Positions 1 to 64,000 of a stretch of DNA of 64,000 nt are shown in pieces. The notes beneath the pieces were generated by a model, which was not told the origin of the DNA, made no database searches, and was given only the letters and a program-made list of their open reading frames with translations. The position numbers and the translations under genes are program-made. How positions within the stretch are numbered: position 1 is the stretch's first letter; each line of letters opens with the position of its first letter. Source of the DNA: Magnetococcales bacterium (GTDB lineage: Bacteria; Pseudomonadota; Magnetococcia; Magnetococcales; Magnetaquicoccaceae). The DNA lies in the NCBI GenBank assembly GCA_015231755.1, contig JADGAZ010000016.1, positions 1-64,000 on the forward strand, read 5' to 3'.

Positions 1-216
1 GACTTTGCTGATATTGTTAACCTATTTGACGCCTTTGTTGAAATCTCATGGCATTTGACGGGGTATGGCACGCCGAAGGAGTGGGCGAGTGCGCGTTACC
101 TCTTTGTCCTCCTGCTGACCGAGGGGGATGCGCTGTTTTTGGGTGTCGGGCTGGCCGGTTGCGGTGAAATCTCTGCTCTGTTCGTAATTTCACTTCATCA
201 ACCGGCATCAGACTGA
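1..216 (+). CDS. Partial hypothetical protein (C-terminal end only)
   Basis: Frame 1 is open from the first base to a TGA at 214-216, giving 71 residues with no start codon inside the window. The peptide is hydrophobic in its second half (a stretch around LFVLLLTEGDALFLGVGL) and ends HQPASD. I do not recognise a family. An opposite-strand frame over the same bases is Arg/Pro/His-rich and looks like a shadow. The piece could be the tail of a membrane protein or chance open frame at a contig or island edge; no ribosome-binding site can be judged because the start is missing. Confidence 0.3.
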   Translation, partial: DFADIVNLFDAFVEISWHLTGYGTPKEWASARYLFVLLLTEGDALFLGVGLAGCGEISALFVISLHQPASD

Positions 217-690
217 AACGGTTTTATCAACGGGCTGCTACGCATGATGACCATGGGTAACCATTTCGATAGGAACCTGTTTGCCCGTAGCCCTAGAGAA
301 AAAAGTGAATTGTTTCAGCGTGATTTGGAGATTCTGACAGTTTCCATTAGTTGCTGAGATCCTTGCGTCTCTGCCCTGCCATTCTCCCTCTCCATGATAC
401 AGAAGCGTTCGATTGTGGTCTCTCTCGCCCCCCATCTCCCTATTCGAACCGGGTATTTGAAAACTCCAACAAAATCGCGGGTGGGGTTGAACCCCACTCA
501 CCCCCGGTGCGTGGAGTCGGAATGGAGAAGAGAGGGCAAAATGGAGAGTTCGGGGGCCGAAATGGCATTGGGCAGGCGAAAAACAGGGCGGGATCTTCTC
601 TAAGGCTGTTTCGTAACTGTTGAATTTGTTGGGGAAATTTCAGGAGCGCGCCAGCGCGTTGACAACTAAAGAATGATAGATAAAACTAAA
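217..690. other. Gene-poor stretch next to tRNA-Ser
   Basis: No convincing gene is visible. Short frames exist on both strands but are low-complexity, lack good start sites and resemble no family. There is a near-perfect palindrome at 481-497 (8-base arms of gtggggtt/aaccccac around one base) and a small GC palindrome at about 646-660 (gcgcgccagcgcg). The stretch lies immediately beyond the 3' end of a tRNA-Ser gene, a common integration site for islands, but I found no copy of the tRNA 3' end in it. Confidence 0.4.
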
Positions 691-780
691 TGGCGGAGGA
701 GCAGGGATTCGAACCCTGGGTGGGGTCACCCCCACAACGATTTTCGAGACCGTCCCATTCGACCACTCTGGAACTCCTCC
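691..780 (-). tRNA. tRNA-Ser (anticodon CGA)
   Basis: Read on the minus strand, the 90 bases fold as a class II tRNA: acceptor arm GGAGGAG pairing with CTCCTCC, discriminator G and an encoded CCA end at 691-693. There is a D arm with AGAGTGGTCGAATGG, an anticodon loop CTCGAAA giving anticodon CGA, a long variable arm (GTGGGGGT/ACCCCAC type) and a T arm with GGTTCGAATCC. The long variable arm and the CGA anticodon identify serine (UCG codons). It lies 56 bases downstream of the oxidase-like gene on the same strand. Confidence 0.96.
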
Positions 781-835
781 GCAGGACTGAAGCAGCGGTC
801 AAGGGTGAGATGTTTACCTCATTGGCTTGGGTTTG

Positions 836-2197
836 TCAAGTCTCGGACCGGGGGTTGCGAATGGTACGATAGCAGATCACCAGAAACAGGATGCCACCGA
901 TTACGGCAATCAGGCCGCCGGCGCCGGTCAAGCCCATGGCAGCCTTTTTGGTGAGGGTTTCCAGTCCCTGGGCCTCGCCGGCGGTTTTGCGTTGGATGCC
1001 CAGCATGCCCGACCAAGCCAGCCCGGCGACGTGCAACAAGGAGCCGCCGCCATACAGCCACAACTGTCGGGTCGCCCATTTCCGGTTTGGCACGTTGAAT
1101 CCCAGACCGGGCAACAGGTGATAGGTCAGGCCCATATAGGCCACGGTCACCGAGACGATGGAGCCATGATAGTGGGAGGGAATGGTGACATTGATCCCCT
1201 GAATCAAAAATCCGATCACACCACCCACCCCGAACAGCACCAAGGAGAGAATCAATGCCAGTCGCAAGGGCTGAAAACGAATGTCGGGAGCGGTTTTTTT
1301 CCAGGCCATGAAGGCCGCCAATCCGGCGGGCAGGGCGGCGACACCGCCACCGTATTTCATCAAGTCGGCGAAGCCCGCCTGAAATCCCGGATCCCCGGGG
1401 ATGAAACGCCAGTGCAGGATCGGCGCCAGGGCCACGGGCAGGGCGCCAAGCAGGAACAGGAAGGCCATTACCCGAGGGGTCAGACTGGGCATGCCCCCGG
1501 AGGCCGAAGCCAGCCACAACCACGCGACGATCACCAGTTGGGTATGGGTGAATTGCAGCACATGCCCGCCACCCCAGAACAAAGCCTCGTAGAAGATCAC
1601 CCCGTCGAGTCCCTTGGTCAGGACTCGATAGCTCCATACCCAGGTGAGCAGCGAAATGATCAGGATGAGCAGACCGGTGCGTAGCCCGAAGCGTAACGCC
1701 CCCGCGCCTTTCGACCATCCTTCGGAAGGGCGTGAGACCAGCAGGGCGTAAAGGCTCATCACGCCGACCCCGGAGAGAAAAAGGATTAGGCCGAGGAAAA
1801 AGGCGCTGTTTTCGAGTACCGGCACATAGTTGTTCATGTAAGGGGCATCGGCCCCCAGAAACGGTGAAAAGGTGATCAGAAGGGCGCCTGTGGCGGCCAC
1901 CCCCAAGGCGGCCAGTCCGATTCGTCCGGCTCCTTCCCGGAGGTTTAAACAAGCCAGCAGACCAGCGAAGGACAAAAACCATACCAGCACGGACAGATCG
2001 ACATGAATCACCAGAGCGGTTTTGAAGGATCCGGTCCAGGGGATCATGTCATGGATCACCGGCATGCGGGCGATCAGAATCAGAATGACCACCAATCCGG
2101 CCCCGATCAGGGAATAAAGGGCCAGAAAGAGCCAGCCCACAGCCAGACGGCGCGCCGAACCGTCAGGAATCGGAAGGGTGTAATCATGATCCGTCAT
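836..2197 (-). CDS. Haem-copper oxidase-like subunit I (orphan)
   Basis: A 453-residue protein with about 12 predicted membrane helices. It carries the haem-copper oxidase subunit I layout: an early helix with a His (IHVDLSVLVWF), a middle helix WGGGHVLQFTHTQL matching the CuB helix, and a late helix SHYHGSIVSV whose H-x-H would bind the two haems. The tandem HH pair normally supplying two CuB ligands is not seen; the corresponding region reads APILHWRF with a single His. No subunit II, III or cytochrome c gene adjoins it. It could be a cbb3/NO-reductase-like oxidoreductase with an altered site. ATG at 2197 is preferred because the upstream extension of the frame is not protein-like. Confidence 0.75.
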   Translation of the reverse strand: MTDHDYTLPIPDGSARRLAVGWLFLALYSLIGAGLVVILILIARMPVIHDMIPWTGSFKTALVIHVDLSVLVWFLSFAGLLACLNLREGAGRIGLAALGVAATGALLITFSPFLGADAPYMNNYVPVLENSAFFLGLILFLSGVGVMSLYALLVSRPSEGWSKGAGALRFGLRTGLLILIISLLTWVWSYRVLTKGLDGVIFYEALFWGGGHVLQFTHTQLVIVAWLWLASASGGMPSLTPRVMAFLFLLGALPVALAPILHWRFIPGDPGFQAGFADLMKYGGGVAALPAGLAAFMAWKKTAPDIRFQPLRLALILSLVLFGVGGVIGFLIQGINVTIPSHYHGSIVSVTVAYMGLTYHLLPGLGFNVPNRKWATRQLWLYGGGSLLHVAGLAWSGMLGIQRKTAGEAQGLETLTKKAAMGLTGAGGLIAVIGGILFLVICYRTIRNPRSET

Positions 2198-2443
2198 TTT
2201 GCGGGTGATCCTTTTTGCTTGGGAAAACCGGTCGATAAAGAAAGTGCGTATTGTATCCGGTTCGGGGCGGTTTGTCTTCCCTTTTACCGGTTGTCTTCCG
2301 GGGATCGGGGGATGGAGAATCCGCCGATCTTTGTGATAAGTTCCTTGCTCAAACCGGCTGGAGTCTGTCATGATTCGAGGTTCGCTCCCGTTCGTAGAGC
2401 ATTCACCCGGTTTGATCTCCTTGGATTTCAGGCATGCCCCGGA

Positions 2444-2878
2444 ATGAAACGTCCATTGTCCGACCCAGCATCCAGCCGTATTGACACGGCCCGTTTTGAG
2501 CAACTGCCCGATTTGTCCCTCTCCGAGGCGGCCTGGCTGGCCGGTGTCGCGGAAGAGGCGATGCAACGGTATCTGGAAGAGTCCAATACCCATTCCAATG
2601 CTGATGGTTTGCCTTTGTCCTCCCTGATGCGTGCGCTTTTCATGCTTCTGGGACGCAAAGAGACTCAGGCTTCCATGCTGCGACAACAACTCACCGCTGC
2701 CCTGGAAAGGGAACGGGAGCTTTCCGATACGTTGCGGACCGGATTGTTGGGTTCCGGCATTCCCTCGACGCGGGTGACGGAACCTCTCCCGCGTTTACCC
2801 GACCCTCGCCGGGTCGAACCTCCGGCTCAGCCGGTCAAAGCGGCCCCACCTGCGGCCAAAAAGAAAAAAAAGAAATGA
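2444..2878 (+). CDS. Hypothetical protein with Lys-rich tail
   Basis: A 144-residue hydrophilic protein. The middle is Leu/Ala/Arg-rich and probably helical or coiled-coil (a stretch with LRQQLTAALERERELSDTLR character). A Pro-rich segment (PLPRLPDPRRVEPPAQPV) follows, and the C terminus is AAKKKKKK. The N-terminal half has a helix-turn-helix-like LSEAAWLAGVAEEAMQRYL, perhaps a MerR-like or degenerate DNA-binding element; the Lys tail would suit nucleic-acid or membrane contact. It ends 24 bases before typA and may be cotranscribed with it. The start at 2444 is the last good ATG; the ribosome-binding site is weak, so an earlier start is possible. Function unknown. Confidence 0.6.
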   Translation: MKRPLSDPASSRIDTARFEQLPDLSLSEAAWLAGVAEEAMQRYLEESNTHSNADGLPLSSLMRALFMLLGRKETQASMLRQQLTAALERERELSDTLRTGLLGSGIPSTRVTEPLPRLPDPRRVEPPAQPVKAAPPAAKKKKKK

Positions 2879-2902
2879 CCGCACCCATCAAGGAAATTCA
2901 TC

Positions 2903-4717
2903 GTGCTTGACTTACTGCGCAACATCGCCATCATCGCCCACGTGGACCATGGCAAGACCACCCTGGTTGATAAACTGCTTCAACAATCCGGCACACTCGC
3001 CCAGCGGGGCGATGTCCAGGAACGGGTGATGGATTCCAACGACCTGGAACGGGAACGGGGAATCACCATTCTGGCGAAGAATACCGCCATCCAATGGCGG
3101 GAATATCGTATCAATATTGTGGACACTCCTGGCCATGCCGACTTCGGTGGTGAGGTGGAACGGGTGCTTTCCATGGTGGACTCGGTGCTGCTGCTGGTGG
3201 ATGCGGTGGATGGTCCCATGCCTCAGACCCGTTTCGTCACCCGCAAGGCGTTTGACATGGGATTCAAGCCCATCGTGGTGATCAACAAGGTGGACCGGGA
3301 TGGCGCCCGGCCTTTGTGGGTGCTGGATCGCACGTTCGATCTGTTCGATCGTCTGGGTGCCACGGATGAGCAGTTGGATTTTCCGGTGGTGTACGCCTCG
3401 GCTCTCGAAGGGTGGGCGTCGTTGCAGCCCGATGTCAAAGGTCGGGACATGGAAGCCCTGTTTGAAACCATCGTGGACCGCACGCCACCTCCCACGGTGG
3501 AGTTGGATGGCTATTTCCGTATGCGGGTTTCGGCGCTGGATCACAGCAATTATGTGGGAATCATCGGCATTGGCCGGGTGGAACGGGGCACGGCGGTGGC
3601 CAACAGCCTGGTGACCGTGGTGGCCCCGGACGGACAGCGTCGCAACGGCAAAATTGCCAAGATTTACAGCTTTCTCGGCCTGGAGCGCATCGAGGTGCAG
3701 TTTGCCCGGGCCGGCGAGATCATCGCCTTCACCGGGGTGGAAGGGTTGGGGATTTCCGACACTCTGTGTCATGTCGAGCATGTCGAGCCGTTGCCGGCTT
3801 TGGCGGTGGACCAGCCGACGGTGAGCATGACCTTTCAGGTCAACGACTCTCCCATGGCGGGTCAGGAGGGGAAATTCGTCACCAGCCGTCAATTGCGGGA
3901 GAGGCTTTTCAAGGAGTTGGAACACAACGTCGCCCTGCGGGTCGAAGAGACCGACAACAGCGATCGTTTCCGGGTATCGGGTCGGGGGGAGCTGCATCTG
4001 TCCATTCTGATCGAGAACATGCGGCGCGAAGGGTACGAACTGGGAGTCTCCCGGCCCGAGGTGATCCTGCGCAACATCGACGGGGAGTTCAAGGAACCAT
4101 ACGAATACCTCACCGTGGATGTGGAGGAGACCCATCAGGGTCCGGTCATGGAAGCGTTGGGCATGCGGCGTGGCGATTTGAAGGATATGGTTCCGGATGG
4201 TCGGGGTCGGGTCCGGCTCGATTATATCATTCCCGCCCGTGGCCTGATCGGTTTCCAGACCGAATTCCGGACCATGACCTCGGGAACTGGTCTGATTTCG
4301 CGGATTTTCCATGAATACGGTCCCCTGACCCAGGCCAATCTGGGAGGACGCCGCAACGGGGTGCTGATCGCCATGGATGTGGGCAAGACCGTGGCTTATG
4401 CCTTGTGGAACCTTCAGGAACGGGGCCGTCTGTTCGTGCCTCCGGGGGTTCCGGTCTACGAGGGGATGATCATCGGCATCAACAGTCGCAATCAGGATCT
4501 GGTGGTCAATCCCATGAAGGGCAAGCAGTTGACCAACATTCGCGCATCGGGTTCCGACGACGCCATTTTGCTGACCCCGCATATGAACTACTCTTTGGAG
4601 CAGTGCCTGGAGTTCATCAACGACGATGAACTGGTGGAGGTGACTCCCAAGAGCCTGCGCATGCGCAAGAAATTGCTCAAGGAACACGAACGCAAGAGGG
4701 GGCAGCGCGGGGTCTGA
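2903..4717 (+). CDS. typA: Ribosome-associated translational GTPase TypA/BipA
   Basis: A 604-residue protein, the usual length of TypA/BipA. The GTPase domain is intact: G1 [15 protein letters not shown] near residue 12, the switch segment RGITI, G3 [14 protein letters not shown], and G4 [10 protein letters not shown]. The EF-G-like domains II, III and V follow, with the TypA-typical segment [15 protein letters not shown] and a basic C-terminal end ([15 protein letters not shown]). BipA acts on the 70S ribosome, in 50S assembly and in stress or cold adaptation. The start is GTG at 2903, with AAGGA about 7 bases upstream. It is followed 42 bases on by a Sel1-repeat gene on the same strand. Confidence 0.97.
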
Positions 4718-4759
4718 CGATTTTGTCATGGTTGGAAAAGGGGAGGGGGGGCCAAGAGA

Positions 4760-5680
4760 ATGATGACACGAAAGGAAGTGGCAACACTGCGGGAGGCGGC
4801 GGAGCAGGGTGAGGCCAAGGCCCAATGTCAACTTGGCACCCTGCACCTCAAGGGGGATCAGGATGGCGTCTCCAAGGATGACAAGGAGGCGTTGAAGTGG
4901 TTCCGGTTGGCGGCTGAACAGGGGCATCCCCTGGCCCAGCAGAATCTGGGCATGCTGTATCATCAGGGCAAGGGGGTGCCGAAGAATGGTCCTTTGGCCA
5001 TCAAGTGGTTTCGTCTGGCCGCCGAGCAGGGCGCGGTACACGCTCAGTACAATCTGGGGGTGATCCTGGAGGCGGGCAAACTGGTTCCGGTCAATCTGCA
5101 GGAGGCGGTCCGGTGGTTTCGTCTGGCCGCCGAGCAGGGCAATGCCCACGCCCAGTATCATTTGGGTCTGAGCCATCGTCAGGGCAAGGGAGTGCCCAGG
5201 GATGAGCGGGAGGCGGTTCGGTGGTTTCATCTGGCCGCCGAGCAGGGATTGGCTTTGGCCTGTTTCAATCTGGGACTGATGTACGATGCCGGAGAAGGCG
5301 TGGCCAAATCCTCCCAACTGGCATTGAAATGGTTCCGGGCGGCTGCCGATCAAGGTTTGGCTCAGGCCCGGCTACAGTTGAGCCGGGTTTACAGCGAAGG
5401 CCGGGGGGTGGACCGGGATGACGCGGAGGCGGCCCGCTGGTGTCGTCAGGCCGCCGAACAGGGATATGACATGGCCCAGTTGAACTATGGTTGCATGCTC
5501 GCCATGGGGCAGGGGGTGCCGGAAGATCATGCCCAGGCCTACATGTGGCTGGAGTTGGCCGCCATGCAGGGCAACGCCGAGGCCGTCGCGCGGCGGGATC
5601 ACTTGGCAGAGGTGATGAGTCCGGTCCGCATCGGACAGGCCCAATCCCGGGCGCGCCAGTGGAGACCCGCCGGACGTTGA
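4760..5680 (+). CDS. Sel1-like repeat protein (306 aa)
   Basis: Built almost wholly of about seven Sel1-like repeats of 36 residues (each with an xxAQxNLGxxYxxG helix-turn and a KWFRLAAEQG helix). It ends with the capping segment AYMWLELAAMQGNAEA and a short tail containing VMSPVRIGQAQ. Sel1 repeats form an alpha-alpha superhelix that scaffolds protein partners. No signal peptide or membrane segment is seen, so it is probably cytoplasmic, unlike many secreted Sel1 proteins. A strong purine-rich site (GGGAGGGGGG) precedes the paired ATG codons at 4760/4763. The partner is not deducible from context. Confidence 0.9.
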   Translation: MMTRKEVATLREAAEQGEAKAQCQLGTLHLKGDQDGVSKDDKEALKWFRLAAEQGHPLAQQNLGMLYHQGKGVPKNGPLAIKWFRLAAEQGAVHAQYNLGVILEAGKLVPVNLQEAVRWFRLAAEQGNAHAQYHLGLSHRQGKGVPRDEREAVRWFHLAAEQGLALACFNLGLMYDAGEGVAKSSQLALKWFRAAADQGLAQARLQLSRVYSEGRGVDRDDAEAARWCRQAAEQGYDMAQLNYGCMLAMGQGVPEDHAQAYMWLELAAMQGNAEAVARRDHLAEVMSPVRIGQAQSRARQWRPAGR

Positions 5681-5981
5681 ACGATCCCTGTTTTGGAGGA
5701 ATATAAACTTTTGAAAGAAAAGAAGGGGTCTGGGGAATTCATTCCCCAGGGTCTTGGTTTTTTTTAATTAATAAAATTTTGTGTTTTTAAAGTCCCAAGG
5801 GCTTCGCCCTTGGATTCCACCAGGGGCCATTGGCCCCTGGACCCCATCAGTGAGTCAAATCACGTACTTTCGTGACGTGCTGGTCTTTTTTTTGCATCGT
5901 GATGGATGGTCCATCTTGAGTTGATGCGTCTTTTGACGCTGACAAGGATGATCACTATCTTAAGCCATCAGGGGACAAACG
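5681..5981. repeat. Intergenic palindrome cluster with terminator-like hairpin
   Basis: The 301-base spacer holds three consecutive palindromes. At 5730-5749, ctggggaat/attccccag is followed by a T-run near 5757-5766 and could terminate transcription from the Sel1 gene. At 5795-5813, ccaagggc-ttc-gcccttgg forms a perfect 8-base stem. At 5820-5840, ccaggggcc/ggcccctgg forms a third stem. The arrangement of stems separated by short constant text resembles an interspersed intergenic (REP-like) element. An AT-rich stretch joins the first and second palindromes. No coding frame is credible here. Confidence 0.65.
5881..5896 (+). promoter_or_regulatory. Possible sigma-54 (-24/-12) promoter
   Basis: TGG at 5881-5883 and TTGCA at 5892-5896 place GG and GC exactly ten bases apart, the obligatory spacing of a sigma-54 promoter. 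The CAC part of the -24 consensus is missing and the centre is a T-run, so this may be coincidence. If real, transcription would start near 5907, about 75 bases before the small gene at 5982. Confidence 0.25.
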
Positions 5982-6251
5982 ATGCACGCTTCCACCCTCT
6001 CCGATTCCATGCGTTTGACCAATCCGGGGCTGCATGCCCAGGCTTTGCTCGAAGCCAACGAGGAGCGGATCAATGCCCTTCACCACACCCTGAAACTGCT
6101 CGAAAGCGAGCGCCGCACCCTGTGTGGTCAATTGCAGAGTCAGGTTGGTCTTTCGGCCAGCGAAATCAATTGGTTGTTTCGTCCCGCCGCCCCTCTGGGG
6201 GAACACCACTATTTCGCGGACCGTCTTGGCGTGATGCACGGAAGCTGTTAA
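5982..6251 (+). CDS. Small hypothetical protein, helical
   Basis: An 89-residue protein with an amphipathic helical middle (HAQALLEANEERINALHHTL then KLLESERRTLCGQLQSQV) and a less regular C terminus with PAAPLGEHHYF. There is no signal peptide or membrane helix. A GGGGA element lies 7 bases before the ATG. It is alone on its strand between the palindrome cluster and a hairpin at 6281-6312. Codon use is like that of its neighbours, so it is probably a real gene; I do not recognise a family. A role as a small adaptor or regulator is possible but not supported by anything specific. Confidence 0.55.
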   Translation: MHASTLSDSMRLTNPGLHAQALLEANEERINALHHTLKLLESERRTLCGQLQSQVGLSASEINWLFRPAAPLGEHHYFADRLGVMHGSC

Positions 6252-6280
6252 AGAAAAGCTTTCCCGCCATCGATGGATGA

Positions 6281-6312
6281 CCCCGGGCGGCAGGAGGTGG
6301 CGCCGCCCGGGG
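6281..6312. terminator. GC-rich hairpin between convergent genes
   Basis: Perfect 11-base inverted repeat: ccccgggcggc at 6281-6291 and gccgcccgggg at 6302-6312, around a 10-base loop. It sits between the end of the small plus-strand gene and the 3' end of the minus-strand sugar operon. No long T-run follows on either strand, so it may act as a weak bidirectional terminator or an mRNA 3' stabiliser. Confidence 0.55.
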
Positions 6313-6440
6313 TTGGTTTATTGCAGGTTTGGGCTGGAACGTCGGTGATTTTGACCCATGGCCAGAATTTCCGGTGTTTCATCTGTCTTCAAAGCGGGTG
6401 CCAAGCGGCATGGAGTTTATTGCCGCTCTCTGCGGTCGCA

Positions 6441-7571
6441 TCAATGGGGCGCCGACCACACGGTCCGGTTCACATAGTCGATATAGCTCAAGACAATGCG
6501 CAGCATCTGTTTGGAGACGGCTCCGGCTTCGTAGTCTGCCACGGGCCGCATGACCCGTTTGGTCCGGTCGTGCTGGGCGATGATCACCCGGACCGCATCC
6601 AGCACCCGATCTTTTTTCAGTCCGCTCATGATCAGTGTGCCCACATCCATTCCTTCCGGACGCTCATGGGCGTTGCGAATGGTGATGGCGGGCAGATTCA
6701 GCAGGGATCCTTCCTCGGTGATGGTGCCGCTGTCCGACACCACGCACAACGCCTCCATTTGCAACTTGATGTAGTCGCAGAAGCCGAAGGGTTTGAGAAA
6801 TTGAATGTGGCGGTTCAACTGGCCCAGTTGCAGTGCGTCGAGCCGTTTCCGGGTGCGGGGGTGGGTGGAAACGATCACCGGAATGTTGTACTGCTCCGCC
6901 AGGGCGTTGAGGGTTTCGACCATATCCAGCAGGTTTTGCGGGGTATCGACATTCTCTTCCCGATGGGCGCTGACGATGAAAAATTGACCCGCTTTCAGTC
7001 CCATGCGTTGCAGCGCATCCGACTGTTCGATTTTCGGCATGTAGTGATCCAGCACCTCACGCATGTGGGAGCCGGTCTTGATGATGGTCTCGGGACGGAT
7101 GCCTTCGGCGATCAGGTAACGGCGGGCATGCTCGGTGAGCACCAGATTGATGTCGCTGAGGTGGTCGAGGACCTTGCGGTTCAACTCTTCCGGCACCCGC
7201 TGGTCGAAGCAGCGGTTGCCCGCCTCCATGTGGAACACCGGAATCTTGCGGCGTTTGGCGGCAATCACCGCCAGACAGGAGTTGGTATCCCCGTAGAGCA
7301 TCACCCCATCCGGTTTTTCCTGTTCCATCACCAAGTCGGCCTTTTCGATCACCCGGGCAATGGTCTGGGCCGCATTTTCCCCCACCGCTTCGAGAAAATG
7401 ATCCGGTTTGCGGATTCCCAGGTCTTCAAAGAACAGTTGGTTCAGTTCATAGTCGAAGTTCTGGCCGGTATGCACCAGAATGTGTCGGGTGTGTTGGTCG
7501 AACTCGGCAATCACCCGGCTCATCTTGATCAGTTCGGGCCGAGTGCCCACAATGGTCATGATTTTAAACAT
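6441..7571 (-). CDS. fnlC: UDP-N-acetyl-hexosamine 2-epimerase (WecB/FnlC/WbvD type)
   Basis: A 376-residue non-hydrolysing UDP-GlcNAc 2-epimerase-family protein in the GT-B fold. Visible hallmarks are TIVGTRPELIKM at the N terminus, YGDTNSCLAV, HMEAGNRCFDQRVPEE, SAHREENVD and SDSGTITEEG. In three-gene cassettes with a 4,6-dehydratase and a 4-reductase, this enzyme inverts C2 of the UDP-6-deoxy-L-sugar, giving UDP-L-FucNAc (FnlC/WbjD) or UDP-L-QuiNAc (WbvD). It overlaps the dehydratase gene by 8 bases, so translation is probably coupled. A general UDP-ManNAc-forming WecB is the alternative, but the operon context argues against it. Confidence 0.88.
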   Translation of the reverse strand: MFKIMTIVGTRPELIKMSRVIAEFDQHTRHILVHTGQNFDYELNQLFFEDLGIRKPDHFLEAVGENAAQTIARVIEKADLVMEQEKPDGVMLYGDTNSCLAVIAAKRRKIPVFHMEAGNRCFDQRVPEELNRKVLDHLSDINLVLTEHARRYLIAEGIRPETIIKTGSHMREVLDHYMPKIEQSDALQRMGLKAGQFFIVSAHREENVDTPQNLLDMVETLNALAEQYNIPVIVSTHPRTRKRLDALQLGQLNRHIQFLKPFGFCDYIKLQMEALCVVSDSGTITEEGSLLNLPAITIRNAHERPEGMDVGTLIMSGLKKDRVLDAVRVIIAQHDRTKRVMRPVADYEAGAVSKQMLRIVLSYIDYVNRTVWSAPH

Positions 7572-8577
7572 TTTTCAATTCTTCCTTGATGTAATCCAGT
7601 TTCATCAGCAACGTTTTGACCTGTTCCACATTCAGGCGATGGGTGCTGTGTGACGTGTAATCGTCCTGATGCGAAATTTTTTCTTCGCCTTCGCTGAAAT
7701 ATTTCGCGTAGTTGAGATTGCGGTTGTCGGCGGGGATGCGATAGTACCCCCCCAGATCCTGGGCATGGGCCATCTCTTCCCGGGAGATGAGGGACTCGTA
7801 CAGTTTTTCTCCGTGACGGGTTCCGATGATGCGAATCGGGTTGTCCTTCTGGAAGAGTTCCTGGAGCGCCTGCGCCAGAACCGCCACGGTGGAAGCCGGG
7901 GCTTTTTGCACGAAGATGTCCCCCTGCTGGCCGTGCTCGTAGGCGTACAGCACCAGATCCACCGAGTCTTCCAGAGACATGAGGAAGCGGGTCATGTTGG
8001 GATCGGTCACGGTCAGGGGTTTGTTTTCCTTGAGCTGGGAGACGAACAGCGGAATCACCGATCCACGGGAGGCCATGACATTGCCATAGCGGGTGGCGCA
8101 GAATACTGTTTCTCCTTCTTCTTGCATGCGGGCCTTGGCGATCATCAATTTTTCCGCCATGGCTTTGGAAATGCCCATGGCGTTGATGGGATAGACCGCC
8201 TTGTCCGTACTCAGCACCACCACCCGTTTGACCCCGTTGGCCGTGGCGGCGTTCAACACGTTTTCGGTGCCGGTCACGTTGGTGCGTACCGCTTCCATGG
8301 GATAGAACTCACACGAGGGCACCTGTTTCAGGGCGGCGGCATGGAAGACATATTCCACCCCTTTCATCGCCTGATGCACGCTGTCGTAATCCCGGATGTC
8401 GCCGATGTAGAACTTGAGCTTGTTGTGATTCATCGCGATGCGCATGTCTTCCTGCTTTTTTTCATCGCGGCTGAAAATGCGGATTTCGCGCACATCGGTC
8501 TTCAGAAAACGATTGAGCACGGTATTCCCGAAAGAACCCGTGCCACCTGTGATCATCAGCACTTTATCTTTGAACAT
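7564..8577 (-). CDS. fnlA: UDP-GlcNAc 4,6-dehydratase/5-epimerase (FnlA/WbjB/CapE type)
   Basis: A 337-residue extended short-chain dehydrogenase. It has the NAD-binding motif TGGTGSFGNTV at residue 9, and the family motifs FHAAALKQVP and STDKAVYPINAMGISK. The usual YxxxK reads MGISK, the Met-for-Tyr replacement reported for several inverting dehydratases of this family. It converts UDP-GlcNAc to UDP-2-acetamido-2,6-dideoxy-L-arabino-hexulose, the first step to UDP-L-FucNAc or UDP-L-QuiNAc. It begins 13 bases after the reductase gene and overlaps the epimerase gene, forming one operon. The C-terminal part with HRLNVEQVKTLL is the usual tail of this subfamily. Confidence 0.9.
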   Translation of the reverse strand: MFKDKVLMITGGTGSFGNTVLNRFLKTDVREIRIFSRDEKKQEDMRIAMNHNKLKFYIGDIRDYDSVHQAMKGVEYVFHAAALKQVPSCEFYPMEAVRTNVTGTENVLNAATANGVKRVVVLSTDKAVYPINAMGISKAMAEKLMIAKARMQEEGETVFCATRYGNVMASRGSVIPLFVSQLKENKPLTVTDPNMTRFLMSLEDSVDLVLYAYEHGQQGDIFVQKAPASTVAVLAQALQELFQKDNPIRIIGTRHGEKLYESLISREEMAHAQDLGGYYRIPADNRNLNYAKYFSEGEEKISHQDDYTSHSTHRLNVEQVKTLLMKLDYIKEELKNV

Positions 8578-8590
8578 GGCAGGTCCAGGC

Positions 8591-9445
8591 TTATTGGTAG
8601 GTATGCATGATGTGGATCAATTCAGGCCACCCGGGGGCGTGATAGCCTGTCGCCAGTTGAAAGCGTTGCGCGTTGAGGGAGCGGTCGATGACCAGACGGT
8701 CATCCGCTTCGATCTCGATGGTTTTGCCATACACGTCGGCGATCAGGCGCAGCAGGTCGAACTTGTTGATCGGTTCCGCCGCGACATGATACAGACCGGA
8801 CAGTTCCGGATTGGGGATCACCACATCACGAATCACCTGGGCGAAAACCACCGTGGGCAATCCGGAAAAAATGGCGCGGGTGAACCCCTTGCAGCGTCCC
8901 TGCTGGGCCAGGAACCAGTCCAGCAGGCCGTATTGGCTTTGCAGTTCGTGTCCGATGGTAGAGGTGCGCAGGGTCACGGCGCCGGGCTGGTGGAGTTCCC
9001 CCAGGGCTTTGGATTTGCCGTAAACATCCCGGGCGTCGGCGAAATCCGACTCCACATATCCGCCTTTCTCGCCGGAAAAGACACAATCGGTGCTGACATG
9101 GATCAAGCGGGCGCCCGCCAGTTTGCACACTCTGGCCAGACGGTGGGGCATCAGGGCGTTGATGGGCAGGGTGATCAGTGGATCATCTGCTTCGGGTTTG
9201 TGTTTGGTCAGGCCGGCGCAGTTGATTACCACCTGGGGGCGAACGCGGTCCAGGACGGAAACCAGGGAATCGAAGGCTTCCAGCTCAATGCCGTGGATCA
9301 ACCGGTCGGCGATGGGAGGGGCAAAGAACCGTTTCACCGTCGGATCGCGGACGCTGCCAAACACCTCCCAGTCCTGTTTTTCGCTGAGCACACGCAGTAC
9401 GGTACTGCCGATCATGCCGCTGGCACCCAACACTAATGCTTTCAT
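8591..9445 (-). CDS. RmlD-like UDP-4-keto-6-deoxy-sugar reductase (FnlB/WbvR role)
   Basis: A 284-residue short-chain dehydrogenase of the RmlD type: GASGMIGSTVLRVL at residue 8, INCAGLTKHKPEAD, STDCVFSGEKGGY, and the YxxxK active site in DVYGKSKALGE. It should reduce the C4 keto group made by the adjacent dehydratase. FnlB/CapF enzymes that make UDP-L-FucNAc carry an extra C-terminal cupin domain (about 370 residues); this one stops after the SDR domain. That resembles WbvR, the RmlD homologue of the UDP-L-QuiNAc pathway. It is the first gene of the operon. The ATG at 9445 has a weak AAGGCG element upstream. Confidence 0.82.
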   Translation of the reverse strand: MKALVLGASGMIGSTVLRVLSEKQDWEVFGSVRDPTVKRFFAPPIADRLIHGIELEAFDSLVSVLDRVRPQVVINCAGLTKHKPEADDPLITLPINALMPHRLARVCKLAGARLIHVSTDCVFSGEKGGYVESDFADARDVYGKSKALGELHQPGAVTLRTSTIGHELQSQYGLLDWFLAQQGRCKGFTRAIFSGLPTVVFAQVIRDVVIPNPELSGLYHVAAEPINKFDLLRLIADVYGKTIEIEADDRLVIDRSLNAQRFQLATGYHAPGWPELIHIMHTYQ

Positions 9446-9881
9446 GATGACGCCTTGGAACCGTTTCAGTTAACGAGTATTTCCGGTCGGGTGACAGGTT
9501 TCGGGTGATTCGTTTCCTCACACAGCGGGTTCCCGGATGTGGTCGATGCGGATGGGCCGCGGTCGCTCAAGCGGGGGATGATGCTGGATGTGGGTGACAC
9601 GATTGAGAATCGTCTGACGATTTTGGTGATGCCTCCAGATGGATAATTTTCTCAAAGAGCGGTTGCAGTGTCAATGGTGGAGGGACATTCCCCGGGAATG
9701 GGAATTCCGATTCGGGTTGATGGTACGCCTTCCGGTTTTTTGGACCGTGGGTTTTCGACGGTTGAGTGGATTATGCGGCGTTCGGTTTTTTTATTGATCA
9801 GAACCCTTGGCAGTGTCAGCCTTGTGAGGCACACTTTAGAGTGCTAAGTCGCAATTTTTCAAACCGTCAAGAGGGTGAATC
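9446..9881. other. Spacer between divergent sugar operon and Sel1 gene
   Basis: A 436-base region between divergently transcribed genes, expected to carry both promoters. I see no strong -35/-10 pair. A T-rich run (ggtttttttattgatcag) at about 9784-9801 and a short imperfect palindrome, cacactttagagtg, at about 9831-9844 precede the Sel1 gene. A short open frame that may be a gene remnant lies at 9509-9646 and is listed separately. Confidence 0.4.
9509..9646 (+). pseudogene. Possible remnant of a protein C terminus
   Basis: An open frame from just after a TGA at 9506-9508 to TAA at 9644 encodes 45 residues. Its end has protein-like composition (DVGDTIENRLTILVMPPDG). There is no ribosome-binding site; the best internal start is GTG at 9539. 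It may be the decayed 3' end of an older gene upstream of the Sel1 gene, or a chance frame. No family recognised. Confidence 0.2.
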
Positions 9882-12437
9882 ATGAGCATACCCGGATCGG
9901 CTTTTGACCGATTGAGTGGCGATCTGACAATGGATGATTTCCGGAACATCGTAGATCAGGCAGAGCAGGGGGATGCCGAAGCGCAATTTTTTCTGGGTTT
10001 CACCTCTCAGGACGGCGGGGATACGCCCCGGGACGATCAAAAAGCGGTATTCTGGTGGACCAAGGCGGCGCAGCAGGGACATGCCAAGGCCCAACTCAAT
10101 CTGGGCATCATGTACGAAAACGGTCGTGCGGTTCCCAAAGACGACGAACAGGCGGCCTACTGGTATCGTCAGGCCTCCAATCAGGGGAACCCGGGGGCGC
10201 AACTGAATCTGGGTATTCTTTATGACGAGGGGCGTGGTTTGCCTTTGGATCCCAGACAGGCGGTGTTCTGGTGGAGCAAGGCAGCGGCGCAGGGCAATGT
10301 CGGTGCGCAGTTGAATCTGGGCATCATGTATGAAAAAGGACGCGGGGTCTCCCAGGATGATGTGCTGGCGGTCTACTGGTGGACCAAGGCGGCGGAACAG
10401 GGGAATGCCAGTGCCCGGTTGAATCTCGGCATTCTGTTTGAAGAGGGGCGCGGCGTGCCGCAGGACTCCGTCCGGGCGGTTTACCTGTGGAGCAAGGCGG
10501 CGGAACAAGGCGAGGCCAAGGCCCAGTTCAATCTTGGCGTCATGTACGAACAGGGACGCGGTGGTCTGCCCAAAGACGAGCAACAGGCTTTGCATTGGTG
10601 GCGCAAGGCGGCGGAACAAGGGTATCCGAAGGCCCAGTTCAACCTTGGTGTGGTGTACGAGCATGGCTCGGGGGTGCCACAGGATGGTCAGCAGGCGTTG
10701 TTCTGGTATCTCAAGGCGGCGGGAGAGGGGGAGTCCGAGGCTCAATTTAATCTGGGCGCCATGTTCGCCCAGGGACGGGGTGGGCTGCCCCAGGATGATG
10801 CCCAGGCGGTACACTGGTACCGCAAGGCGGCGGAACAGGGGCACGCGGAGGCCCAATACAATCTGGGCAACCTGTATGTGAAAGGACGGGGTCTCCCCAA
10901 CGATGACGAACAGGCGGTCTTGTGGTGGCGACAGGCGGCGGAACGGGGGGATGTGCGGGCGCGGTACAATTTGGGGGTGATGCATGAAAGAGGCCGTGGC
11001 GGTTTGCCGCAGGACGACGAGCAGGCGGTCTTGTGGTGGCGTCTGGCGGCGGAACAGGGGGATGTCAAGGCCCAGTACAACCTCGGGGTGATGTACGAAC
11101 AGGGTCGGGGCGGTCTGCCCAAAGACGGGGCGGAGGCGGTAGTCTGGTATCGTCAGGCGGCGGACCAGGAGAGTGTGGAAGCCCGTTTCAATCTCGGCAT
11201 TCTGTACGAGCAGGGTGTAGAGGTGGATCGGGACGACTTTCAGGCGGTGTACTGGTTCAAGAAGGCGGCGGAACTGGGAGATGCCAAGGCCCAATACAAT
11301 CTGGGGATTTTGTGCGGCCTGGGGCGGGGCGGGGCCAGAGACGACAGTCAGGCGGTCTTCTGGTTTCGTCTGGCGGCGGACCAGGGACACGCCAAGGCCC
11401 AGTTCAATCTGGGCATCCTGTACGAGAGTGGTCGGGGTGGATTGCCCAGGGATGATCAGCAGGCCGTATTCTGGTGGCGGAAAGCGGCGGACCAGGGCCA
11501 TGCCAAGGCCCAGTTCAACCTCGGGATCATGTTCGAAAACGGTCGCGGGGTTTTGAAGGATTTCACCCAGGCCCAGTTCTGGTATCGCCAGTCGGCGGAT
11601 CAGGGAAATGCCAAGGCCCAGTTGAATCTTGGCTTCATGTGTGCGGATGCCCGGGGCATGCCCAAGGATGACCGGCAGGCTTTGACCTGGTTTTTCAAGG
11701 CCGCGCAGCAGGGGGATCCCGTGGCCCAGTACAATCTGGGGATCGCGTATGATACTTGGTCGGAATTGGCCGCGGACGCCAAGCAGGCGGCATTTTGGTA
11801 TCGTCAATCCGCCAACCAGGGACATGCCGGTGCCCAGTTCAATCTGGCGATCAAGAACGCCAACGGCGACGGTGTGCCGAAAGATATGATCCAGTCGGTC
11901 TACTGGTTCCACAAGGCGGCGGACCAGGGGCATGCCGGGGCGCAGTTCAATCTCGGGGTGATGTATGCCATCGGGCGCGGTGTGGCTCACAACGACGAGT
12001 TGGCGGTCAGTTGGTATCGCAAGGCGGCCCAGCAGGGAGAAGCCAATGCCCAGTCCAATCTGGGCTTCATGTACGAACACGGATACGGGGTGCAGAAAGA
12101 TGACAAACAGGCCTTCTCCTGGTATCGTTTGTCGGCGGATCAAGGACATGCGGGAGCGCAAATGAATCTGGGCACCTTGTACCTCAATGGTCGGGGTGTG
12201 AGTCAGGATTACGTACAGGCGTATGCGTGGCTGGACTTGGCCGCGTCGCAGGGGTTGGGGGATGCCATGGAAACCCGTCAATCGATCACCCGACACATGT
12301 CCCCGGAGCAGATCGAGGCGGCGCAACAGATGGCGCACGCCTGGGCTGAGAAACGGCCCTTCCTGGCGAGTGATGCCGCTGTCGGTGGTCGTGTCGGCAT
12401 GGTGGTGGACGGATTCAATGCAACCGTGCATTTTTGA
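9882..12437 (+). CDS. Giant Sel1-like repeat protein (851 aa)
   Basis: About 21 consecutive Sel1-like repeats fill residues 25 to about 795 with hardly any other sequence. Each has the core xxAQFNLGxMYxxGRGVPxD followed by QAVxWWRKAAEQG. Most are 36 residues; several carry one extra Gly (GRGGLP), giving 37. The C terminus has the capping AYAWLDLAASQGLGDA, the motif HMSPEQIEAAQQMAHAW and a 35-residue tail ending FNATVHF. There is no signal peptide or membrane helix, so a large cytoplasmic superhelical scaffold is likely. GAGGGTGA lies just before the ATG. A Wzy-like membrane protein starts 45 bases downstream on the same strand. Confidence 0.92.
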   Translation: MSIPGSAFDRLSGDLTMDDFRNIVDQAEQGDAEAQFFLGFTSQDGGDTPRDDQKAVFWWTKAAQQGHAKAQLNLGIMYENGRAVPKDDEQAAYWYRQASNQGNPGAQLNLGILYDEGRGLPLDPRQAVFWWSKAAAQGNVGAQLNLGIMYEKGRGVSQDDVLAVYWWTKAAEQGNASARLNLGILFEEGRGVPQDSVRAVYLWSKAAEQGEAKAQFNLGVMYEQGRGGLPKDEQQALHWWRKAAEQGYPKAQFNLGVVYEHGSGVPQDGQQALFWYLKAAGEGESEAQFNLGAMFAQGRGGLPQDDAQAVHWYRKAAEQGHAEAQYNLGNLYVKGRGLPNDDEQAVLWWRQAAERGDVRARYNLGVMHERGRGGLPQDDEQAVLWWRLAAEQGDVKAQYNLGVMYEQGRGGLPKDGAEAVVWYRQAADQESVEARFNLGILYEQGVEVDRDDFQAVYWFKKAAELGDAKAQYNLGILCGLGRGGARDDSQAVFWFRLAADQGHAKAQFNLGILYESGRGGLPRDDQQAVFWWRKAADQGHAKAQFNLGIMFENGRGVLKDFTQAQFWYRQSADQGNAKAQLNLGFMCADARGMPKDDRQALTWFFKAAQQGDPVAQYNLGIAYDTWSELAADAKQAAFWYRQSANQGHAGAQFNLAIKNANGDGVPKDMIQSVYWFHKAADQGHAGAQFNLGVMYAIGRGVAHNDELAVSWYRKAAQQGEANAQSNLGFMYEHGYGVQKDDKQAFSWYRLSADQGHAGAQMNLGTLYLNGRGVSQDYVQAYAWLDLAASQGLGDAMETRQSITRHMSPEQIEAAQQMAHAWAEKRPFLASDAAVGGRVGMVVDGFNATVHF

Positions 12438-12482
12438 CATCCAAAGACTGACACGGTTTCCTGTGCGGAGCTGGATTCGCCC

Positions 12483-13673
12483 ATGTTGAGAATTTCGACC
12501 ATCTGGTTTCTTCTGGTGCTTTCCTCCCCCTGGATCGTCATGCTTGGGGAGGAGAAATACCAGGTTGACGGGTGGTTGGCGATTGGACTGTATGAATTTG
12601 ATTTGGCGGATGGTCTGTTCCGTTCTCTTTATTATTTTGTTGTTACAGTCCCGATTATTATCATGTTGTATCTGGGCAGGCCGAAACCTCAGAAGAACAG
12701 AAAGTTCATCTTTACAACACGATTTACAATCAGGATGTATCATATTGCTTTCATGATTCTGTTTTGTCTGGTTGCCTTTTATTTCAATCTGGGTATCACC
12801 GGGGTGGAAACCGATACCGGAGGCTGGAGGCTGTCGGGAATTGCCCATTACATTAGAAGTTATATTTTTTTATTGATCATTGCTATCTATGTGTTCGGGA
12901 AGCGTCCTCCTTCTATTCTGATTATTTTTATCTATTCCACGATTTCGGGCATCACGGCGGGATCCCGTTTTGTCGCGGTGGCTCCTCTGATGTTGTACCT
13001 GATGCGGTTGTTTTATGGCGAGGAGGGGGTGAAGAGAAACATACATCTGGCACTTTCCATGTTGATGATGTTCGCGCTGTTCGCCGCGGTGACCACTTCC
13101 AGACTGGTCTTGTTGGACGACCATTATTCTTTCGAGAATCTCTTCTTGTTGATTTCAGAATTGGATATGGATGATGTGGAAATTCTGTACCAGGGGTTCA
13201 ATCAGCTTTTCTTGCGGTTGGGATTGGGACGGGATGTGATTCTTTCCTACGAGGTGGGGGAGAGGGATATCTGTCATTATTATTATGGATTGTATTTTAA
13301 TGCCAGTTCATGCTTCAATCCGCCAATGGATTTTTATGGGTTGAGCCTCGCAACGGATAAATTCTATTTGGGAAATCCGATGCTGAGTAGTGTCTTCGTG
13401 GTCTCGAATGAATTTTTTGTGAAAATGGGTGCGGCACTGTTGTACGGGCTTGAAGCTTTCTTGATTTGTTTTGTCGTCAATTATTGTTTGAGAGGGATCC
13501 CCATTGGTGCGATCCTGGTTCATCCATTGTATTTTCTGCTTGTAGTTTTTGTTCTGGTTGGCCCCATCTTTTTTGCTGTCTATTTGATGTATGCGATTAT
13601 ATTTCTTTCTGTTTCTTATATCGTTGTGACCCGGTTCTATCGCGCTTTGAGAGCCGGATTGCTCACCGGTTAA
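12483..13673 (+). CDS. Polytopic membrane protein, Wzy-like candidate polymerase
   Basis: A 396-residue protein with about ten hydrophobic helices, starting with a signal-anchor-like LRISTIWFLLVLSSPW. A long non-membrane segment near residues 210-285 is rich in Asp, Tyr and Cys (ERDICHYYYGLYFNASSCF). This helix pattern with one big periplasmic loop late in the protein is typical of O-antigen/oligosaccharide repeat-unit polymerases (Wzy), which share little sequence. Genes for a UDP-L-deoxyhexosamine lie about 3 kb away. The DNA is visibly AT-richer than its neighbours, common for polysaccharide genes and suggesting transfer. No family motif fixes the function; another polytopic transporter is possible. 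Confidence 0.6.
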   Translation: MLRISTIWFLLVLSSPWIVMLGEEKYQVDGWLAIGLYEFDLADGLFRSLYYFVVTVPIIIMLYLGRPKPQKNRKFIFTTRFTIRMYHIAFMILFCLVAFYFNLGITGVETDTGGWRLSGIAHYIRSYIFLLIIAIYVFGKRPPSILIIFIYSTISGITAGSRFVAVAPLMLYLMRLFYGEEGVKRNIHLALSMLMMFALFAAVTTSRLVLLDDHYSFENLFLLISELDMDDVEILYQGFNQLFLRLGLGRDVILSYEVGERDICHYYYGLYFNASSCFNPPMDFYGLSLATDKFYLGNPMLSSVFVVSNEFFVKMGAALLYGLEAFLICFVVNYCLRGIPIGAILVHPLYFLLVVFVLVGPIFFAVYLMYAIIFLSVSYIVVTRFYRALRAGLLTG

Positions 13674-13689
13674 TGTTGGTTTTTGGAGG

Positions 13690-14532
13690 ATGATTGCACA
13701 CAAGATGAATGGACCGATGATCCTTTATGGAACCGCCTGGAAAAAAGAGCAGACGGCAAGGCTGGTGGAAGAGGCCATTGATCTGGGCTTTCGGGCCATC
13801 GACACCGCCTGTCAACCCAGGCACTACCATGAGGCCGGAGTGGGGCAGGGAGTGGCGGCGTGTTTGCAACGGGGGGTGGCCCGGGCCGACCTTTATTTGC
13901 AGACCAAGTTCACCTCCCTGGATGGTCAGGATCCCCGCACCGTGCCTTATGATCCCAAGGCGCCTCTGGCGGAACAGGTGGTCCAATCCTTTCGGGTTTC
14001 TCTTGAGAATCTGCAAACCACCTATCTGGACTGTCTGGTCCTGCACTCCCCCATGCCCACGCTGGTGCAGACCCTGGAAGTCTGGCAGGTGATGGAGCGG
14101 TTGGTCGGGGAGGGGGGGGTGCGACAACTGGGTATCAGCAACTGCTATGATCTCAATCTGTTGGACGGTCTGACCAAAGCCGTCCGGATCAAGCCGGCAG
14201 TGGTCCAGAATCGTTTTTACGCGGCCACCGGATACGATCGGGGCATTCGTGCGTATTGTCGACAACAGGGGATGGTGTATCAAAGCTTCTGGACTTTGAC
14301 CGCCAATCCTGCGCTTTTGTCCCATCCCGTCCTGACCGCCTTGGCCGGGCAGTATCAACGCACGGTCCCCCAGGTGTTTTTCCGCTATTTGACCCAGGTT
14401 GGGGTTTCCCCTTTGACCGGAACCACCTCGGCCACGCATATGCGCGAGGATCTGGAAATTTTTGCGTTCGAGTTGACCGAGGCCGATTGCCAAACCATCA
14501 CGGTTTTGCTGGAGTCGGTGGAGCGGAATTGA
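13690..14532 (+). CDS. Aldo/keto reductase
   Basis: A 280-residue AKR-family (beta/alpha)8 oxidoreductase using NAD(P)H. The catalytic tetrad is visible: Asp in FRAIDTACQ, Tyr in RHYHEAGVG, Lys in LQTKFTS and His in CLVLHSPMP. The substrate pocket and nucleotide segments GISNCYDLNLL and TGTTSATHMREDL follow. The expected IPG/S(K/R) cofactor motif reads LTGTTSATH, so cofactor preference is unclear. It starts 17 bases after the Wzy-like gene. GGAGG abuts the ATG at 13690, so the in-frame ATG at 13705 may be the true start. The substrate cannot be told from context. Confidence 0.85.
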   Translation: MIAHKMNGPMILYGTAWKKEQTARLVEEAIDLGFRAIDTACQPRHYHEAGVGQGVAACLQRGVARADLYLQTKFTSLDGQDPRTVPYDPKAPLAEQVVQSFRVSLENLQTTYLDCLVLHSPMPTLVQTLEVWQVMERLVGEGGVRQLGISNCYDLNLLDGLTKAVRIKPAVVQNRFYAATGYDRGIRAYCRQQGMVYQSFWTLTANPALLSHPVLTALAGQYQRTVPQVFFRYLTQVGVSPLTGTTSATHMREDLEIFAFELTEADCQTITVLLESVERN

Positions 14533-14602
14533 ACCGGCCCTGAAAAAGGCATAGGGGCGCAGTCATGTGGTTTTTCTTTGCGTGTCGATACAGGAGATTG
14601 TG

Positions 14603-15313
14603 ATGTCGGAATTGACGATTACGGGTGAAATCGATCCGTTTTTGCACGTGGCGTTGCAAAAAGGGGAATCGATTCTGGCGGAGTCCAATGCCATGGTCAT
14701 GATGGAAGAGACCCTGACCCTGGACGGAACCTTGGGAAATCAAGGCATTCTGGGATCTTTGGTCCGGCGTTTCGCCAACGAGGAGAGCATGTTTCAGCAA
14801 AAGATCACCGCCCAGAACGGGCCGGGGGATCTTTTGCTGGCCGCGCCTTTTCCGGGGGGCATGCATCTGCTGGATATCGGGCAGCGACAATTTTTTCTGG
14901 CCGATGGGGCTTTTCTGGCCTGCACCGAGGGGGTGGTTGTGAAATCGGCGACCCAGAGTCTGGGGCATGCCCTGTTTGGTGGCACCGGTGGATTTTTCAT
15001 CCAGAAAACCGAGGGACGGGGCAAACTGGCGGTGGCGGCTTTCGGGTCGGTGTTTTTGTTGGATGTGAAGCCGGGACAGCCCCTCACCATCGACAACGAA
15101 CACATCGTCGCCTGGGAAACCACCCTGGAATATGAGGTCTCCACCCCCAACAGCGGACGGGGTTTTCTGGGCGGTCTGTTGAGCGCGGCCACCAGTGGGG
15201 AGTCGCTGGTCTTGCGGTTCACCGGTCAGGGACAGATTCTGTTGGCTTCCCGCAACAAGAAAACCCTGGTGGCTTGGCTTGCGGAAAATCTGCCCAAGCC
15301 CAGCGGTTCGTAA
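14603..15313 (+). CDS. TIGR00266/AIM24 family protein
   Basis: A 236-residue beta-rich protein of the TIGR00266/AIM24 family, conserved in bacteria and in yeast mitochondria (AIM24). Recognisable features are the opening ITGEIDPFLHVALQKGESI, the Gly-rich FGGTGGFFIQKTEGRGKLAV, AFGSVFLLDVKPGQPLTID and EHIVAWETTLEYEV. The family folds as a jelly-roll-like beta domain, and its biochemical role is unsettled. ATG at 14603 is chosen over the upstream in-frame ATG because CAGGAG stands 6 bases before it. An AlkC-like gene follows 38 bases downstream on the same strand. Confidence 0.82.
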   Translation: MSELTITGEIDPFLHVALQKGESILAESNAMVMMEETLTLDGTLGNQGILGSLVRRFANEESMFQQKITAQNGPGDLLLAAPFPGGMHLLDIGQRQFFLADGAFLACTEGVVVKSATQSLGHALFGGTGGFFIQKTEGRGKLAVAAFGSVFLLDVKPGQPLTIDNEHIVAWETTLEYEVSTPNSGRGFLGGLLSAATSGESLVLRFTGQGQILLASRNKKTLVAWLAENLPKPSGS

Positions 15314-15351
15314 ACCGGTGAGGTGGGGCCGCCGGAGCGGCTTCAAAAGGG

Positions 15352-16470
15352 GTGAGCGCTTTGAAGTCCATTTTTGACGCGGCCCTGGCAACGGTCATGG
15401 CCGAGCGGGTGGCGGCCCATCATCCGGATTTCGACGCGGCCCGTTTTGTCGCGGCAGTGGTGGCGGACCTTCCCGGCCTGGAACTCAAGGCCCGAGTGCA
15501 ACGTTTGGCCGATGGGTTGCGGGAGCATCTGCCTGCGGATTTTCCCGCAGCCCTGGCGATCCTGCTGGCCAGCATGGGCGCAGACGATGGCACGGGGGGA
15601 ATCGAGGGCGAGGGGTATGACGGATTCCGCCATTGGCCGTTTTTGGACTTTGTGGGCCGCTACGGTCTGGACCATCCCGTTTTGGCCTTGGATGCTTTGG
15701 AGCGGATGACGCTTTATTTTAGCGCCGAGTTCGCCATTCGGCCTTACATTCTGAACCATCCAGAGTTGACCTTGCAGCGGATGGGTCAATGGACGCGTCA
15801 TCCGGACTGGCGGGTGCGGCGTTTGGCTTCCGAAGGCTCCCGCCCCCGATTGCCTTGGGGGATGCGTTTGTCTCCTTTCATCGCGGATCCCTCCCTTGGC
15901 TTGGCCATCATCGAACCGTTGTGTGTGGATCCTCATCCCGTGGTGCGGCGTTCGGTGGCCAATCATCTCAACGATGTGGCCAAGGATCATCCCGTGCGGG
16001 CGGTAGAGACCGCGAGACGCTGGCAGGCCAACGGTGACGCCGGAACCCGTTGGATCGTGGGGCACGGGTTGCGCACCCTGATCAAACAGGGGGATCCGGG
16101 GGCTTTGGCGCTGATGGGTTTTGCTGCCGGTGGGCAACCCCCGACGGTAACGCTGTTTCGTTTGGAGCGGGAACGGATCGTGCTGGGGGAGAGTCTTGAT
16201 TTCAGGGTGGATTTGTCCTGCCTGGAGGCGGGTCGTCTTTCCATCGATTATGTGGTTCATCATCAGCGCCAGCGGGGAACGCTTTCTCCCAAGGTGTTCA
16301 AGTGGGTCTGTCGGGAGGTCGCTTCTGGCCAGATCCTGCACCTTGAAAAACGTCATCCCATCCGACCCATCACCACCCGCCGTTATTATCCGGGGAGCCA
16401 TCGTGTCGAGGTGGTGGTCAACGGGGTGGTGGTGTGCGGGGCCGGGTTTGAACTGGTGATGCCGGAGTGA
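15352..16470 (+). CDS. alkC: AlkC-like DNA alkylation-repair glycosylase
   Basis: A 372-residue protein resembling the HEAT-like AlkC/AlkD alkylpurine DNA glycosylases. Residues 1-275 are helical repeats containing YDGFRHWPFLDFVGRYGLDH, FAIRPYI, WRVRRLASEGSRPRLPWG and HPVVRRSVANHLND, characteristic of AlkC. The last about 95 residues are beta-rich (TVTLFRLERERIVLGESLDF, STRUCTURED as strands ending VVVNGVVVCGAGFEL), matching the Ig-like domain known at the C terminus of AlkC. The enzyme removes 3-methyladenine-type lesions. Start uncertain: GTG at 15352 or TTG at 15361, both near AAAAGGGG. Confidence 0.78.
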   Translation: MSALKSIFDAALATVMAERVAAHHPDFDAARFVAAVVADLPGLELKARVQRLADGLREHLPADFPAALAILLASMGADDGTGGIEGEGYDGFRHWPFLDFVGRYGLDHPVLALDALERMTLYFSAEFAIRPYILNHPELTLQRMGQWTRHPDWRVRRLASEGSRPRLPWGMRLSPFIADPSLGLAIIEPLCVDPHPVVRRSVANHLNDVAKDHPVRAVETARRWQANGDAGTRWIVGHGLRTLIKQGDPGALALMGFAAGGQPPTVTLFRLERERIVLGESLDFRVDLSCLEAGRLSIDYVVHHQRQRGTLSPKVFKWVCREVASGQILHLEKRHPIRPITTRRYYPGSHRVEVVVNGVVVCGAGFELVMPE

Positions 16471-16489
16471 GGATGGGGATGGGTTGAAT

Positions 16490-16547
16490 CGTCCCACCCC
16501 GGCTTTGCAAGAGGCCCTTCTTAAAGGGCGCGAGCCGGGGTGGAACG
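16490..16547. terminator. Long nested hairpin between convergent genes
   Basis: An 11-base perfect stem, ccaccccggct at 16494-16504 with agccggggtgg at 16533-16543, encloses a second stem (gccct/agggc) in the loop. It lies between the 3' ends of the AlkC-like gene and prpE, so it would act on both strands. There is no strong T-run. Confidence 0.6.
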
Positions 16548-16559
16548 ATTTCCGGTGGA

Positions 16560-18437
16560 TCAGCGGTGCTGCACGGCGTCGCGGATCACGTCGAGCATTT
16601 TGGAGTCTTCGATGGTGGGCAGTTCGCCGGGATCCCGTCCTTCGGCGATGGCCAGAATGGCCCGGCGGATTACCTTGCCGGAGCGGGTTTTGGGCAGGCC
16701 CGGCACCACATGGAGAAATTTGGGCTTGGCGATGCCGCCGATCTGACGGGCCACCACGGCTTTGAGTTCGTCTTCGGTGGGAATGGCGGCATGGCTCATC
16801 AACACCACGAAGGCTTCGATCTCCTGTCCTTTCAGATCATCCTTGATGCCCACCGCCGCGGCTTCCGCCACAGACGGATGGGTACACAAGGCTTCTTCCA
16901 CCTCCCGCGTGCCCAGTCGGTGCCCCGCCACGTTGATGACATCGTCGTTGCGGCCCATGATGAAATAATAGCCGTCGTCATCGTAGATGGCATAGTCGAA
17001 GGTGGCATAGAGCATCTGCCGGGCGCTGGAAAAATAGGTCTGCACGAAACGGGCGTCGTCGCCCCAGATCGTGCTCATGCATCCCGGCGGCAAGGGAGGC
17101 CGGATCATCAGGGAGCCTTTGGTATTGGGACCCAGTTCGGCACCGCTTTCGTCCAGCAGCACCGTATCGTAGCCGAAGGCCGGTTTGGTCGGCGAGCCGA
17201 ATTTCAATTCCATCAGCCCCAGACCGGCAAAATTGGTGAGGATCGGCCAGCCGGTTTCGGTTTGCCAGTAGTTGTCCACCACCGGGATGCCCAGGGCCTC
17301 GGTGACCCAGCGATGGGTCTCTTTGTCCAAAGGCTCTCCCGCCAGAAACAGGGTGCGCAACGAGGACAGATCGTGGGCGTGGATCCAATCGGCACCGGTT
17401 TTCTTCAGCAACCGGATGGCGGTGGGGGAGGTGAACAGGCAACTGACCCGATAATCGGCCACCAACGACCACCAGATGCCTGGATCGGGTCGGATGGGCA
17501 GACCTTCGTAGAGAATGGTGGTGGCTCCGGTGAGCAGTGGCGCGTAGACGATATAGGAATGCCCCACCACCCAGCCGATATCGGAACCGGCGAACATCAC
17601 TTCACCGGGCTGCACCCCATAGATCCACTTCATCGATTGCCGCATGGCCACCATGTGACCACCGGTATCCCGCTGCGCCCCCTTGGGACGACCTGTGGTG
17701 CCGGAGGTGTAGAGGATATAGGAGGGATGGGAGGATTCAACCCATACCGGGGGCACTTCTCGGCCCGCATGGCGGGCGATGGCGGAGGCGAAGTCGATTT
17801 CGCCGTCGATCGGGCAGGGCGTTGCGGCCAATCCCCGATTGATCACCAGCACCTGTGGCCGGTCCACGGCGATGGCGGCCAGTCCTTCCACCAGCAGGGG
17901 CTTGTAGGGGGTCACTTTGCCTCCCCGCATGCCCGCGTCGGCGGTGATGATCAGTTTCGGACTGGCGTCGTCGATGCGGGAGGCCAGCGCCAGAGCGGCA
18001 AAACCGCCGAACACCACCGAGTGAACCGCGCCGATGCGCACGCAGGCCATCATGGCCACGATGGCTTCGGGAATCATCGGCAGATAGATCAACACCCGAT
18101 CCCCGGAGACGATCCCCAATTCCAGCAGCAGGGAGGCCATTTCGTTGACCTGCCGGTAAAGCTCCCGATAGCTCACCTCCTGCCGTTGATCCACTTCGGT
18201 GGAGACCCAGATGATGGCGGTCTGATCGCCCCGTTCCTCCAGGTGACGATCCACCGCGTTGTAGCAGATGTTGGTCAATCCTCCCGGAAACCATTGGGCA
18301 AACGGGGGATTGTCGTAATCCAGCACCCGGTCGAAGGGTTTGTGCCAATGGATCAGTTCCGCCTGTTCCCGCCAGAAGGCTTCCCGGTCGTCGATGGAAC
18401 GGCGATACATGGTTGCATACAGTTCTGCGTTGTTCAT
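16560..18437 (-). CDS. prpE: Propionate-CoA ligase (PrpE, acetyl-CoA synthetase family)
   Basis: A 625-residue AMP-forming acyl-CoA synthetase, about the length of PrpE. Motifs: VVFGGFAA, the P-loop YILYTSGTTGRPKGAQRDTG, DNYWQTETGWPI, MGRNDDVINVAGHRLGTREVEE and the C-terminal acetylatable Lys in KTRSGKVIRRAIL. It activates propionate (or acetate) to the CoA ester in the cytoplasm. It follows acuI on the same strand. An ATG overlapping the acuI stop (18470) exists, but AAGGAG lies 10 bases before the ATG at 18437, which gives the normal N terminus (MNNAELYATMYRRS). The neighbouring propionyl-CoA genes favour propionate over acetate. Confidence 0.9.
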   Translation of the reverse strand: MNNAELYATMYRRSIDDREAFWREQAELIHWHKPFDRVLDYDNPPFAQWFPGGLTNICYNAVDRHLEERGDQTAIIWVSTEVDQRQEVSYRELYRQVNEMASLLLELGIVSGDRVLIYLPMIPEAIVAMMACVRIGAVHSVVFGGFAALALASRIDDASPKLIITADAGMRGGKVTPYKPLLVEGLAAIAVDRPQVLVINRGLAATPCPIDGEIDFASAIARHAGREVPPVWVESSHPSYILYTSGTTGRPKGAQRDTGGHMVAMRQSMKWIYGVQPGEVMFAGSDIGWVVGHSYIVYAPLLTGATTILYEGLPIRPDPGIWWSLVADYRVSCLFTSPTAIRLLKKTGADWIHAHDLSSLRTLFLAGEPLDKETHRWVTEALGIPVVDNYWQTETGWPILTNFAGLGLMELKFGSPTKPAFGYDTVLLDESGAELGPNTKGSLMIRPPLPPGCMSTIWGDDARFVQTYFSSARQMLYATFDYAIYDDDGYYFIMGRNDDVINVAGHRLGTREVEEALCTHPSVAEAAAVGIKDDLKGQEIEAFVVLMSHAAIPTEDELKAVVARQIGGIAKPKFLHVVPGLPKTRSGKVIRRAILAIAEGRDPGELPTIEDSKMLDVIRDAVQHR

Positions 18438-18466
18438 GCCCTGCCCACTCCTTGATTTGGAAAGTG

Positions 18467-19465
18467 TCATGCTGAAAAAGGATCGACCAGCACCCGTCCC
18501 CGTACCCGGCCGGTCAGGAGATCCAGACAGGCCGCCGGTGTTTGTGCCAACGAAACCGTGCGATCGATAAAGTGTGCATAACCATCCTGCGGGATGATCC
18601 GGGCCAGACGGTTCCAGGCCGCTTGGCGTGTCGCCGGAGCGATCATCACCGAATCGATCCCCTGCAAACGGATGTTGCGCAGGATGAATGGAAAGACCGA
18701 AGCGGGCAGGGAGGAGTCATCCGCCAGTCCACAGGCGGCCACCGTGCCGCCATGGCGAATGTGCTTGAGCACTCCCGCCAGGGTGGCCCCGCCGGCCACG
18801 TCGATGGCGCCGCTCCAGCGTTGGGCATCCAGGGGTTTGGTGGAGGCGGTCAATTCCGACCGGTGGATCACCGTGGTCGCTCCGAGTTGACGCAGATACT
18901 CTCCATGGGTCAACCGTCCGGTGGCCGCGCAGACCCGATAACCCAGTCGCGCCAGCAACACCACGGCCCAGCCGCCCACCCCGCCGGAAGCGCCGGTCAC
19001 CAGCACCTCTTTGTCGTCGGGACGCACCCCTCCCGCCTCCAGGGCCGCCACCCCCAGCATGGCGGTCAGACCCGCCGTGCCCAGGAGCATGGCCTGTTCC
19101 AGGGTCATCTCCGCCGGCAGCGCGGTCAACCATTCTCCCGGCAGTCGGGCGTATTGGGCAAAGCCCCCGTGCCGGTTTTCCCCCATGCCGTATCCGGTGC
19201 CGATCACTCGGTCTCCCGGATGCCAGTCGGGATCGGTTGAGGTGACCACCTCCCCCGCCAGATCGACTCCGGGAACCATGGGAAAACGTCGGATGATCGG
19301 GCCTTTGCCGGTGACCGCCAGGGCGTCTTTGTAGTTGATGCCAGAGCGCGCCACCCGCACCACCACGTCTCCTGGCGGCAGATCGGACACCTCCAGGGTG
19401 GTCAGTTGGGGCTGGGTGGTTCCGGTTTCATCTTGTTCCAGCAGCAATACTGTGTTTTGCATCAT
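18467..19465 (-). CDS. acuI: Acrylyl-CoA reductase (AcuI/YhdH-type MDR oxidoreductase)
   Basis: A 332-residue medium-chain dehydrogenase/reductase without zinc ligands, close in length and motifs to AcuI/YhdH: RSGINYKDALAVTGKGPIIR, FPMVPGVDLAGEV, GDRVIGTGYGMGENRHGGFA, VTGASGGVGGWAV for NADPH, and GVDP-like end RGRVLVDPFSA. AcuI reduces acrylyl-CoA to propionyl-CoA with NADPH, detoxifying acrylyl-CoA from 3-hydroxypropionate or DMSP breakdown. It overlaps the region before prpE and lies in the propionyl-CoA run, which supports the assignment. Paired ATG codons stand at 19465/19462, after AAAGG. A generic quinone reductase is the alternative. Confidence 0.83.
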   Translation of the reverse strand: MMQNTVLLLEQDETGTTQPQLTTLEVSDLPPGDVVVRVARSGINYKDALAVTGKGPIIRRFPMVPGVDLAGEVVTSTDPDWHPGDRVIGTGYGMGENRHGGFAQYARLPGEWLTALPAEMTLEQAMLLGTAGLTAMLGVAALEAGGVRPDDKEVLVTGASGGVGGWAVVLLARLGYRVCAATGRLTHGEYLRQLGATTVIHRSELTASTKPLDAQRWSGAIDVAGGATLAGVLKHIRHGGTVAACGLADDSSLPASVFPFILRNIRLQGIDSVMIAPATRQAAWNRLARIIPQDGYAHFIDRTVSLAQTPAACLDLLTGRVRGRVLVDPFSA

Positions 19466-19621
19466 GAAAGACCTTTTGCAATCGTCGTGACGGAACCGGG
19501 TCGGCAGGGAGGACCGGGGGCGCAGGTCAAAGGCAAAACCTTGGGAGAGGAATCTCCCAAACCCGCTCTTTTTTTTCAATGGTTGAAAAAATGAAAAGGT
19601 TGAAGGGGTCAGGATCGGGTC

Positions 19622-19650
19622 GGGTTGAGGGGAGGGATCCCCCTCAACCC
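19622..19650. other. Hairpin between thiolase gene and acuI
   Basis: Perfect 11-base inverted repeat, gggttgagggg at 19622-19632 and cccctcaaccc at 19640-19650, in the 244-base gap between the thiolase gene and acuI. No T-run follows directly on the minus strand, so it may be an attenuator, a processing site or a weak terminator dividing the run into two transcripts. The rest of the gap shows nothing clear. Confidence 0.45.
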
Positions 19651-19709
19651 GACGGTCAAACGATCCGAAAGCATCCGGCGCAATATGCGCTTGCGCCGGA
19701 TTCAAGGCA

Positions 19710-20885
19710 TCAGTCTCTGGCCACGCACAAGGCGATGCCCATGCCGCCACCGATGCACAGGGTCGCCAGACCCTTGCGGGCGTTGCGGCGTTGCATTTCG
19801 TACAGCAAGGTCACCAGAATGCGGGCACCCGACGCGCCCACCGGATGACCCAGGGCAATGGCGCCACCATTGACATTCACCTTGGACAGATCCCAGCCCA
19901 TGTCCTTGTTGACCGCCAGGGCCTGCGCGGCGAAGGCTTCGTTGGCTTCGATCAGATCCAGGTCGTCGATGGTCCAGCCCGCCTTGGACAGGGCCAGACG
20001 GCTGGACGGAATGGGACCGGTACCCATGATGGCCGGATCCACGCCGCAAGAGGCCCAGGAAACAATGCGGGCCAGGGGTTGCAGACCCCGTTTGGCGGCG
20101 TTTTCCGCGCTCATCAGCACCGCCACCGCCGCGCCGTCGTTGATGCCGGAGGCGTTGCCGGCGGTCACGGTGCCTTCCTTGTCGAAGGCGGCCCGCAGCT
20201 TGGCCAAGCTCTCCGCCGTGGTGCCGTGCTTGGGATGCTCGTCGGTGTCGATGGTCACATCCCCTTTGCGGCCCGGAATGACCACCGGCACGATCTCATC
20301 CTTGAAACGGCCTGCCTTCTGGGCTGCTTCCGCCTTTTGCTGGGAAGCGGCGGCGAAGGCGTCCTGTTCGGCCCGGGTCAGCCCCCACTTCTTGGCGACG
20401 TTTTCCGCCGTGTTGCCCATGTGATAATTGTGAAAGGCGTCGGTGAGTGCGTCGCGGATCATGCTGTCTTGCATTTCGGCGGAACCCATCTTGGTGCCGT
20501 TGCGCAGATGCAGCAGATGGGGAGCCAGACTCATGCTCTCCTGACCGCCCGCCACCACGATCTCCGCGTCGCCCATGGAGATGGATTGATACCCGTTGAC
20601 CACCGCCCGCAATCCGGATCCGCACAACTGGTTGATGCCATAGGCGGTCTTTTCGGCGGGAATGCCCGCGTTGACCGCGGCCTGACGGGCCGGGTTCTGA
20701 CCGGCGCCAGCCGACAGAATCTGCCCCATCACCACCTCGGACACATCCGCCGGCGCCACTCCCGCCCGTTTCAGCGCCTCGACGATGGCGATTTCTCCGA
20801 GTTTGTGTGCCGGAACTGCGCTCAGGCCTCCTCCGAAAGCACCCACGGCGGTACGGGCAGCAGAGACAATCACAATATCACTCAT
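19710..20885 (-). CDS. phaA: Acetyl-CoA C-acetyltransferase (thiolase)
   Basis: A 391-residue biosynthetic-type thiolase, the exact usual length. Catalytic residues are visible: Cys in [15 protein letters not shown] (near residue 89), [12 protein letters not shown], His in [14 protein letters not shown], and the second Cys in [12 protein letters not shown]. It condenses two acetyl-CoA to acetoacetyl-CoA, for polyhydroxybutyrate or ketone-body metabolism, or cleaves beta-ketoacyl-CoA. GGGAG lies 7 bases before the ATG. It follows mce by 21 bases, so it is likely in the mutB operon. No phaB or phaC is in the window, so the symbol phaA (as opposed to atoB) is a choice of convenience. Confidence 0.93.
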
Positions 20886-20906
20886 TTTTTCAACTCCCTG
20901 TTTAGA

Positions 20907-21320
20907 TTATGGATCCTGACTGGCTTGTTCCAGCTCCACCAACACTCCACCCATTCCTTTCGGGTGAAGGAAAACAACCGGTTTGCCATGCGCGCCGATT
21001 TTCGGTTCCGGGTCCAACACCTCCAGACCATGAACGCGCAACTGTTCCACCGCGGCCCGGATGTCGGCCACTTCGTAACAGACGTGATGCATCCCCCCGG
21101 AAGGATTGCGTTGCAGAAAACGAATCAGGGGGGAACGATCTCCCAACGGATGCAACAGCTCCACATTGGTATTGGGCAGGCGCACGAACACCACCGTGAC
21201 CCCGAATTCAGGCAGGTCGCAGGGGGCATCCACCTGGGCGCCCAGGATCTCCCGATAGGTCGCCATCGCCTGGTCCAGATCCGGAACCGCCAGAGCCACA
21301 TGGTTCAATCGTCCGATCAT
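20907..21320 (-). CDS. mce: Methylmalonyl-CoA epimerase
   Basis: A 137-residue vicinal-oxygen-chelate fold protein made of two similar beta-alpha-beta halves. Metal ligands are visible in LNHVALAVPDLDQA (His), ELLHP, and GGMHHVCYEVADI (His) with the terminal Glu in GGVLVELEQ. It interconverts (S)- and (R)-methylmalonyl-CoA, linking propionyl-CoA carboxylase to the mutase. The gene lies 21 bases after pccA and 21 bases before the thiolase gene. Length and motifs match the family closely. Confidence 0.93.
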   Translation of the reverse strand: MIGRLNHVALAVPDLDQAMATYREILGAQVDAPCDLPEFGVTVVFVRLPNTNVELLHPLGDRSPLIRFLQRNPSGGMHHVCYEVADIRAAVEQLRVHGLEVLDPEPKIGAHGKPVVFLHPKGMGGVLVELEQASQDP

Positions 21321-21341
21321 CGCGACCTCGGTTTTCTTCGA

Positions 21342-23300
21342 TTATTCAAAGGTGAACAAGATGGCATCGGCTTCCACCGTGTCACCGGCCTTGACATGCA
21401 CCACCGCCACCACGCCATCCTTTTCGGCCCGGATGGTGTTTTCCATTTTCATGGCCTCCAGCACGCACAACGGATCCCCCTGGGCCACTTTGTGCCCGGC
21501 CACCGTCATCACCTCGCGCACCAGTCCGGGCATGGGGGTGGTCAGGGATTTGGAGCTGCTGGTGCGCCGTTTTTCCGGCATGCGCTTGGCCATCGCGTAT
21601 AAACGCCAGGGCCAGACCGTCACCTGTACCCGGCTTCCCCCGTGGGAGAGCTGATAGCCTCCCTCGATCCGTCGGATCCGGACCGTGCGGGGCTGCCCTT
21701 CGATCCGGAAGGTCGCCAGCCGTTGGCCGGGTCGATAGGATTTGTCTACCTCCAGCCGGGTTCCGTCTTCCAGGGTGATGAGATTGTCCCCTTCGCCCCA
21801 TTCCACCGTCAGCCGAACCGCCTCGCCGGCCATCATCACGATCCACTCTTCCCGCGCCGGCGGCAAGGAGAGCAGCGCCTCTTCGGCCTGTTCGATGCTC
21901 ACCGCCACCACGGCGAAAAATTGTTTGAGTTCGGGCGTCAGGGGAGCGCCGCCAAAACCGTCGGCATATTCTTCGGCGATGAAGGCCGTGGTAAGCTCTC
22001 CGGCCTGAAAGCGGGCGTGACCCAAGACCGCGTTGAGAAAATCGATATTGTGGGCCAAACCGTCGATGACATAATGGTCCAGGGCGGCGCGCATGGTGGC
22101 GATGGCGGTCTGGCGATCCTCGCCCCAGGTGATCAGTTTGGCGATCATGGGATCATAGTGGATCGATACTTCCCCGCCAGGAAAGACTCCGGTATCCACA
22201 CGTACCCGTTCGTTCTCCTGGGGCGGTTGATGACGTACCAGCCGTCCCGACGAGGGCAGAAATCCCGCGTAGGGGTTTTCGGCGTAGATGCGGCTTTCCA
22301 TGGCCCAGCCCCGCAAGGGAACCTCGGCCTGGGTGAAACCCAGTTTCTCCCCCCGGGCGATGCGGATCATCTGTTCCACCAGATCCAGCCCGGTGATCAT
22401 CTCGGTGACCGGATGTTCCACCTGGAGCCGGGTGTTCATCTCCAGAAAATAGAACTGCCGATCCTCCCCCACCACGAACTCCACGGTACCCGCCGAAACA
22501 TATCCCACCGCCTTGGCCAAAGACAGCGCCTGCTCCCCCATGGCGCGGCGCATGTCGGGATCGACAAAAGAGGAGGGAGCCTCTTCGATCACCTTCTGGT
22601 TGCGTCGCTGGATGGAGCACTCCCGCTCGTTGAGCCACACCCCGTTGCCGTGGGCGTCGCAGAGGATCTGGATTTCGATGTGACGGGGCTTTTCGATGAA
22701 TTTTTCGATGAAGACCCGGTCGTCCTTGAAGTAATTGCGTCCTTCGCTGGAAGCCGAACGCCACCCTTCCATCACCTCCTGGTCGTTGCGGGCCAGACGC
22801 ATCCCTTTGCCGCCCCCTCCCGCCGAGGCTTTGATCATCACCGGATAGCCGATCTGGCGGGCGATGGTCACCGCCTGTTCCGGGCTGTCGATGGTCTCCG
22901 GGTGGCCGGGAATGGTGTTGACGCCCGCCGCGTTGGCCAGTTTTTTTGAGGCGATCTTGTCGCCCATGGCGCGGATGGCCTCCGGCCCCGGACCAATGAA
23001 CACCACGCCTTGTTCCCGGAGGGTTTCGCTGAAGGTGGCGTTTTCCGACAGAAAGCCATAGCCCGGATGCACCGCGTCGGCCTGGGTCTGGGCGATGGCG
23101 GCCAGAATGTTTTCCACCGCCAGATACGACGCGCTGCTGGCCGCCGGACCCACCCGTACCGCCTGATCGGCCTGACGGACATGCAAGGCGTCCCGGTCGG
23201 CGTCGGAATGGATGGCCACCGTGGCGATACCCATGCGGCGCGCCGTGCGGATGATCCGGCAGGCGATTTCGCCCCGATTGGCAATCAAGATCCTGCGCAT
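21342..23300 (-). CDS. pccA: Propionyl-CoA carboxylase alpha subunit (biotin carboxylase-BCCP)
   Basis: A 652-residue protein: N-terminal biotin carboxylase (RRILIANRGEIACRII, then ATP-grasp KASAGGGGKGMRLA and EMNTRLQVEHPVTEMITGLD), a middle BT-type linker (residues about 450-570), and a C-terminal biotinyl domain with the biotin Lys in VLEAMKMENTI. It carboxylates biotin, which the beta subunit uses to make methylmalonyl-CoA. ATG at 23300 is favoured because GGGGG stands 9 bases upstream; an ATG three codons earlier is possible. It follows pccB by 16 bases. The middle domain and pathway neighbours favour propionyl-CoA over methylcrotonyl-CoA as substrate. Confidence 0.93.
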   Translation of the reverse strand: MRRILIANRGEIACRIIRTARRMGIATVAIHSDADRDALHVRQADQAVRVGPAASSASYLAVENILAAIAQTQADAVHPGYGFLSENATFSETLREQGVVFIGPGPEAIRAMGDKIASKKLANAAGVNTIPGHPETIDSPEQAVTIARQIGYPVMIKASAGGGGKGMRLARNDQEVMEGWRSASSEGRNYFKDDRVFIEKFIEKPRHIEIQILCDAHGNGVWLNERECSIQRRNQKVIEEAPSSFVDPDMRRAMGEQALSLAKAVGYVSAGTVEFVVGEDRQFYFLEMNTRLQVEHPVTEMITGLDLVEQMIRIARGEKLGFTQAEVPLRGWAMESRIYAENPYAGFLPSSGRLVRHQPPQENERVRVDTGVFPGGEVSIHYDPMIAKLITWGEDRQTAIATMRAALDHYVIDGLAHNIDFLNAVLGHARFQAGELTTAFIAEEYADGFGGAPLTPELKQFFAVVAVSIEQAEEALLSLPPAREEWIVMMAGEAVRLTVEWGEGDNLITLEDGTRLEVDKSYRPGQRLATFRIEGQPRTVRIRRIEGGYQLSHGGSRVQVTVWPWRLYAMAKRMPEKRRTSSSKSLTTPMPGLVREVMTVAGHKVAQGDPLCVLEAMKMENTIRAEKDGVVAVVHVKAGDTVEADAILFTFE

Positions 23301-23316
23301 GCTTCGCATCCCCCGG

Positions 23317-24861
23317 CTACAGTGGCAAATTGTCGTGTTTTTTCCAAGGATTGGTCAATTTTTTGCCCATCATGTTCTGCAGTCCCCGGATGACCCGGAA
23401 ACGGGTATCGTGGGGCATGATGACATCGTCGATGAATCCTTTGCGCGCCGCGATGAAGGGATTGGCGAAATTGGCCGCATAGGCGCTGCTGACCTCCTTG
23501 AGTCGGGCTTCGGGGTCTTCGGCGGAGCGGATTTCGTTGCGGAAGATGATTTCCGCCGCCCCTTTCGGTCCCATGACCGCGATTTCGGCGTTGGGCCAGG
23601 CATAGTTGAGATCGCCCCGCAGATGCTTGGACGACATGACATCGTAAGCCCCGCCATAGGCCTTGCGGGTGATCACCGTCACCTTGGGGACCGTGGCTTC
23701 GGCGAAGGCGAACAGCAGTTTGGCCCCATGTTTGATGATGCCCCCCAACTCCTGTTGCAGACCGGGGAGAAAACCGGGAACATCCACGAAGGTGACCAGC
23801 GGGATGTTGAAGCAGTCGCAAAAACGCACGAAGCGGGCCGCCTTCACCGAACTGGCGATATCCAGACATCCCGCCAGCACCAGGGGTTGATTGGCGACGA
23901 TGCCCACCGTGTGGCCATCCATGCGGGCGAAGCCGATCACGATATTTTTGGCGTATCCGGCCTGGACCTCCATGAAATCGTGGTTGTCCACCACCTTTTC
24001 GATCAGCTCTTTCATGTCGTAGGGGCGCAGTGGATCGTCCGGCACCAGGGTGTCCAGGGAGGGTTCCTGACGGCGGGGATCGTCTCCGGTGTCGATGCGC
24101 ACCGGGGGGGCGAGATTGTTGTCCGGCAGAAACGAGTGCAGACGGCGCAACTGCTTGAGCAGAATCAGGTCGTTGCCGAAGGCGAAATCCGCCACGCCGG
24201 ATTTGGTGGCATGGGTGTTGGCGCCTCCCAGTTGTTCGGCGGTCACCTCTTCGTGGGTGACGGTCTTGACCACCTCCGGTCCGGTCAAAAACATGTAGGA
24301 GGTGTCTTTGACCATGAGGATGAAGTCGGTGAGGGCCGGTGAGTAGACCGCCCCTCCGGCGCAGGGTCCCATGATCGCGGAAATCTGCGGCACCACCCCG
24401 GAGGCGAGTACGTTGCGTTGGAACACCTCCGCGTATCCGGCCAAGGATGCCACCCCTTCCTGGATGCGCGCCCCGCCGGAGTCATTGATGCCGATGACCG
24501 GCGCGCCGACCCGGACCGCCATATCCATGATTTTGCAGATCTTACGGGCATTGGTTTCGCTCAACGACCCCCCAAGCACGGTGAAATCCTGGGAAAAGGC
24601 GAACACCCGCCGTCCGTGAATGGTTCCGAAACCGGTCACCACCCCATCTCCGGCCACATGGGTATCCCCCATGCCGAAGTCGGCGCAGTTGTGTTCCACA
24701 AACATGTCCAGCTCTTCAAAGGAGCCGGGATCCATCAAGACATCCAGCCGTTCCCGGGCGGTCAGCTTGCCCCGGCGATGCTGGGCCTTGATCCGTTCCT
24801 CGCCGCCGCCCAGACGGGCCTGATCGCGGAGTTTGTCGAGCTTGTCAATGATTTCCCACAT
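23317..24861 (-). CDS. pccB: Propionyl-CoA carboxylase beta subunit (carboxyltransferase)
   Basis: A 514-residue carboxyltransferase with two crotonase-like halves. Key segments: [32 protein letters not shown] and [16 protein letters not shown] in the first half; [21 protein letters not shown] and [17 protein letters not shown] in the second, including the acyl-CoA and biotin oxyanion loops. It transfers CO2 from biotin on PccA to propionyl-CoA. The start ATG at 24861 lies inside the end of meaB (17-base overlap), indicating translational coupling. Length is typical for the PccB subfamily. Confidence 0.95.
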
Positions 24862-25852
24862 GATTTCCGTTCCCGCTGCCACCATGAACACGCAACATCC
24901 GTTCCGCCGCCACCACGGCTCCCACTTCACCCCGGCGCACCTGTGGTTCCAGTTCGGCGGCCAGTCGTTGTACCGCCGGATCGGCCAGAAATTGTTGCCG
25001 CAATCCGTCGTGAATTCGATCCCACATCCATCCGCTCGCCTGATGGAGCCGTTTTCTGGCCAGGGCGCCGTTGGCGGTCGTCTGACGTTGGAAGGTCAGC
25101 AGGGCTTCCAGGGTTTGATCGATGCCCCGTTCCTCCTGGGCGCTGACCATCAATACCCGAGGTTGCCAGCCATCGTCGTTTTTCCCGCGATGCAACAAAG
25201 GCAGGGCGGCGCTCACCTGGGCGTGGGTCAGTTCGGCGGCCTGGGTGAACACCCCGTCCGCCTTGTTGATCAGAATCAATCCGGCCAACTCCATGATGCC
25301 CCGTTTGATTCCCTGCAATTCGTCTCCCGCGTTGGGTAACAACACCAGCACGAAGAGATCCACCATGCCATCCACTTCGGTTTCGCTCTGGCCCACGCCC
25401 ACGGTTTCCACCAGAATCAGCCCGTAACCCGCGGCTTCCAGCAGGGTCATGGTCTCCCGGGTACGCCGTCCCACCCCTCCCAGGGTGGTCCCCGCCGCGC
25501 TGGGGCGGATGAAGGCCAGGGGATGGGCGCTCAAGCGGGGCATGCGGGTCTTGTCCCCCAGAATGCTGCCGCCGCTGCGCCGGGAGGAAGGATCGATGGT
25601 CAACACCGCCGTGCGCAGTCCCCTGGCCACCGCGTGCAGTCCCAGGGTCTCGATCAGCGTGCTTTTGCCGGCTCCGGGAGGACCGCTGATGGCCACCCGC
25701 AAGGCCGGTTCATCCGGTGCGGGCAGGGATTCCAGCAGGGCCACCGCACGCCGGTCGTCGTCCGGTCGGCTGCTTTCCATCAAGGTGATGGCCTTGGCCA
25801 AGGCGCGACGCTCCCCGCGACGGATCCCTGCCGTCAACTCCGGCTCCGACAT
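24845..25852 (-). CDS. meaB: Methylmalonyl-CoA mutase chaperone GTPase MeaB
   Basis: A 335-residue G3E-family GTPase. The Walker A is [16 protein letters not shown] near residue 56, followed by [20 protein letters not shown], the switch region [17 protein letters not shown], and the specificity motif NKADG. MeaB (ArgK) gates loading of adenosylcobalamin into methylmalonyl-CoA mutase and rescues inactivated enzyme. It begins 3 bases after the mutB stop; a TTG one codon earlier is also possible. It overlaps pccB by 17 bases. The position between mutase and carboxylase genes confirms the role. Confidence 0.94.
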
Positions 25853-25855
25853 CAA

Positions 25856-28081
<2,226 letters not shown>

Positions 28082-28539
28082 TATTTTTCTGTTATTCTTC
28101 GCGTTCTCGTCGGGTATCGTCCGGTGTCCGCGGGTTTGCCCGGAAGGGCTTGGCGTGACACGATTTCACGGCATTTGCTGGAAATGCCCGTGATGCCGTC
28201 AACGATCCCCGACAGGAGCGCAAGCCATCCATGTCGGTCGAGGGTATCATGGAGGCGTTTGCGGTTTTTTTCAAGACATCGGGCCAACTGGTGTGCTTTT
28301 TTTCGCGATGGGTACCCATGGGGCGGGTATTTGATCCGGGCAGGGTCGGGTCTGGATGAAGCGATTGGCGTGGTATTGCCATGTCCATTGAAAATGGCGC
28401 AGCGCAGAATGACTGCATGACTGCAAATTGAAGAAGACGGAGTTGGCTGCTCACGTCCAGGGAATCCAGCCCCGTCACCGGCCTCCGGCAGACTCAAGCG
28501 GTTCCTGGAGTGGGTGAGCAGGAAGGATTAAGCAGACCT
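28082..28539. other. 458-base spacer upstream of mutB
   Basis: No credible gene. Frames on the minus strand are Arg/Pro/Ser-rich and unsupported. As the 5' flank of the mutB operon it should hold its promoter, but no clear -35/-10 is seen. A tandem 8-mer, tgactgca twice, at 28410-28425 could be an operator with direct half-sites. Both neighbours are on the minus strand, and the DUF4268-type gene ends at the far edge. Confidence 0.4.
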
Positions 28540-29514
28540 TCAAGAAGACGGTGGAAATGATAATCTCTCGATGCGGGGGCGGAAAACCTCATGTAATTTT
28601 TCTAATTTGTCAGCAAGCCAGGAAAATTGCGACGGCCAATCTTTTTCCGACGCGACGTCGATGTTTGGATTGACTATGGCAATTTTTGAACTTTTTGCAT
28701 GAGGGAGTTCAAGCCAATCAACGGAAAATTCAAGCTCTTTTTCGATTTCATCTTTGTTGTCTTGTAATGCAGCAAAAGCTGCCTTCGGATTCATATCTCT
28801 TGGATAGATATTGATCTCAACACTGATGCGTTGCTTATCAATACTGGCTACTGCGCACAGGAGAAATCCGGTGCGGCCTATGGCAAAGTTGATCCAATGA
28901 CTGGTCGATGGTTTCTGAGGGCGCAGTACGGTTTTCTTGCGATTCTCTGAAAAGAAATCCCTGAGTCCCGTCCAATAGCGTTGATACAGAAGTGCATTTT
29001 CTGATAAATCTCTAGGATCTGGATTTTTAGTGACTCTTTTTCTCCAGTCGTTTGGTCGGGAAATCACGTTGAACTTGGGGGCGGGATCAGAGGTTCCGAT
29101 TTTCCAGAGTTCAATTTCCAAACCAAAGAAACCGTAATCCGCTGCTGTAATTTCGTTCATCCAGTCGAGCGCTGCCCGATGTTCATCCGTGAATGAAGTG
29201 GCCACCCACACAATGGCCTTTGCACTCACTCCCGCTGCGTAGGTAAGAATCTGTCCAAGATGAGAATGGTCAGTTCTTTCCAGCTGATTCTCAATAAGTA
29301 CGTATTGCTGTGTCAGGGTATCCTTGCATAGGAGATCCGCCTTGAAAATGCCAACGGAATGTTCTTGCGCGACAAGCTCAAGTTCCATTCCAATTGTCTT
29401 TCCAAGTTCCGCGAGATTTTCTTCTTGAGCAAGCCAGGGTGTGAAATGCTGCGCTTCGGATTTCCATACTGAGCGTAAATCATCCAGCTTGACAAGTGTT
29501 CCGAGTGTTATCAT
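28540..29514 (-). CDS. DUF4268-type protein with N-terminal nuclease-like domain
   Basis: A 324-residue protein. Residues about 40-120 resemble a PD-(D/E)xK nuclease-like fold, with Asp in FKADLLCKD and the ExQ-type motif YVLIENQLERTDHSHLGQIL followed by AAGVSAKAIVWVAT. The C-terminal half (from about residue 170, RYWTGLRDFFSENRKK and TGFLLCAVASIDKQRISVEI) matches what I know as DUF4268, often seen in mobile or defence-associated genes. The DNA is clearly more AT-rich than that around it, suggesting acquisition. It stands alone, with 458 bases on one side. It may be a solitary defence nuclease, but no partner or methylase is nearby. Confidence 0.7.
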   Translation of the reverse strand: MITLGTLVKLDDLRSVWKSEAQHFTPWLAQEENLAELGKTIGMELELVAQEHSVGIFKADLLCKDTLTQQYVLIENQLERTDHSHLGQILTYAAGVSAKAIVWVATSFTDEHRAALDWMNEITAADYGFFGLEIELWKIGTSDPAPKFNVISRPNDWRKRVTKNPDPRDLSENALLYQRYWTGLRDFFSENRKKTVLRPQKPSTSHWINFAIGRTGFLLCAVASIDKQRISVEINIYPRDMNPKAAFAALQDNKDEIEKELEFSVDWLELPHAKSSKIAIVNPNIDVASEKDWPSQFSWLADKLEKLHEVFRPRIERLSFPPSS

Positions 29515-29577
29515 CGATTCGGTCCTGTGTGTATTGGAGCTGTTGTATCGTCAGGAACGATTTCCGCCCGTCCGCCA

Positions 29578-32115
29578 TCAGGCCGGAGAACCCACCCGGG
29601 TGATGACCTGGGGATCTTCGGGGCTGGAGGGGCGGATTTCGATCACCTGGGCTGGTTCTTTGAGGTTCTGAAAATAGGCTGCGGCAGCGGCTGCGGCTTG
29701 TTCCTTGTCGGGATAACGACCGATCCAGATCAATTGCCAAGTGCGACCGTCGGCGTCGCGGGTTTCGCACAGATAGAGGTCAAGACCTTTGGCGGACAGT
29801 TGCACCAGTTTTTTGTCGGTTTCGGTCGGGTCCAGGAAGGCGGCCACCTGCACGGCGTATCCTGCCGGGTTGGGGCCGGTGGACGGAGTGGTGCGGTTTT
29901 CCGCTTGGCCTTTTTGGGGCGGGGGATTGGTGAAGGGCATGGGTTCGGAGACGGTGGAGCTGCCCTGCCGGGGCACCGGAATGATGATGCCGGGTCGGCC
30001 CTCCTGGTCGGTAAATCGCTTGAGGGTCTGGCGTGCCGCCTGTTCGTTTTCCATCCGACCGATGGAGACTTGATACCGGGTCTGTTTTCGGTCGTCCTGG
30101 ATTTCTCGCAGATACAGATCGTGGCCTTTGTCCTGCAACTGTCCGATCAGTTTGATGGCGGAGCCTTCGTCCCGGAAGCTGCCGACCTGGATGGTGTATT
30201 GCAGCAGATCCGGCGTGGGTTTCCGGGAGGCGGTTTTGGTTTCGTCGTCGGACATGAGATGAACAAACTGCTGCAAGGGGATGTTTTCCATTGCTTGCAG
30301 GGTGTTCGGGTCCGGGGATGGTTTGGAGGTCGGCACGATGTTGTCGGCGGGAGAGGGGTTGTGCTCACTTGAAGCGTGGACCGTCCGGGCCAGGGCGTCC
30401 AAGGCGTTGGAAACCTTTCCCTGGGAGGGGGGACGGTGATTGTCTCGGACCGTTTCGGCCAGAGCGGCGCGGGCTTCCTGGGCCGATAGCTCTTGTTCCG
30501 GGAGTCGGGTGGTTTGCACCGGTGGTGTCGCTGGGGTCTGGAGCGATTGTGGGGTTTCGGTTGCGGGTTCCGACTGGAAGAGCGCGTCCACCAGACCGTT
30601 CATGGCCTCTTCCTGGGCGGAGGTGAGGGGCGCATCGGTTGCGGAAGCGGCGATCCGGTTGTTTTCCGGCCGGTTCGGGGTGGTTGGCAAGGCGGATGTC
30701 ACCGGGGGCCGGGGGGGTTCCGGGGGTTGGGATGGGGCCGGGGGGGCAACCGCTTGCGGGGCTGGCGTTGTGGTTTGGGTCTGGGCCATGGTTGCGGGAA
30801 ACGCGGAGGCCGGAGGATCCGGCTGGACCAGGGTTTCCTTGAGGCGTCCCATGGCGGCGAGCAGTCGGAACGACTCCATCAGGAACTGGAACTCCTCTTC
30901 CACCAGCAGTCGTTTGGCGGCCTGAAGTTCGTGTTCGGAGTTGAGCAGGTCCAGCAGGCTTTCGCTGCCGAGACGGTGTTGCTCCTGATGATCGCGGTTG
31001 ACCGCCTGGATGGTTTCAAGATGTTTTTCCAGGCTCTGGGTCCGGGCGCGGGAGGCCAGCAGGGCGTTCCAGGCCCGATTGACCTTCTCTTCGATCTGTT
31101 GACGCACCTCTTCCATTTTATCCCGGAAGCGGGCGGCCTTGAAGGAACTCTCCTTGAACCGGGAGGTGTCGGAACCTCCCCGAAACAGATTGTACTTGAA
31201 ACGCAACATGGCCGACGCGTCCTGGGAGTAGCTTCGGGTGCCGCTGGCGTTGGCGCTGTCGGAAACCGCCATCTCCAGACTGATCTTGGGCCACAACGAG
31301 GCGGCGGTGGCCTTGCTTTCGGCACGGGTGGCATCCAGGTCCGCCTTGGCGGCCAGCAGGGCCGGATGACGGCTCATGGCGGTTCCCATGGCGTCGTCGC
31401 GGGTGGTGGGCAGTTGTTTGGGATCGATACGGGGAATGTCGAGTGTGCCGGGGGGGGGGAATCCCACCAGGGTGACGAAACGGCTTTCGGCACTGCGCAA
31501 CAGCCCTTCGGTGGAGGCCAGATCCGATGCGATCAGGGCAACCCGGCTTTCCGCCAGTCGGGCATCCATTTCCGCGGTGATGCCCAGACGGGTGGTCTGG
31601 CGGGTTTTGACCAGAATCTGCGAATGCAGCGTCATGGCCTCCTTGGCCACTTCCAGCAGCTTGCGCTGTTTCAGGACTTCGGCATAGGCCAGAGAGACAT
31701 CCAGGGTGACGGTCTCGGCCACGTCCAGAAAAGAATAGTCCGCCCCTTCGACCTGGGCTTTGGCCTGCGTCACCTTGTGAACCGTGTTGAATCCGTCGAA
31801 AATGGGTTGATTGATGTTCATTCCCGCTTCGCCCCGGTCCATGGTCAGACCGCCCCGATCCTGTATGCGTGTGGTGGGGGTGTTGACCCACTCCCGACCT
31901 GTGCCCATATTGAAGTCGATGGTGGGGAGATATCCGGCGAAGGCCTGACGGATTTTTTGACGGGTCTCTTCCAGTTCCTGTCCGGCGGCCAACAGTTTGG
32001 GATTGGATCTCAGAGCCTCGTTCAGGGCGTCGTCCAGCGATAGCGCCCATGCGGCGTGGATCGGACTGCAACACAGCAGCCACGGCAGCACGAAGGTGAG
32101 AAGGGTCCGTTTCAC
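29578..32115 (-). CDS. TolC-family outer-membrane protein fused to two SPOR domains
   Basis: An 845-residue protein. After a signal peptide (LLTFVLPWLLCCSPIHA) come the two TolC/OEP halves to about residue 450 (LSLDDALNEALRSNPKLLAA; MNINQPIFDGF; LKYNLFRGGSDTSRFK-like). A Pro/Thr/Ala-rich linker of about 180 residues follows, then two SPOR domains at about 637-714 (YTIQVGSFRDEGSAIKLI) and 752-827 (YAVQVAAFLDPTETDKKL). TolC forms the outer-membrane duct of type I secretion; SPOR domains bind denuded septal peptidoglycan. It diverges from the ABC/HlyD genes of the same system. The start is taken as GTG at 32115, just before the signal peptide. Confidence 0.88.
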   Translation of the reverse strand: MKRTLLTFVLPWLLCCSPIHAAWALSLDDALNEALRSNPKLLAAGQELEETRQKIRQAFAGYLPTIDFNMGTGREWVNTPTTRIQDRGGLTMDRGEAGMNINQPIFDGFNTVHKVTQAKAQVEGADYSFLDVAETVTLDVSLAYAEVLKQRKLLEVAKEAMTLHSQILVKTRQTTRLGITAEMDARLAESRVALIASDLASTEGLLRSAESRFVTLVGFPPPGTLDIPRIDPKQLPTTRDDAMGTAMSRHPALLAAKADLDATRAESKATAASLWPKISLEMAVSDSANASGTRSYSQDASAMLRFKYNLFRGGSDTSRFKESSFKAARFRDKMEEVRQQIEEKVNRAWNALLASRARTQSLEKHLETIQAVNRDHQEQHRLGSESLLDLLNSEHELQAAKRLLVEEEFQFLMESFRLLAAMGRLKETLVQPDPPASAFPATMAQTQTTTPAPQAVAPPAPSQPPEPPRPPVTSALPTTPNRPENNRIAASATDAPLTSAQEEAMNGLVDALFQSEPATETPQSLQTPATPPVQTTRLPEQELSAQEARAALAETVRDNHRPPSQGKVSNALDALARTVHASSEHNPSPADNIVPTSKPSPDPNTLQAMENIPLQQFVHLMSDDETKTASRKPTPDLLQYTIQVGSFRDEGSAIKLIGQLQDKGHDLYLREIQDDRKQTRYQVSIGRMENEQAARQTLKRFTDQEGRPGIIIPVPRQGSSTVSEPMPFTNPPPQKGQAENRTTPSTGPNPAGYAVQVAAFLDPTETDKKLVQLSAKGLDLYLCETRDADGRTWQLIWIGRYPDKEQAAAAAAAYFQNLKEPAQVIEIRPSSPEDPQVITRVGSPA

Positions 32116-32275
32116 AAGCAGGCACCCAAGGAACGGATGGAAGGTTGATGGTGAATGGACGTTTCGCAATTTGTATGCCTGTTATTTTGACATTCCTCCT
32201 TGAAATGCAGTCACGCTCAGCCGATAAGAGGTGCGGATAGTGACGAAGGCCAAAGGCGGGAACGGAGCCGGGATC

Positions 32276-34042
32276 ATGGTGAAGGATTCTTTTTTTTCCA
32301 AAGATGGATGGCCGGCGCGGCTGACCCCGTTTTCTGTGGTCAAGGACTCCTTGTGGGATCTGATGTTGGTTTCGACGCTGCTCAACCTGTTGGCTTTGGT
32401 TTTGCCGTTGACGCTGTTGCAGGTCTATGACCGCATCCTGCAAAACGAGGCCACCAGCACCTTGAGCCTGTTGCTGATCGGGGTCTCCGTGGCCTTGCTG
32501 GTGGAAGCCTTCCTGAAAATGGGCCGTTCCTACATCGGTGCTTGGCTGGGAGCCCGGTTTGAACACAATGCCAGCGTCAGCGCCCTGGAACGGCTCATGA
32601 GCCTCAACTTCGCCGACTTTGAACGGGCCGGGGCGGGGGTGCATCTGGAGCGGATTAACGCCCTCAACGTCATCAAGGATTTCTACTCCGGCAGCGCGGT
32701 GCTGGTGATTCTGGACCTGCCGTTCGTGCCGATCTTTCTGATCATGATCTACCATCTGGCCGGCTTGCTGGTATTGATTCCGGTGATCGTGTTTGTATTG
32801 TTCATGCTGTTCACGCTTTACATCGGCACCCAGCTCCACCGGGCGGTCTCCGAACGCATGAAGGCCGATGATATACGGGTCAATTTCATCATCGAGGTGT
32901 TGAACGGCATCCACGCGGTCAAGTCCATGGCCATGGAGGCCATGATGCTGCGTCGCTACGAGCGGCTTCAGGAAGCCTGCGCCCAGGGCGCCTTGCATGT
33001 CGGCATGCAAAGCGCGGACGCCCAGAACATCGGCTCGTTTTTTTCCCAGTTGACCACCGTGGCCGTGGTGGCGTTTGGGGGCATTCTGGTGATCAATCAC
33101 GATTTGACCATCGGTGGTCTGTCGGCGTGCAGCATGTTGGCGGGTCGATCCATTCAGCCGTTGCAGCGGGCTGTGGGCATCTGGGCCCGTTTTCAGACCA
33201 TTCGCGTGGCCAAACAACGGTTGAGCGCCATTTTTGAACTCAAGCCCGACGCCCCCCCCGGAACACCCCCCCTCCCGGAAGTGCAGGGCAGACTGGTGCT
33301 GGAGAATGTCAGTTTTTCCTATCCTGTGGAAGCGGCGGAACATGCGGGCAAGGACAAAACCGGATCAATGGCGGCGCCGATGGTGATCCGGGATGTCAAT
33401 CTGGTGGTCAATCCGGGGGAGAGCATCGCCATTCAGGGCACCACCGGCAAAACCACCCTGTTGTGGTTGATGATGGGAGCCATCCGTCCCACCAAAGGCA
33501 GGGTGCTGATCGACGATTATGACTTGGCCCATTACGATCCCAGTTCCTTGCACTCCCAGGTGGCCTACATGCCCCAGGTGGGCATGCTGTTCAAGGGAAC
33601 CATTCTGGACAATATCCACATGTTTCGGCCCGAACGGGAAGAGGCGGCTTTGGAAGCGGCGTCCAAGCTGCATCTGGAGGATTTCATCGCCAAACTGCCC
33701 AAAGGTTACGAAACCATCATCGACGATGGGGCCGACGAATCCATTCCCCGAGGCATCAAGCAGCGCATCACCATTGCCCGTGCCCTGGTCTCCGCGCCCC
33801 GCATCGTCTTGTTCGACGAGGCCAATACCGCCATCGACAGCAGCGGCGATGAGAAATTGAAGGCGTTGCTGGAAGCCATGCATGGCAAAACGACCCTGAT
33901 CATGGTCACCCATCGCCCCTCCCTGGAGAAAATTGCCGATCGGGTGTACGAAATCAAGGATGGCACCCTGGTTCCCAAACCTCCCAGGGCTCCGTTCGCT
34001 CCTCCCCCCTCCCCGGCGAAGCTGGATTCCCGGAGGTCTTGA
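32276..34042 (+). CDS. Type I secretion ABC transporter with abnormal ATP-binding motifs
   Basis: A 588-residue permease-ATPase of the PrtD/LapB type: six membrane helices in residues 20-300 (LTLLQVYDRILQNEATSTL), then a nucleotide-binding domain. The Walker A reads G388-T-T-G-K-T, two residues shorter than GxxGxGKS/T, and the signature loop reads S489-I-P-R-G-I-K-Q instead of LSGGQ. The Q-loop (AYMPQVGMLF), Walker B LFDEANTAID (E515) and H-loop VTHRPS are present. The frame is otherwise clean. GGAG stands 8 bases before ATG 32276; a GTG at 32231 is possible. It ends 4 bases before a second ABC gene and probably pairs with it. Confidence 0.88.
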   Translation: MVKDSFFSKDGWPARLTPFSVVKDSLWDLMLVSTLLNLLALVLPLTLLQVYDRILQNEATSTLSLLLIGVSVALLVEAFLKMGRSYIGAWLGARFEHNASVSALERLMSLNFADFERAGAGVHLERINALNVIKDFYSGSAVLVILDLPFVPIFLIMIYHLAGLLVLIPVIVFVLFMLFTLYIGTQLHRAVSERMKADDIRVNFIIEVLNGIHAVKSMAMEAMMLRRYERLQEACAQGALHVGMQSADAQNIGSFFSQLTTVAVVAFGGILVINHDLTIGGLSACSMLAGRSIQPLQRAVGIWARFQTIRVAKQRLSAIFELKPDAPPGTPPLPEVQGRLVLENVSFSYPVEAAEHAGKDKTGSMAAPMVIRDVNLVVNPGESIAIQGTTGKTTLLWLMMGAIRPTKGRVLIDDYDLAHYDPSSLHSQVAYMPQVGMLFKGTILDNIHMFRPEREEAALEAASKLHLEDFIAKLPKGYETIIDDGADESIPRGIKQRITIARALVSAPRIVLFDEANTAIDSSGDEKLKALLEAMHGKTTLIMVTHRPSLEKIADRVYEIKDGTLVPKPPRAPFAPPPSPAKLDSRRS

Positions 34043-34046
34043 CCCG

Positions 34047-36227
34047 ATGCCCGATTCCATTTTTTTCTCCGGCGAGGATCACGAACTGGAGTCCGTGCGG
34101 CGCATGATCCGTCCCCGGCAGCCTGTGACCGGTTTGCTGGCGGAGTTCGCCCGGCTTTCGGATTTTGGCGCCTGCATGATTCCATTGCTCATGTCTTTGG
34201 GCTATCGGGGGGATTTGCGCCATGTGGCCGAGGCGTTGCCCCACTTTGCCGAAACCCTGGACCTCACCGGCCTGCGCAACATGATGGCCAATCTCACCTA
34301 TGTCAGCCGACCGGCCCACCTCGACCTCAGAGAGATTGATCCCCGCTTGATGCCCTGTCTGTTCGTGCCGGACCAGCAGCCTTGTATGGTGCTGCTGAAA
34401 CGCAAAATGGATGGATGGATTCTGTTCAATGGGGCCACCGGTCAACTGGAGCGTCAGCCCCTGGCTTACATTCCCGGTACCATCTATTTTTTCGCGCCCA
34501 TGGACCTGGGAGAACGGGCCGCCATCCAAAAGCGGCTCGGTTGGTTCCGCATGGTGGCGGAACGGTTCCGGCAGTTGATCGTCTATATTTTCATGGTCAC
34601 CTTCGCCATCACCTTGTTGCAGGTCGCTCCGCCACTGTTCACCATGGCTGTCTATGATCGTGTGGTGGGCAGTCGGTCCCTGGAGACCTTGGGTTATTTG
34701 CTGATCGGGATCGGCGTGGTGATGACTTTCGATTGGCTGATGCGGAAATTGCGCACTAAAATGCTCATGTATATCGGTTCACGCATGGACAGCATTGTCA
34801 GCAACGCCATTTTCATGCGCATTCTGTCCCTGACCCCCAGCTTTACCGAACGGGCTCCCACCGGCGCCCAGGTGGCCCGCATCAAGGATTTCGATTCGGT
34901 GCGTGAGTTTTTCACCGGGCCGTTGATGATGGTGTTTTTCGAGTTGCCTTTTTCCATCGTTTTTTTTGGGGTGATCGCCCTTCTCGGTGGGCCGTTGGCC
35001 ATCGTGCCCATGGTGACCATGGCTTTGTTCGTGGCCTTGTGGGCCGTGATGATGCCCATGGTGGCCCGGGAAGAGGCCCGCTCCCGTCGAGCGAGCAGCC
35101 GCAAACAGGAATTCGTCGTCGAGGCTTTGGGCCGGATGCGGGCGCTCAAATACGGGGGAATGGAGTCCATCTGGCTGGAACGGTTTCGTCAATTGTCGGC
35201 CCAGGCCGCCATGGCCAACTTTCGTACCGCCCTCATCAACGCTGCGGTCAACGCCATCTCCACCGTGTTGATCGTCGGTTCCGGGGTGGTGGTGATCGGA
35301 CTCGGGGTGTTCCGGGTGATGGACGCCTCCATGACCACCGGTGGTCTGGTGGCCTCCATGGTGTTGGTGTGGCGGGTGCTGGCTCCGATCCAAAGCGCTT
35401 TCATCGCCATGACCCGGCTGGAACAGGTCCGTTCCAGCATTACCCAGATCAACGGATTGATGAATGTCGTCCCGGAACGGGAAGAGTATACTTCCATCGA
35501 ACCGATCAAAACCTTCAAGGGTCAGATTTCCTTTGTGCGGGTCAGCATCCGTTATGTTCCCGAGGCGGAACCCGCCCTCATGGGAGTCAATTTCGAGGTC
35601 ACTCCGGGTCAGGTGGTGGCCCTGATCGGTCCCAACGGTTGTGGCAAGTCCACGGTGGTCAAGCTGATCGCCGGACTCTATGCCCCCCAGGCCGGAAGCA
35701 TCCGCATCGACGGATTGGACATCCGCCAGATGAATGTCATCGAATTGCGTCACGCCGTGGCCTATGTGCCCCAGACCTGTAGCCTTTTTTATGGCACCAT
35801 TGCCCAAAATCTCCGACTGGCCCACGCCACCGCATCGGACGAGGATCTGGAAGATGCCTGTCGCAAGGCCCAGGTGTATGACGAAATCATGGCGTTGCCC
35901 AAAAAATTCTGGACCCGGGTGGGGGACCAGAAATCCGCCCAGCTTCCCGCCAGCATGGTCCAGAAACTCTCCTTGGCCCGCGCCTATCTGAAACCCTCCC
36001 AGATCATGCTGTTCGATGAACCGGCCAACAGCCTTGGCTGGGAGGATGATCAGGCCTTCATTCGGGTGGTCAAGGAGTGGCGGGGCAAACGGACCATCTT
36101 TATCGTCACCCACCGGCCCAGCCATGTGCGCATCGCCGATCTGGTCTTGTATTTCGATCAGGGCTATTTGCGTCTTGCCGGCAAGCCGGATGATGTGTTG
36201 CGTCAAATTCCAGGAGGTTTTGTATGA
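34047..36227 (+). CDS. Type I secretion ABC transporter with C39-like domain
   Basis: A 726-residue exporter: an N-terminal C39-peptidase-like domain (residues about 30-160) in which the catalytic Cys/His are not seen (QPCMVLLKRKMDGWILFNG), as in HlyB/LapB; six helices (VAPPLFTMAVYDRVVGSRS); and a nucleotide-binding domain. The Walker A is normal (G528-P-N-G-C-G-K-S-T), but the signature is L633-P-A-S-M-V-Q. Walker B LFDEPANSLG (E658) and H-loop VTHRPS are kept. GGAGG lies 10 bases before the ATG. It overlaps the adaptor gene (ATGA). With the preceding gene it would form a heterodimer in which only this protein has a full Walker A. Confidence 0.9.
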   Translation: MPDSIFFSGEDHELESVRRMIRPRQPVTGLLAEFARLSDFGACMIPLLMSLGYRGDLRHVAEALPHFAETLDLTGLRNMMANLTYVSRPAHLDLREIDPRLMPCLFVPDQQPCMVLLKRKMDGWILFNGATGQLERQPLAYIPGTIYFFAPMDLGERAAIQKRLGWFRMVAERFRQLIVYIFMVTFAITLLQVAPPLFTMAVYDRVVGSRSLETLGYLLIGIGVVMTFDWLMRKLRTKMLMYIGSRMDSIVSNAIFMRILSLTPSFTERAPTGAQVARIKDFDSVREFFTGPLMMVFFELPFSIVFFGVIALLGGPLAIVPMVTMALFVALWAVMMPMVAREEARSRRASSRKQEFVVEALGRMRALKYGGMESIWLERFRQLSAQAAMANFRTALINAAVNAISTVLIVGSGVVVIGLGVFRVMDASMTTGGLVASMVLVWRVLAPIQSAFIAMTRLEQVRSSITQINGLMNVVPEREEYTSIEPIKTFKGQISFVRVSIRYVPEAEPALMGVNFEVTPGQVVALIGPNGCGKSTVVKLIAGLYAPQAGSIRIDGLDIRQMNVIELRHAVAYVPQTCSLFYGTIAQNLRLAHATASDEDLEDACRKAQVYDEIMALPKKFWTRVGDQKSAQLPASMVQKLSLARAYLKPSQIMLFDEPANSLGWEDDQAFIRVVKEWRGKRTIFIVTHRPSHVRIADLVLYFDQGYLRLAGKPDDVLRQIPGGFV

Positions 36228-38119
36228 CCACTCCGGATCCCAAGGAGAAGCCACCCGCCAAGGCGGATGGACGCCCCGCGGCCCGCTCCATGATGGTGGC
36301 CATTGGCCGTCCGCCCAAAAAGGACAAGGTCGCGGAGAGCGTGGTCCCGGAACCGGCTGCACCGCCCCGGATGGCGGCTTCGTTTACCGTCGGCGCCCCC
36401 CCGGACCTTGCGGAGAAAACCAAGAATATCCCGGCCCCGGGAGCCGCGTCCGTCCAGCCCCCCACGGCCTCTGCCGCCATGGTTGAGCCTCCGGCTTCCG
36501 TGGTCCCGGTGGTGGTGCCTGTGTCGGTGGTGGCTTCTGCTCCTGTCGTGTTGTCCACGGTGGCCGTGGCCCCGACTCCGATTCCATTGCCGCCACCGCC
36601 CGTGTCCCCGCCACCGCCCGTGTCCCCGCCACCGCCCGTGTCCCCGCCACCGCCCGTGTCCCCGCCACTGGTCACGTTGGCGGCGGCTTCAGTCGCGCCT
36701 TCCTCCTCCGGGCATGCGCCATCCAGGTCTGCCGATTCTCAGGCGGCACTGTTGGTGGACCCCGATGTGCTCAAACCGGAGAAAAAAGTTGCCCAGACCA
36801 TGAAACAGGGCAACAAGCAGCGGCGTTATCTGGCCCAGTCCGTGGTCTTGGAGGAGTCTGGCCTCTCCAGTCTGGTGCGTCTTGCCCTGGGGTTTACGGC
36901 AGGGGTTATGATCTTGTTTCTCGTTTGGGCCTCCTTTTCCCGGATGGAGGAGATGGCGCCTACGGTCGGCGAGGTCATGCCTGCGGGGCCGGTGCAACAT
37001 GTCCAGCATCTGGAAGGGGGGATCGTCAAGGCGATTTTGGTCAAGGAAGGCTCTTTAGTGGATGTGGGTGCGGTGCTGTTTCAGATGGCCCCGGAGTCGG
37101 CCCTGGCGGAACTCAACCAAATGCGCGCCCGGCATGCCGCTCTGGAGGCGCAAATTGCCCGCAACCGGGCCTTCCTGGAGGAAAAAGAGCCGACTTTCGA
37201 GACGATTCCCACCGAATTTTCCCATCTGATCCGGGATCAGGTGCAGCTTTTGACCGCCCAGCGGGCCTTTCGGGAAAGCCGACGGGATGTGTTGCGGCTC
37301 AAGATGGATCAACGCCGTCTGCGCATTTCCAATCTTACCTCCCAACGGGATTCCCTGGAACAGCAGTTGCGTTATTTCGACGAAGAGGTCGCCATGCGTC
37401 GGGCCGGTCTGGCCAAGGGGGTGATGTCCCGGTTGGCCGCCCTGGGCAGCGAGCGGGATCGCAGCCGTGTGGCCGGGGATCTGGAACGTACCCGGGGCGA
37501 TCTGGTGACCGCCCAGAAGGAGCTGGATGAGGCGGTCAAGCAATTGGTCTCCCTCAATGACGAGGTCAGGCAGGACGCCCTCAAGGAGTTGGGTGCCATC
37601 ACGTCCGAGTTGAGCCAGTTGCGTGAAGGCATGTTGCGTCAGCAAAACCGGGTCGAGCGTCTGGATGTGCGGGCGCCGGTCAAAGGGGTGATCAAGAATT
37701 TGCAGATGGAGACCTTGCGGGGTGTGGTGCCTCCCGGTGGGCTGCTGACCGAAATCGTGCCGGTGGAGACTACACGACGGGTGGAGACCCGCATCAATAC
37801 CCGCGATGTGGGCCACGTCAGAGCCGGACAGGCGGTGACGGTCAAGGTGACGACCTACGATTTTTCCCGCTATGGGGGGATCGATGGGGTGTTGGAGTCG
37901 ATTTCCGCCACCACCTTCAAGGAGTCAAGCGATCCGAACCCCTATTACAAGGGAATCATCCGGCTGGAACGGGCTTATGTGGGCAACGATCCCAAACACA
38001 ACGAGGTGTTGCCCGGCATGGCGGTCCAGGCGGATATCCATACCGGCTCCAAGACCTTGATGGAATATATGCTCAAGCCGATCTACGCATCGATGGACAA
38101 GGCGTTCCGGGAGCGGTGA
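36224..38119 (+). CDS. HlyD-family type I secretion membrane fusion protein, long Pro-rich N terminus
   Basis: A 631-residue adaptor. Residues 1 to about 215 are a cytoplasmic Pro/Val/Ala-rich tail including four exact PPPVSP repeats. One membrane helix lies near 216-240 (LALGFTAGVMILFLVWASF). The periplasmic part has the lipoyl half HVQHLEGGIVKAILVKEG, a coiled-coil hairpin (about 290-480) and the closing half VRAPVKGVIKN with the beta-barrel VLPGMAVQADIHTGSKTLMEY. It bridges the ABC pair to the TolC partner. Typical HlyD/PrtE adaptors are about 440-480 residues, so the N terminus is a large addition. ATG overlaps the previous stop (ATGA). Confidence 0.9.
   Translation: MTTPDPKEKPPAKADGRPAARSMMVAIGRPPKKDKVAESVVPEPAAPPRMAASFTVGAPPDLAEKTKNIPAPGAASVQPPTASAAMVEPPASVVPVVVPVSVVASAPVVLSTVAVAPTPIPLPPPPVSPPPPVSPPPPVSPPPPVSPPLVTLAAASVAPSSSGHAPSRSADSQAALLVDPDVLKPEKKVAQTMKQGNKQRRYLAQSVVLEESGLSSLVRLALGFTAGVMILFLVWASFSRMEEMAPTVGEVMPAGPVQHVQHLEGGIVKAILVKEGSLVDVGAVLFQMAPESALAELNQMRARHAALEAQIARNRAFLEEKEPTFETIPTEFSHLIRDQVQLLTAQRAFRESRRDVLRLKMDQRRLRISNLTSQRDSLEQQLRYFDEEVAMRRAGLAKGVMSRLAALGSERDRSRVAGDLERTRGDLVTAQKELDEAVKQLVSLNDEVRQDALKELGAITSELSQLREGMLRQQNRVERLDVRAPVKGVIKNLQMETLRGVVPPGGLLTEIVPVETTRRVETRINTRDVGHVRAGQAVTVKVTTYDFSRYGGIDGVLESISATTFKESSDPNPYYKGIIRLERAYVGNDPKHNEVLPGMAVQADIHTGSKTLMEYMLKPIYASMDKAFRER
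36593..36664 (+). repeat. Tandem 18-base repeat, four copies
   Basis: Four consecutive identical copies of ccaccgcccgtgtccccg (72 bases) inside the adaptor gene encode PPPVSP four times. Exact identity at third positions indicates recent slippage expansion. Confidence 0.97.
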
Positions 38120-38172
38120 TCCGGGGAGCGTAACGCGTTGCGGGGGGCCGGGATCGTAATAAGGTGGGGGGG

Positions 38173-38592
38173 TCAGGAGTGTTTCCACCACTCTTTGGGG
38201 ATGAGGTCGAGTTCGGCCAGTTTCACCAGCAGTTTGCCCCGGGTGATGGGTTTGTTGAGATAGTCGGTACATCCCCCGGTATCGAAGGCTTCGGAGATTT
38301 CCGACATGGCATCCACGGCAGTCACCATGATGATCGCGGCCCGGTTTTCGTCGTGTACTTGATAGTTTTCTTCCAGGGCGCGCATTTGTTTCAATGCCTC
38401 CTGGCCGTCCATGATCGGCATCATGATGTCCAACAAGACCAGGTCGTAAGGGTTGCCATCCACCAGTTCCGCTTCGAAAATCTCCACAGCCTCCTGGCCA
38501 TTGGTGGCCACATCGCAATGGGAAAAGGGCTTGAGAATATCGGCCAGCAGGGCGCGGTTTTCCGTGATGTCGTCTACGATCAGGGTGTTCAT
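38173..38592 (-). CDS. Single-domain response regulator (CheY-like)
   Basis: A 139-residue receiver domain with nothing attached. The acidic pocket is in LIVDDITENRALL, the phospho-acceptor Asp in DLVLLDIMMPIMDG, the conserved Thr in IIMVTAVDAM and the Lys in YLNKPITRGKLL. Such proteins act as phosphate relays or motor or kinase switches. It lies convergent to the type I secretion genes and downstream of the rnf operon terminator, so it is probably transcribed alone. Its kinase is not evident; the hybrid kinase at 48 kb is only a candidate. Confidence 0.92.
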   Translation of the reverse strand: MNTLIVDDITENRALLADILKPFSHCDVATNGQEAVEIFEAELVDGNPYDLVLLDIMMPIMDGQEALKQMRALEENYQVHDENRAAIIMVTAVDAMSEISEAFDTGGCTDYLNKPITRGKLLVKLAELDLIPKEWWKHS

Positions 38593-38693
38593 GTCGTGTA
38601 GTGAATCCGGTCTGTCAGGAGTTTAATGTGGTTGATGCAAAGTATCCGGATTTATTATTATCAAACATGGCGCGCCTCCGGCAAGAAAAAATT

Positions 38694-38729
38694 CAAAAAA
38701 AACCGGGAATGGAGGCTCCATTCCCGGTT
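38694..38729 (-). terminator. Rho-independent terminator of the rnf operon
   Basis: A perfect 13-base stem (aaccgggaatgga at 38701-38713 and tccattcccggtt at 38717-38729) with a 3-base loop is followed on the minus strand by a run of T (A-run at 38695-38702 on the plus strand). It lies 27 bases after the rnfE stop. Confidence 0.92.
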
Positions 38730-38755
38730 TTGATAAGTATCTAAGATGTTAGGAA

Positions 38756-39364
38756 TCAACTCTCGGAAGATGATCTTTGATTGATCCATTTGTAAGTCAT
38801 GAGAATGAAACCCAAAGCGATAAACGCCCCCGGGGGCAGGATGAATCCCAAGGCGGGTTGAAAATCGGGTCCGAACACCACGTGACCCATGATTTGTCCG
38901 GAACCGAGAATTTCCCGGATGCTGCCCAGCAGGGTCAGGGCGAAGGTGAAGCCCAGACCGGTGAACACGCCATCGAGAATGGAGCCGATCACGGTATTTT
39001 TCGAGGCGAAGGCTTCGGCCCGACCCAGAATGATGCAGTTCACCACGATCAGGGGAATGAACAGACCCAGCACCTTATGCAGATCATGCACGAAGGCGTT
39101 CATGGCCAGATCGATGATGGTGACGAAGGCGGCGATGATGATGATGAAAGCCGGAATGCGTACATCGTTGGGGATCACCTTGCGCACCATGGAGACCACC
39201 ATGTTGGATCCCACCAGCACGGACGCGGTGGCCAATCCCATGCCCAGTCCATTTTCCGCCGAGGTGGTCACCCCCAGGGTGGGACACATGCCCAGCATCT
39301 GGACAAAGACGCCATTGTTCTTCCAAAACCCGTTGACAATGATTTCCTTGATTTCTCCGCTCAT
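38756..39364 (-). CDS. rnfE: Rnf complex subunit RnfE
   Basis: A 202-residue integral membrane protein with six helices, related to NqrD. Recognisable segments are NNGVFVQMLGMCPTLGVTT, AFIIIIAAFVTIIDLAMNAF, LFIPLIVVNCIILGRAEAFA and GSIREILGSG. RnfA and RnfE are homologous, inverted in topology and share a membrane-embedded iron site formed by Cys residues (CPTLGV and NCIILG). Its ATG overlaps the rnfG stop, and it is the last gene of the operon, before a strong terminator. Confidence 0.95.
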   Translation of the reverse strand: MSGEIKEIIVNGFWKNNGVFVQMLGMCPTLGVTTSAENGLGMGLATASVLVGSNMVVSMVRKVIPNDVRIPAFIIIIAAFVTIIDLAMNAFVHDLHKVLGLFIPLIVVNCIILGRAEAFASKNTVIGSILDGVFTGLGFTFALTLLGSIREILGSGQIMGHVVFGPDFQPALGFILPPGAFIALGFILMTYKWINQRSSSES

Positions 39365-39972
39365 GGGGCAGACTCCGCACTCGGGGTTTTAAAGATCTTG
39401 TCCTGGTTTTCCGCGTAGTATTCCAGGCCGCGTTTGATCGCGCCGACCACGGCCCGGGGGGTGATGGTGGCTCCGGCAAACTGGTCGAACTCGCCCCCAT
39501 CCTTCTTGACGCCCCATTTGGCGTTTTTCAGACTTTTGCCGAGAAAGGCTTTGGGCCAGTCGGTTTTGACGATCTTGTCACCCAGTCCCGGAGTTTCGGC
39601 GTGGGAGACGATTTGAACACCGGTCACTGCGCCTTGGGCATCCACGCCCATCAGAATGTCGATCGTGCCCGAATAGCCATCCGGGGCCGAGACCATGAAG
39701 GCCACGGCCAGGGGATCCTTTCCTTTGCGGGCCCGGTAGAAGGAAACCGGTTTTTCCTGACGGTTGATGCGTTTATCGGTCAGTTGCACCGAGTCTTTTT
39801 CCGGGGCGTTGTCGAATCCCTTGGGCATGACCTTGGCCAAGGCGTTCAGGAGTTCCTGACGTTGGGTTTGGGCGATGGGTTCACGGGTGACGCCTTCCAC
39901 TCCGGCCAGGATGGCGGTGGCGATCAGGCCCACGGCCATGAGAATCACACCCATTTTGAGAAAATGCGGCAT
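39361..39972 (-). CDS. rnfG: Rnf complex subunit RnfG (FMN-binding)
   Basis: A 203-residue protein with one N-terminal membrane helix (MGVILMAVGLIATAILAGV) and a periplasmic FMN-binding domain. The covalent FMN site is the Thr of FAGATITPRAVV, within the [S/T]GAT consensus. HAETPGLGDKI is another family hallmark. It passes electrons between RnfD and the RnfA/E pair. It starts 11 bases after rnfD and overlaps rnfE. Confidence 0.95.
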   Translation of the reverse strand: MPHFLKMGVILMAVGLIATAILAGVEGVTREPIAQTQRQELLNALAKVMPKGFDNAPEKDSVQLTDKRINRQEKPVSFYRARKGKDPLAVAFMVSAPDGYSGTIDILMGVDAQGAVTGVQIVSHAETPGLGDKIVKTDWPKAFLGKSLKNAKWGVKKDGGEFDQFAGATITPRAVVGAIKRGLEYYAENQDKIFKTPSAESAP

Positions 39973-39982
39973 TGGCGGCCTC

Positions 39983-41053
39983 CTATGCGTGCTTTTTCGC
40001 TTTGCCGTAGATCACGGGGCGCGAATACTGGTCGATGAGCGGCACGGTCGCGTTCATGATCACGATGGCAAACGAGACCCCTTCGGGATACCCTCCCCAG
40101 GTGCGGATCAGGTAGGTGAGCAGACCACAGCCGAAGCCGAAAAGAAGCTGTCCTTTGGGTGTGACCGGCGAGGTGACCATGTCCGTGGCCATGAAGAAGG
40201 CCCCCAGGATCAGACCACCGGTGACCAGATGGAAAAATGGATCCGGATATTTGGCGGGATTGGTGTACCAGAAGATGATGGCGGGCACCACCGTTCCCAG
40301 CAGCATGGAGATGGGAATGTGCCAAGTGATGACTTTCTTGCGCAGCAGATAGATGCCACCCAGGGTCAGCAGCAAGGCCGAGGTTTCTCCCAGGGAGCCT
40401 TTGATCATGCCGCCGACGGCGGCGAACAGATCAAATCCGTAGTTGCCACCGAGAGCCTCCCGGACCGTGTGGCCCATGCTGACTTCGGTGCGGTACTGGC
40501 CCAGAGGCGTGGCCGTGGCGATGGCGTCCAGGAGTTCCGGGGTATTGAAGGGGGAGGAGATGATCATCGCCAACCCTTCGGAAAGGGAAAGGGCGTGTTC
40601 GCTCAGCAGAGGGGCCGGGGCCGGCCAAGTGGTCATCTGCACCGGAAAGGAGACGAGCAGAAACACCCGGGCGATGAGGGCCGGATTGAACATGTTGTAA
40701 CCCAGGCCGCCATACAGATGTTTGCTGATCAGCATGGCGAAGAATCCCCCCACCACACACATCCACCAGGGGGAGTTGGGAGGCAGGGTCATGGCCAGCA
40801 ACAGACCCGTGAGGGCGGCGGACTGGTCATTCAAGGTGGAGGGGCGGCGCCGGATGGCGTTGGCGAGGCGTTCCGTGACCATGCAGGCCGCTACCGTGAT
40901 CAGCATCACGAACAGTGCCGACCAGCCAAAGACCATCACCCCCATGGCGGCGGCGGGCAGCAAGGCCCAGATCACCGCTTTCATCAGGGCCGGAATCGAA
41001 CTGCCCCCATGCACATGGGGCGAAGAGGGGGTCAACAGGGGAGTGGGGCTCAT
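39983..41053 (-). CDS. rnfD: Rnf complex subunit RnfD
   Basis: A 356-residue membrane protein of about ten helices, related to NqrB. The flavin attachment region reads AIATATPLGQYRT, where the usual SGATPL becomes TATPL with the Thr retained. Other hallmarks are LNDQSAALTGLLLAMTLPPN, HLYGGLGYNMFNPALIARV, and FFMATDMVTSPVTPKGQLLF. It is thought to contain the ion-translocation path. Its ATG overlaps the rnfC stop (ATGA). Confidence 0.95.
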   Translation of the reverse strand: MSPTPLLTPSSPHVHGGSSIPALMKAVIWALLPAAAMGVMVFGWSALFVMLITVAACMVTERLANAIRRRPSTLNDQSAALTGLLLAMTLPPNSPWWMCVVGGFFAMLISKHLYGGLGYNMFNPALIARVFLLVSFPVQMTTWPAPAPLLSEHALSLSEGLAMIISSPFNTPELLDAIATATPLGQYRTEVSMGHTVREALGGNYGFDLFAAVGGMIKGSLGETSALLLTLGGIYLLRKKVITWHIPISMLLGTVVPAIIFWYTNPAKYPDPFFHLVTGGLILGAFFMATDMVTSPVTPKGQLLFGFGCGLLTYLIRTWGGYPEGVSFAIVIMNATVPLIDQYSRPVIYGKAKKHA

Positions 41054-42612
41054 GGCGCGCTCTCCTCGGTGGCGGGTTTGTCGGTCGAAGCCGGTGGTTG
41101 CGCGGGGGCGGGAGTGGGTTCAGCCGGTTTGGGGGCTGCGGCTGCGGCCTTTTTGCGGGCCTCGGAAGCGAGGCGCATCTCCTCTTTCTTGCGTTCTTTT
41201 TCTGCTTTTTCCGCATCGGCGCGCAACTGTTTCTCCTTGGTGCGCTGGCGGTTGAGTTCCGCCTTTTCCCGGTCGTGCTTTTTGGCGGCCAGGGCCAGTT
41301 TGCCGTAACGGAAATAGTGGACCAGGGGAATGTGGGCCGGACAGGCGAACGCGCAACTGCCACACTCGATGCAGTCCATGATATGGACTTCCGGCAACTG
41401 GTCGATGAGATCGTGTCGGGCGCGCCAAGCTATTTCGCAGGGGGTCAGTTCAACCGGGCAGACATCCAGACAACTGCCGCAGCGGATGCAGGGCTGTTCC
41501 GGTTCCACAAAGGTCTCTTTGGCCAGCATGACCAGCAGACCCGAGGTGCCTTTGACCACCGGCGCCTGAAGATCGTTCAGGGCCACACCCATCATCGGCC
41601 CCCCCATGACCACCTTTTTCACGCCGGGTTTCAGACCGCCGCAATGATCGATCAGAGCCTGAACCGGAGTGCCGATGGGTACTTCCAGGTTGGCGGGTCG
41701 GGGAATGCCCAGGCCGGTGACCGTGACCACCCGACGAATCAGGGGATGTCCGAACAGCACCGCCTCCCGTACCGCCGTGGCGGTGGCCACGTTGTGGACG
41801 ATCACCCCCACGTCGATGGGCAGTCCTCCGGAGGGAACCTGACGGTTGATCACCACCTCGATGAGTTGTTTTTCCGCGCCCTGGGGATACATCACCGGCA
41901 GGGCGACCACTTTGATATGGGGGGTCTCCTCCACCGCACGGCTCATGGATTGAATGGCGCCGGGTTTGTTGTTTTCGATGGCGATGATGCAGCGGCTGGT
42001 TTGCAACGCCTGCAGCATGATGCGAATGCCTTCGACAATCTCACGGGAACGCTCTTCCATCACGCGGGCGTCGCAGGTGAGATAGGGTTCGCACTCCACG
42101 CCGTTGATGATCAGCAGTTCGGCCACCTTGCCATCCGGGGGGGAGAGCTTGATGAAACTCGGAAACGTGGCTCCGCCCAAGCCCACCACACCGGCTTCGC
42201 GGACTTTGTTGCGGATGGCCTGGGGATCGGCGGTGTAGGGGTTGTCCAACCCTTTGAGATCCGGATGCCACTGATCGTTGCCATCCGGAATCAAGACGGC
42301 GCAGGGCATGGTCAATCCCGAAGGATGAGCCACCACATGTTCGACGATGGCCTGGATGGTCCCGGAAGTGGGAGCGTGTATCGGTGCCGAGACAAACCCG
42401 CTGGGAATGCCGATGACCTGTCCCTTGTAGACCCGTTCTCCCGGTTCGACACACGGGTCGCAGGGGGCGCCCATGTGCTGGTGCAGCGGAACATAAAGCT
42501 GTTTCGGCGGCGTGGAAAGCTCTTCGATGGCGCAGTGCCGGGAGAGTTCCTTGTACTCTTTCGGGTGTACGCCGCCGTGGAATTTCCGTAAAATGGTTGC
42601 CACGATTCCCAT
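41050..42612 (-). CDS. rnfC: Rnf complex subunit RnfC (NADH/FMN and 4Fe-4S protein)
   Basis: A 520-residue peripheral subunit: N-terminal FHGGVHPKEYKELS, a NuoF-like FMN/NADH region with GLGGATFPSFIKL and INGVECEPYLTCD, a SLBB domain, and two 4Fe-4S sites (CIRCGSCLDVCP and CIECGSCAFACP). A charged Ala/Lys/Glu-rich tail of about 90 residues ends in Pro/Ala repeats, as in long RnfC variants. It exchanges electrons with NAD and RnfB. AAGGAG lies 8 bases before the ATG at 42612. It follows rnfB by 22 bases. Confidence 0.95.
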   Translation of the reverse strand: MGIVATILRKFHGGVHPKEYKELSRHCAIEELSTPPKQLYVPLHQHMGAPCDPCVEPGERVYKGQVIGIPSGFVSAPIHAPTSGTIQAIVEHVVAHPSGLTMPCAVLIPDGNDQWHPDLKGLDNPYTADPQAIRNKVREAGVVGLGGATFPSFIKLSPPDGKVAELLIINGVECEPYLTCDARVMEERSREIVEGIRIMLQALQTSRCIIAIENNKPGAIQSMSRAVEETPHIKVVALPVMYPQGAEKQLIEVVINRQVPSGGLPIDVGVIVHNVATATAVREAVLFGHPLIRRVVTVTGLGIPRPANLEVPIGTPVQALIDHCGGLKPGVKKVVMGGPMMGVALNDLQAPVVKGTSGLLVMLAKETFVEPEQPCIRCGSCLDVCPVELTPCEIAWRARHDLIDQLPEVHIMDCIECGSCAFACPAHIPLVHYFRYGKLALAAKKHDREKAELNRQRTKEKQLRADAEKAEKERKKEEMRLASEARKKAAAAAPKPAEPTPAPAQPPASTDKPATEESAP

Positions 42613-42634
42613 GGTGGGGTCTCCTTGATTGGGA

Positions 42635-43177
42635 TTAGTGGAGCGTGACATGGGGACCGGTCGGCTTCTCCCATTTCCAGGAATAGATCGAATTCGGGAG
42701 CGGGACCATTTCGATGCAGTCCACCGGGCAGGGTTCGACGCAGGCTTCGCAGTCGGTACACATGTCGGCGATCACGGTGTGGGATTGTTTGTTGGCGCCG
42801 ACGATGGCATCCACCGGACAGGCCTTGATGCAGGCGGTGCAGCCGATGCATTTGTCTTCGTGGATCACCGCGACCCGGGGGCCTTGATCCACTTCCATAA
42901 CCACCGGTTCGATGCCCAGAATGCCTGCGATGGCCTCCATGGCTTCCACGCCCCCCGGAGAACAGAGGCTGATGGCGATTTTTTCCTCACCGGCCAGGGC
43001 TTCGGCGTAGGCATGGCAGCCGGGAAATCCGCAGTTGCCGCAATTGGTGGAGGGCAGTGCCGCCTCCAGGCTTTCCACGACCGGATTTCCCTCCACATGA
43101 AACTTGATGGCCGCATAGCCCAGTCCCAGTCCCGCCACCAGGGCCATGCCACCCATGCTCAATATCGCTTCGATCAT
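42635..43177 (-). CDS. rnfB: Rnf complex subunit RnfB (ferredoxin-like)
   Basis: A 180-residue protein with a membrane-anchoring helix (SMGGMALVAGLGLGYAAI). A Cys cluster, CGNCGFPGCHAYAEAL, binds one 4Fe-4S centre, and two ferredoxin motifs follow (CIGCTACIKACPVDAI, CTDCEACVEPCPVDCI). It is the likely entry point for ferredoxin electrons. AAAGGAG stands 7 bases before the ATG at 43177. It follows rnfA by 49 bases. Confidence 0.95.
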   Translation of the reverse strand: MIEAILSMGGMALVAGLGLGYAAIKFHVEGNPVVESLEAALPSTNCGNCGFPGCHAYAEALAGEEKIAISLCSPGGVEAMEAIAGILGIEPVVMEVDQGPRVAVIHEDKCIGCTACIKACPVDAIVGANKQSHTVIADMCTDCEACVEPCPVDCIEMVPLPNSIYSWKWEKPTGPHVTLH

Positions 43178-43226
43178 GGCGATCTCCTTTTGGATCGTTT
43201 GATTATCCTTTACAAGATTGGGGATC

Positions 43227-43805
43227 CTACTTGACCATGCCCGCGAAGCCCATGAAGGCCAGCGACAGCAGACCGGCATTTACCAGGGCAATGGGCGCGC
43301 CTTTGAACAGCGCCGGAACGTCGGACAGATTGATCCGTTCCCGCATGCCGGCAAACAGCACCAGAATGAGACCGAATCCGGTGGCCGCGCCGAAACCGTT
43401 GAAGGTCGCCTGGAGAAAGTTGAGTTCCTTTTGAATGTTGATGATCGTCACCCCCAGCACCACGCAGTTGGTGCTGATGAGGGGCAGAAAGATTCCCAAC
43501 GAGTCGTAGAGGGCCGGACTGGTTTTGTGGACGATCATTTCGGTCAACTGGACCAAAGCGGCGATGATCAAAATAAAGGCCAGTGTGCGTAAATAATCCA
43601 ATCCGAGGGGGTCCAGAATGTAGCGTTGGGTCAGCCAGGTGATGATGGAAGAGACAGTGATGACAAAGACCACGGCGTAGGCCATGCCCACGGAGGTTTC
43701 CACTTTTTTGGAGACTCCGAGAAACGGACAGATACCGAGGAATTTGGTTAGGACAAAATTGTTGACGAGAATTGTGCTGACCAGAATCATAATGTAATCA
43801 GTCAT
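43227..43805 (-). CDS. rnfA: Rnf complex subunit RnfA
   Basis: A 192-residue integral membrane protein with six helices: [40 protein letters not shown], then [20 protein letters not shown] and [14 protein letters not shown]. The two Cys in CPFLGV and NCVVLG form the intramembrane iron site with RnfE. It is the first gene of rnfABCDGE. The ATG at 43805 gives the normal family N terminus (MTDYIMIL); the longer frame upstream is not protein-like. The 257-base gap to the divergent mrp gene should hold the operon promoter; TAATAT on the minus strand near 43900 is a possible -10 without a clear -35. Confidence 0.95.
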
Positions 43806-44062
43806 GATGGCGCACCTTGGGTTGGGTAGGAGTGGGTGCTGTACGGCTCTCGGCGCCCTTCTGAACATCGGCAACCCTGCAAGGGGGAAAGGGCGAATAT
43901 TAGATACTCCTGATCAAGCCGGCTGGCAATGGGAAAAAAACAGGATTGAATCATTTCTTAAGCGGCGAGATGGCTTGACGGATGGGGCAAAAGTGTTCAT
44001 CCTTATATTTTTTTTTGGCAGAACAATATGTTGTTTTCCCTTTAGCATCATGGAGGATCGGC

Positions 44063-45145
44063 ATGTCCCACATCCACGCGGAACAGGTACTGGAAGCATT
44101 AAAAAAAGTCATGGATCCGGATTTGAAACGTAACATCGTCAGTCTGGGATTCATCAAGGATCTGGTGATCGATGGGGGTCGGGTGGCGTTCAAGGTGGAA
44201 TTGACCACTCCTGCCTGTCCGGTCAAGGCGCTGCTGCAAAAACAGGCACATGATGTGGTGGCCGCGTTGCCGGGAGTGGAACAGGTGTTGGTGGAGATGA
44301 CCGCCCAGGTGCGTGCCTCGGTGAAAAAGGATAACACGGACCTGATTCCCGGTGTGCGCAACGTGATCGCCGTGGCTTCCGGCAAGGGTGGCGTGGGCAA
44401 ATCCACCACGGCGGTCAATCTGGCCCTGGCCTTGGCGGAAAGTGGGGCCTCGGTGGGCATTCTGGATGCGGATATCTATGGCCCCAGCCTGCCCCGCATG
44501 CTCAACGTCAACGAAAAGCCTGAACCCGGCGAGGGGCGCAAGATGGTTCCGATCAGGGCGCATGGTCTGGCTGCCATGTCCATGGGATTTTTCATGGACG
44601 AGTCCCAACCCGTGGTGTGGCGTGGACCTATGGTGGGCATGGCGGTGGAACAGATGTTGCGCGATGTGGATTGGGGAGTGTTAGATTATCTGGTGGTGGA
44701 TCTGCCTCCGGGCACCGGTGACGCCCAGTTGACCCTGGCCCAGAAAGTGCCCATCACCGGCGTGGTGATCGTCTCCACCCCCCAGGCGGTGGCCCTGGCG
44801 GATGTGCGCCGCGGAGTGAACATGTTTTTGAAGGTGGATGTGCCGGTCATCGGGGTGATCGAGAACATGTCGTATTATCTGTGTCCCCAGTGCGGCCATC
44901 GGGCCGATATTTTTGATCACGGCGGAGCCCGCATCGAGGCTGAAGCCATGGGGACCGTTTTTCTGGGGGATATCCCGCTGGATATCGCCATCCGCGAAGA
45001 CATGGACGCCGGCAAGCCGATTCTCGTGGCCCGTCCGGACAGTCCCCAGGCGCAACGCTATCGGGAAATCGCTTCCCTCATCGCGGCCCGGGTGGCCACC
45101 ATGGGTTTCCAGGAGAGCCGTTTTCCCAATATCGTGGTGGAGTGA
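44063..45145 (+). CDS. mrp: Mrp/ApbC-type P-loop iron-sulfur carrier
   Basis: A 360-residue protein: N-terminal MIP18/SufT-like domain (residues 1-85, VMDPDLKRNIVSLGFIKDL, ELTTPACPVK) joined to a Mrp/NBP35 ATPase. The deviant Walker A is ASGKGGVGKSTTAVNLAL; LDADIYGPSLPRML, WRGPMVGMAVEQML and DLPPGTGDAQLTLAQKVP follow. The CxxC of NMSYYLCPQCGHR carries the bridging 4Fe-4S cluster. It assembles or delivers Fe-S clusters, fitting its place beside the Fe-S-rich rnf operon, from which it diverges. GGAGGATC lies 5-10 bases before the ATG. Confidence 0.95.
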   Translation: MSHIHAEQVLEALKKVMDPDLKRNIVSLGFIKDLVIDGGRVAFKVELTTPACPVKALLQKQAHDVVAALPGVEQVLVEMTAQVRASVKKDNTDLIPGVRNVIAVASGKGGVGKSTTAVNLALALAESGASVGILDADIYGPSLPRMLNVNEKPEPGEGRKMVPIRAHGLAAMSMGFFMDESQPVVWRGPMVGMAVEQMLRDVDWGVLDYLVVDLPPGTGDAQLTLAQKVPITGVVIVSTPQAVALADVRRGVNMFLKVDVPVIGVIENMSYYLCPQCGHRADIFDHGGARIEAEAMGTVFLGDIPLDIAIREDMDAGKPILVARPDSPQAQRYREIASLIAARVATMGFQESRFPNIVVE

Positions 45146-45216
45146 GTCTCAGGCGACTGCGACGGATCGTTTGGTCGCAGTCGCCGTTTTGTTTCATGGT
45201 CGAGGGGTCTCCTGGC

Positions 45217-45471
45217 ATGAAATTCAGTCACCGTTTTTTTGAAAATGTCGATTGCGAGTATTATCCCTGCCATGTGGTGCCGCCGGGCCATCATCTGAAT
45301 TGCCTGTTTTGCTTTTGCCCGCTTTATTCTTACCGGGATTGTCCCGGCACCCCCATTTGGCTTGAATCCGGCATCAAGGATTGCTCCGGATGTACCACCA
45401 CCGCGTTGGAGGATGCCCACGACGTGGTCATGGATTTTTTGATGGATCCGCAACGCGTCCGTCAATCGTGA
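45217..45471 (+). CDS. Cysteine-rich small-domain protein
   Basis: An 84-residue protein with eight Cys in the order seen in the Pfam cysteine-rich small domain (zf-like): FFENVDCEYYPCHVVPPG, then LNCLFCFCPLYSYRDCPG, then GIKDCSGCTTT. The pattern predicts a metal or Fe-S site. In other genomes the domain occurs alone or near cobalamin genes, from memory; its role is not established. It begins 71 bases after mrp, an Fe-S carrier, and 13 bases before an EAL gene. The start at 45217 fits the domain edge; an ATG seven codons earlier is possible. GAGGGG lies about 11 bases upstream. Confidence 0.8.
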   Translation: MKFSHRFFENVDCEYYPCHVVPPGHHLNCLFCFCPLYSYRDCPGTPIWLESGIKDCSGCTTTALEDAHDVVMDFLMDPQRVRQS

Positions 45472-45484
45472 GGAGAAGGTCCGA

Positions 45485-46558
45485 ATGAATGTCACAAGCC
45501 ATCCCTGTTCCCGTTGCGAAACCTTGCCGGGACATTTGAGCAGTCATGGGAATCTTTATCTGTGGCCACCCCTGGGACACAGTATGGCCAAGGTCACCGG
45601 GTTTCTGACCCGGGCCGGATACCGGTTTGAACAGGTGGTCGCACAAGGGTATCTGGCCATTGAGATTCCCGAGCAGGGATTCGATGGCTGTTGTACCGGC
45701 ATTCATGAGGCGATTGGCAGCAAGGAAGGGCAAGATACCCTGGCGTTGTATCTGGATGGAAACCGGGTGCCGGATCTGAACGACATTCGCAAGGTGATCA
45801 GCCTGGATGTGTTGATTGCCAGACAAAAGGAAGAGTGGTTGATCGATGTGTTGAGGGAAAAAAGATTGACCAACCATTTTCAGCCTATTTTTCATGCCAA
45901 CGATACACGCGAACCTTTTGCCCATGAGTGCCTGTTGCGCGGTTTGACCCAAGAGGGGGAAATTATTCCCCCTGGAAAATTGTTTCATGCGGCCACGACC
46001 ACAGATTTATTGTTTCAGTTGGATCGGGCTGCCCGGGCCATGGCGGTGAAGAATGCGGCCTCCTGTGGCATCGACAGCAAGATCTTTATCAATTTTACCC
46101 CAACCTCCATCTATGATCCTCAATATTGTCTGCAATCCACGGTCAAGATCATCAAAGAAAGTGGTCTCATGCGCGACCGGATCGTGTTCGAGGTGATCGA
46201 AACCGAAAAACTGGATGATCCGGCACATTTGGCGACTATTTTGAAATTTTACCGGCATGCGGGATTCCAGGTGGCTTTGGATGATCTGGGTTCCGGTTAT
46301 TCCTCTCTCAACCTGTTGCCCGTTTTGAAACCGGATTATATCAAGATTGATCGCGAGTTGATTTCCGGCATACACAAAGACCGGTTCAAGATCGTGATCG
46401 TGGAGAAACTGGTGGACATCTGCAAGGATCTGGGCATTCTGGTGGTGGCGGAAGGGATCGAGATCCAGGAGGAGTTGACGGTCTTGCAGCAATTGGGTGT
46501 GGATTTCGTTCAGGGTTTCTTGTTGGCGAGACCGTCTGCCAAAGGCTGGATCTCATAA
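45485..46558 (+). CDS. EAL-domain cyclic-di-GMP phosphodiesterase
   Basis: A 357-residue cytoplasmic protein. Residues 1-110 are unassigned and contain CSRCETLPGH and two adjacent Cys. The EAL domain spans about 125-355, with the signature written HECLLRG instead of EALLR; FINFTP, FEVIETEKL, ALDDLGSGYSSLNLL, YIKIDREL, VVAEGIE and VQGFLLARP are all present. Metal and base residues appear intact, so hydrolysis of c-di-GMP is likely. GAGGAGAAGG lies before the ATG. It is close behind the Cys-rich gene and perhaps in one transcript with mrp. Confidence 0.92.
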   Translation: MNVTSHPCSRCETLPGHLSSHGNLYLWPPLGHSMAKVTGFLTRAGYRFEQVVAQGYLAIEIPEQGFDGCCTGIHEAIGSKEGQDTLALYLDGNRVPDLNDIRKVISLDVLIARQKEEWLIDVLREKRLTNHFQPIFHANDTREPFAHECLLRGLTQEGEIIPPGKLFHAATTTDLLFQLDRAARAMAVKNAASCGIDSKIFINFTPTSIYDPQYCLQSTVKIIKESGLMRDRIVFEVIETEKLDDPAHLATILKFYRHAGFQVALDDLGSGYSSLNLLPVLKPDYIKIDRELISGIHKDRFKIVIVEKLVDICKDLGILVVAEGIEIQEELTVLQQLGVDFVQGFLLARPSAKGWIS

Positions 46559-46574
46559 TAAACCGGCTCATGAT

Positions 46575-48080
46575 TCATGTCCCCGACGCGTTTGTGGCTC
46601 GAAAAGCCATGGAAAAGGCCATGTGACCTGCCAGCATGGTGCCTGTGAATCCTCCGCCCGGCCTGGAAAAGGCGGAAGCCAACCAAAGTCCCGGCACGGG
46701 TGTTTTGGCTCCGGGTCTGTGGCGACCCGCCTGCATCGGGGTCTGGGCAAAACCATAAACCGAGCCTCCTGGGGTGTTCAGATAGCGGGCCATGGTTCGG
46801 GCTGTTGCCATTTCGCTCACCACGATTTTTGACTCGATGCCAGGGAACCGGCTGGAAAAATCCTGAATCAAGGCTTTCATCCAGGCTTTTTTCTTTTGGG
46901 CATAGGCGCGTTTGTCCAGAATATCCCAGTTGGCCAGCCGGTCCAGACCGGTCAGGACGATCAGGTTCATGCCGTTGGTGGCGAGTCCCGAGTCGATAGC
47001 GGCATAATTGGCCACCACATAGGGTGGAATGATGTTTTGCGGGCTTTCGGCCAACAACCCCGCCGCTTCCCGATAGTGTCCCAGAGTATGCATCCAGTCG
47101 GGAAATAGAAAAGTGGAGTGGTGAATCAATCCATAATTCTGAGGTTGTGTCTTCACCCCAAGGTAGATGCACCACAAAGAGGTGGCTGGTTCCAACCCGG
47201 CGTAGTTGGCTCGGAAAAGCCGACGCTCCTGGGGAGGCAGCATTTCGGCGGTGACCATGGGAGCGGCGTTGGCAAAGACCATGGGGGCTGAGACTTCGCA
47301 TGCGGAGGTGCCATTCCGTGAGGCGCACGTCACCCCCGTCACGCGCCCTTTCTTGATGAGAATCCGATTGACCACCTGACCGCAGCGCACCTCTCCGCCG
47401 TGGGTGCGGATGATTCGGGCCAAAGCTTGACTTAATTGACCGGAACCCCCTTTGATATAATAGTTGCCGCGATAAAATGATCCTTGTGCGGTGGCGAAAA
47501 ATTTCAGACTGAGCCGGTCCGGATCATCACCGTAATAGGGAAGATTGGCGCACAGTGCCAGTTTGATTCCTTCCTGTTCTCCGAACAAGGCCTCCAACCA
47601 TGGGCTGATACTGGATCGTTCGTAGTGGGCCATCGACCATCGATGCGGATCGGATGAAGGCTCTTGCGGTGCGGATTTGCCCAGGATCTCATCGAACCAA
47701 TGGTGAATGGCGCGACTGTGGGAGGGGAAATGGGCTTCCACCTGACCGCGGTGCTGATCGGCCAGACTGGGCATGACAAAGCGGCCAAAGGCGGGGTGGT
47801 GGACGGCGTATAATTCCGGCAGTGGCACCAGGGTGATATGGTCGAAAAGGCCGAGATGTTCAAATAATGCACGGTTGGGATCGTCGGCTTCAAAGCCGTC
47901 CATTTGATGCAACCCGGCATCGATGCGCAGTTTGCCACGGGTGAAGTTGGTGGCGGCTCCACCCACCTGATCGTGTCTTTCCAGAACCACAACCCTGGCC
48001 CCGGACTTTGCCGCCAGGGCCCCGGCGACCAGTCCACCGAGACCACTTCCGATGACGATGGCATCAAAGCTGTTGTGCAT
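46575..48080 (-). CDS. CrtI/CrtISO-like FAD-dependent oxidoreductase
   Basis: A 501-residue flavoprotein of the phytoene desaturase/carotene isomerase superfamily. The FAD dinucleotide motif is DAIVIGSGLGGLVAGALAA at residue 6, with LERHDQVGGAATNF beyond it. YYIKGGSGQLSQALARII and the C-terminal RPGGGFTGTMLAGHMA are typical. Substrates in this family range from carotenoids to retinol and fatty acids, and no carotenoid gene adjoins, so the reaction is open. ATG at 48080 is preceded by AGGA. It is convergent with the EAL gene, 16 bases apart. Confidence 0.82.
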   Translation of the reverse strand: MHNSFDAIVIGSGLGGLVAGALAAKSGARVVVLERHDQVGGAATNFTRGKLRIDAGLHQMDGFEADDPNRALFEHLGLFDHITLVPLPELYAVHHPAFGRFVMPSLADQHRGQVEAHFPSHSRAIHHWFDEILGKSAPQEPSSDPHRWSMAHYERSSISPWLEALFGEQEGIKLALCANLPYYGDDPDRLSLKFFATAQGSFYRGNYYIKGGSGQLSQALARIIRTHGGEVRCGQVVNRILIKKGRVTGVTCASRNGTSACEVSAPMVFANAAPMVTAEMLPPQERRLFRANYAGLEPATSLWCIYLGVKTQPQNYGLIHHSTFLFPDWMHTLGHYREAAGLLAESPQNIIPPYVVANYAAIDSGLATNGMNLIVLTGLDRLANWDILDKRAYAQKKKAWMKALIQDFSSRFPGIESKIVVSEMATARTMARYLNTPGGSVYGFAQTPMQAGRHRPGAKTPVPGLWLASAFSRPGGGFTGTMLAGHMAFSMAFRATNASGT

Positions 48081-48454
48081 CCGTGTTCCTAATACCGGGT
48101 GTGCCCCCCTTGGGAATAATTTGATTGTGATTGGATGAGAAGTCAACAGAAAAATCTCCATGATGCCATGTATTGGGATCAATAGTGTTGGGTCTCTGTT
48201 GGATTTTTAAGAAAGAGTGAATATGTTTACAAATGTATCGCCTGCGTGCTGCATTTTTTGTACAGACTGTATTGACTTGTGGATGGAGTGGGATCATGTC
48301 AATTTATTTTTTCAGACACATATTTTATAATATTTTTTATTAAAAAAATAAAATTGCTTGACTTTTTTTTGAGACGTGTTACTGTTTTTCTAAGTTTTTT
48401 CTTTTTTTTGTCGTTATCAAATAAATAGTTATTATTTATGTCCTGGAATTGGCC
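48081..48454. other. AT-rich divergent spacer
   Basis: A 374-base gap between divergent genes; 48300-48440 is strikingly AT-rich, with long A and T runs. No gene is visible. For the plus-strand kinase, TTGACT at 48358-48363 could be a -35, but no good -10 follows. The promoter candidate for the minus-strand oxidoreductase is listed separately. The AT tract could be a nucleoid-protein binding or bent-DNA region. Confidence 0.45.
48119..48146 (-). promoter_or_regulatory. Candidate sigma-70 promoter of the CrtI-like gene
   Basis: On the minus strand, TTGACT (48146-48141) and TCAAAT (48124-48119) are 16 bases apart, each with four or five of six consensus matches. The predicted start lies about 30 bases before the ATG at 48080. 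Confidence 0.35.
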
Positions 48455-51400
48455 ATGTCCAAGAGAATATATACCTCCAGTATTTTCTCTCCGGTCTCCG
48501 GACCTGAGAACAATATTGCCAAAATCAGACGCAAGGCGGCGTTGCTGAAGACCGGAGCTTTGCAAAATGCGATTCTCAACAGCGCCAATTTTTCCAGTAT
48601 CGCCACCGATGCCAAGGGGGTCATTCAGATCTTTAACGTCGGTGCGGAGCGCATGTTGGGCTACGAGGCCGTTGAAGTGCTCAACAAGATCACCCCCGCC
48701 GATATTTCCGATCCCCAGGAACTGATCACCCGCGCCAAGGAGTTGAGCAACGAATTTTTCAAGTTGATCACGCCGGGTTTCGAGGCGTTGGTGTTCAAGG
48801 CCTCCCGGGGGATTGAAGACATCTACGAGTTGACTTACATCCGCAAGGATGGCAGTCGTTTCCCGGCGGTGGTGTCGGTCACGGCTCTGCGTGATATCCA
48901 GGATGTGATTATTGGCTATCTGTTGATTGGCACGGACAATACCGCGCGCAAACTGGCGGAGGAGGCCCTGCTGAAAGCCGGGGCGCTGCAAAACGCGATT
49001 TTCAACAGCGCCAATTTTTCCAGCATCGCCACCGACGCCAAGGGGGTCATTCAGATCTTCAACGTGGGAGCCGAGCGTATGCTGGGTTATACGGCGGTTG
49101 AAGTGATGAACAAGATCACCCCCGCCGATATTTCCGATCCGAAAGAGGTGATCGCCCGCGCCAGAACTTTGAGCGAAGAATTGGCCACGACGATCACGCC
49201 AGGTTTTGAGGCGTTGGTGTTCAAGGCCTCCCGGGGGATTGAGGATATCTACGAGTTGACGTACATCCGCAAGGATGGCAGTCGTTTTCCGGCGGTGGTG
49301 TCGGTCACGGCCTTGCGGGATGCCCAGGAACTCATTATCGGCTATTTGTTGATCGGAACGGACAACACCGCGCGCAAGCAAGTCGAAGCCAAGCAAAAGA
49401 AACTGGATCAACGTTTGCGAGATCAACAATTTCTGACCCGCTCTCTGATTGAATCCAATATTGACGCCCTCGTGACCACAGATAAATCCGGAATCATCAC
49501 CGAAGCCAACAAACAGATGGAGGCCATTACTGGTTGTACCCGCGATGAATTGATCGGCGCCCCTTTCAAGAACTATTTCACCGACCCGGAGCGGGCCGAA
49601 GCGGGTATCAATCTGGTGTTGAGCGAAAAGAAATTGATTGATTACGATCTCATCGTGCTGGCCTGGGATGAAAAACAGACCCCGGTATCGTTGCATGCCA
49701 CCACCATTTACGGTCGCAGTCGGAATTTGCAGGGGGTTTTTGCCGCCGTGCGCGACATGACCGAACGCAAACGTCTCGATCATGTGATCGATGAAAAAAA
49801 TGCTGAATTGGAAAATGCTAAGATCCTGGCGGAAACGGCCAATCTCGCCAAATCGGAATTTTTGGCCACCATGAGCCATGAGATCCGTACCCCGATGAAC
49901 GGGGTGATCGGTTTGACTCACTTGTGTCTTCAGACGGAATTGACCGGACAGCAGCGGGATTATCTGGTCAAGGTGAGTGTCAGTGCCAACATCCTGCTGC
50001 AACTGATCAATGATATTCTGGATTTTTCCAAGATCGAGGCCGGCAAGTTGACCATGGAAAATGCCCGGTTCACCCTTGATGAAGTGTTGGGTGGGGTGGT
50101 GGCCATCCTGAGTGATCGTAGTCAGGAAAAGGGGCTGGAGTTGCTGTTGTATACCAAAAAGAATGTCCCCAATTGTTTGAAGGGGGATTCTCACCGTCTG
50201 GGGCAGATTCTAACCAATTTGGTGGGTAATGCCATCAAGTTTACCGAAAAAGGGGAGGTTTCCATCATCACCGAGGTCTTGCAAGAGACCGAACACACGG
50301 TCTTTCTTCAATTCGCGGTACGGGATACCGGGATCGGCATGACGTCGGAGCAGTTGGGCAAGTTGTTTCAGGAATTTTCCCAAGGCGATACGTCCATTAC
50401 CCGCAAATATGGGGGAACCGGTTTGGGACTGGCCATCAGCAAACGTTTGGTGGAGATGATGGGAGGGCAGATCGGGGCGGAAAATGAACCATCGCGGGGC
50501 AGTCGTTTCACCTTTACCGCCCGGTTCGACAAGGTGGATTGTCCGGAAACGGCATCCTTGATGCCTTCGGAAGATCTTTGTGGATTGCGCATCCTGGTGG
50601 TGGATGACAACGCAGGAGCCTTGCAGATCATTGCCGAACATCTGGAATCGTTAACCTATCATCCCATTTGTGTCGAGAGCGGTCCTGCGGCTCTTCATGC
50701 TTTGGTTGAGGCCGATCAGGATGATGCGTCCTTTGATCTGGTGCTGGTTGACTGGAGAATGCCGGATATGAATGGCCTGGAAACCTCCCGGCGCATCAAG
50801 CAAGATCTGCATTTGAGAAAGATTCCTTATATTATTATGGTGACGGCCTATGGTCAGGAGTATATCGCCTCCAGCGCAGAGGAGAAGAAGTTGCTGGATG
50901 GTTTCCTGATGAAACCGGTGAATATTTCTTCCTTGTTGGATGTGATCATGATCGTTTTTGGTCACAAGCCGGCCAGGCAGTTGATGGGGAATTCCAACAC
51001 GCAACGGGCCAGTCTGGCCGGGGCGCGATTGTTGCTGGCGGAAGACAACGAAATCAACCAGCAGGTGGCGATGGAGTTGCTGGAACAGGCGGGGATCACG
51101 GTGGTGGTGGCCAACAATGGACTGGAGGCGGTGAATCTGGTGGGCAAGGAGCATTTTGACGCCATTCTGATGGATCTCCAGATGCCGGTCATGGATGGAT
51201 TGACGGCCACAAAGCGCATTCGCAAAGAGAAAAGTGCCGAATTGTTGCCCATCATCGCGATGACAGCCAATGCCATGGCCGGAGATCGGGAAAAATGTTT
51301 GGATGCTGGCATGAATGATCATATTGCCAAGCCCGTGGAGCCGGACGAGATGTATGCCACCTTGGCCAAATGGATTACGATTCAATCGGGTGTGAGTGGG

Positions 51401-52111
51401 CAATCCTCGGTATCGTTGGCTGCGTGCAGAGGGGCGAATCTGGTTTTGCCCATGCCGCCTTTGCCGGGAATCGATGTGACTCGGGGGTTGCGCAATGTGG
51501 GTGGCAACAGCACGTTGTATCGAAAAGTTTTGTTGAAATTTGCCTGCAATCAAGGGGGATCGTGTCTGGAGATGGAGCGGGATCTGGCCTGTGGTGACCA
51601 GATGGCTTTGGAACATGCCGCCCATGCCCTGAAGGGGGTTTCCGCCACGCTTGGGGTGTTGAAATTGGCTGATCTGGCAGGAAAAATCGAAATACAGTCC
51701 AAGAATGGATTGTCGGGATTGTCGGAACTGCTGGCCACAACAGCCAATGAACTGGCACGCATCGTCTCAACCATTGAAACCACACTGGTGCCATTGCCGA
51801 CCATGACCCCAGAGGGAGATCAGCCGGCGGTGGATGTGGGGCCGGAAGTGTTGGCGCCCTTATTCAACGAGGCGGTTGCGTTGCTTTTTGCCTTTGATTC
51901 TTCGGTGGCCAAGGTGGTGGAGGAGATCATCTCCTTGGTGCATAGTGAACATCGGCGGAACAGGGTGGCCTCCATCAAGATGGCTTTGGGGGCGTATGAT
52001 TTTGAGACGTGCCTTTCTCTTTTCCATGCCTGGTCCCAGGAAGAAGGGATTCATTTGGAGGAGTATCAACCATGCCATATGCCGTCAACGCGCCCAGAAA
52101 GACCGTTTTAA
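48455..52111 (+). CDS. Hybrid sensor kinase PAS-PAS-PAS-HisKA-HATPase-REC-REC-HPt
   Basis: A 1218-residue cytoplasmic kinase with no membrane helix. PAS1 (about 34-166) and PAS2 (about 176-308) are near-identical; a third PAS lies at about 325-445. HisKA has phospho-His H475 in SHEIRTPMNG; the ATPase has NLVGNAIKF, DTGIGM and GGTGLGLAI. REC1 carries D766 (LVDWRMP), REC2 D907 (LMDLQMP), and an HPt domain H1057 (HAALKG-like AHALKG). Phosphate should flow H-D-H to a separate regulator. The start is ATG at 48455. Its 3' end overlaps the HD-GYP gene by 40 bases, so that protein is a likely partner. Confidence 0.95.
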   Translation: MSKRIYTSSIFSPVSGPENNIAKIRRKAALLKTGALQNAILNSANFSSIATDAKGVIQIFNVGAERMLGYEAVEVLNKITPADISDPQELITRAKELSNEFFKLITPGFEALVFKASRGIEDIYELTYIRKDGSRFPAVVSVTALRDIQDVIIGYLLIGTDNTARKLAEEALLKAGALQNAIFNSANFSSIATDAKGVIQIFNVGAERMLGYTAVEVMNKITPADISDPKEVIARARTLSEELATTITPGFEALVFKASRGIEDIYELTYIRKDGSRFPAVVSVTALRDAQELIIGYLLIGTDNTARKQVEAKQKKLDQRLRDQQFLTRSLIESNIDALVTTDKSGIITEANKQMEAITGCTRDELIGAPFKNYFTDPERAEAGINLVLSEKKLIDYDLIVLAWDEKQTPVSLHATTIYGRSRNLQGVFAAVRDMTERKRLDHVIDEKNAELENAKILAETANLAKSEFLATMSHEIRTPMNGVIGLTHLCLQTELTGQQRDYLVKVSVSANILLQLINDILDFSKIEAGKLTMENARFTLDEVLGGVVAILSDRSQEKGLELLLYTKKNVPNCLKGDSHRLGQILTNLVGNAIKFTEKGEVSIITEVLQETEHTVFLQFAVRDTGIGMTSEQLGKLFQEFSQGDTSITRKYGGTGLGLAISKRLVEMMGGQIGAENEPSRGSRFTFTARFDKVDCPETASLMPSEDLCGLRILVVDDNAGALQIIAEHLESLTYHPICVESGPAALHALVEADQDDASFDLVLVDWRMPDMNGLETSRRIKQDLHLRKIPYIIMVTAYGQEYIASSAEEKKLLDGFLMKPVNISSLLDVIMIVFGHKPARQLMGNSNTQRASLAGARLLLAEDNEINQQVAMELLEQAGITVVVANNGLEAVNLVGKEHFDAILMDLQMPVMDGLTATKRIRKEKSAELLPIIAMTANAMAGDREKCLDAGMNDHIAKPVEPDEMYATLAKWITIQSGVSGQSSVSLAACRGANLVLPMPPLPGIDVTRGLRNVGGNSTLYRKVLLKFACNQGGSCLEMERDLACGDQMALEHAAHALKGVSATLGVLKLADLAGKIEIQSKNGLSGLSELLATTANELARIVSTIETTLVPLPTMTPEGDQPAVDVGPEVLAPLFNEAVALLFAFDSSVAKVVEEIISLVHSEHRRNRVASIKMALGAYDFETCLSLFHAWSQEEGIHLEEYQPCHMPSTRPERPF
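48545..49396 (+). repeat. Tandem 426-base duplication encoding PAS1 and PAS2
   Basis: Two adjacent copies, 48545-48970 and 48971-49396, each 142 codons long, differ mostly at third positions. Long protein stretches are identical (for instance FSSIATDAKGVIQIFNVGAE and GIEDIYELTYIRKDGSRFPA). They encode two PAS-like sensor domains. Confidence 0.93.
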
Positions 52112-53133
52112 TCGTCGATGACCTTTCGGAGAATTTGGACGTTCTGGAAGGGATCCTCACCCCCCATTACCGGGTTCAGGTGGCGATCAGTGGACGGTTG
52201 GCGATTCGGATTGCCTTTTCGACGCCACCGGATTTGATCCTGCTGGATGTGATGATGCCGGAGATGGATGGGTACACGGTGTGTCGGTTGCTCAAAAACG
52301 ATGAGCGTACCTGGGAGATTCCTGTGCTGTTCGTGACCGCCAAGTCCGAGGAAGAAAATGAGATCAGAGGTTTTGAACTGGGGGCGGCGGATTATCTGAT
52401 CAAGCCGGTCAGTTCCGCCATTATTCTGGCTCGGGTCAAGATCCACCTGGACTTGCACGATCAGAGGAAACTGCTGTCCGATCAGGTTGCGGTGCGCACC
52501 GCGCAGTTGCTACTCCAGAACATGGAATTGGCAGAGACCCGCCAGGAGGTGATTCGTCAACTGGGTCGGGCGGCGGAGTATCGGGATAACGAAACCGGTA
52601 TGCATGTGATACGTATGAGTCGGTATGTCCATTTGCTGGCCATACATGCGGGGTTGAGTGAACCGGAAGCGGAGTTGTTGATGCTGGCGGCACCGATGCA
52701 TGATCTGGGCAAAATCGGGATTCCAGATCACATTCTGCTGAAGCCAGGCAATTTGACCGTAGAGGAATTTGCCGTCATTCAGACCCATTGCGAGATGGGA
52801 TATCGGATCATTGGGACGCAAAAGAGTGACATTTTGAGTCTGGGTGGGTTGGTCGCGTTGACCCACCACGAGAAATGGAACGGCAGTGGCTATCCGGCCA
52901 AACTGTGTGGGGAAGCCATTCCTGTGATGGGACGATTGACGGCCATCGGGGATGTCTTTGATGCCTTGACCTCTGTCCGACCCTATAAAAAAGCTTGGTC
53001 CGTGGATGACGCCTTGAACGTGATCTCCCAGTCGGCGGGAGAACAGTTTGATCCGCGACTGGTCACGATCTTTATCGGTTTGAAATCGGAAGTTGTGGAA
53101 ATTATGCAGCAATATCAAGATGACGTTGTATGA
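52072..53133 (+). CDS. Response regulator with HD-GYP c-di-GMP phosphodiesterase
   Basis: A 353-residue protein. The receiver domain (1-125) has LIVDDLSENLD, phospho-acceptor D59 in LLDVMMPEMDG, VTAKS and IKPV. After a coiled linker the HD-GYP domain (about 170-350) shows RDNETGMHVIRMSRY, the HD in APMHDLGKIGIPD, THHEKWNGSGYP, and DVFDALTSVRPYKK. All metal ligands and the GYP motif are present, so it should hydrolyse c-di-GMP. GGAGGAG lies just before ATG 52072, inside the kinase gene, indicating coupled translation and a kinase-regulator pair. Confidence 0.94.
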   Translation: MPYAVNAPRKTVLIVDDLSENLDVLEGILTPHYRVQVAISGRLAIRIAFSTPPDLILLDVMMPEMDGYTVCRLLKNDERTWEIPVLFVTAKSEEENEIRGFELGAADYLIKPVSSAIILARVKIHLDLHDQRKLLSDQVAVRTAQLLLQNMELAETRQEVIRQLGRAAEYRDNETGMHVIRMSRYVHLLAIHAGLSEPEAELLMLAAPMHDLGKIGIPDHILLKPGNLTVEEFAVIQTHCEMGYRIIGTQKSDILSLGGLVALTHHEKWNGSGYPAKLCGEAIPVMGRLTAIGDVFDALTSVRPYKKAWSVDDALNVISQSAGEQFDPRLVTIFIGLKSEVVEIMQQYQDDVV

Positions 53134-53203
53134 TGTCGATCGCTTTCATCCCGTTCGTCCGGCAAAAGATGAAACCATTACAGTTGAGGTTGCAATCTTC
53201 ACC

Positions 53204-54346
53204 ATGAATCCATCTGACATGCAGGGAACCCTGGAAGGCACCATTCTGCTGGTGGATGATCAGCCGGAACAAATCGACGTGATCAAATCGTCGTTGGAGG
53301 AGTATTTTGTAGTCAAGATCGCCATTCGGGGAAATTTTGTGTTCCCGGCGTGTCGTCGTGGGATCATCGATCTGATCTTATTGGATATCATGATGCCGGG
53401 ACTCAACGGATACGAAATCTGTCGTCAGTTGAAGAGCAATCCGGAAACCAAAGATATTCCAGTGATTTTCCTGACCAGCAAAGATGGTCAGGACGATGAG
53501 GCCGTTGGCTTGAAGTTTGGCGCGGTGGATTTTATCCGCAAACCCAGCAGTCCGTCTGTGGTATTGGCCAGATGCCGCAATACGATTGCCCATCAACGGG
53601 CCAAAGAGAATCTGCGTCGCAAAAACGAGGAACTCCAGCAGGCCCTGAAAGAACTTCAACAGGCCATGAGGATTCGTGAAGATATGGAGCGGATGTCCCG
53701 TCATGACCTCAAAGGTCCGCTTTCCACGATCATCGGCTTGCCGGAACTGATTCTGGAAGATTATAATTTGACCGACAAACAGAGAAGATACATCAAGAGA
53801 ATCGAAAGAAGCGGTTATACTCTGTTGGAGATGATCAACAAATCCCTGGATCTATTCAAAATGGAAAATGGTACCTATACGTTCAATCCGGAGGAAGTCG
53901 ATCTTTTGGCCATTTTAGAACGTATCGTGGGTGATCTGGGGCAACATTCTGGTCCGCTGGGGGTTGATATGGTTATTGAGGGGGAAAAGGATGCGGAACC
54001 CCTTGCTTCTTTTATTGTTCTCGGCGAAAAGATGCTTTGTTATCCGCTCTTTTACAATGTTTTGTTGAACGCCATCGAGGCTTCTTCTGAGAATGGGCGG
54101 ATTGTGATTGGTTTGTCTACCACAGGCGATACAGGAACCATCCGGATCACCAATACAGGGGAAGTGCCTTTGGAGATCCGGGAACAATTCTTCGACAAAT
54201 ACGTCACTTCGGGCAAAAGCGGTGGCACCGGTCTGGGAACCTATTCCGCTTGGCTGGCGGCGAAAACCCAGTTGGGTGGGATTGAACTGGATACCAGTCA
54301 CGCCGGTGAGACCTCGGTGATTGTCACGCTGCCCTGTCCCGGATGA
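53204..54346 (+). CDS. Receiver domain-histidine kinase fusion
   Basis: A 380-residue cytoplasmic protein: receiver (about 10-130; ILLVDDQPEQIDV, LLDIMMPGLNGYE, FLTSKDG, IRKPSS), a coiled coil (RAKENLRRKNEELQQAL), then a kinase core with phospho-His in MSRHDLKGPLSTIIG and an ATPase domain with NVLLNAIEAS and GGTGLGTYSAWL. The ATPase N-box Asn is present (NVLLNAIEA). Such REC-kinases often sit downstream of another kinase in a relay. The start is uncertain: ATG 53204 or 53219 fits the receiver edge, while upstream ATG codons at 53093 and 53120 would overlap or adjoin the HD-GYP gene. Confidence 0.88.
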   Translation: MNPSDMQGTLEGTILLVDDQPEQIDVIKSSLEEYFVVKIAIRGNFVFPACRRGIIDLILLDIMMPGLNGYEICRQLKSNPETKDIPVIFLTSKDGQDDEAVGLKFGAVDFIRKPSSPSVVLARCRNTIAHQRAKENLRRKNEELQQALKELQQAMRIREDMERMSRHDLKGPLSTIIGLPELILEDYNLTDKQRRYIKRIERSGYTLLEMINKSLDLFKMENGTYTFNPEEVDLLAILERIVGDLGQHSGPLGVDMVIEGEKDAEPLASFIVLGEKMLCYPLFYNVLLNAIEASSENGRIVIGLSTTGDTGTIRITNTGEVPLEIREQFFDKYVTSGKSGGTGLGTYSAWLAAKTQLGGIELDTSHAGETSVIVTLPCPG

Positions 54347-54386
54347 AAGGGTCCTGTTTTCCGTGGTCAAGGGGTGATCCAGGGGG

Positions 54387-57300
54387 TTATGCCTTTTCCC
54401 GTGGCGCAGTTTTGGGAATGCCCACCCCTTTGACCAGGGCATAGATGGCCGGAATCACCACCAGGGTCAAAAGGGTGGAAGAGACCATGCCCCCCACCAT
54501 GGGGGCGGCGATGCGGCGCATCACCTCCGAACCGGTTCCGGTACTCCACAGGATCGGCAGCAGACCCGCCATGATTGCCACCACGGTCATCATCTTGGGG
54601 CGTACCCGCTCTACCGCCCCTTCCATGATGGCGTGATACAGATCCAGACGTGTAACCGGTTCATGCATTTCATGGCGTTTTTCCAACGCCTCCTTCCAGG
54701 CGTGATCCAGATAGATCAACATCACCACTCCGGTTTCCGCCGCGACCCCCGCCAGGGCGATGAAGCCCACCGCCACCGCCACGCTCATGTTGAAGTGCAG
54801 ATGATCCATCAGCCAGATCCCCCCCACCAGGGCGAAGGGCAGGGAGAGCATGACGATCAGGGTTTCGGCGATGCGACCGAAATTCAGATACAGCAACAAG
54901 AAAATCAGGAAGATAGTCAAAGGCACCACAATCTTGAGCCGCTCCTTGGCCCGTTCCATGTACTCGAACTGCCCGCTCCATTGCAAGAAAGTGCCGGGTG
55001 GCATCTGCACCGCCGTGCGTACCGCCTGCTGGGCGTCGGCCACGTAACCGCCGATGTCCCGATCCCGAATGTCGATGTAAATGTAAACCGACAGCAGGGC
55101 GTTTTCGGTGCGGATGGCTGCCGGTCCTTTTTCCAGGCGCACCGAGGCCAATTGTCCCAATGGAATGGTGGCCCCGTTTTCCGCCTGCACCAGCACCCGT
55201 TGGGCAATGGATTCCGGATCGGAACGGAAATCCCGGGGATAGCGCACGTTGACCGTGAACCGTTCCCGGCCTTCCACGGTGGTGGTGACACTCTCCCCAC
55301 CCAGAGCGGTGAGAATGGTCTCTTGCAGATCGCCGATGGTCAAGCCGTAACGGGAGATGGCATCCCGGTCCGGATCGATGGTCAGATAGAAGCCTCCCCC
55401 GACCCGTTCCGCATAGGCGCTGGTGGTGCCCGGCACCCCCTTGACCACGGTTTCGATTTGTTGGGCCAAAGGTTCCAACTCTTCGAGGGTCTTGCCGAAC
55501 ACCTTGATGCCGATGGGGGTGCGGATGCCGGTGGAAAGCATGTCGATGCGGGCCTTCAGGGGCATGGTCCAGGCATTGCTGATGCCGGGCATCTGCAATG
55601 CCTCATCCATTTCCGCGATCAGTTTGTCCAGAGTCATGTCCGGTCGCCATTCGTTTTCCGGCTTGAGATTGATCACGGTCTCGAACATCTCCGTGGGGGC
55701 TGGATCCGTGGCTGTGGCGGCCCGGCCCGCCTTGCCCAGCACCGAGGCCACTTCGGGGAAACTTTTGATGATCTTGTCCTGGGTTTGCAACAGCTCTTCC
55801 GCCTTGGTCATGGAGAGACCCGGCAGGGTGGTGGGCATGTAAAGCAGCGTGCCTTCGTTCAGGGCGGGCATGAATTCGCTGCCGATCCGTTGGGCCGGTG
55901 CGATGGTGATCACCAGGGTGCCGATGGCCAGCAGAATGAAGACGATCTTGAAGCGCAACACCAGTCGTATGATCGGACGATAGAGCCAGATGAGCAATCG
56001 GTTGATGGGATTTTTGTGTTCCGGCAGAATCCGCCCTCGCACGAACAGCAGCATCAGCACCGGCACCAGGGTGACGGAGAGAAATGCCGCTCCGGCCATG
56101 GCAAAGGTCTTGGTATAAGCCAACGGTTTGAACAGTCGTCCTTCCTGATCTTCCAGGGTGAAGACCGGCAGAAACGATACGGTGATCACCAACAGGCTGA
56201 AAAAGAGCGGCGGTCCCACCTCGGCGGCGGCCTCCATCAACACCCGATGGCGGGGTGCGTCGGGTGGGGCACGTTCCAGGTGTTTGTGGGCGTTTTCGAT
56301 CATCACGATGGCCGCGTCCACCATGGCGCCCACGGCGATGGCGATTCCCCCCAGGCTCATGATGTTGGAGGTCATGCCCAAGGCGTTCATTAAGATCATG
56401 GCGATCAGCACCCCCACCGGCAGCATCAGAATGGCCACCAGGGCGCTGCGCACATGCAGCAAAAAGAGGATGCACACCCCGGCCACGATCAGGCTTTCTT
56501 CGATCAAGGTGGTCTTGAGGGTCTCCACGGCCCGCAGAATCAGTTCCGAGCGGTCATACAGGGCTTCGATGCGTACCCCTTCTCCCAGGCTGTTGGCCAC
56601 CTCCGCCAGTTTGGCCTTGGTGTTGCGGATCACCGCCAGGGCGTTCTGGCCGAAACGCTGCAACACGATGCCGCTGACCACTTCCCCTTCGCCGTTGAGT
56701 TCCGCCAGACCCCGGCGTTCATCCGGTCCCAGTTCGACCCGGGCCACGTCCCGCAGGCGGATCGGGGTGCCCCGTTCTTCTTTGAGGACGATTTTTTCGA
56801 TATCCTCCACCCCCCGCAGATACCCCTTGCCCCGTACCACATATTCGGTTTCCGCCATCTCCACCACCCGTCCTCCCACATCCCGGTTGCTCATGGCGAT
56901 GGCTTGGGTAACCCGGGAGAGGGAAATCTTGAAGGCCTGCAATTGTTGGGGATCGACGATGACTTGATACTGCTGCACAAAACCGCCGACGCTGGCCACT
57001 TCCGCCACCCCTTCGGCCTTGGCCAGATGATAACGCAGATACCAGTCCTGAAGGGTGCGCAGTTCCGCCAGGGTTTTCTCCTTGGCCAGCACCGCATATT
57101 GAAACACCCAGCCCACCCCGGTGGCGTCCGGTCCCAGGGTGGGGGTGATGCCGGTGGGAAGGCGTTTGGCCGCGAAGTTGAGATACTCCAACACCCGGCT
57201 GCGGGCCCAGTAGATGTCGGTGCCGTCTTCAAAGATGATGTAGACGAAGGAGACCCCGAAGAAGGAAAAACCCCGTACCAGCTTGGAACGGGGCACCGAA

Positions 57301-57521
57301 AGCATGGCGGTGGTCAAAGGATAGGTGACCTGATCCTCCACCACCTGGGGAGCCTGTCCGGGGAACTCGGTGTACAGGATCACCTGCACATCCGAAAGGT
57401 CCGGAATGGCGTCCAGGGGGATGCGGGAGAGGGCATGGGCGCCGGCTGCCACCAGAAACAGTGTCCCGAGCAGCACCAGCAGCACATTGCGGCATGACCA
57501 GCGGATGAGGGTATCGATCAT
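54387..57521 (-). CDS. cusA: RND heavy-metal efflux pump CusA (Cu/Ag type)
   Basis: A 1044-residue inner-membrane RND pump of the HME group with 12 helices and two large periplasmic loops. The N terminus is typical (IDTLIRWSCRNVLLVLLG, RIPLDAIPDLSDVQVI). The segment MPLKARIDMLSTGIRTPIGI matches Cus/Sil pumps carrying the Met residues for Cu(I)/Ag(I). VGAMVDAAIVMIENAHKHLE in helix 4 holds the acidic proton-relay residue. It exports monovalent copper or silver from periplasm and cytoplasm. It is the last gene of cusCBA, 31 bases after cusB. A Czc-type divalent pump is less likely. Confidence 0.95.
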   Translation of the reverse strand: MIDTLIRWSCRNVLLVLLGTLFLVAAGAHALSRIPLDAIPDLSDVQVILYTEFPGQAPQVVEDQVTYPLTTAMLSVPRSKLVRGFSFFGVSFVYIIFEDGTDIYWARSRVLEYLNFAAKRLPTGITPTLGPDATGVGWVFQYAVLAKEKTLAELRTLQDWYLRYHLAKAEGVAEVASVGGFVQQYQVIVDPQQLQAFKISLSRVTQAIAMSNRDVGGRVVEMAETEYVVRGKGYLRGVEDIEKIVLKEERGTPIRLRDVARVELGPDERRGLAELNGEGEVVSGIVLQRFGQNALAVIRNTKAKLAEVANSLGEGVRIEALYDRSELILRAVETLKTTLIEESLIVAGVCILFLLHVRSALVAILMLPVGVLIAMILMNALGMTSNIMSLGGIAIAVGAMVDAAIVMIENAHKHLERAPPDAPRHRVLMEAAAEVGPPLFFSLLVITVSFLPVFTLEDQEGRLFKPLAYTKTFAMAGAAFLSVTLVPVLMLLFVRGRILPEHKNPINRLLIWLYRPIIRLVLRFKIVFILLAIGTLVITIAPAQRIGSEFMPALNEGTLLYMPTTLPGLSMTKAEELLQTQDKIIKSFPEVASVLGKAGRAATATDPAPTEMFETVINLKPENEWRPDMTLDKLIAEMDEALQMPGISNAWTMPLKARIDMLSTGIRTPIGIKVFGKTLEELEPLAQQIETVVKGVPGTTSAYAERVGGGFYLTIDPDRDAISRYGLTIGDLQETILTALGGESVTTTVEGRERFTVNVRYPRDFRSDPESIAQRVLVQAENGATIPLGQLASVRLEKGPAAIRTENALLSVYIYIDIRDRDIGGYVADAQQAVRTAVQMPPGTFLQWSGQFEYMERAKERLKIVVPLTIFLIFLLLYLNFGRIAETLIVMLSLPFALVGGIWLMDHLHFNMSVAVAVGFIALAGVAAETGVVMLIYLDHAWKEALEKRHEMHEPVTRLDLYHAIMEGAVERVRPKMMTVVAIMAGLLPILWSTGTGSEVMRRIAAPMVGGMVSSTLLTLVVIPAIYALVKGVGIPKTAPREKA

Positions 57522-57552
57522 CGTTTCGTTTTTGGAGTTCCCGGTTTGTTGC

Positions 57553-58980
57553 TTAATGAGAGAAATGACCCAGCGCGGCCCGCAGATTGGCTTCGGCGTC
57601 GATGAGGAAATTGGCCCGCACCACCACCTTTTCCCCTTCCGTCAGCCCTTCCAGGATTTCCACATAGCCATTGCCCTTGGCCCCGGCCCGCACCGGTCGC
57701 GGTTCGTACAGCCCTTCGCCCCGTTCCACCAGCACCACCTGACGGGAGCCGCTGTCCAGCAGGGCGGAGTCGGGGATGGAAACCAGGGAGACGTTGCCCG
57801 GTGTTTGCAACTGCACGGCGGCGTAGAGGGCGGGACGCAAGGCGCCATCCGGATTGGCCAGTTCGATGCGCACCTTGATGGTGCGGGTTTCGGTGGTGAG
57901 GGTGGGATTCATGAAGGCCACCTTGCCGTGAAAGGTTTTGCCCGGCATGGCGGTCAGGGTCACTTCGGCTTTTTGTCCCACCTGGACAAATCCCATATCC
58001 TGCTCGAACACATCCGCCAGCACCCACACGGTGGACAGATCGGCAATGCGGTAGAGCATCTCTCCGGGCATGAAACGCATTCCCTGAATGGCGTTCTTCT
58101 CCAGGATCACCCCGGAAACCGGAGAGGGGATGGTCAAGGTCCGACTGGCGGCGCGTTTTTCCCGCAGTCGTTGAATCTGACCTTCGGACAGATCCCAGTT
58201 GCGCAGTCGGATCAGGGAGCTTTCCGCCAGATCGGCCGCTGTGCGCCGGGTCTCCGGATCGGCATCCCGCAGCGTTTCCGTGGCGCGCATCGTGGCCAGA
58301 TACTCCTGCTGGGCCTGTACCAGGGAGGGGGCGTAGACCTCCATGAGGGGCTGGCCACGTCGCACGTTTTGTCCGGTGACATCCGCGTGCAGTGTTTCGA
58401 TCCAGCCTTCGTATTTCAGATTCACCACATGCAGACGCCGTTCATCCACCGTGACGGTGCCCACAGCCCGGATGGAACGGGTGACCGGATTCCGGGTGGC
58501 GGTTTCGGTTCTGACCCCGAGCTTTTGCACCTTGTCCAGATTGATGCGCACCGCGTTGGCCGCTTCCGGTGGCGGGGCCTCGTCCGCGTAAACCGGTACA
58601 TAGTCCATGCCCATGGAGTCTTTTTTGGGGGTGGGTGAGGTGTCGGGCTGTCCCATGGGGTTTCGGTAATACAGGATTTTGCGTTCGGCCTTCGGGGCCG
58701 GGGTTGTTTCGGGTGGCGGGGCTTCATCGACATAAACCGGTATATAGTCCATGCCCATGGAGTCTTTTTTGGGGGTGGGTGAGGTGTCGGGCTGTCCCAT
58801 GGGGTTGCGGTAATACAGGATCTTGCGCTCGGCTTTGGCAGGGGTGGCCGCTGCGGGGAGCGGGGAGGCGTGTCCTTCGTGGCCCTCCTGGGCGCCGCTG
58901 CGGACCTCGGGGGCGAAGCAGAGCATCCCGATCAACACGGTGGGAATCCAGAGCCGTTTCAACCCGTTCATGCCGTTCAC
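57553..58980 (-). CDS. cusB: CusB-type efflux adaptor with duplicated metal-binding segment
   Basis: A 475-residue periplasmic adaptor: signal peptide (LWIPTVLIGMLCFAPEVRS), a His/Met-bearing lead, two copies of a 48-residue heavy-metal-binding-type motif (ILYYRNPMGQPDTSP, KKDSMGMDYIPVY), then barrel-sandwich, helical hairpin (DPETRRTAADLAESSLIRLR) and beta-barrel domains (TLTIPSPVSGVILEKNAIQG). It links CusA to CusC. CusB normally has one such metal-binding domain. GTG at 58980 overlaps the cusC stop and has GGAGGTGA 5 bases upstream; an ATG three codons later is possible. Confidence 0.93.
   Translation of the reverse strand: MNGMNGLKRLWIPTVLIGMLCFAPEVRSGAQEGHEGHASPLPAAATPAKAERKILYYRNPMGQPDTSPTPKKDSMGMDYIPVYVDEAPPPETTPAPKAERKILYYRNPMGQPDTSPTPKKDSMGMDYVPVYADEAPPPEAANAVRINLDKVQKLGVRTETATRNPVTRSIRAVGTVTVDERRLHVVNLKYEGWIETLHADVTGQNVRRGQPLMEVYAPSLVQAQQEYLATMRATETLRDADPETRRTAADLAESSLIRLRNWDLSEGQIQRLREKRAASRTLTIPSPVSGVILEKNAIQGMRFMPGEMLYRIADLSTVWVLADVFEQDMGFVQVGQKAEVTLTAMPGKTFHGKVAFMNPTLTTETRTIKVRIELANPDGALRPALYAAVQLQTPGNVSLVSIPDSALLDSGSRQVVLVERGEGLYEPRPVRAGAKGNGYVEILEGLTEGEKVVVRANFLIDAEANLRAALGHFSH
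58591..58878 (-). repeat. Tandem 144-base duplication in cusB
   Basis: Two copies with a 144-base (48-codon) period, nearly identical over about 90 bases (aaccggtaca at 58591 and aaccggtata at 58735 mark matching points; tagtccatgcccatggagtc recurs in both). The protein repeat runs KAERKILYYRN to DEAPPPE. The outer limit near 58878 is approximate. Confidence 0.85.
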
Positions 58981-60248
58981 AAGTCACCTCCGATCAACCG
59001 TTCGATCTCCGCCAGTCGTACCTGCTGCTCGAACTGGGCCTTGACCCGTTCGATCTGGAATTTTTTCAACCGTTGCACCGCGTCCAGCACCGTGGTGGCT
59101 TCGGCGATGCCGGCTTCATAACCTTTGAGGGCCGACTGCAAGGCGATGCGTGCCTGGGGCAGGAGAATTTCCGTGGCGCTTTTTTCCACTTGACGGGCCT
59201 CTTCCAGACTGAGCAGTGCCTCCCGCAAGCCGGATTCCAGTTTCAGCCGTGCCAAGTTCACCCGTTCTCCGGCGGCCTGTTTTTTGGCGAGGGCCTCTTG
59301 TTCGGCGCTGGTGCGCCAACCGGTCCGGATCGGCAGATTGAGCCCCACCATGGCCTCGAACCCATCCTGCATGCCTTCTTCCCGTCGATCCACCAGACCG
59401 AACCCCACCTCCACATCCGGCAGCCAGTTCTTGCCCGCCAGACGATTTTCCCCTTCGGCGCCTTCCAGACGGGCTTGACTCATTTTCAGATCCGGATTGG
59501 CCGCCAAGGCCCGTTCCAGCAATTGCGCCGGATCCAGGGCACGGTCCGCAGGCATGGGACGCAGATGGGGATGTTCCACCAAAGGGGCGTCCGGGGGACG
59601 ATTCACCAGGGCGTTCAGGCGGGCCCGGATGCGGTGACGCTCTTTTTCCAGCCGGGTCAGCTCTACGGACAAGGCTCCCCGTTCCGCCTCGGCGGAGGTG
59701 GCCTCCAGTTGTTGTCCCGCCCCCTGGGCATAGCGGACCCGGGCGAATTCCACCAGGGCGCGCATCACCTGGATCAGTTCGCTGGTCTGGTCCATGGACA
59801 GATGCACCCGGTGATAATCCGCATAGGCGGTTTTGACCCGCATCATCACTTCGGCCACGCGTTCTTCCAGTTGAGCGTTCGCCTCCCGACTGCCCGCCTC
59901 GGCAATGGCCCGACGGGTGGCCCGTTTGCCCCAACCGGGTATTTCTTGTTGCACGGTGTATTTGTAGATTCCGGTCTGACTCGGCCAACCGGCGTCGTTT
60001 TTGGAGATTTCGTCGAAGGTGATTTTGAGCTTGGGATCGGGCAGGGCGTCGGATCCTTGGATGCGCGCCTTGGCGGCATCGTTGTCCAGGGCGGCGGCGG
60101 CCAACTCCGGATTTAAGGTTTTGGCCAACTGCAACAACTCTTCGACGCTGGCTCCCACGGGTTGGGTGACCGGAGGGGCGGTTGGGGCTCCCCAGGCAGG
60201 CCAGGAGGTTGCCAACAACCATAAAAGCGCCAAAGCGCGTGCTTTCAT
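58977..60248 (-). CDS. cusC: CusC-like TolC-family outer-membrane efflux protein
   Basis: A 423-residue outer-membrane factor with a signal peptide (ARALALLWLLATSWPAWGA) and two OEP repeats of long coiled-coil helices (SVEELLQLAKTLNPELAAAA; LLERALAANPDLKMSQARL). YTVQQEIPGWGKRATRRAIA marks the metal-efflux subfamily. It provides the outer duct for CusBA. There is no Cys for lipidation after the signal, unlike E. coli CusC. ATG 60248 follows GGGAG; it is the first gene of cusCBA and is divergent from grpE. Confidence 0.9.
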   Translation of the reverse strand: MKARALALLWLLATSWPAWGAPTAPPVTQPVGASVEELLQLAKTLNPELAAAALDNDAAKARIQGSDALPDPKLKITFDEISKNDAGWPSQTGIYKYTVQQEIPGWGKRATRRAIAEAGSREANAQLEERVAEVMMRVKTAYADYHRVHLSMDQTSELIQVMRALVEFARVRYAQGAGQQLEATSAEAERGALSVELTRLEKERHRIRARLNALVNRPPDAPLVEHPHLRPMPADRALDPAQLLERALAANPDLKMSQARLEGAEGENRLAGKNWLPDVEVGFGLVDRREEGMQDGFEAMVGLNLPIRTGWRTSAEQEALAKKQAAGERVNLARLKLESGLREALLSLEEARQVEKSATEILLPQARIALQSALKGYEAGIAEATTVLDAVQRLKKFQIERVKAQFEQQVRLAEIERLIGGDL

Positions 60249-60336
60249 GAGAACGCTCCCGGAATCCATGGGCGTGAAGTGTCGTTCAAACGGATTCTAT
60301 CCATACAAGGCTTTCTTTCATCATAGAGCGAATTGA

Positions 60337-60365
60337 TTGACAGGGAAAGTCTTGGAGGCTAACAT
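60337..60365 (+). promoter_or_regulatory. Sigma-70 promoter upstream of grpE
   Basis: TTGACA at 60337-60342 (six of six) and TAACAT at 60360-60365 (four of six) are separated by exactly 17 bases. The predicted start near 60372 leaves about a 45-base leader before grpE. Confidence 0.75.
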
Positions 60366-60416
60366 GTTCAGGTTTTTGTGTCGATCACCCGTGCCTTTTT
60401 TTGAAACGAGATCAAC

Positions 60417-61085
60417 ATGTCCAGAAAAACAGTCGATGCGGGGGAAGAGACCCCCATGACCGGTCAGGAGCCGGATGTCGAGAACAACGCCCCGGAGGAG
60501 TCTGTGCCCGTGGAAGACAACGAAGCGCTGGATGACGCGACCCCCATGGAAGGAGATGGATTCGACGAGGAACCGGAGGAGAAATCCGAAGGGTATATCT
60601 CTCCCATGGAACTGCTGATCCAGGCCCAGGCCAAGGCCGAGGAGTATCGCAACGATTATTTGCGCGCTCTGGCCGACATGAAAAATTTGCGGCAACGCAC
60701 CGAACGGGAGATCCAGCAGGCGCGCCAGTTCGCCATCGAGGCCTTTGCCAAGGATCTGTTGCAGGTGGCCGACAACCTGGAACGGGCCTTGAGCGCCATT
60801 CCCGCCAGCGACGATCCGGTGAGCGTGGCCGTGACCGACGGGGTGCGCATGGTGGCTTCCGGATTGGAAAATACCTTGAAAAAACATGGTGTCACCCGCA
60901 TTCAGGCCATGAACGCCCCCTTTGATCCCAATCTTCACCAGGCGGTGATGCAGGTGGAAGATCCCACCGTGGAACCGGATCGGGTGGTGCGGGAGCTGCA
61001 AAGCGGGTATCTGCTCAATCAACGGCTGCTGCGTCCCTCGATGGTCGGGATTTCCCAGGGCGGAAGCCGGAATGGGAATTCTTGA
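60417..61085 (+). CDS. grpE: Nucleotide exchange factor GrpE
   Basis: A 222-residue cochaperone. Residues 1-60 are acidic and disordered (many Glu/Asp); a long coiled coil follows (AQAKAEEYRNDYLRALADMK), with NLRQRTEREIQQARQFAIE, LLQVADNLERAL and a beta-wing domain ending FDPNLHQAVMQVED and VVRELQSGYLLNQRLLRPSM, all family hallmarks. It releases ADP from DnaK. It stands 112 bases before dnaK, with its own sigma-70-like promoter. Confidence 0.96.
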   Translation: MSRKTVDAGEETPMTGQEPDVENNAPEESVPVEDNEALDDATPMEGDGFDEEPEEKSEGYISPMELLIQAQAKAEEYRNDYLRALADMKNLRQRTEREIQQARQFAIEAFAKDLLQVADNLERALSAIPASDDPVSVAVTDGVRMVASGLENTLKKHGVTRIQAMNAPFDPNLHQAVMQVEDPTVEPDRVVRELQSGYLLNQRLLRPSMVGISQGGSRNGNS

Positions 61086-61095
61086 TCCGGATGGT

Positions 61096-61124
61096 CTTGA
61101 CAAGCCGCGGGGGGATTCCCATAT
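61096..61124 (+). promoter_or_regulatory. Candidate heat-shock (sigma-32) promoter before dnaK
   Basis: CTTGACA at 61096-61102 and CCCATAT at 61118-61124, 15 bases apart, approximate the sigma-32 consensus (CTTGAAA, 13-15 bases, CCCCATnT). It would start transcription about 65 bases before dnaK. A small stem, cccg/cggg, lies in the leader. Confidence 0.55.
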
Positions 61125-61197
61125 CAACATCGAATCCCGCATAATACGGGTTCCACCAACGATTCGCCAAACGGCATGTGGATGAGGGTATTAGAAC

Positions 61198-63138
61198 ATG
61201 GGCAAAGTCATCGGTATTGATCTGGGCACCACCAATTCGTGCGTGGCAATCATGGAGGGGGGTGACCCCAAGGTGATCGAGAACAGCGAGGGAAGTCGCA
61301 CCACGCCGTCCATGGTCGCTTTCACCTCAAGCAACGAACGTCTGGTTGGACAGTCCGCGAAACGGCAGGCGGTCACCAATCCCAAAAATACTTTGTTTGC
61401 CATCAAGCGTCTGATCGGACGCCGCTATGATGATCCCACCACCCAGCGGGATCGGAAACAGGTTCCCTACGAGATCATCAAGGCGGACAACGGCGACGCG
61501 TGGGTCAATGGCGGGGACAAAAAAATGAGTCCCTCGGAAATTTCCGCCATGATCCTGCAAAAGATGCGTCAGACCGCGGAAGACTATCTGGGAGAGAAGG
61601 TCACGGATGCCGTGGTGACGGTTCCGGCCTACTTCAACGACGCGCAACGTCAGGCCACCAAGGATGCGGGACGCATCGCCGGCCTCAACGTGATGCGCAT
61701 CATCAACGAACCCACGGCGGCGGCTCTGGCCTATGGCCTGGACAAAAAGGGCAGCCAGACCATCGCGGTCTATGACCTGGGCGGCGGTACCTTCGACATC
61801 TCCATTCTGGACATCGGCGAAGGGGTCTTCGAGGTCAAATCCACCAATGGCGATACCTTCTTGGGTGGTGAGGATTTCGATCACGCCATCATCCAGTATC
61901 TGGCGGAGACCTTCCAGAAAGAGAGCGGCATCAATCTGCGTCAGGACAACATGGCCCTGCAACGCCTCAAGGAGGCGGCGGAAAAGGCCAAGATCGAGCT
62001 GTCCAACAGCACCCAGACCGATATCAATCTGCCGTTCATCACCGCCGATGCCAGTGGTCCCAAGCACTTGAACGTGAGCATGACCCGGGCCAAGCTGGAA
62101 GCCCTGGTGGACGACCTGCTGCAACGCACTCTGGAGCCCTGCCGCATCGCCTTGAAGGACGCGGGCATTTCCACCCGGGATGTCCATGAGGTGATCCTGG
62201 TGGGTGGCATGACCCGCATGCCCAAGGTGCAAAGCCTGGTGGCCGAGTTCTTTGGCAGAGAGCCCCACAAGGGGGTCAACCCCGACGAGGTGGTGGCCAT
62301 CGGCGCCGCCATTCAGGGCGGGGTGCTCAAGGGCGATGTCAAGGATGTGCTGCTGCTGGACGTGACCCCGCTTTCGTTGGGCATCGAGACCCTGGGCGGT
62401 GTCTTCACCAAGCTGATCGACAAGAACACCACCGTGCCGACCCGCAAGTCCCAGGTCTTCTCCACCGCCTCCGACAGCCAGTCCGCGGTCACCATCCGCG
62501 TGGCCCAGGGGGAACGGGAGATGTTCTCGGACAACAAACTGCTGGGTCAATTCGATCTGGTGGGTCTTCCCCCGGCTCCCCGTGGTGTGCCCCAGATTGA
62601 AGTCACCTTCGACATCGACGCCAATGGCATGGTCCATGTGTCCGCCAAGGACAAGGGCACCGGTCGGGAGCAGTCCATCAAGATCCAGGCCTCGGGTGGT
62701 CTGACCCAGGACGAGATCGACAAGATGGTCCGTGACGCCCAGTCCCACGCCAGCGAAGATGCCAAGAAGCGCAAATTGATCGACGCTCGCAACCATGCGG
62801 ATTCTCTGGTTTACGCCACCGAGAAGTCGTTGAAAGAGCATGGCGACAAGGTGGATGGCGGCGTGAAAAAATCCATCGAGGATGCCTTGTCTTCCCTGAA
62901 AGCGGTTCTCGACGGGGATGACGCCGAAAAGATCGAAAGCTGCACCCAGGCCCTGATGGAAGTCTCCCTCAAACTGGGGGAGGCGGTCTACAAGGACAAT
63001 GAGCAGTCTGCTCCCGGCGCGGGTTTTGGTGGAGACGCCCATGCCGCAGGCGGGAAAAAGGGCGCCCAATCCGGCAAGCCGGAGGACGTGGTCGAAGCGG
63101 ACTATGAGGAAGTCCATAACGATAAAGACACCAAATAA
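61198..63138 (+). CDS. dnaK: Chaperone DnaK (Hsp70)
   Basis: A 646-residue Hsp70. The ATPase domain has [66 protein letters not shown] and [13 protein letters not shown]; the linker is [16 protein letters not shown]; the substrate domain and helical lid end in a Gly/Ala stretch and [11 protein letters not shown]. It folds proteins with DnaJ and GrpE. The stop TAA overlaps the dnaJ ATG (TAATG), giving coupled translation. Confidence 0.98.
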
Positions 63139-64000
63139 TGTCCAGGGATTTATACGAGATCCTGGGCGTTCCCAAAGACGCCTCGGACGCCGCCATCAAG
63201 AAGGCTTATCGTGGCTTGGCCATGGAACTGCACCCGGATCGCAATCCGGGTGACAAGACCGCCGAGTCCAAATTCAAGGAGGTCAACGCCGCTTACGAGG
63301 TGTTGAAGGACTCCAAAAAACGCGCCATCTATGATCAGTTCGGTCATGCCGGATTGAATCAGGCCAGTGGCGGCGGAGGTGGAGGTGGTTTCTCGGGGGA
63401 TCCGTCCGGTTTCGGCGGGGGCTTCGGGGACATCTTCGAGGAGTTCTTCGGGGACATCTTTGGCGGTGGCCGGGGTGGCGGTGGTCGGGGCGGACCGCAG
63501 AAAGGCGAGGACTTTCGTTATGACATGACCGTCTCTTTGGAAACGGTCATGCACGGAGCCAGTGAACGGATCCGTATCCCCTCCATCGTGCGTTGTGAGA
63601 CCTGCCGAGGCTCGGGCGCCAAGCCCGGAAGCGGTCCAGAGACCTGTTCCGCCTGTGGCGGCGCGGGTCAGGTTCGCACCCAGCAGGGATTTTTCTCCAT
63701 CTCCCGGCCTTGTCCGACCTGTCGTGGGCAGGGCCGCATCATTCGCAATCCCTGTGGCGACTGTCAGGGTCAGGGGCGTCAGCGCTCCGAAAAGACCCTG
63801 ACCGTGAAAATTCCTCCGGGTGTCGAAACCGGTACCCGCATCCGCCTCACCGGTGAAGGGGGGGCGGGACCATTGGGGGGACCGGCCGGGGATCTGTACA
63901 TCATCATCGAGGTGGCTCCCCATCCGATTTTCGAGCGGTTCGGGCCGGACATTCTCTGTCACGCGCCCATCACCTTTCCCCAGGCTGCTCTGGGGGGCAA
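63138..64000 (+). CDS. dnaJ: Chaperone DnaJ (Hsp40), 3' end missing
   Basis: The first 287 residues are present and the gene runs off the window. The J domain starts [20 protein letters not shown] and has the HPD motif in [12 protein letters not shown] Gly/Phe-rich stretch follows ([20 protein letters not shown]). All four CxxCxGxG zinc motifs are seen: [24 protein letters not shown] and CGDCQGQG. It stimulates DnaK ATPase and presents clients. ATG overlaps the dnaK stop. Confidence 0.97.

Follow-up and report, generated by a model that had tools for sequence, protein, structure and literature searches.

A TolC-type secretion duct with two SPOR domains, a probable peptidoglycan tether in Magnetococcales

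The placement of TolC-type ducts in the outer membrane and their passage through the peptidoglycan mesh remain an unsettled question; E. coli TolC itself is not known to possess a lipid anchor. A gene of a Magnetococcales bacterium (family Magnetaquicoccaceae) bears on this question. It lies within the first 64,000 nucleotides of contig JADGAZ010000016.1 (GenBank assembly GCA_015231755.1), the stretch analysed here and referred to as the window. A preliminary description, made from the letters alone, read this gene as a TolC-type duct that continues in the same frame into two SPOR domains and might anchor type I secretion to sites of cell wall remodelling. Is this fusion genuine, and what would an export duct do with a SPOR tail?

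The open frame, on the minus strand, spans positions 29578–32169 when counted from the first possible start. A GTG start at 32115, followed by a signal-peptide-like stretch, gives a protein of 845 amino acids with the stop codon at 29578–29580, and the coordinates originally given to the gene, 29578–32115, are thus correct. The signal-peptide-like N-terminus (residues 1–24, VKRTLLTFVLPWLLCCSPIHAAWA; 32044–32115), assigned by inspection, precedes the TolC/OEP duct (residues 25–430; 30826–32043), which is recognised by Pfam, NCBIfam, AlphaFold and Foldseek: the OEP family matches in two repeats with 168.7 bits, and the TIGR01844 score of 281 bits, against the NCBIfam cut-off of 225, assigns it to the type I secretion subfamily of TolC. 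The linker that follows (residues 431–636; 30208–30825) is mostly disordered, with a few predicted helices. It is rich in Pro and Thr, as initially reported, and in Ala as well (36 P, 30 A and 24 T in a stretch of 210 residues); its length is about 206 residues, not the 180 first estimated. SPOR domain 1 (residues 637–716; 29968–30207) and SPOR domain 2 (about residues 750–830; 29626–29868) score 69.8 bits over the two stretches and 47.7 and 31.5 bits singly, against a Pfam cut-off of 21 bits (PF05036), and a short conserved end lies C-terminal to SPOR2. The single frame running from a TolC-type duct into two SPOR domains is intact, with both families above their curated cut-offs in the profile searches that the preliminary description had proposed. 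The mature protein contains a sole cysteine, Cys 783 (about window 29767–29769), which is located within SPOR2 and is invariant across eight orthologous tails; it could form an inter-protomer disulfide within a TolC trimer.

Structure prediction, another of the checks proposed at the outset, leads to the same architecture. The AlphaFold model contains a TolC fold with beta hairpins and long periplasmic helices of 70 residues (helix pLDDT mostly above 90) and two SPOR folds of the beta-alpha-beta-beta-alpha-beta type (pLDDT mostly 80–90). Foldseek aligns the model with E. coli TolC (1ek9, E = 1.1e-17). With the whole 845-residue model as the query, SPOR structures rank low because the duct dominates; with the tandem SPOR tail, these matches improve and include the RlpA SPOR domain on denuded glycan (6i09; rmsd 2.5, TMt 0.73), CwlC and DedD, at E-values that are modest owing to the small fold, and other ferredoxin-like pairs top the list, as expected for a fold of this size. 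Sequence comparison of the SPOR part with the PDB yields weak matches, namely CwlC and FtsN in a profile search and, with phmmer, just CwlC along with spurious alphaRep matches.

Two kinds of evidence speak to the activity of the tail. In the RlpA SPOR domain, Q270 and F274 contact the glycan (PMC6895207), and each SPOR domain of the window protein has the equivalent Gln and Phe (YTIQVGSF in SPOR1, YAVQVAAF in SPOR2). Among the eight orthologous tails, the Gln of SPOR2 is invariant and that of SPOR1 occurs in six. The selective constraint follows the domain layout: dN/dS is 0.14–0.20 for the duct core, 0.10–0.26 for SPOR2, 0.27–0.39 for SPOR1 and, for the linker, 0.40–0.54 in four of the five comparisons and 0.27 in the fifth, the most divergent one; the closest pairs weigh most in these estimates because synonymous sites of the more distant pairs are nearly saturated. 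Thus, SPOR2 is constrained as strongly as the duct, and the linker is not.

The best-supported role of the SPOR tail, and in our judgement the probable one, is to tether the duct to peptidoglycan. The earlier proposal of a duct with real SPOR domains tied to amidase-treated peptidoglycan is well supported by the Pfam matches, the predicted fold, the residue motif, the selective constraint, the periplasmic topology and the amidases of the genome: besides an RlpA-like SPOR protein, it encodes three members of Amidase_3, so that both the ligand (denuded glycan) and its users exist. The recurrence of SPOR tails on TolC ducts throughout the order, with repeated gain or loss, also counts in favour of the tether. 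The C-terminus of TolC is periplasmic. Together with the position of the TolC equatorial region just over the peptidoglycan layer (PMC13095208), this puts the wall within reach of the tail. Under the tether model, the gene product would serve as the outer-membrane duct of a type I secretion system with two ABC transporters, its C-terminus would exit on the periplasmic side near the peptidoglycan, and a flexible tether would lead from there to the two SPOR domains. A TolC trimer, which is to be expected here, would carry six SPOR domains and gain avidity; these domains would bind glycan strands that amidases have freed of stem peptides and would fix the secretion duct to the cell wall. Enrichment or insertion of the duct at septa or fresh poles, where denuded glycan is richest, would come last and is the weakest step. 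Septal localisation, which draws on the analogy with PilQ and its AMIN domains, is plausible, and anchoring without any special localisation fits the data equally well. Against the tether stand the weaker constraint on SPOR1, the absence of its Gln from two orthologues and the basic patch of SPOR domains (RlpA R302, R309 and R311), which is recognisable by motif just in part; this patch varies among known SPOR domains too. Furthermore, orthologues without SPOR domains, one in the genus (L016) and some in a second genus, indicate that the tether is dispensable in evolution, and a sister two-ABC system of the window genome has a SPOR-less TolC.

The genes next to the fusion supply the remainder of the presumed secretion system. 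Divergent from the TolC-SPOR gene, on the plus strand, are type I secretion ABC transporter 1 (32231–34042, with a likely ATG start at 32276), ABC transporter 2, whose N-terminal region is C39-like (34047–36227 from an inferred start, the longest ORF beginning at 33933) and an HlyD-type adaptor (36224–38119; TIGR01843, 370 bits, aligned from residue 216). Other members of the genus show the same divergent order of TolC and ABC1-ABC2-HlyD, as does a second genus from another family. The adaptor possesses an additional Pro/Ala-rich N-terminal region of about 210 residues; longer adaptors of 694–817 aa are found in a second genus, and that of a sister two-ABC system in the window genome (L134) is without the extra region. 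The TolC of this sister system (506 aa) has no SPOR domain and is a natural control for the fusion. A DUF4268 gene (28540–29514) lies directly downstream of the fusion gene on the same strand and keeps this position in the closest relative (L185); none was seen beside the fusion gene in L186 or L188.

The cargo bears directly on the main and serious rival, which is compatible with the tethering and localisation reading and which we regard as a possibility, albeit the lesser one: the tail could be a load-bearing anchor and not an address label, holding the duct to the wall so that a giant exported protein that stays threaded through it can withstand pulling, with septal placement as a side effect. 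Precedents exist in LapA, which is anchored in the TolC-like LapE (PMC6890996), and in the AMIN domains of PilQ, which have been proposed to bear load too (PMC5285504). Giant RTX-type proteins are encoded in the window genome, one of them in a frame of about 5000 aa, together with a LapG-type protease (PF06035, 40.6 bits) and a LapD-type receptor (PF16448, 30.4 bits), both above the Pfam cut-offs, and ABC transporter 2 is nearest to the LssB-type subfamily TIGR03375, with a score below the cut-off of that model. However, neither an RTX gene nor an adhesin gene, in particular one with the N-terminal retention module expected from LapE-type anchoring, adjoins the operon in the syntenic loci read, and none was seen in the window. 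The LapG-type (L206:7744–8733) and LapD-type (L207:6661–9405) genes are on other contigs, with no adhesin or type I operon seen near them, and the neighbour of the 5000-aa RTX gene is a separate TolC, which lacks SPOR. This RTX gene was considered as the cargo of the operon by neighbourhood and was rejected on that account.

A different reading, that the SPOR domains no longer bind glycan and instead dock proteins, e.g. those of the SPOR pathway or the divisome, appears unlikely. Such a role would agree with the moderate constraint on SPOR1 and with its variable basic residue position: at the place that the motif aligns with FtsN R285 and RlpA R309, SPOR1 of the window has Gln, and some orthologues have Arg. 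Docking would also agree with the SH3, POTRA and TPR-like modules on other TolC tails of the order, modules that often bind proteins. Nevertheless, the window protein retains the glycan-site Gln and Phe in each of its SPOR domains, the fold matches that of the glycan-bound RlpA domain, and SPOR2 is under strong constraint, all of which favours the peptidoglycan tether over docking.

The phyletic distribution of the fusion addresses the remaining alternatives. An orthologous TolC is present in nine of the 10 other genomes of the genus; the one without it is an assembly that is 57% complete. Eight of these nine orthologues bear SPOR, in one or two copies, and the ninth, L016, has a TPR-like tail; together with the window genome, this makes nine genomes of the genus with SPOR on the orthologous gene. 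The fusion recurs beyond the genus, across Magnetococcales, in the count suggested by the preliminary description. In 48 Magnetococcales genomes, 87 distinct TolC-type frames were detected, 21 of them with SPOR according to a profile built for the survey; matching the places of SPOR and TolC added three SPOR-bearing frames from a distant TolC clade, for a total of 24 TolC-SPOR frames in 21 genomes. For 12 of these frames, a score over the Pfam cut-off was confirmed. Two frames, L202 (20.7 bits) and L221 (18.5 bits), fall slightly below the cut-off of 21, so that 20–21 of the 48 genomes is a fair range. The window genome itself contains a second, distant TolC-SPOR gene (L131, 31 bits). Outside the order, none of the 73 TolC loci of other Proteobacteria covered by a genome scan has SPOR in the same frame, and a sample of some 350 further genomes of the phylum gave no match at E <= 1e-80 extending into the SPOR part among the two top candidates scored in each, a selection that does not extend to distant TolC clades. 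On plasmids, 129 records matched, and not one of them spans 80% of the query.

On a tree of the ducts alone, the SPOR label requires nine changes, and the well-supported branches force at least six gains or losses; this tree is a quick one with some long branches and predates the addition of the three distant-clade frames. Repeated gain and loss would be expected if abundant SPOR domains were joined to envelope proteins by chance and had little function, and SPOR domains are indeed abundant in this order: the median number of SPOR matches per genome is 19 (6–29), compared with 4 (0–13) in 125 other Pseudomonadota, both for genomes that are at least 95% complete. Still, such evolutionary noise is very improbable given that the orthologous fusions persist across the genus under low SPOR2 dN/dS and that two genera preserve the divergent gene order together with a TolC that bears SPOR. 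A frameshift or assembly error joining two genes can be dismissed, its probability being close to nil, because this fusion occurs, in stop-free open frames, in the nine independently assembled genomes of the genus and in other families.

How does the probable tether compare with known systems? E. coli TolC, LapE and the TIGR01844 ducts resemble the fusion protein in the two OEP repeats, the TolC fold and the adjoining ABC and HlyD genes; what sets the fusion apart from these TolC-type factors is its 400-residue C-terminal tail with two SPOR domains. Neither the TolC papers searched nor the accessible portion of the large review PMC8277102 mentions a SPOR tail on TolC. The preliminary description named no TolC-SPOR fusion as described, and none was found in the literature searched, with subscription journals mostly outside the search. 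From the other side, FtsN, DamX, DedD and RlpA share with the fusion the SPOR fold, the Gln/Phe glycan motif and the placement of SPOR in the periplasm behind a flexible linker, but in those proteins SPOR is attached to a divisome protein or a wall hydrolase, whereas here it is attached to an outer-membrane export channel.

In the literature searched, the nearest published cases are secretins, namely PilQ with AMIN and LspD with an N-terminal SPOR domain. PilQ of type IV pili is likewise an outer-membrane duct subunit with peptidoglycan-binding domains of its own, and its AMIN domains have been shown to guide the machinery to the places where the cell will divide (PMC5285504); it differs in being a secretin with N-terminal AMIN domains and not a TolC with C-terminal SPOR domains. 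LspD of Legionella also fuses SPOR to an outer-membrane secretion channel and is cited in PMC9239104 as the sole type II secretin known to have a SPOR domain. It is, however, a type II secretin whose SPOR domain is N-terminal. In the window genome, a C-terminal SPOR domain (32 bits) occurs on a GspD-like type II secretin (L130:3637–6114, contig C3). No published secretin-SPOR combination other than LspD was found in the literature searched. The lipoprotein YbjP provides another parallel, as an extra factor that holds E. coli TolC in place near the equatorial region (PMC13095208).

The TolC-SPOR genes are not the only SPOR carriers of the window genome, which also encodes an RlpA-like lytic transglycosylase, TPR proteins, an AAA ATPase and a PEGA protein with this domain, in addition to the GspD-like secretin. 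Nor is SPOR the only module found on the ducts of the order. SH3 domains are present on the TolC tails of L136, L226, L231, L233 and L235, with L231 below the cut-off. In the window genome, the L136 TolC (L136:7974–10010; C16, 88 kb) ends in bacterial SH3 (SH3_3, 48 bits; two copies by eye) and adjoins HlyD- and ABC-type genes. A C-terminal ShlB-type POTRA domain occurs on the TolC-type ducts L230 and L237 of a second genus of the family. In a genome from another family (G090; L203:78–6389), an open frame of 4891 aa ends in a TolC and is followed by ABC and HlyD genes; the frame represents either TolC fused to a giant exported protein or the loss of a stop codon.

A naturally occurring duct that carries its own tether, probably one that binds glycan, and that is conserved over an order, with several gains or losses, makes the question of duct placement testable. 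The Magnetococcales stand out as a bacterial group in which SPOR proteins are unusually numerous and are linked to secretion and envelope machines. We tentatively suggest, as a possibility and not as the expected outcome, that a general design of export ducts operates in this order, in which interchangeable periplasmic tails (SPOR, SH3, POTRA and TPR-like, along with the SPOR secretin) dock the ducts to sites of wall remodelling. If this is true, wall remodelling would set both the position and the firmness of secretion machines in Magnetococcales.
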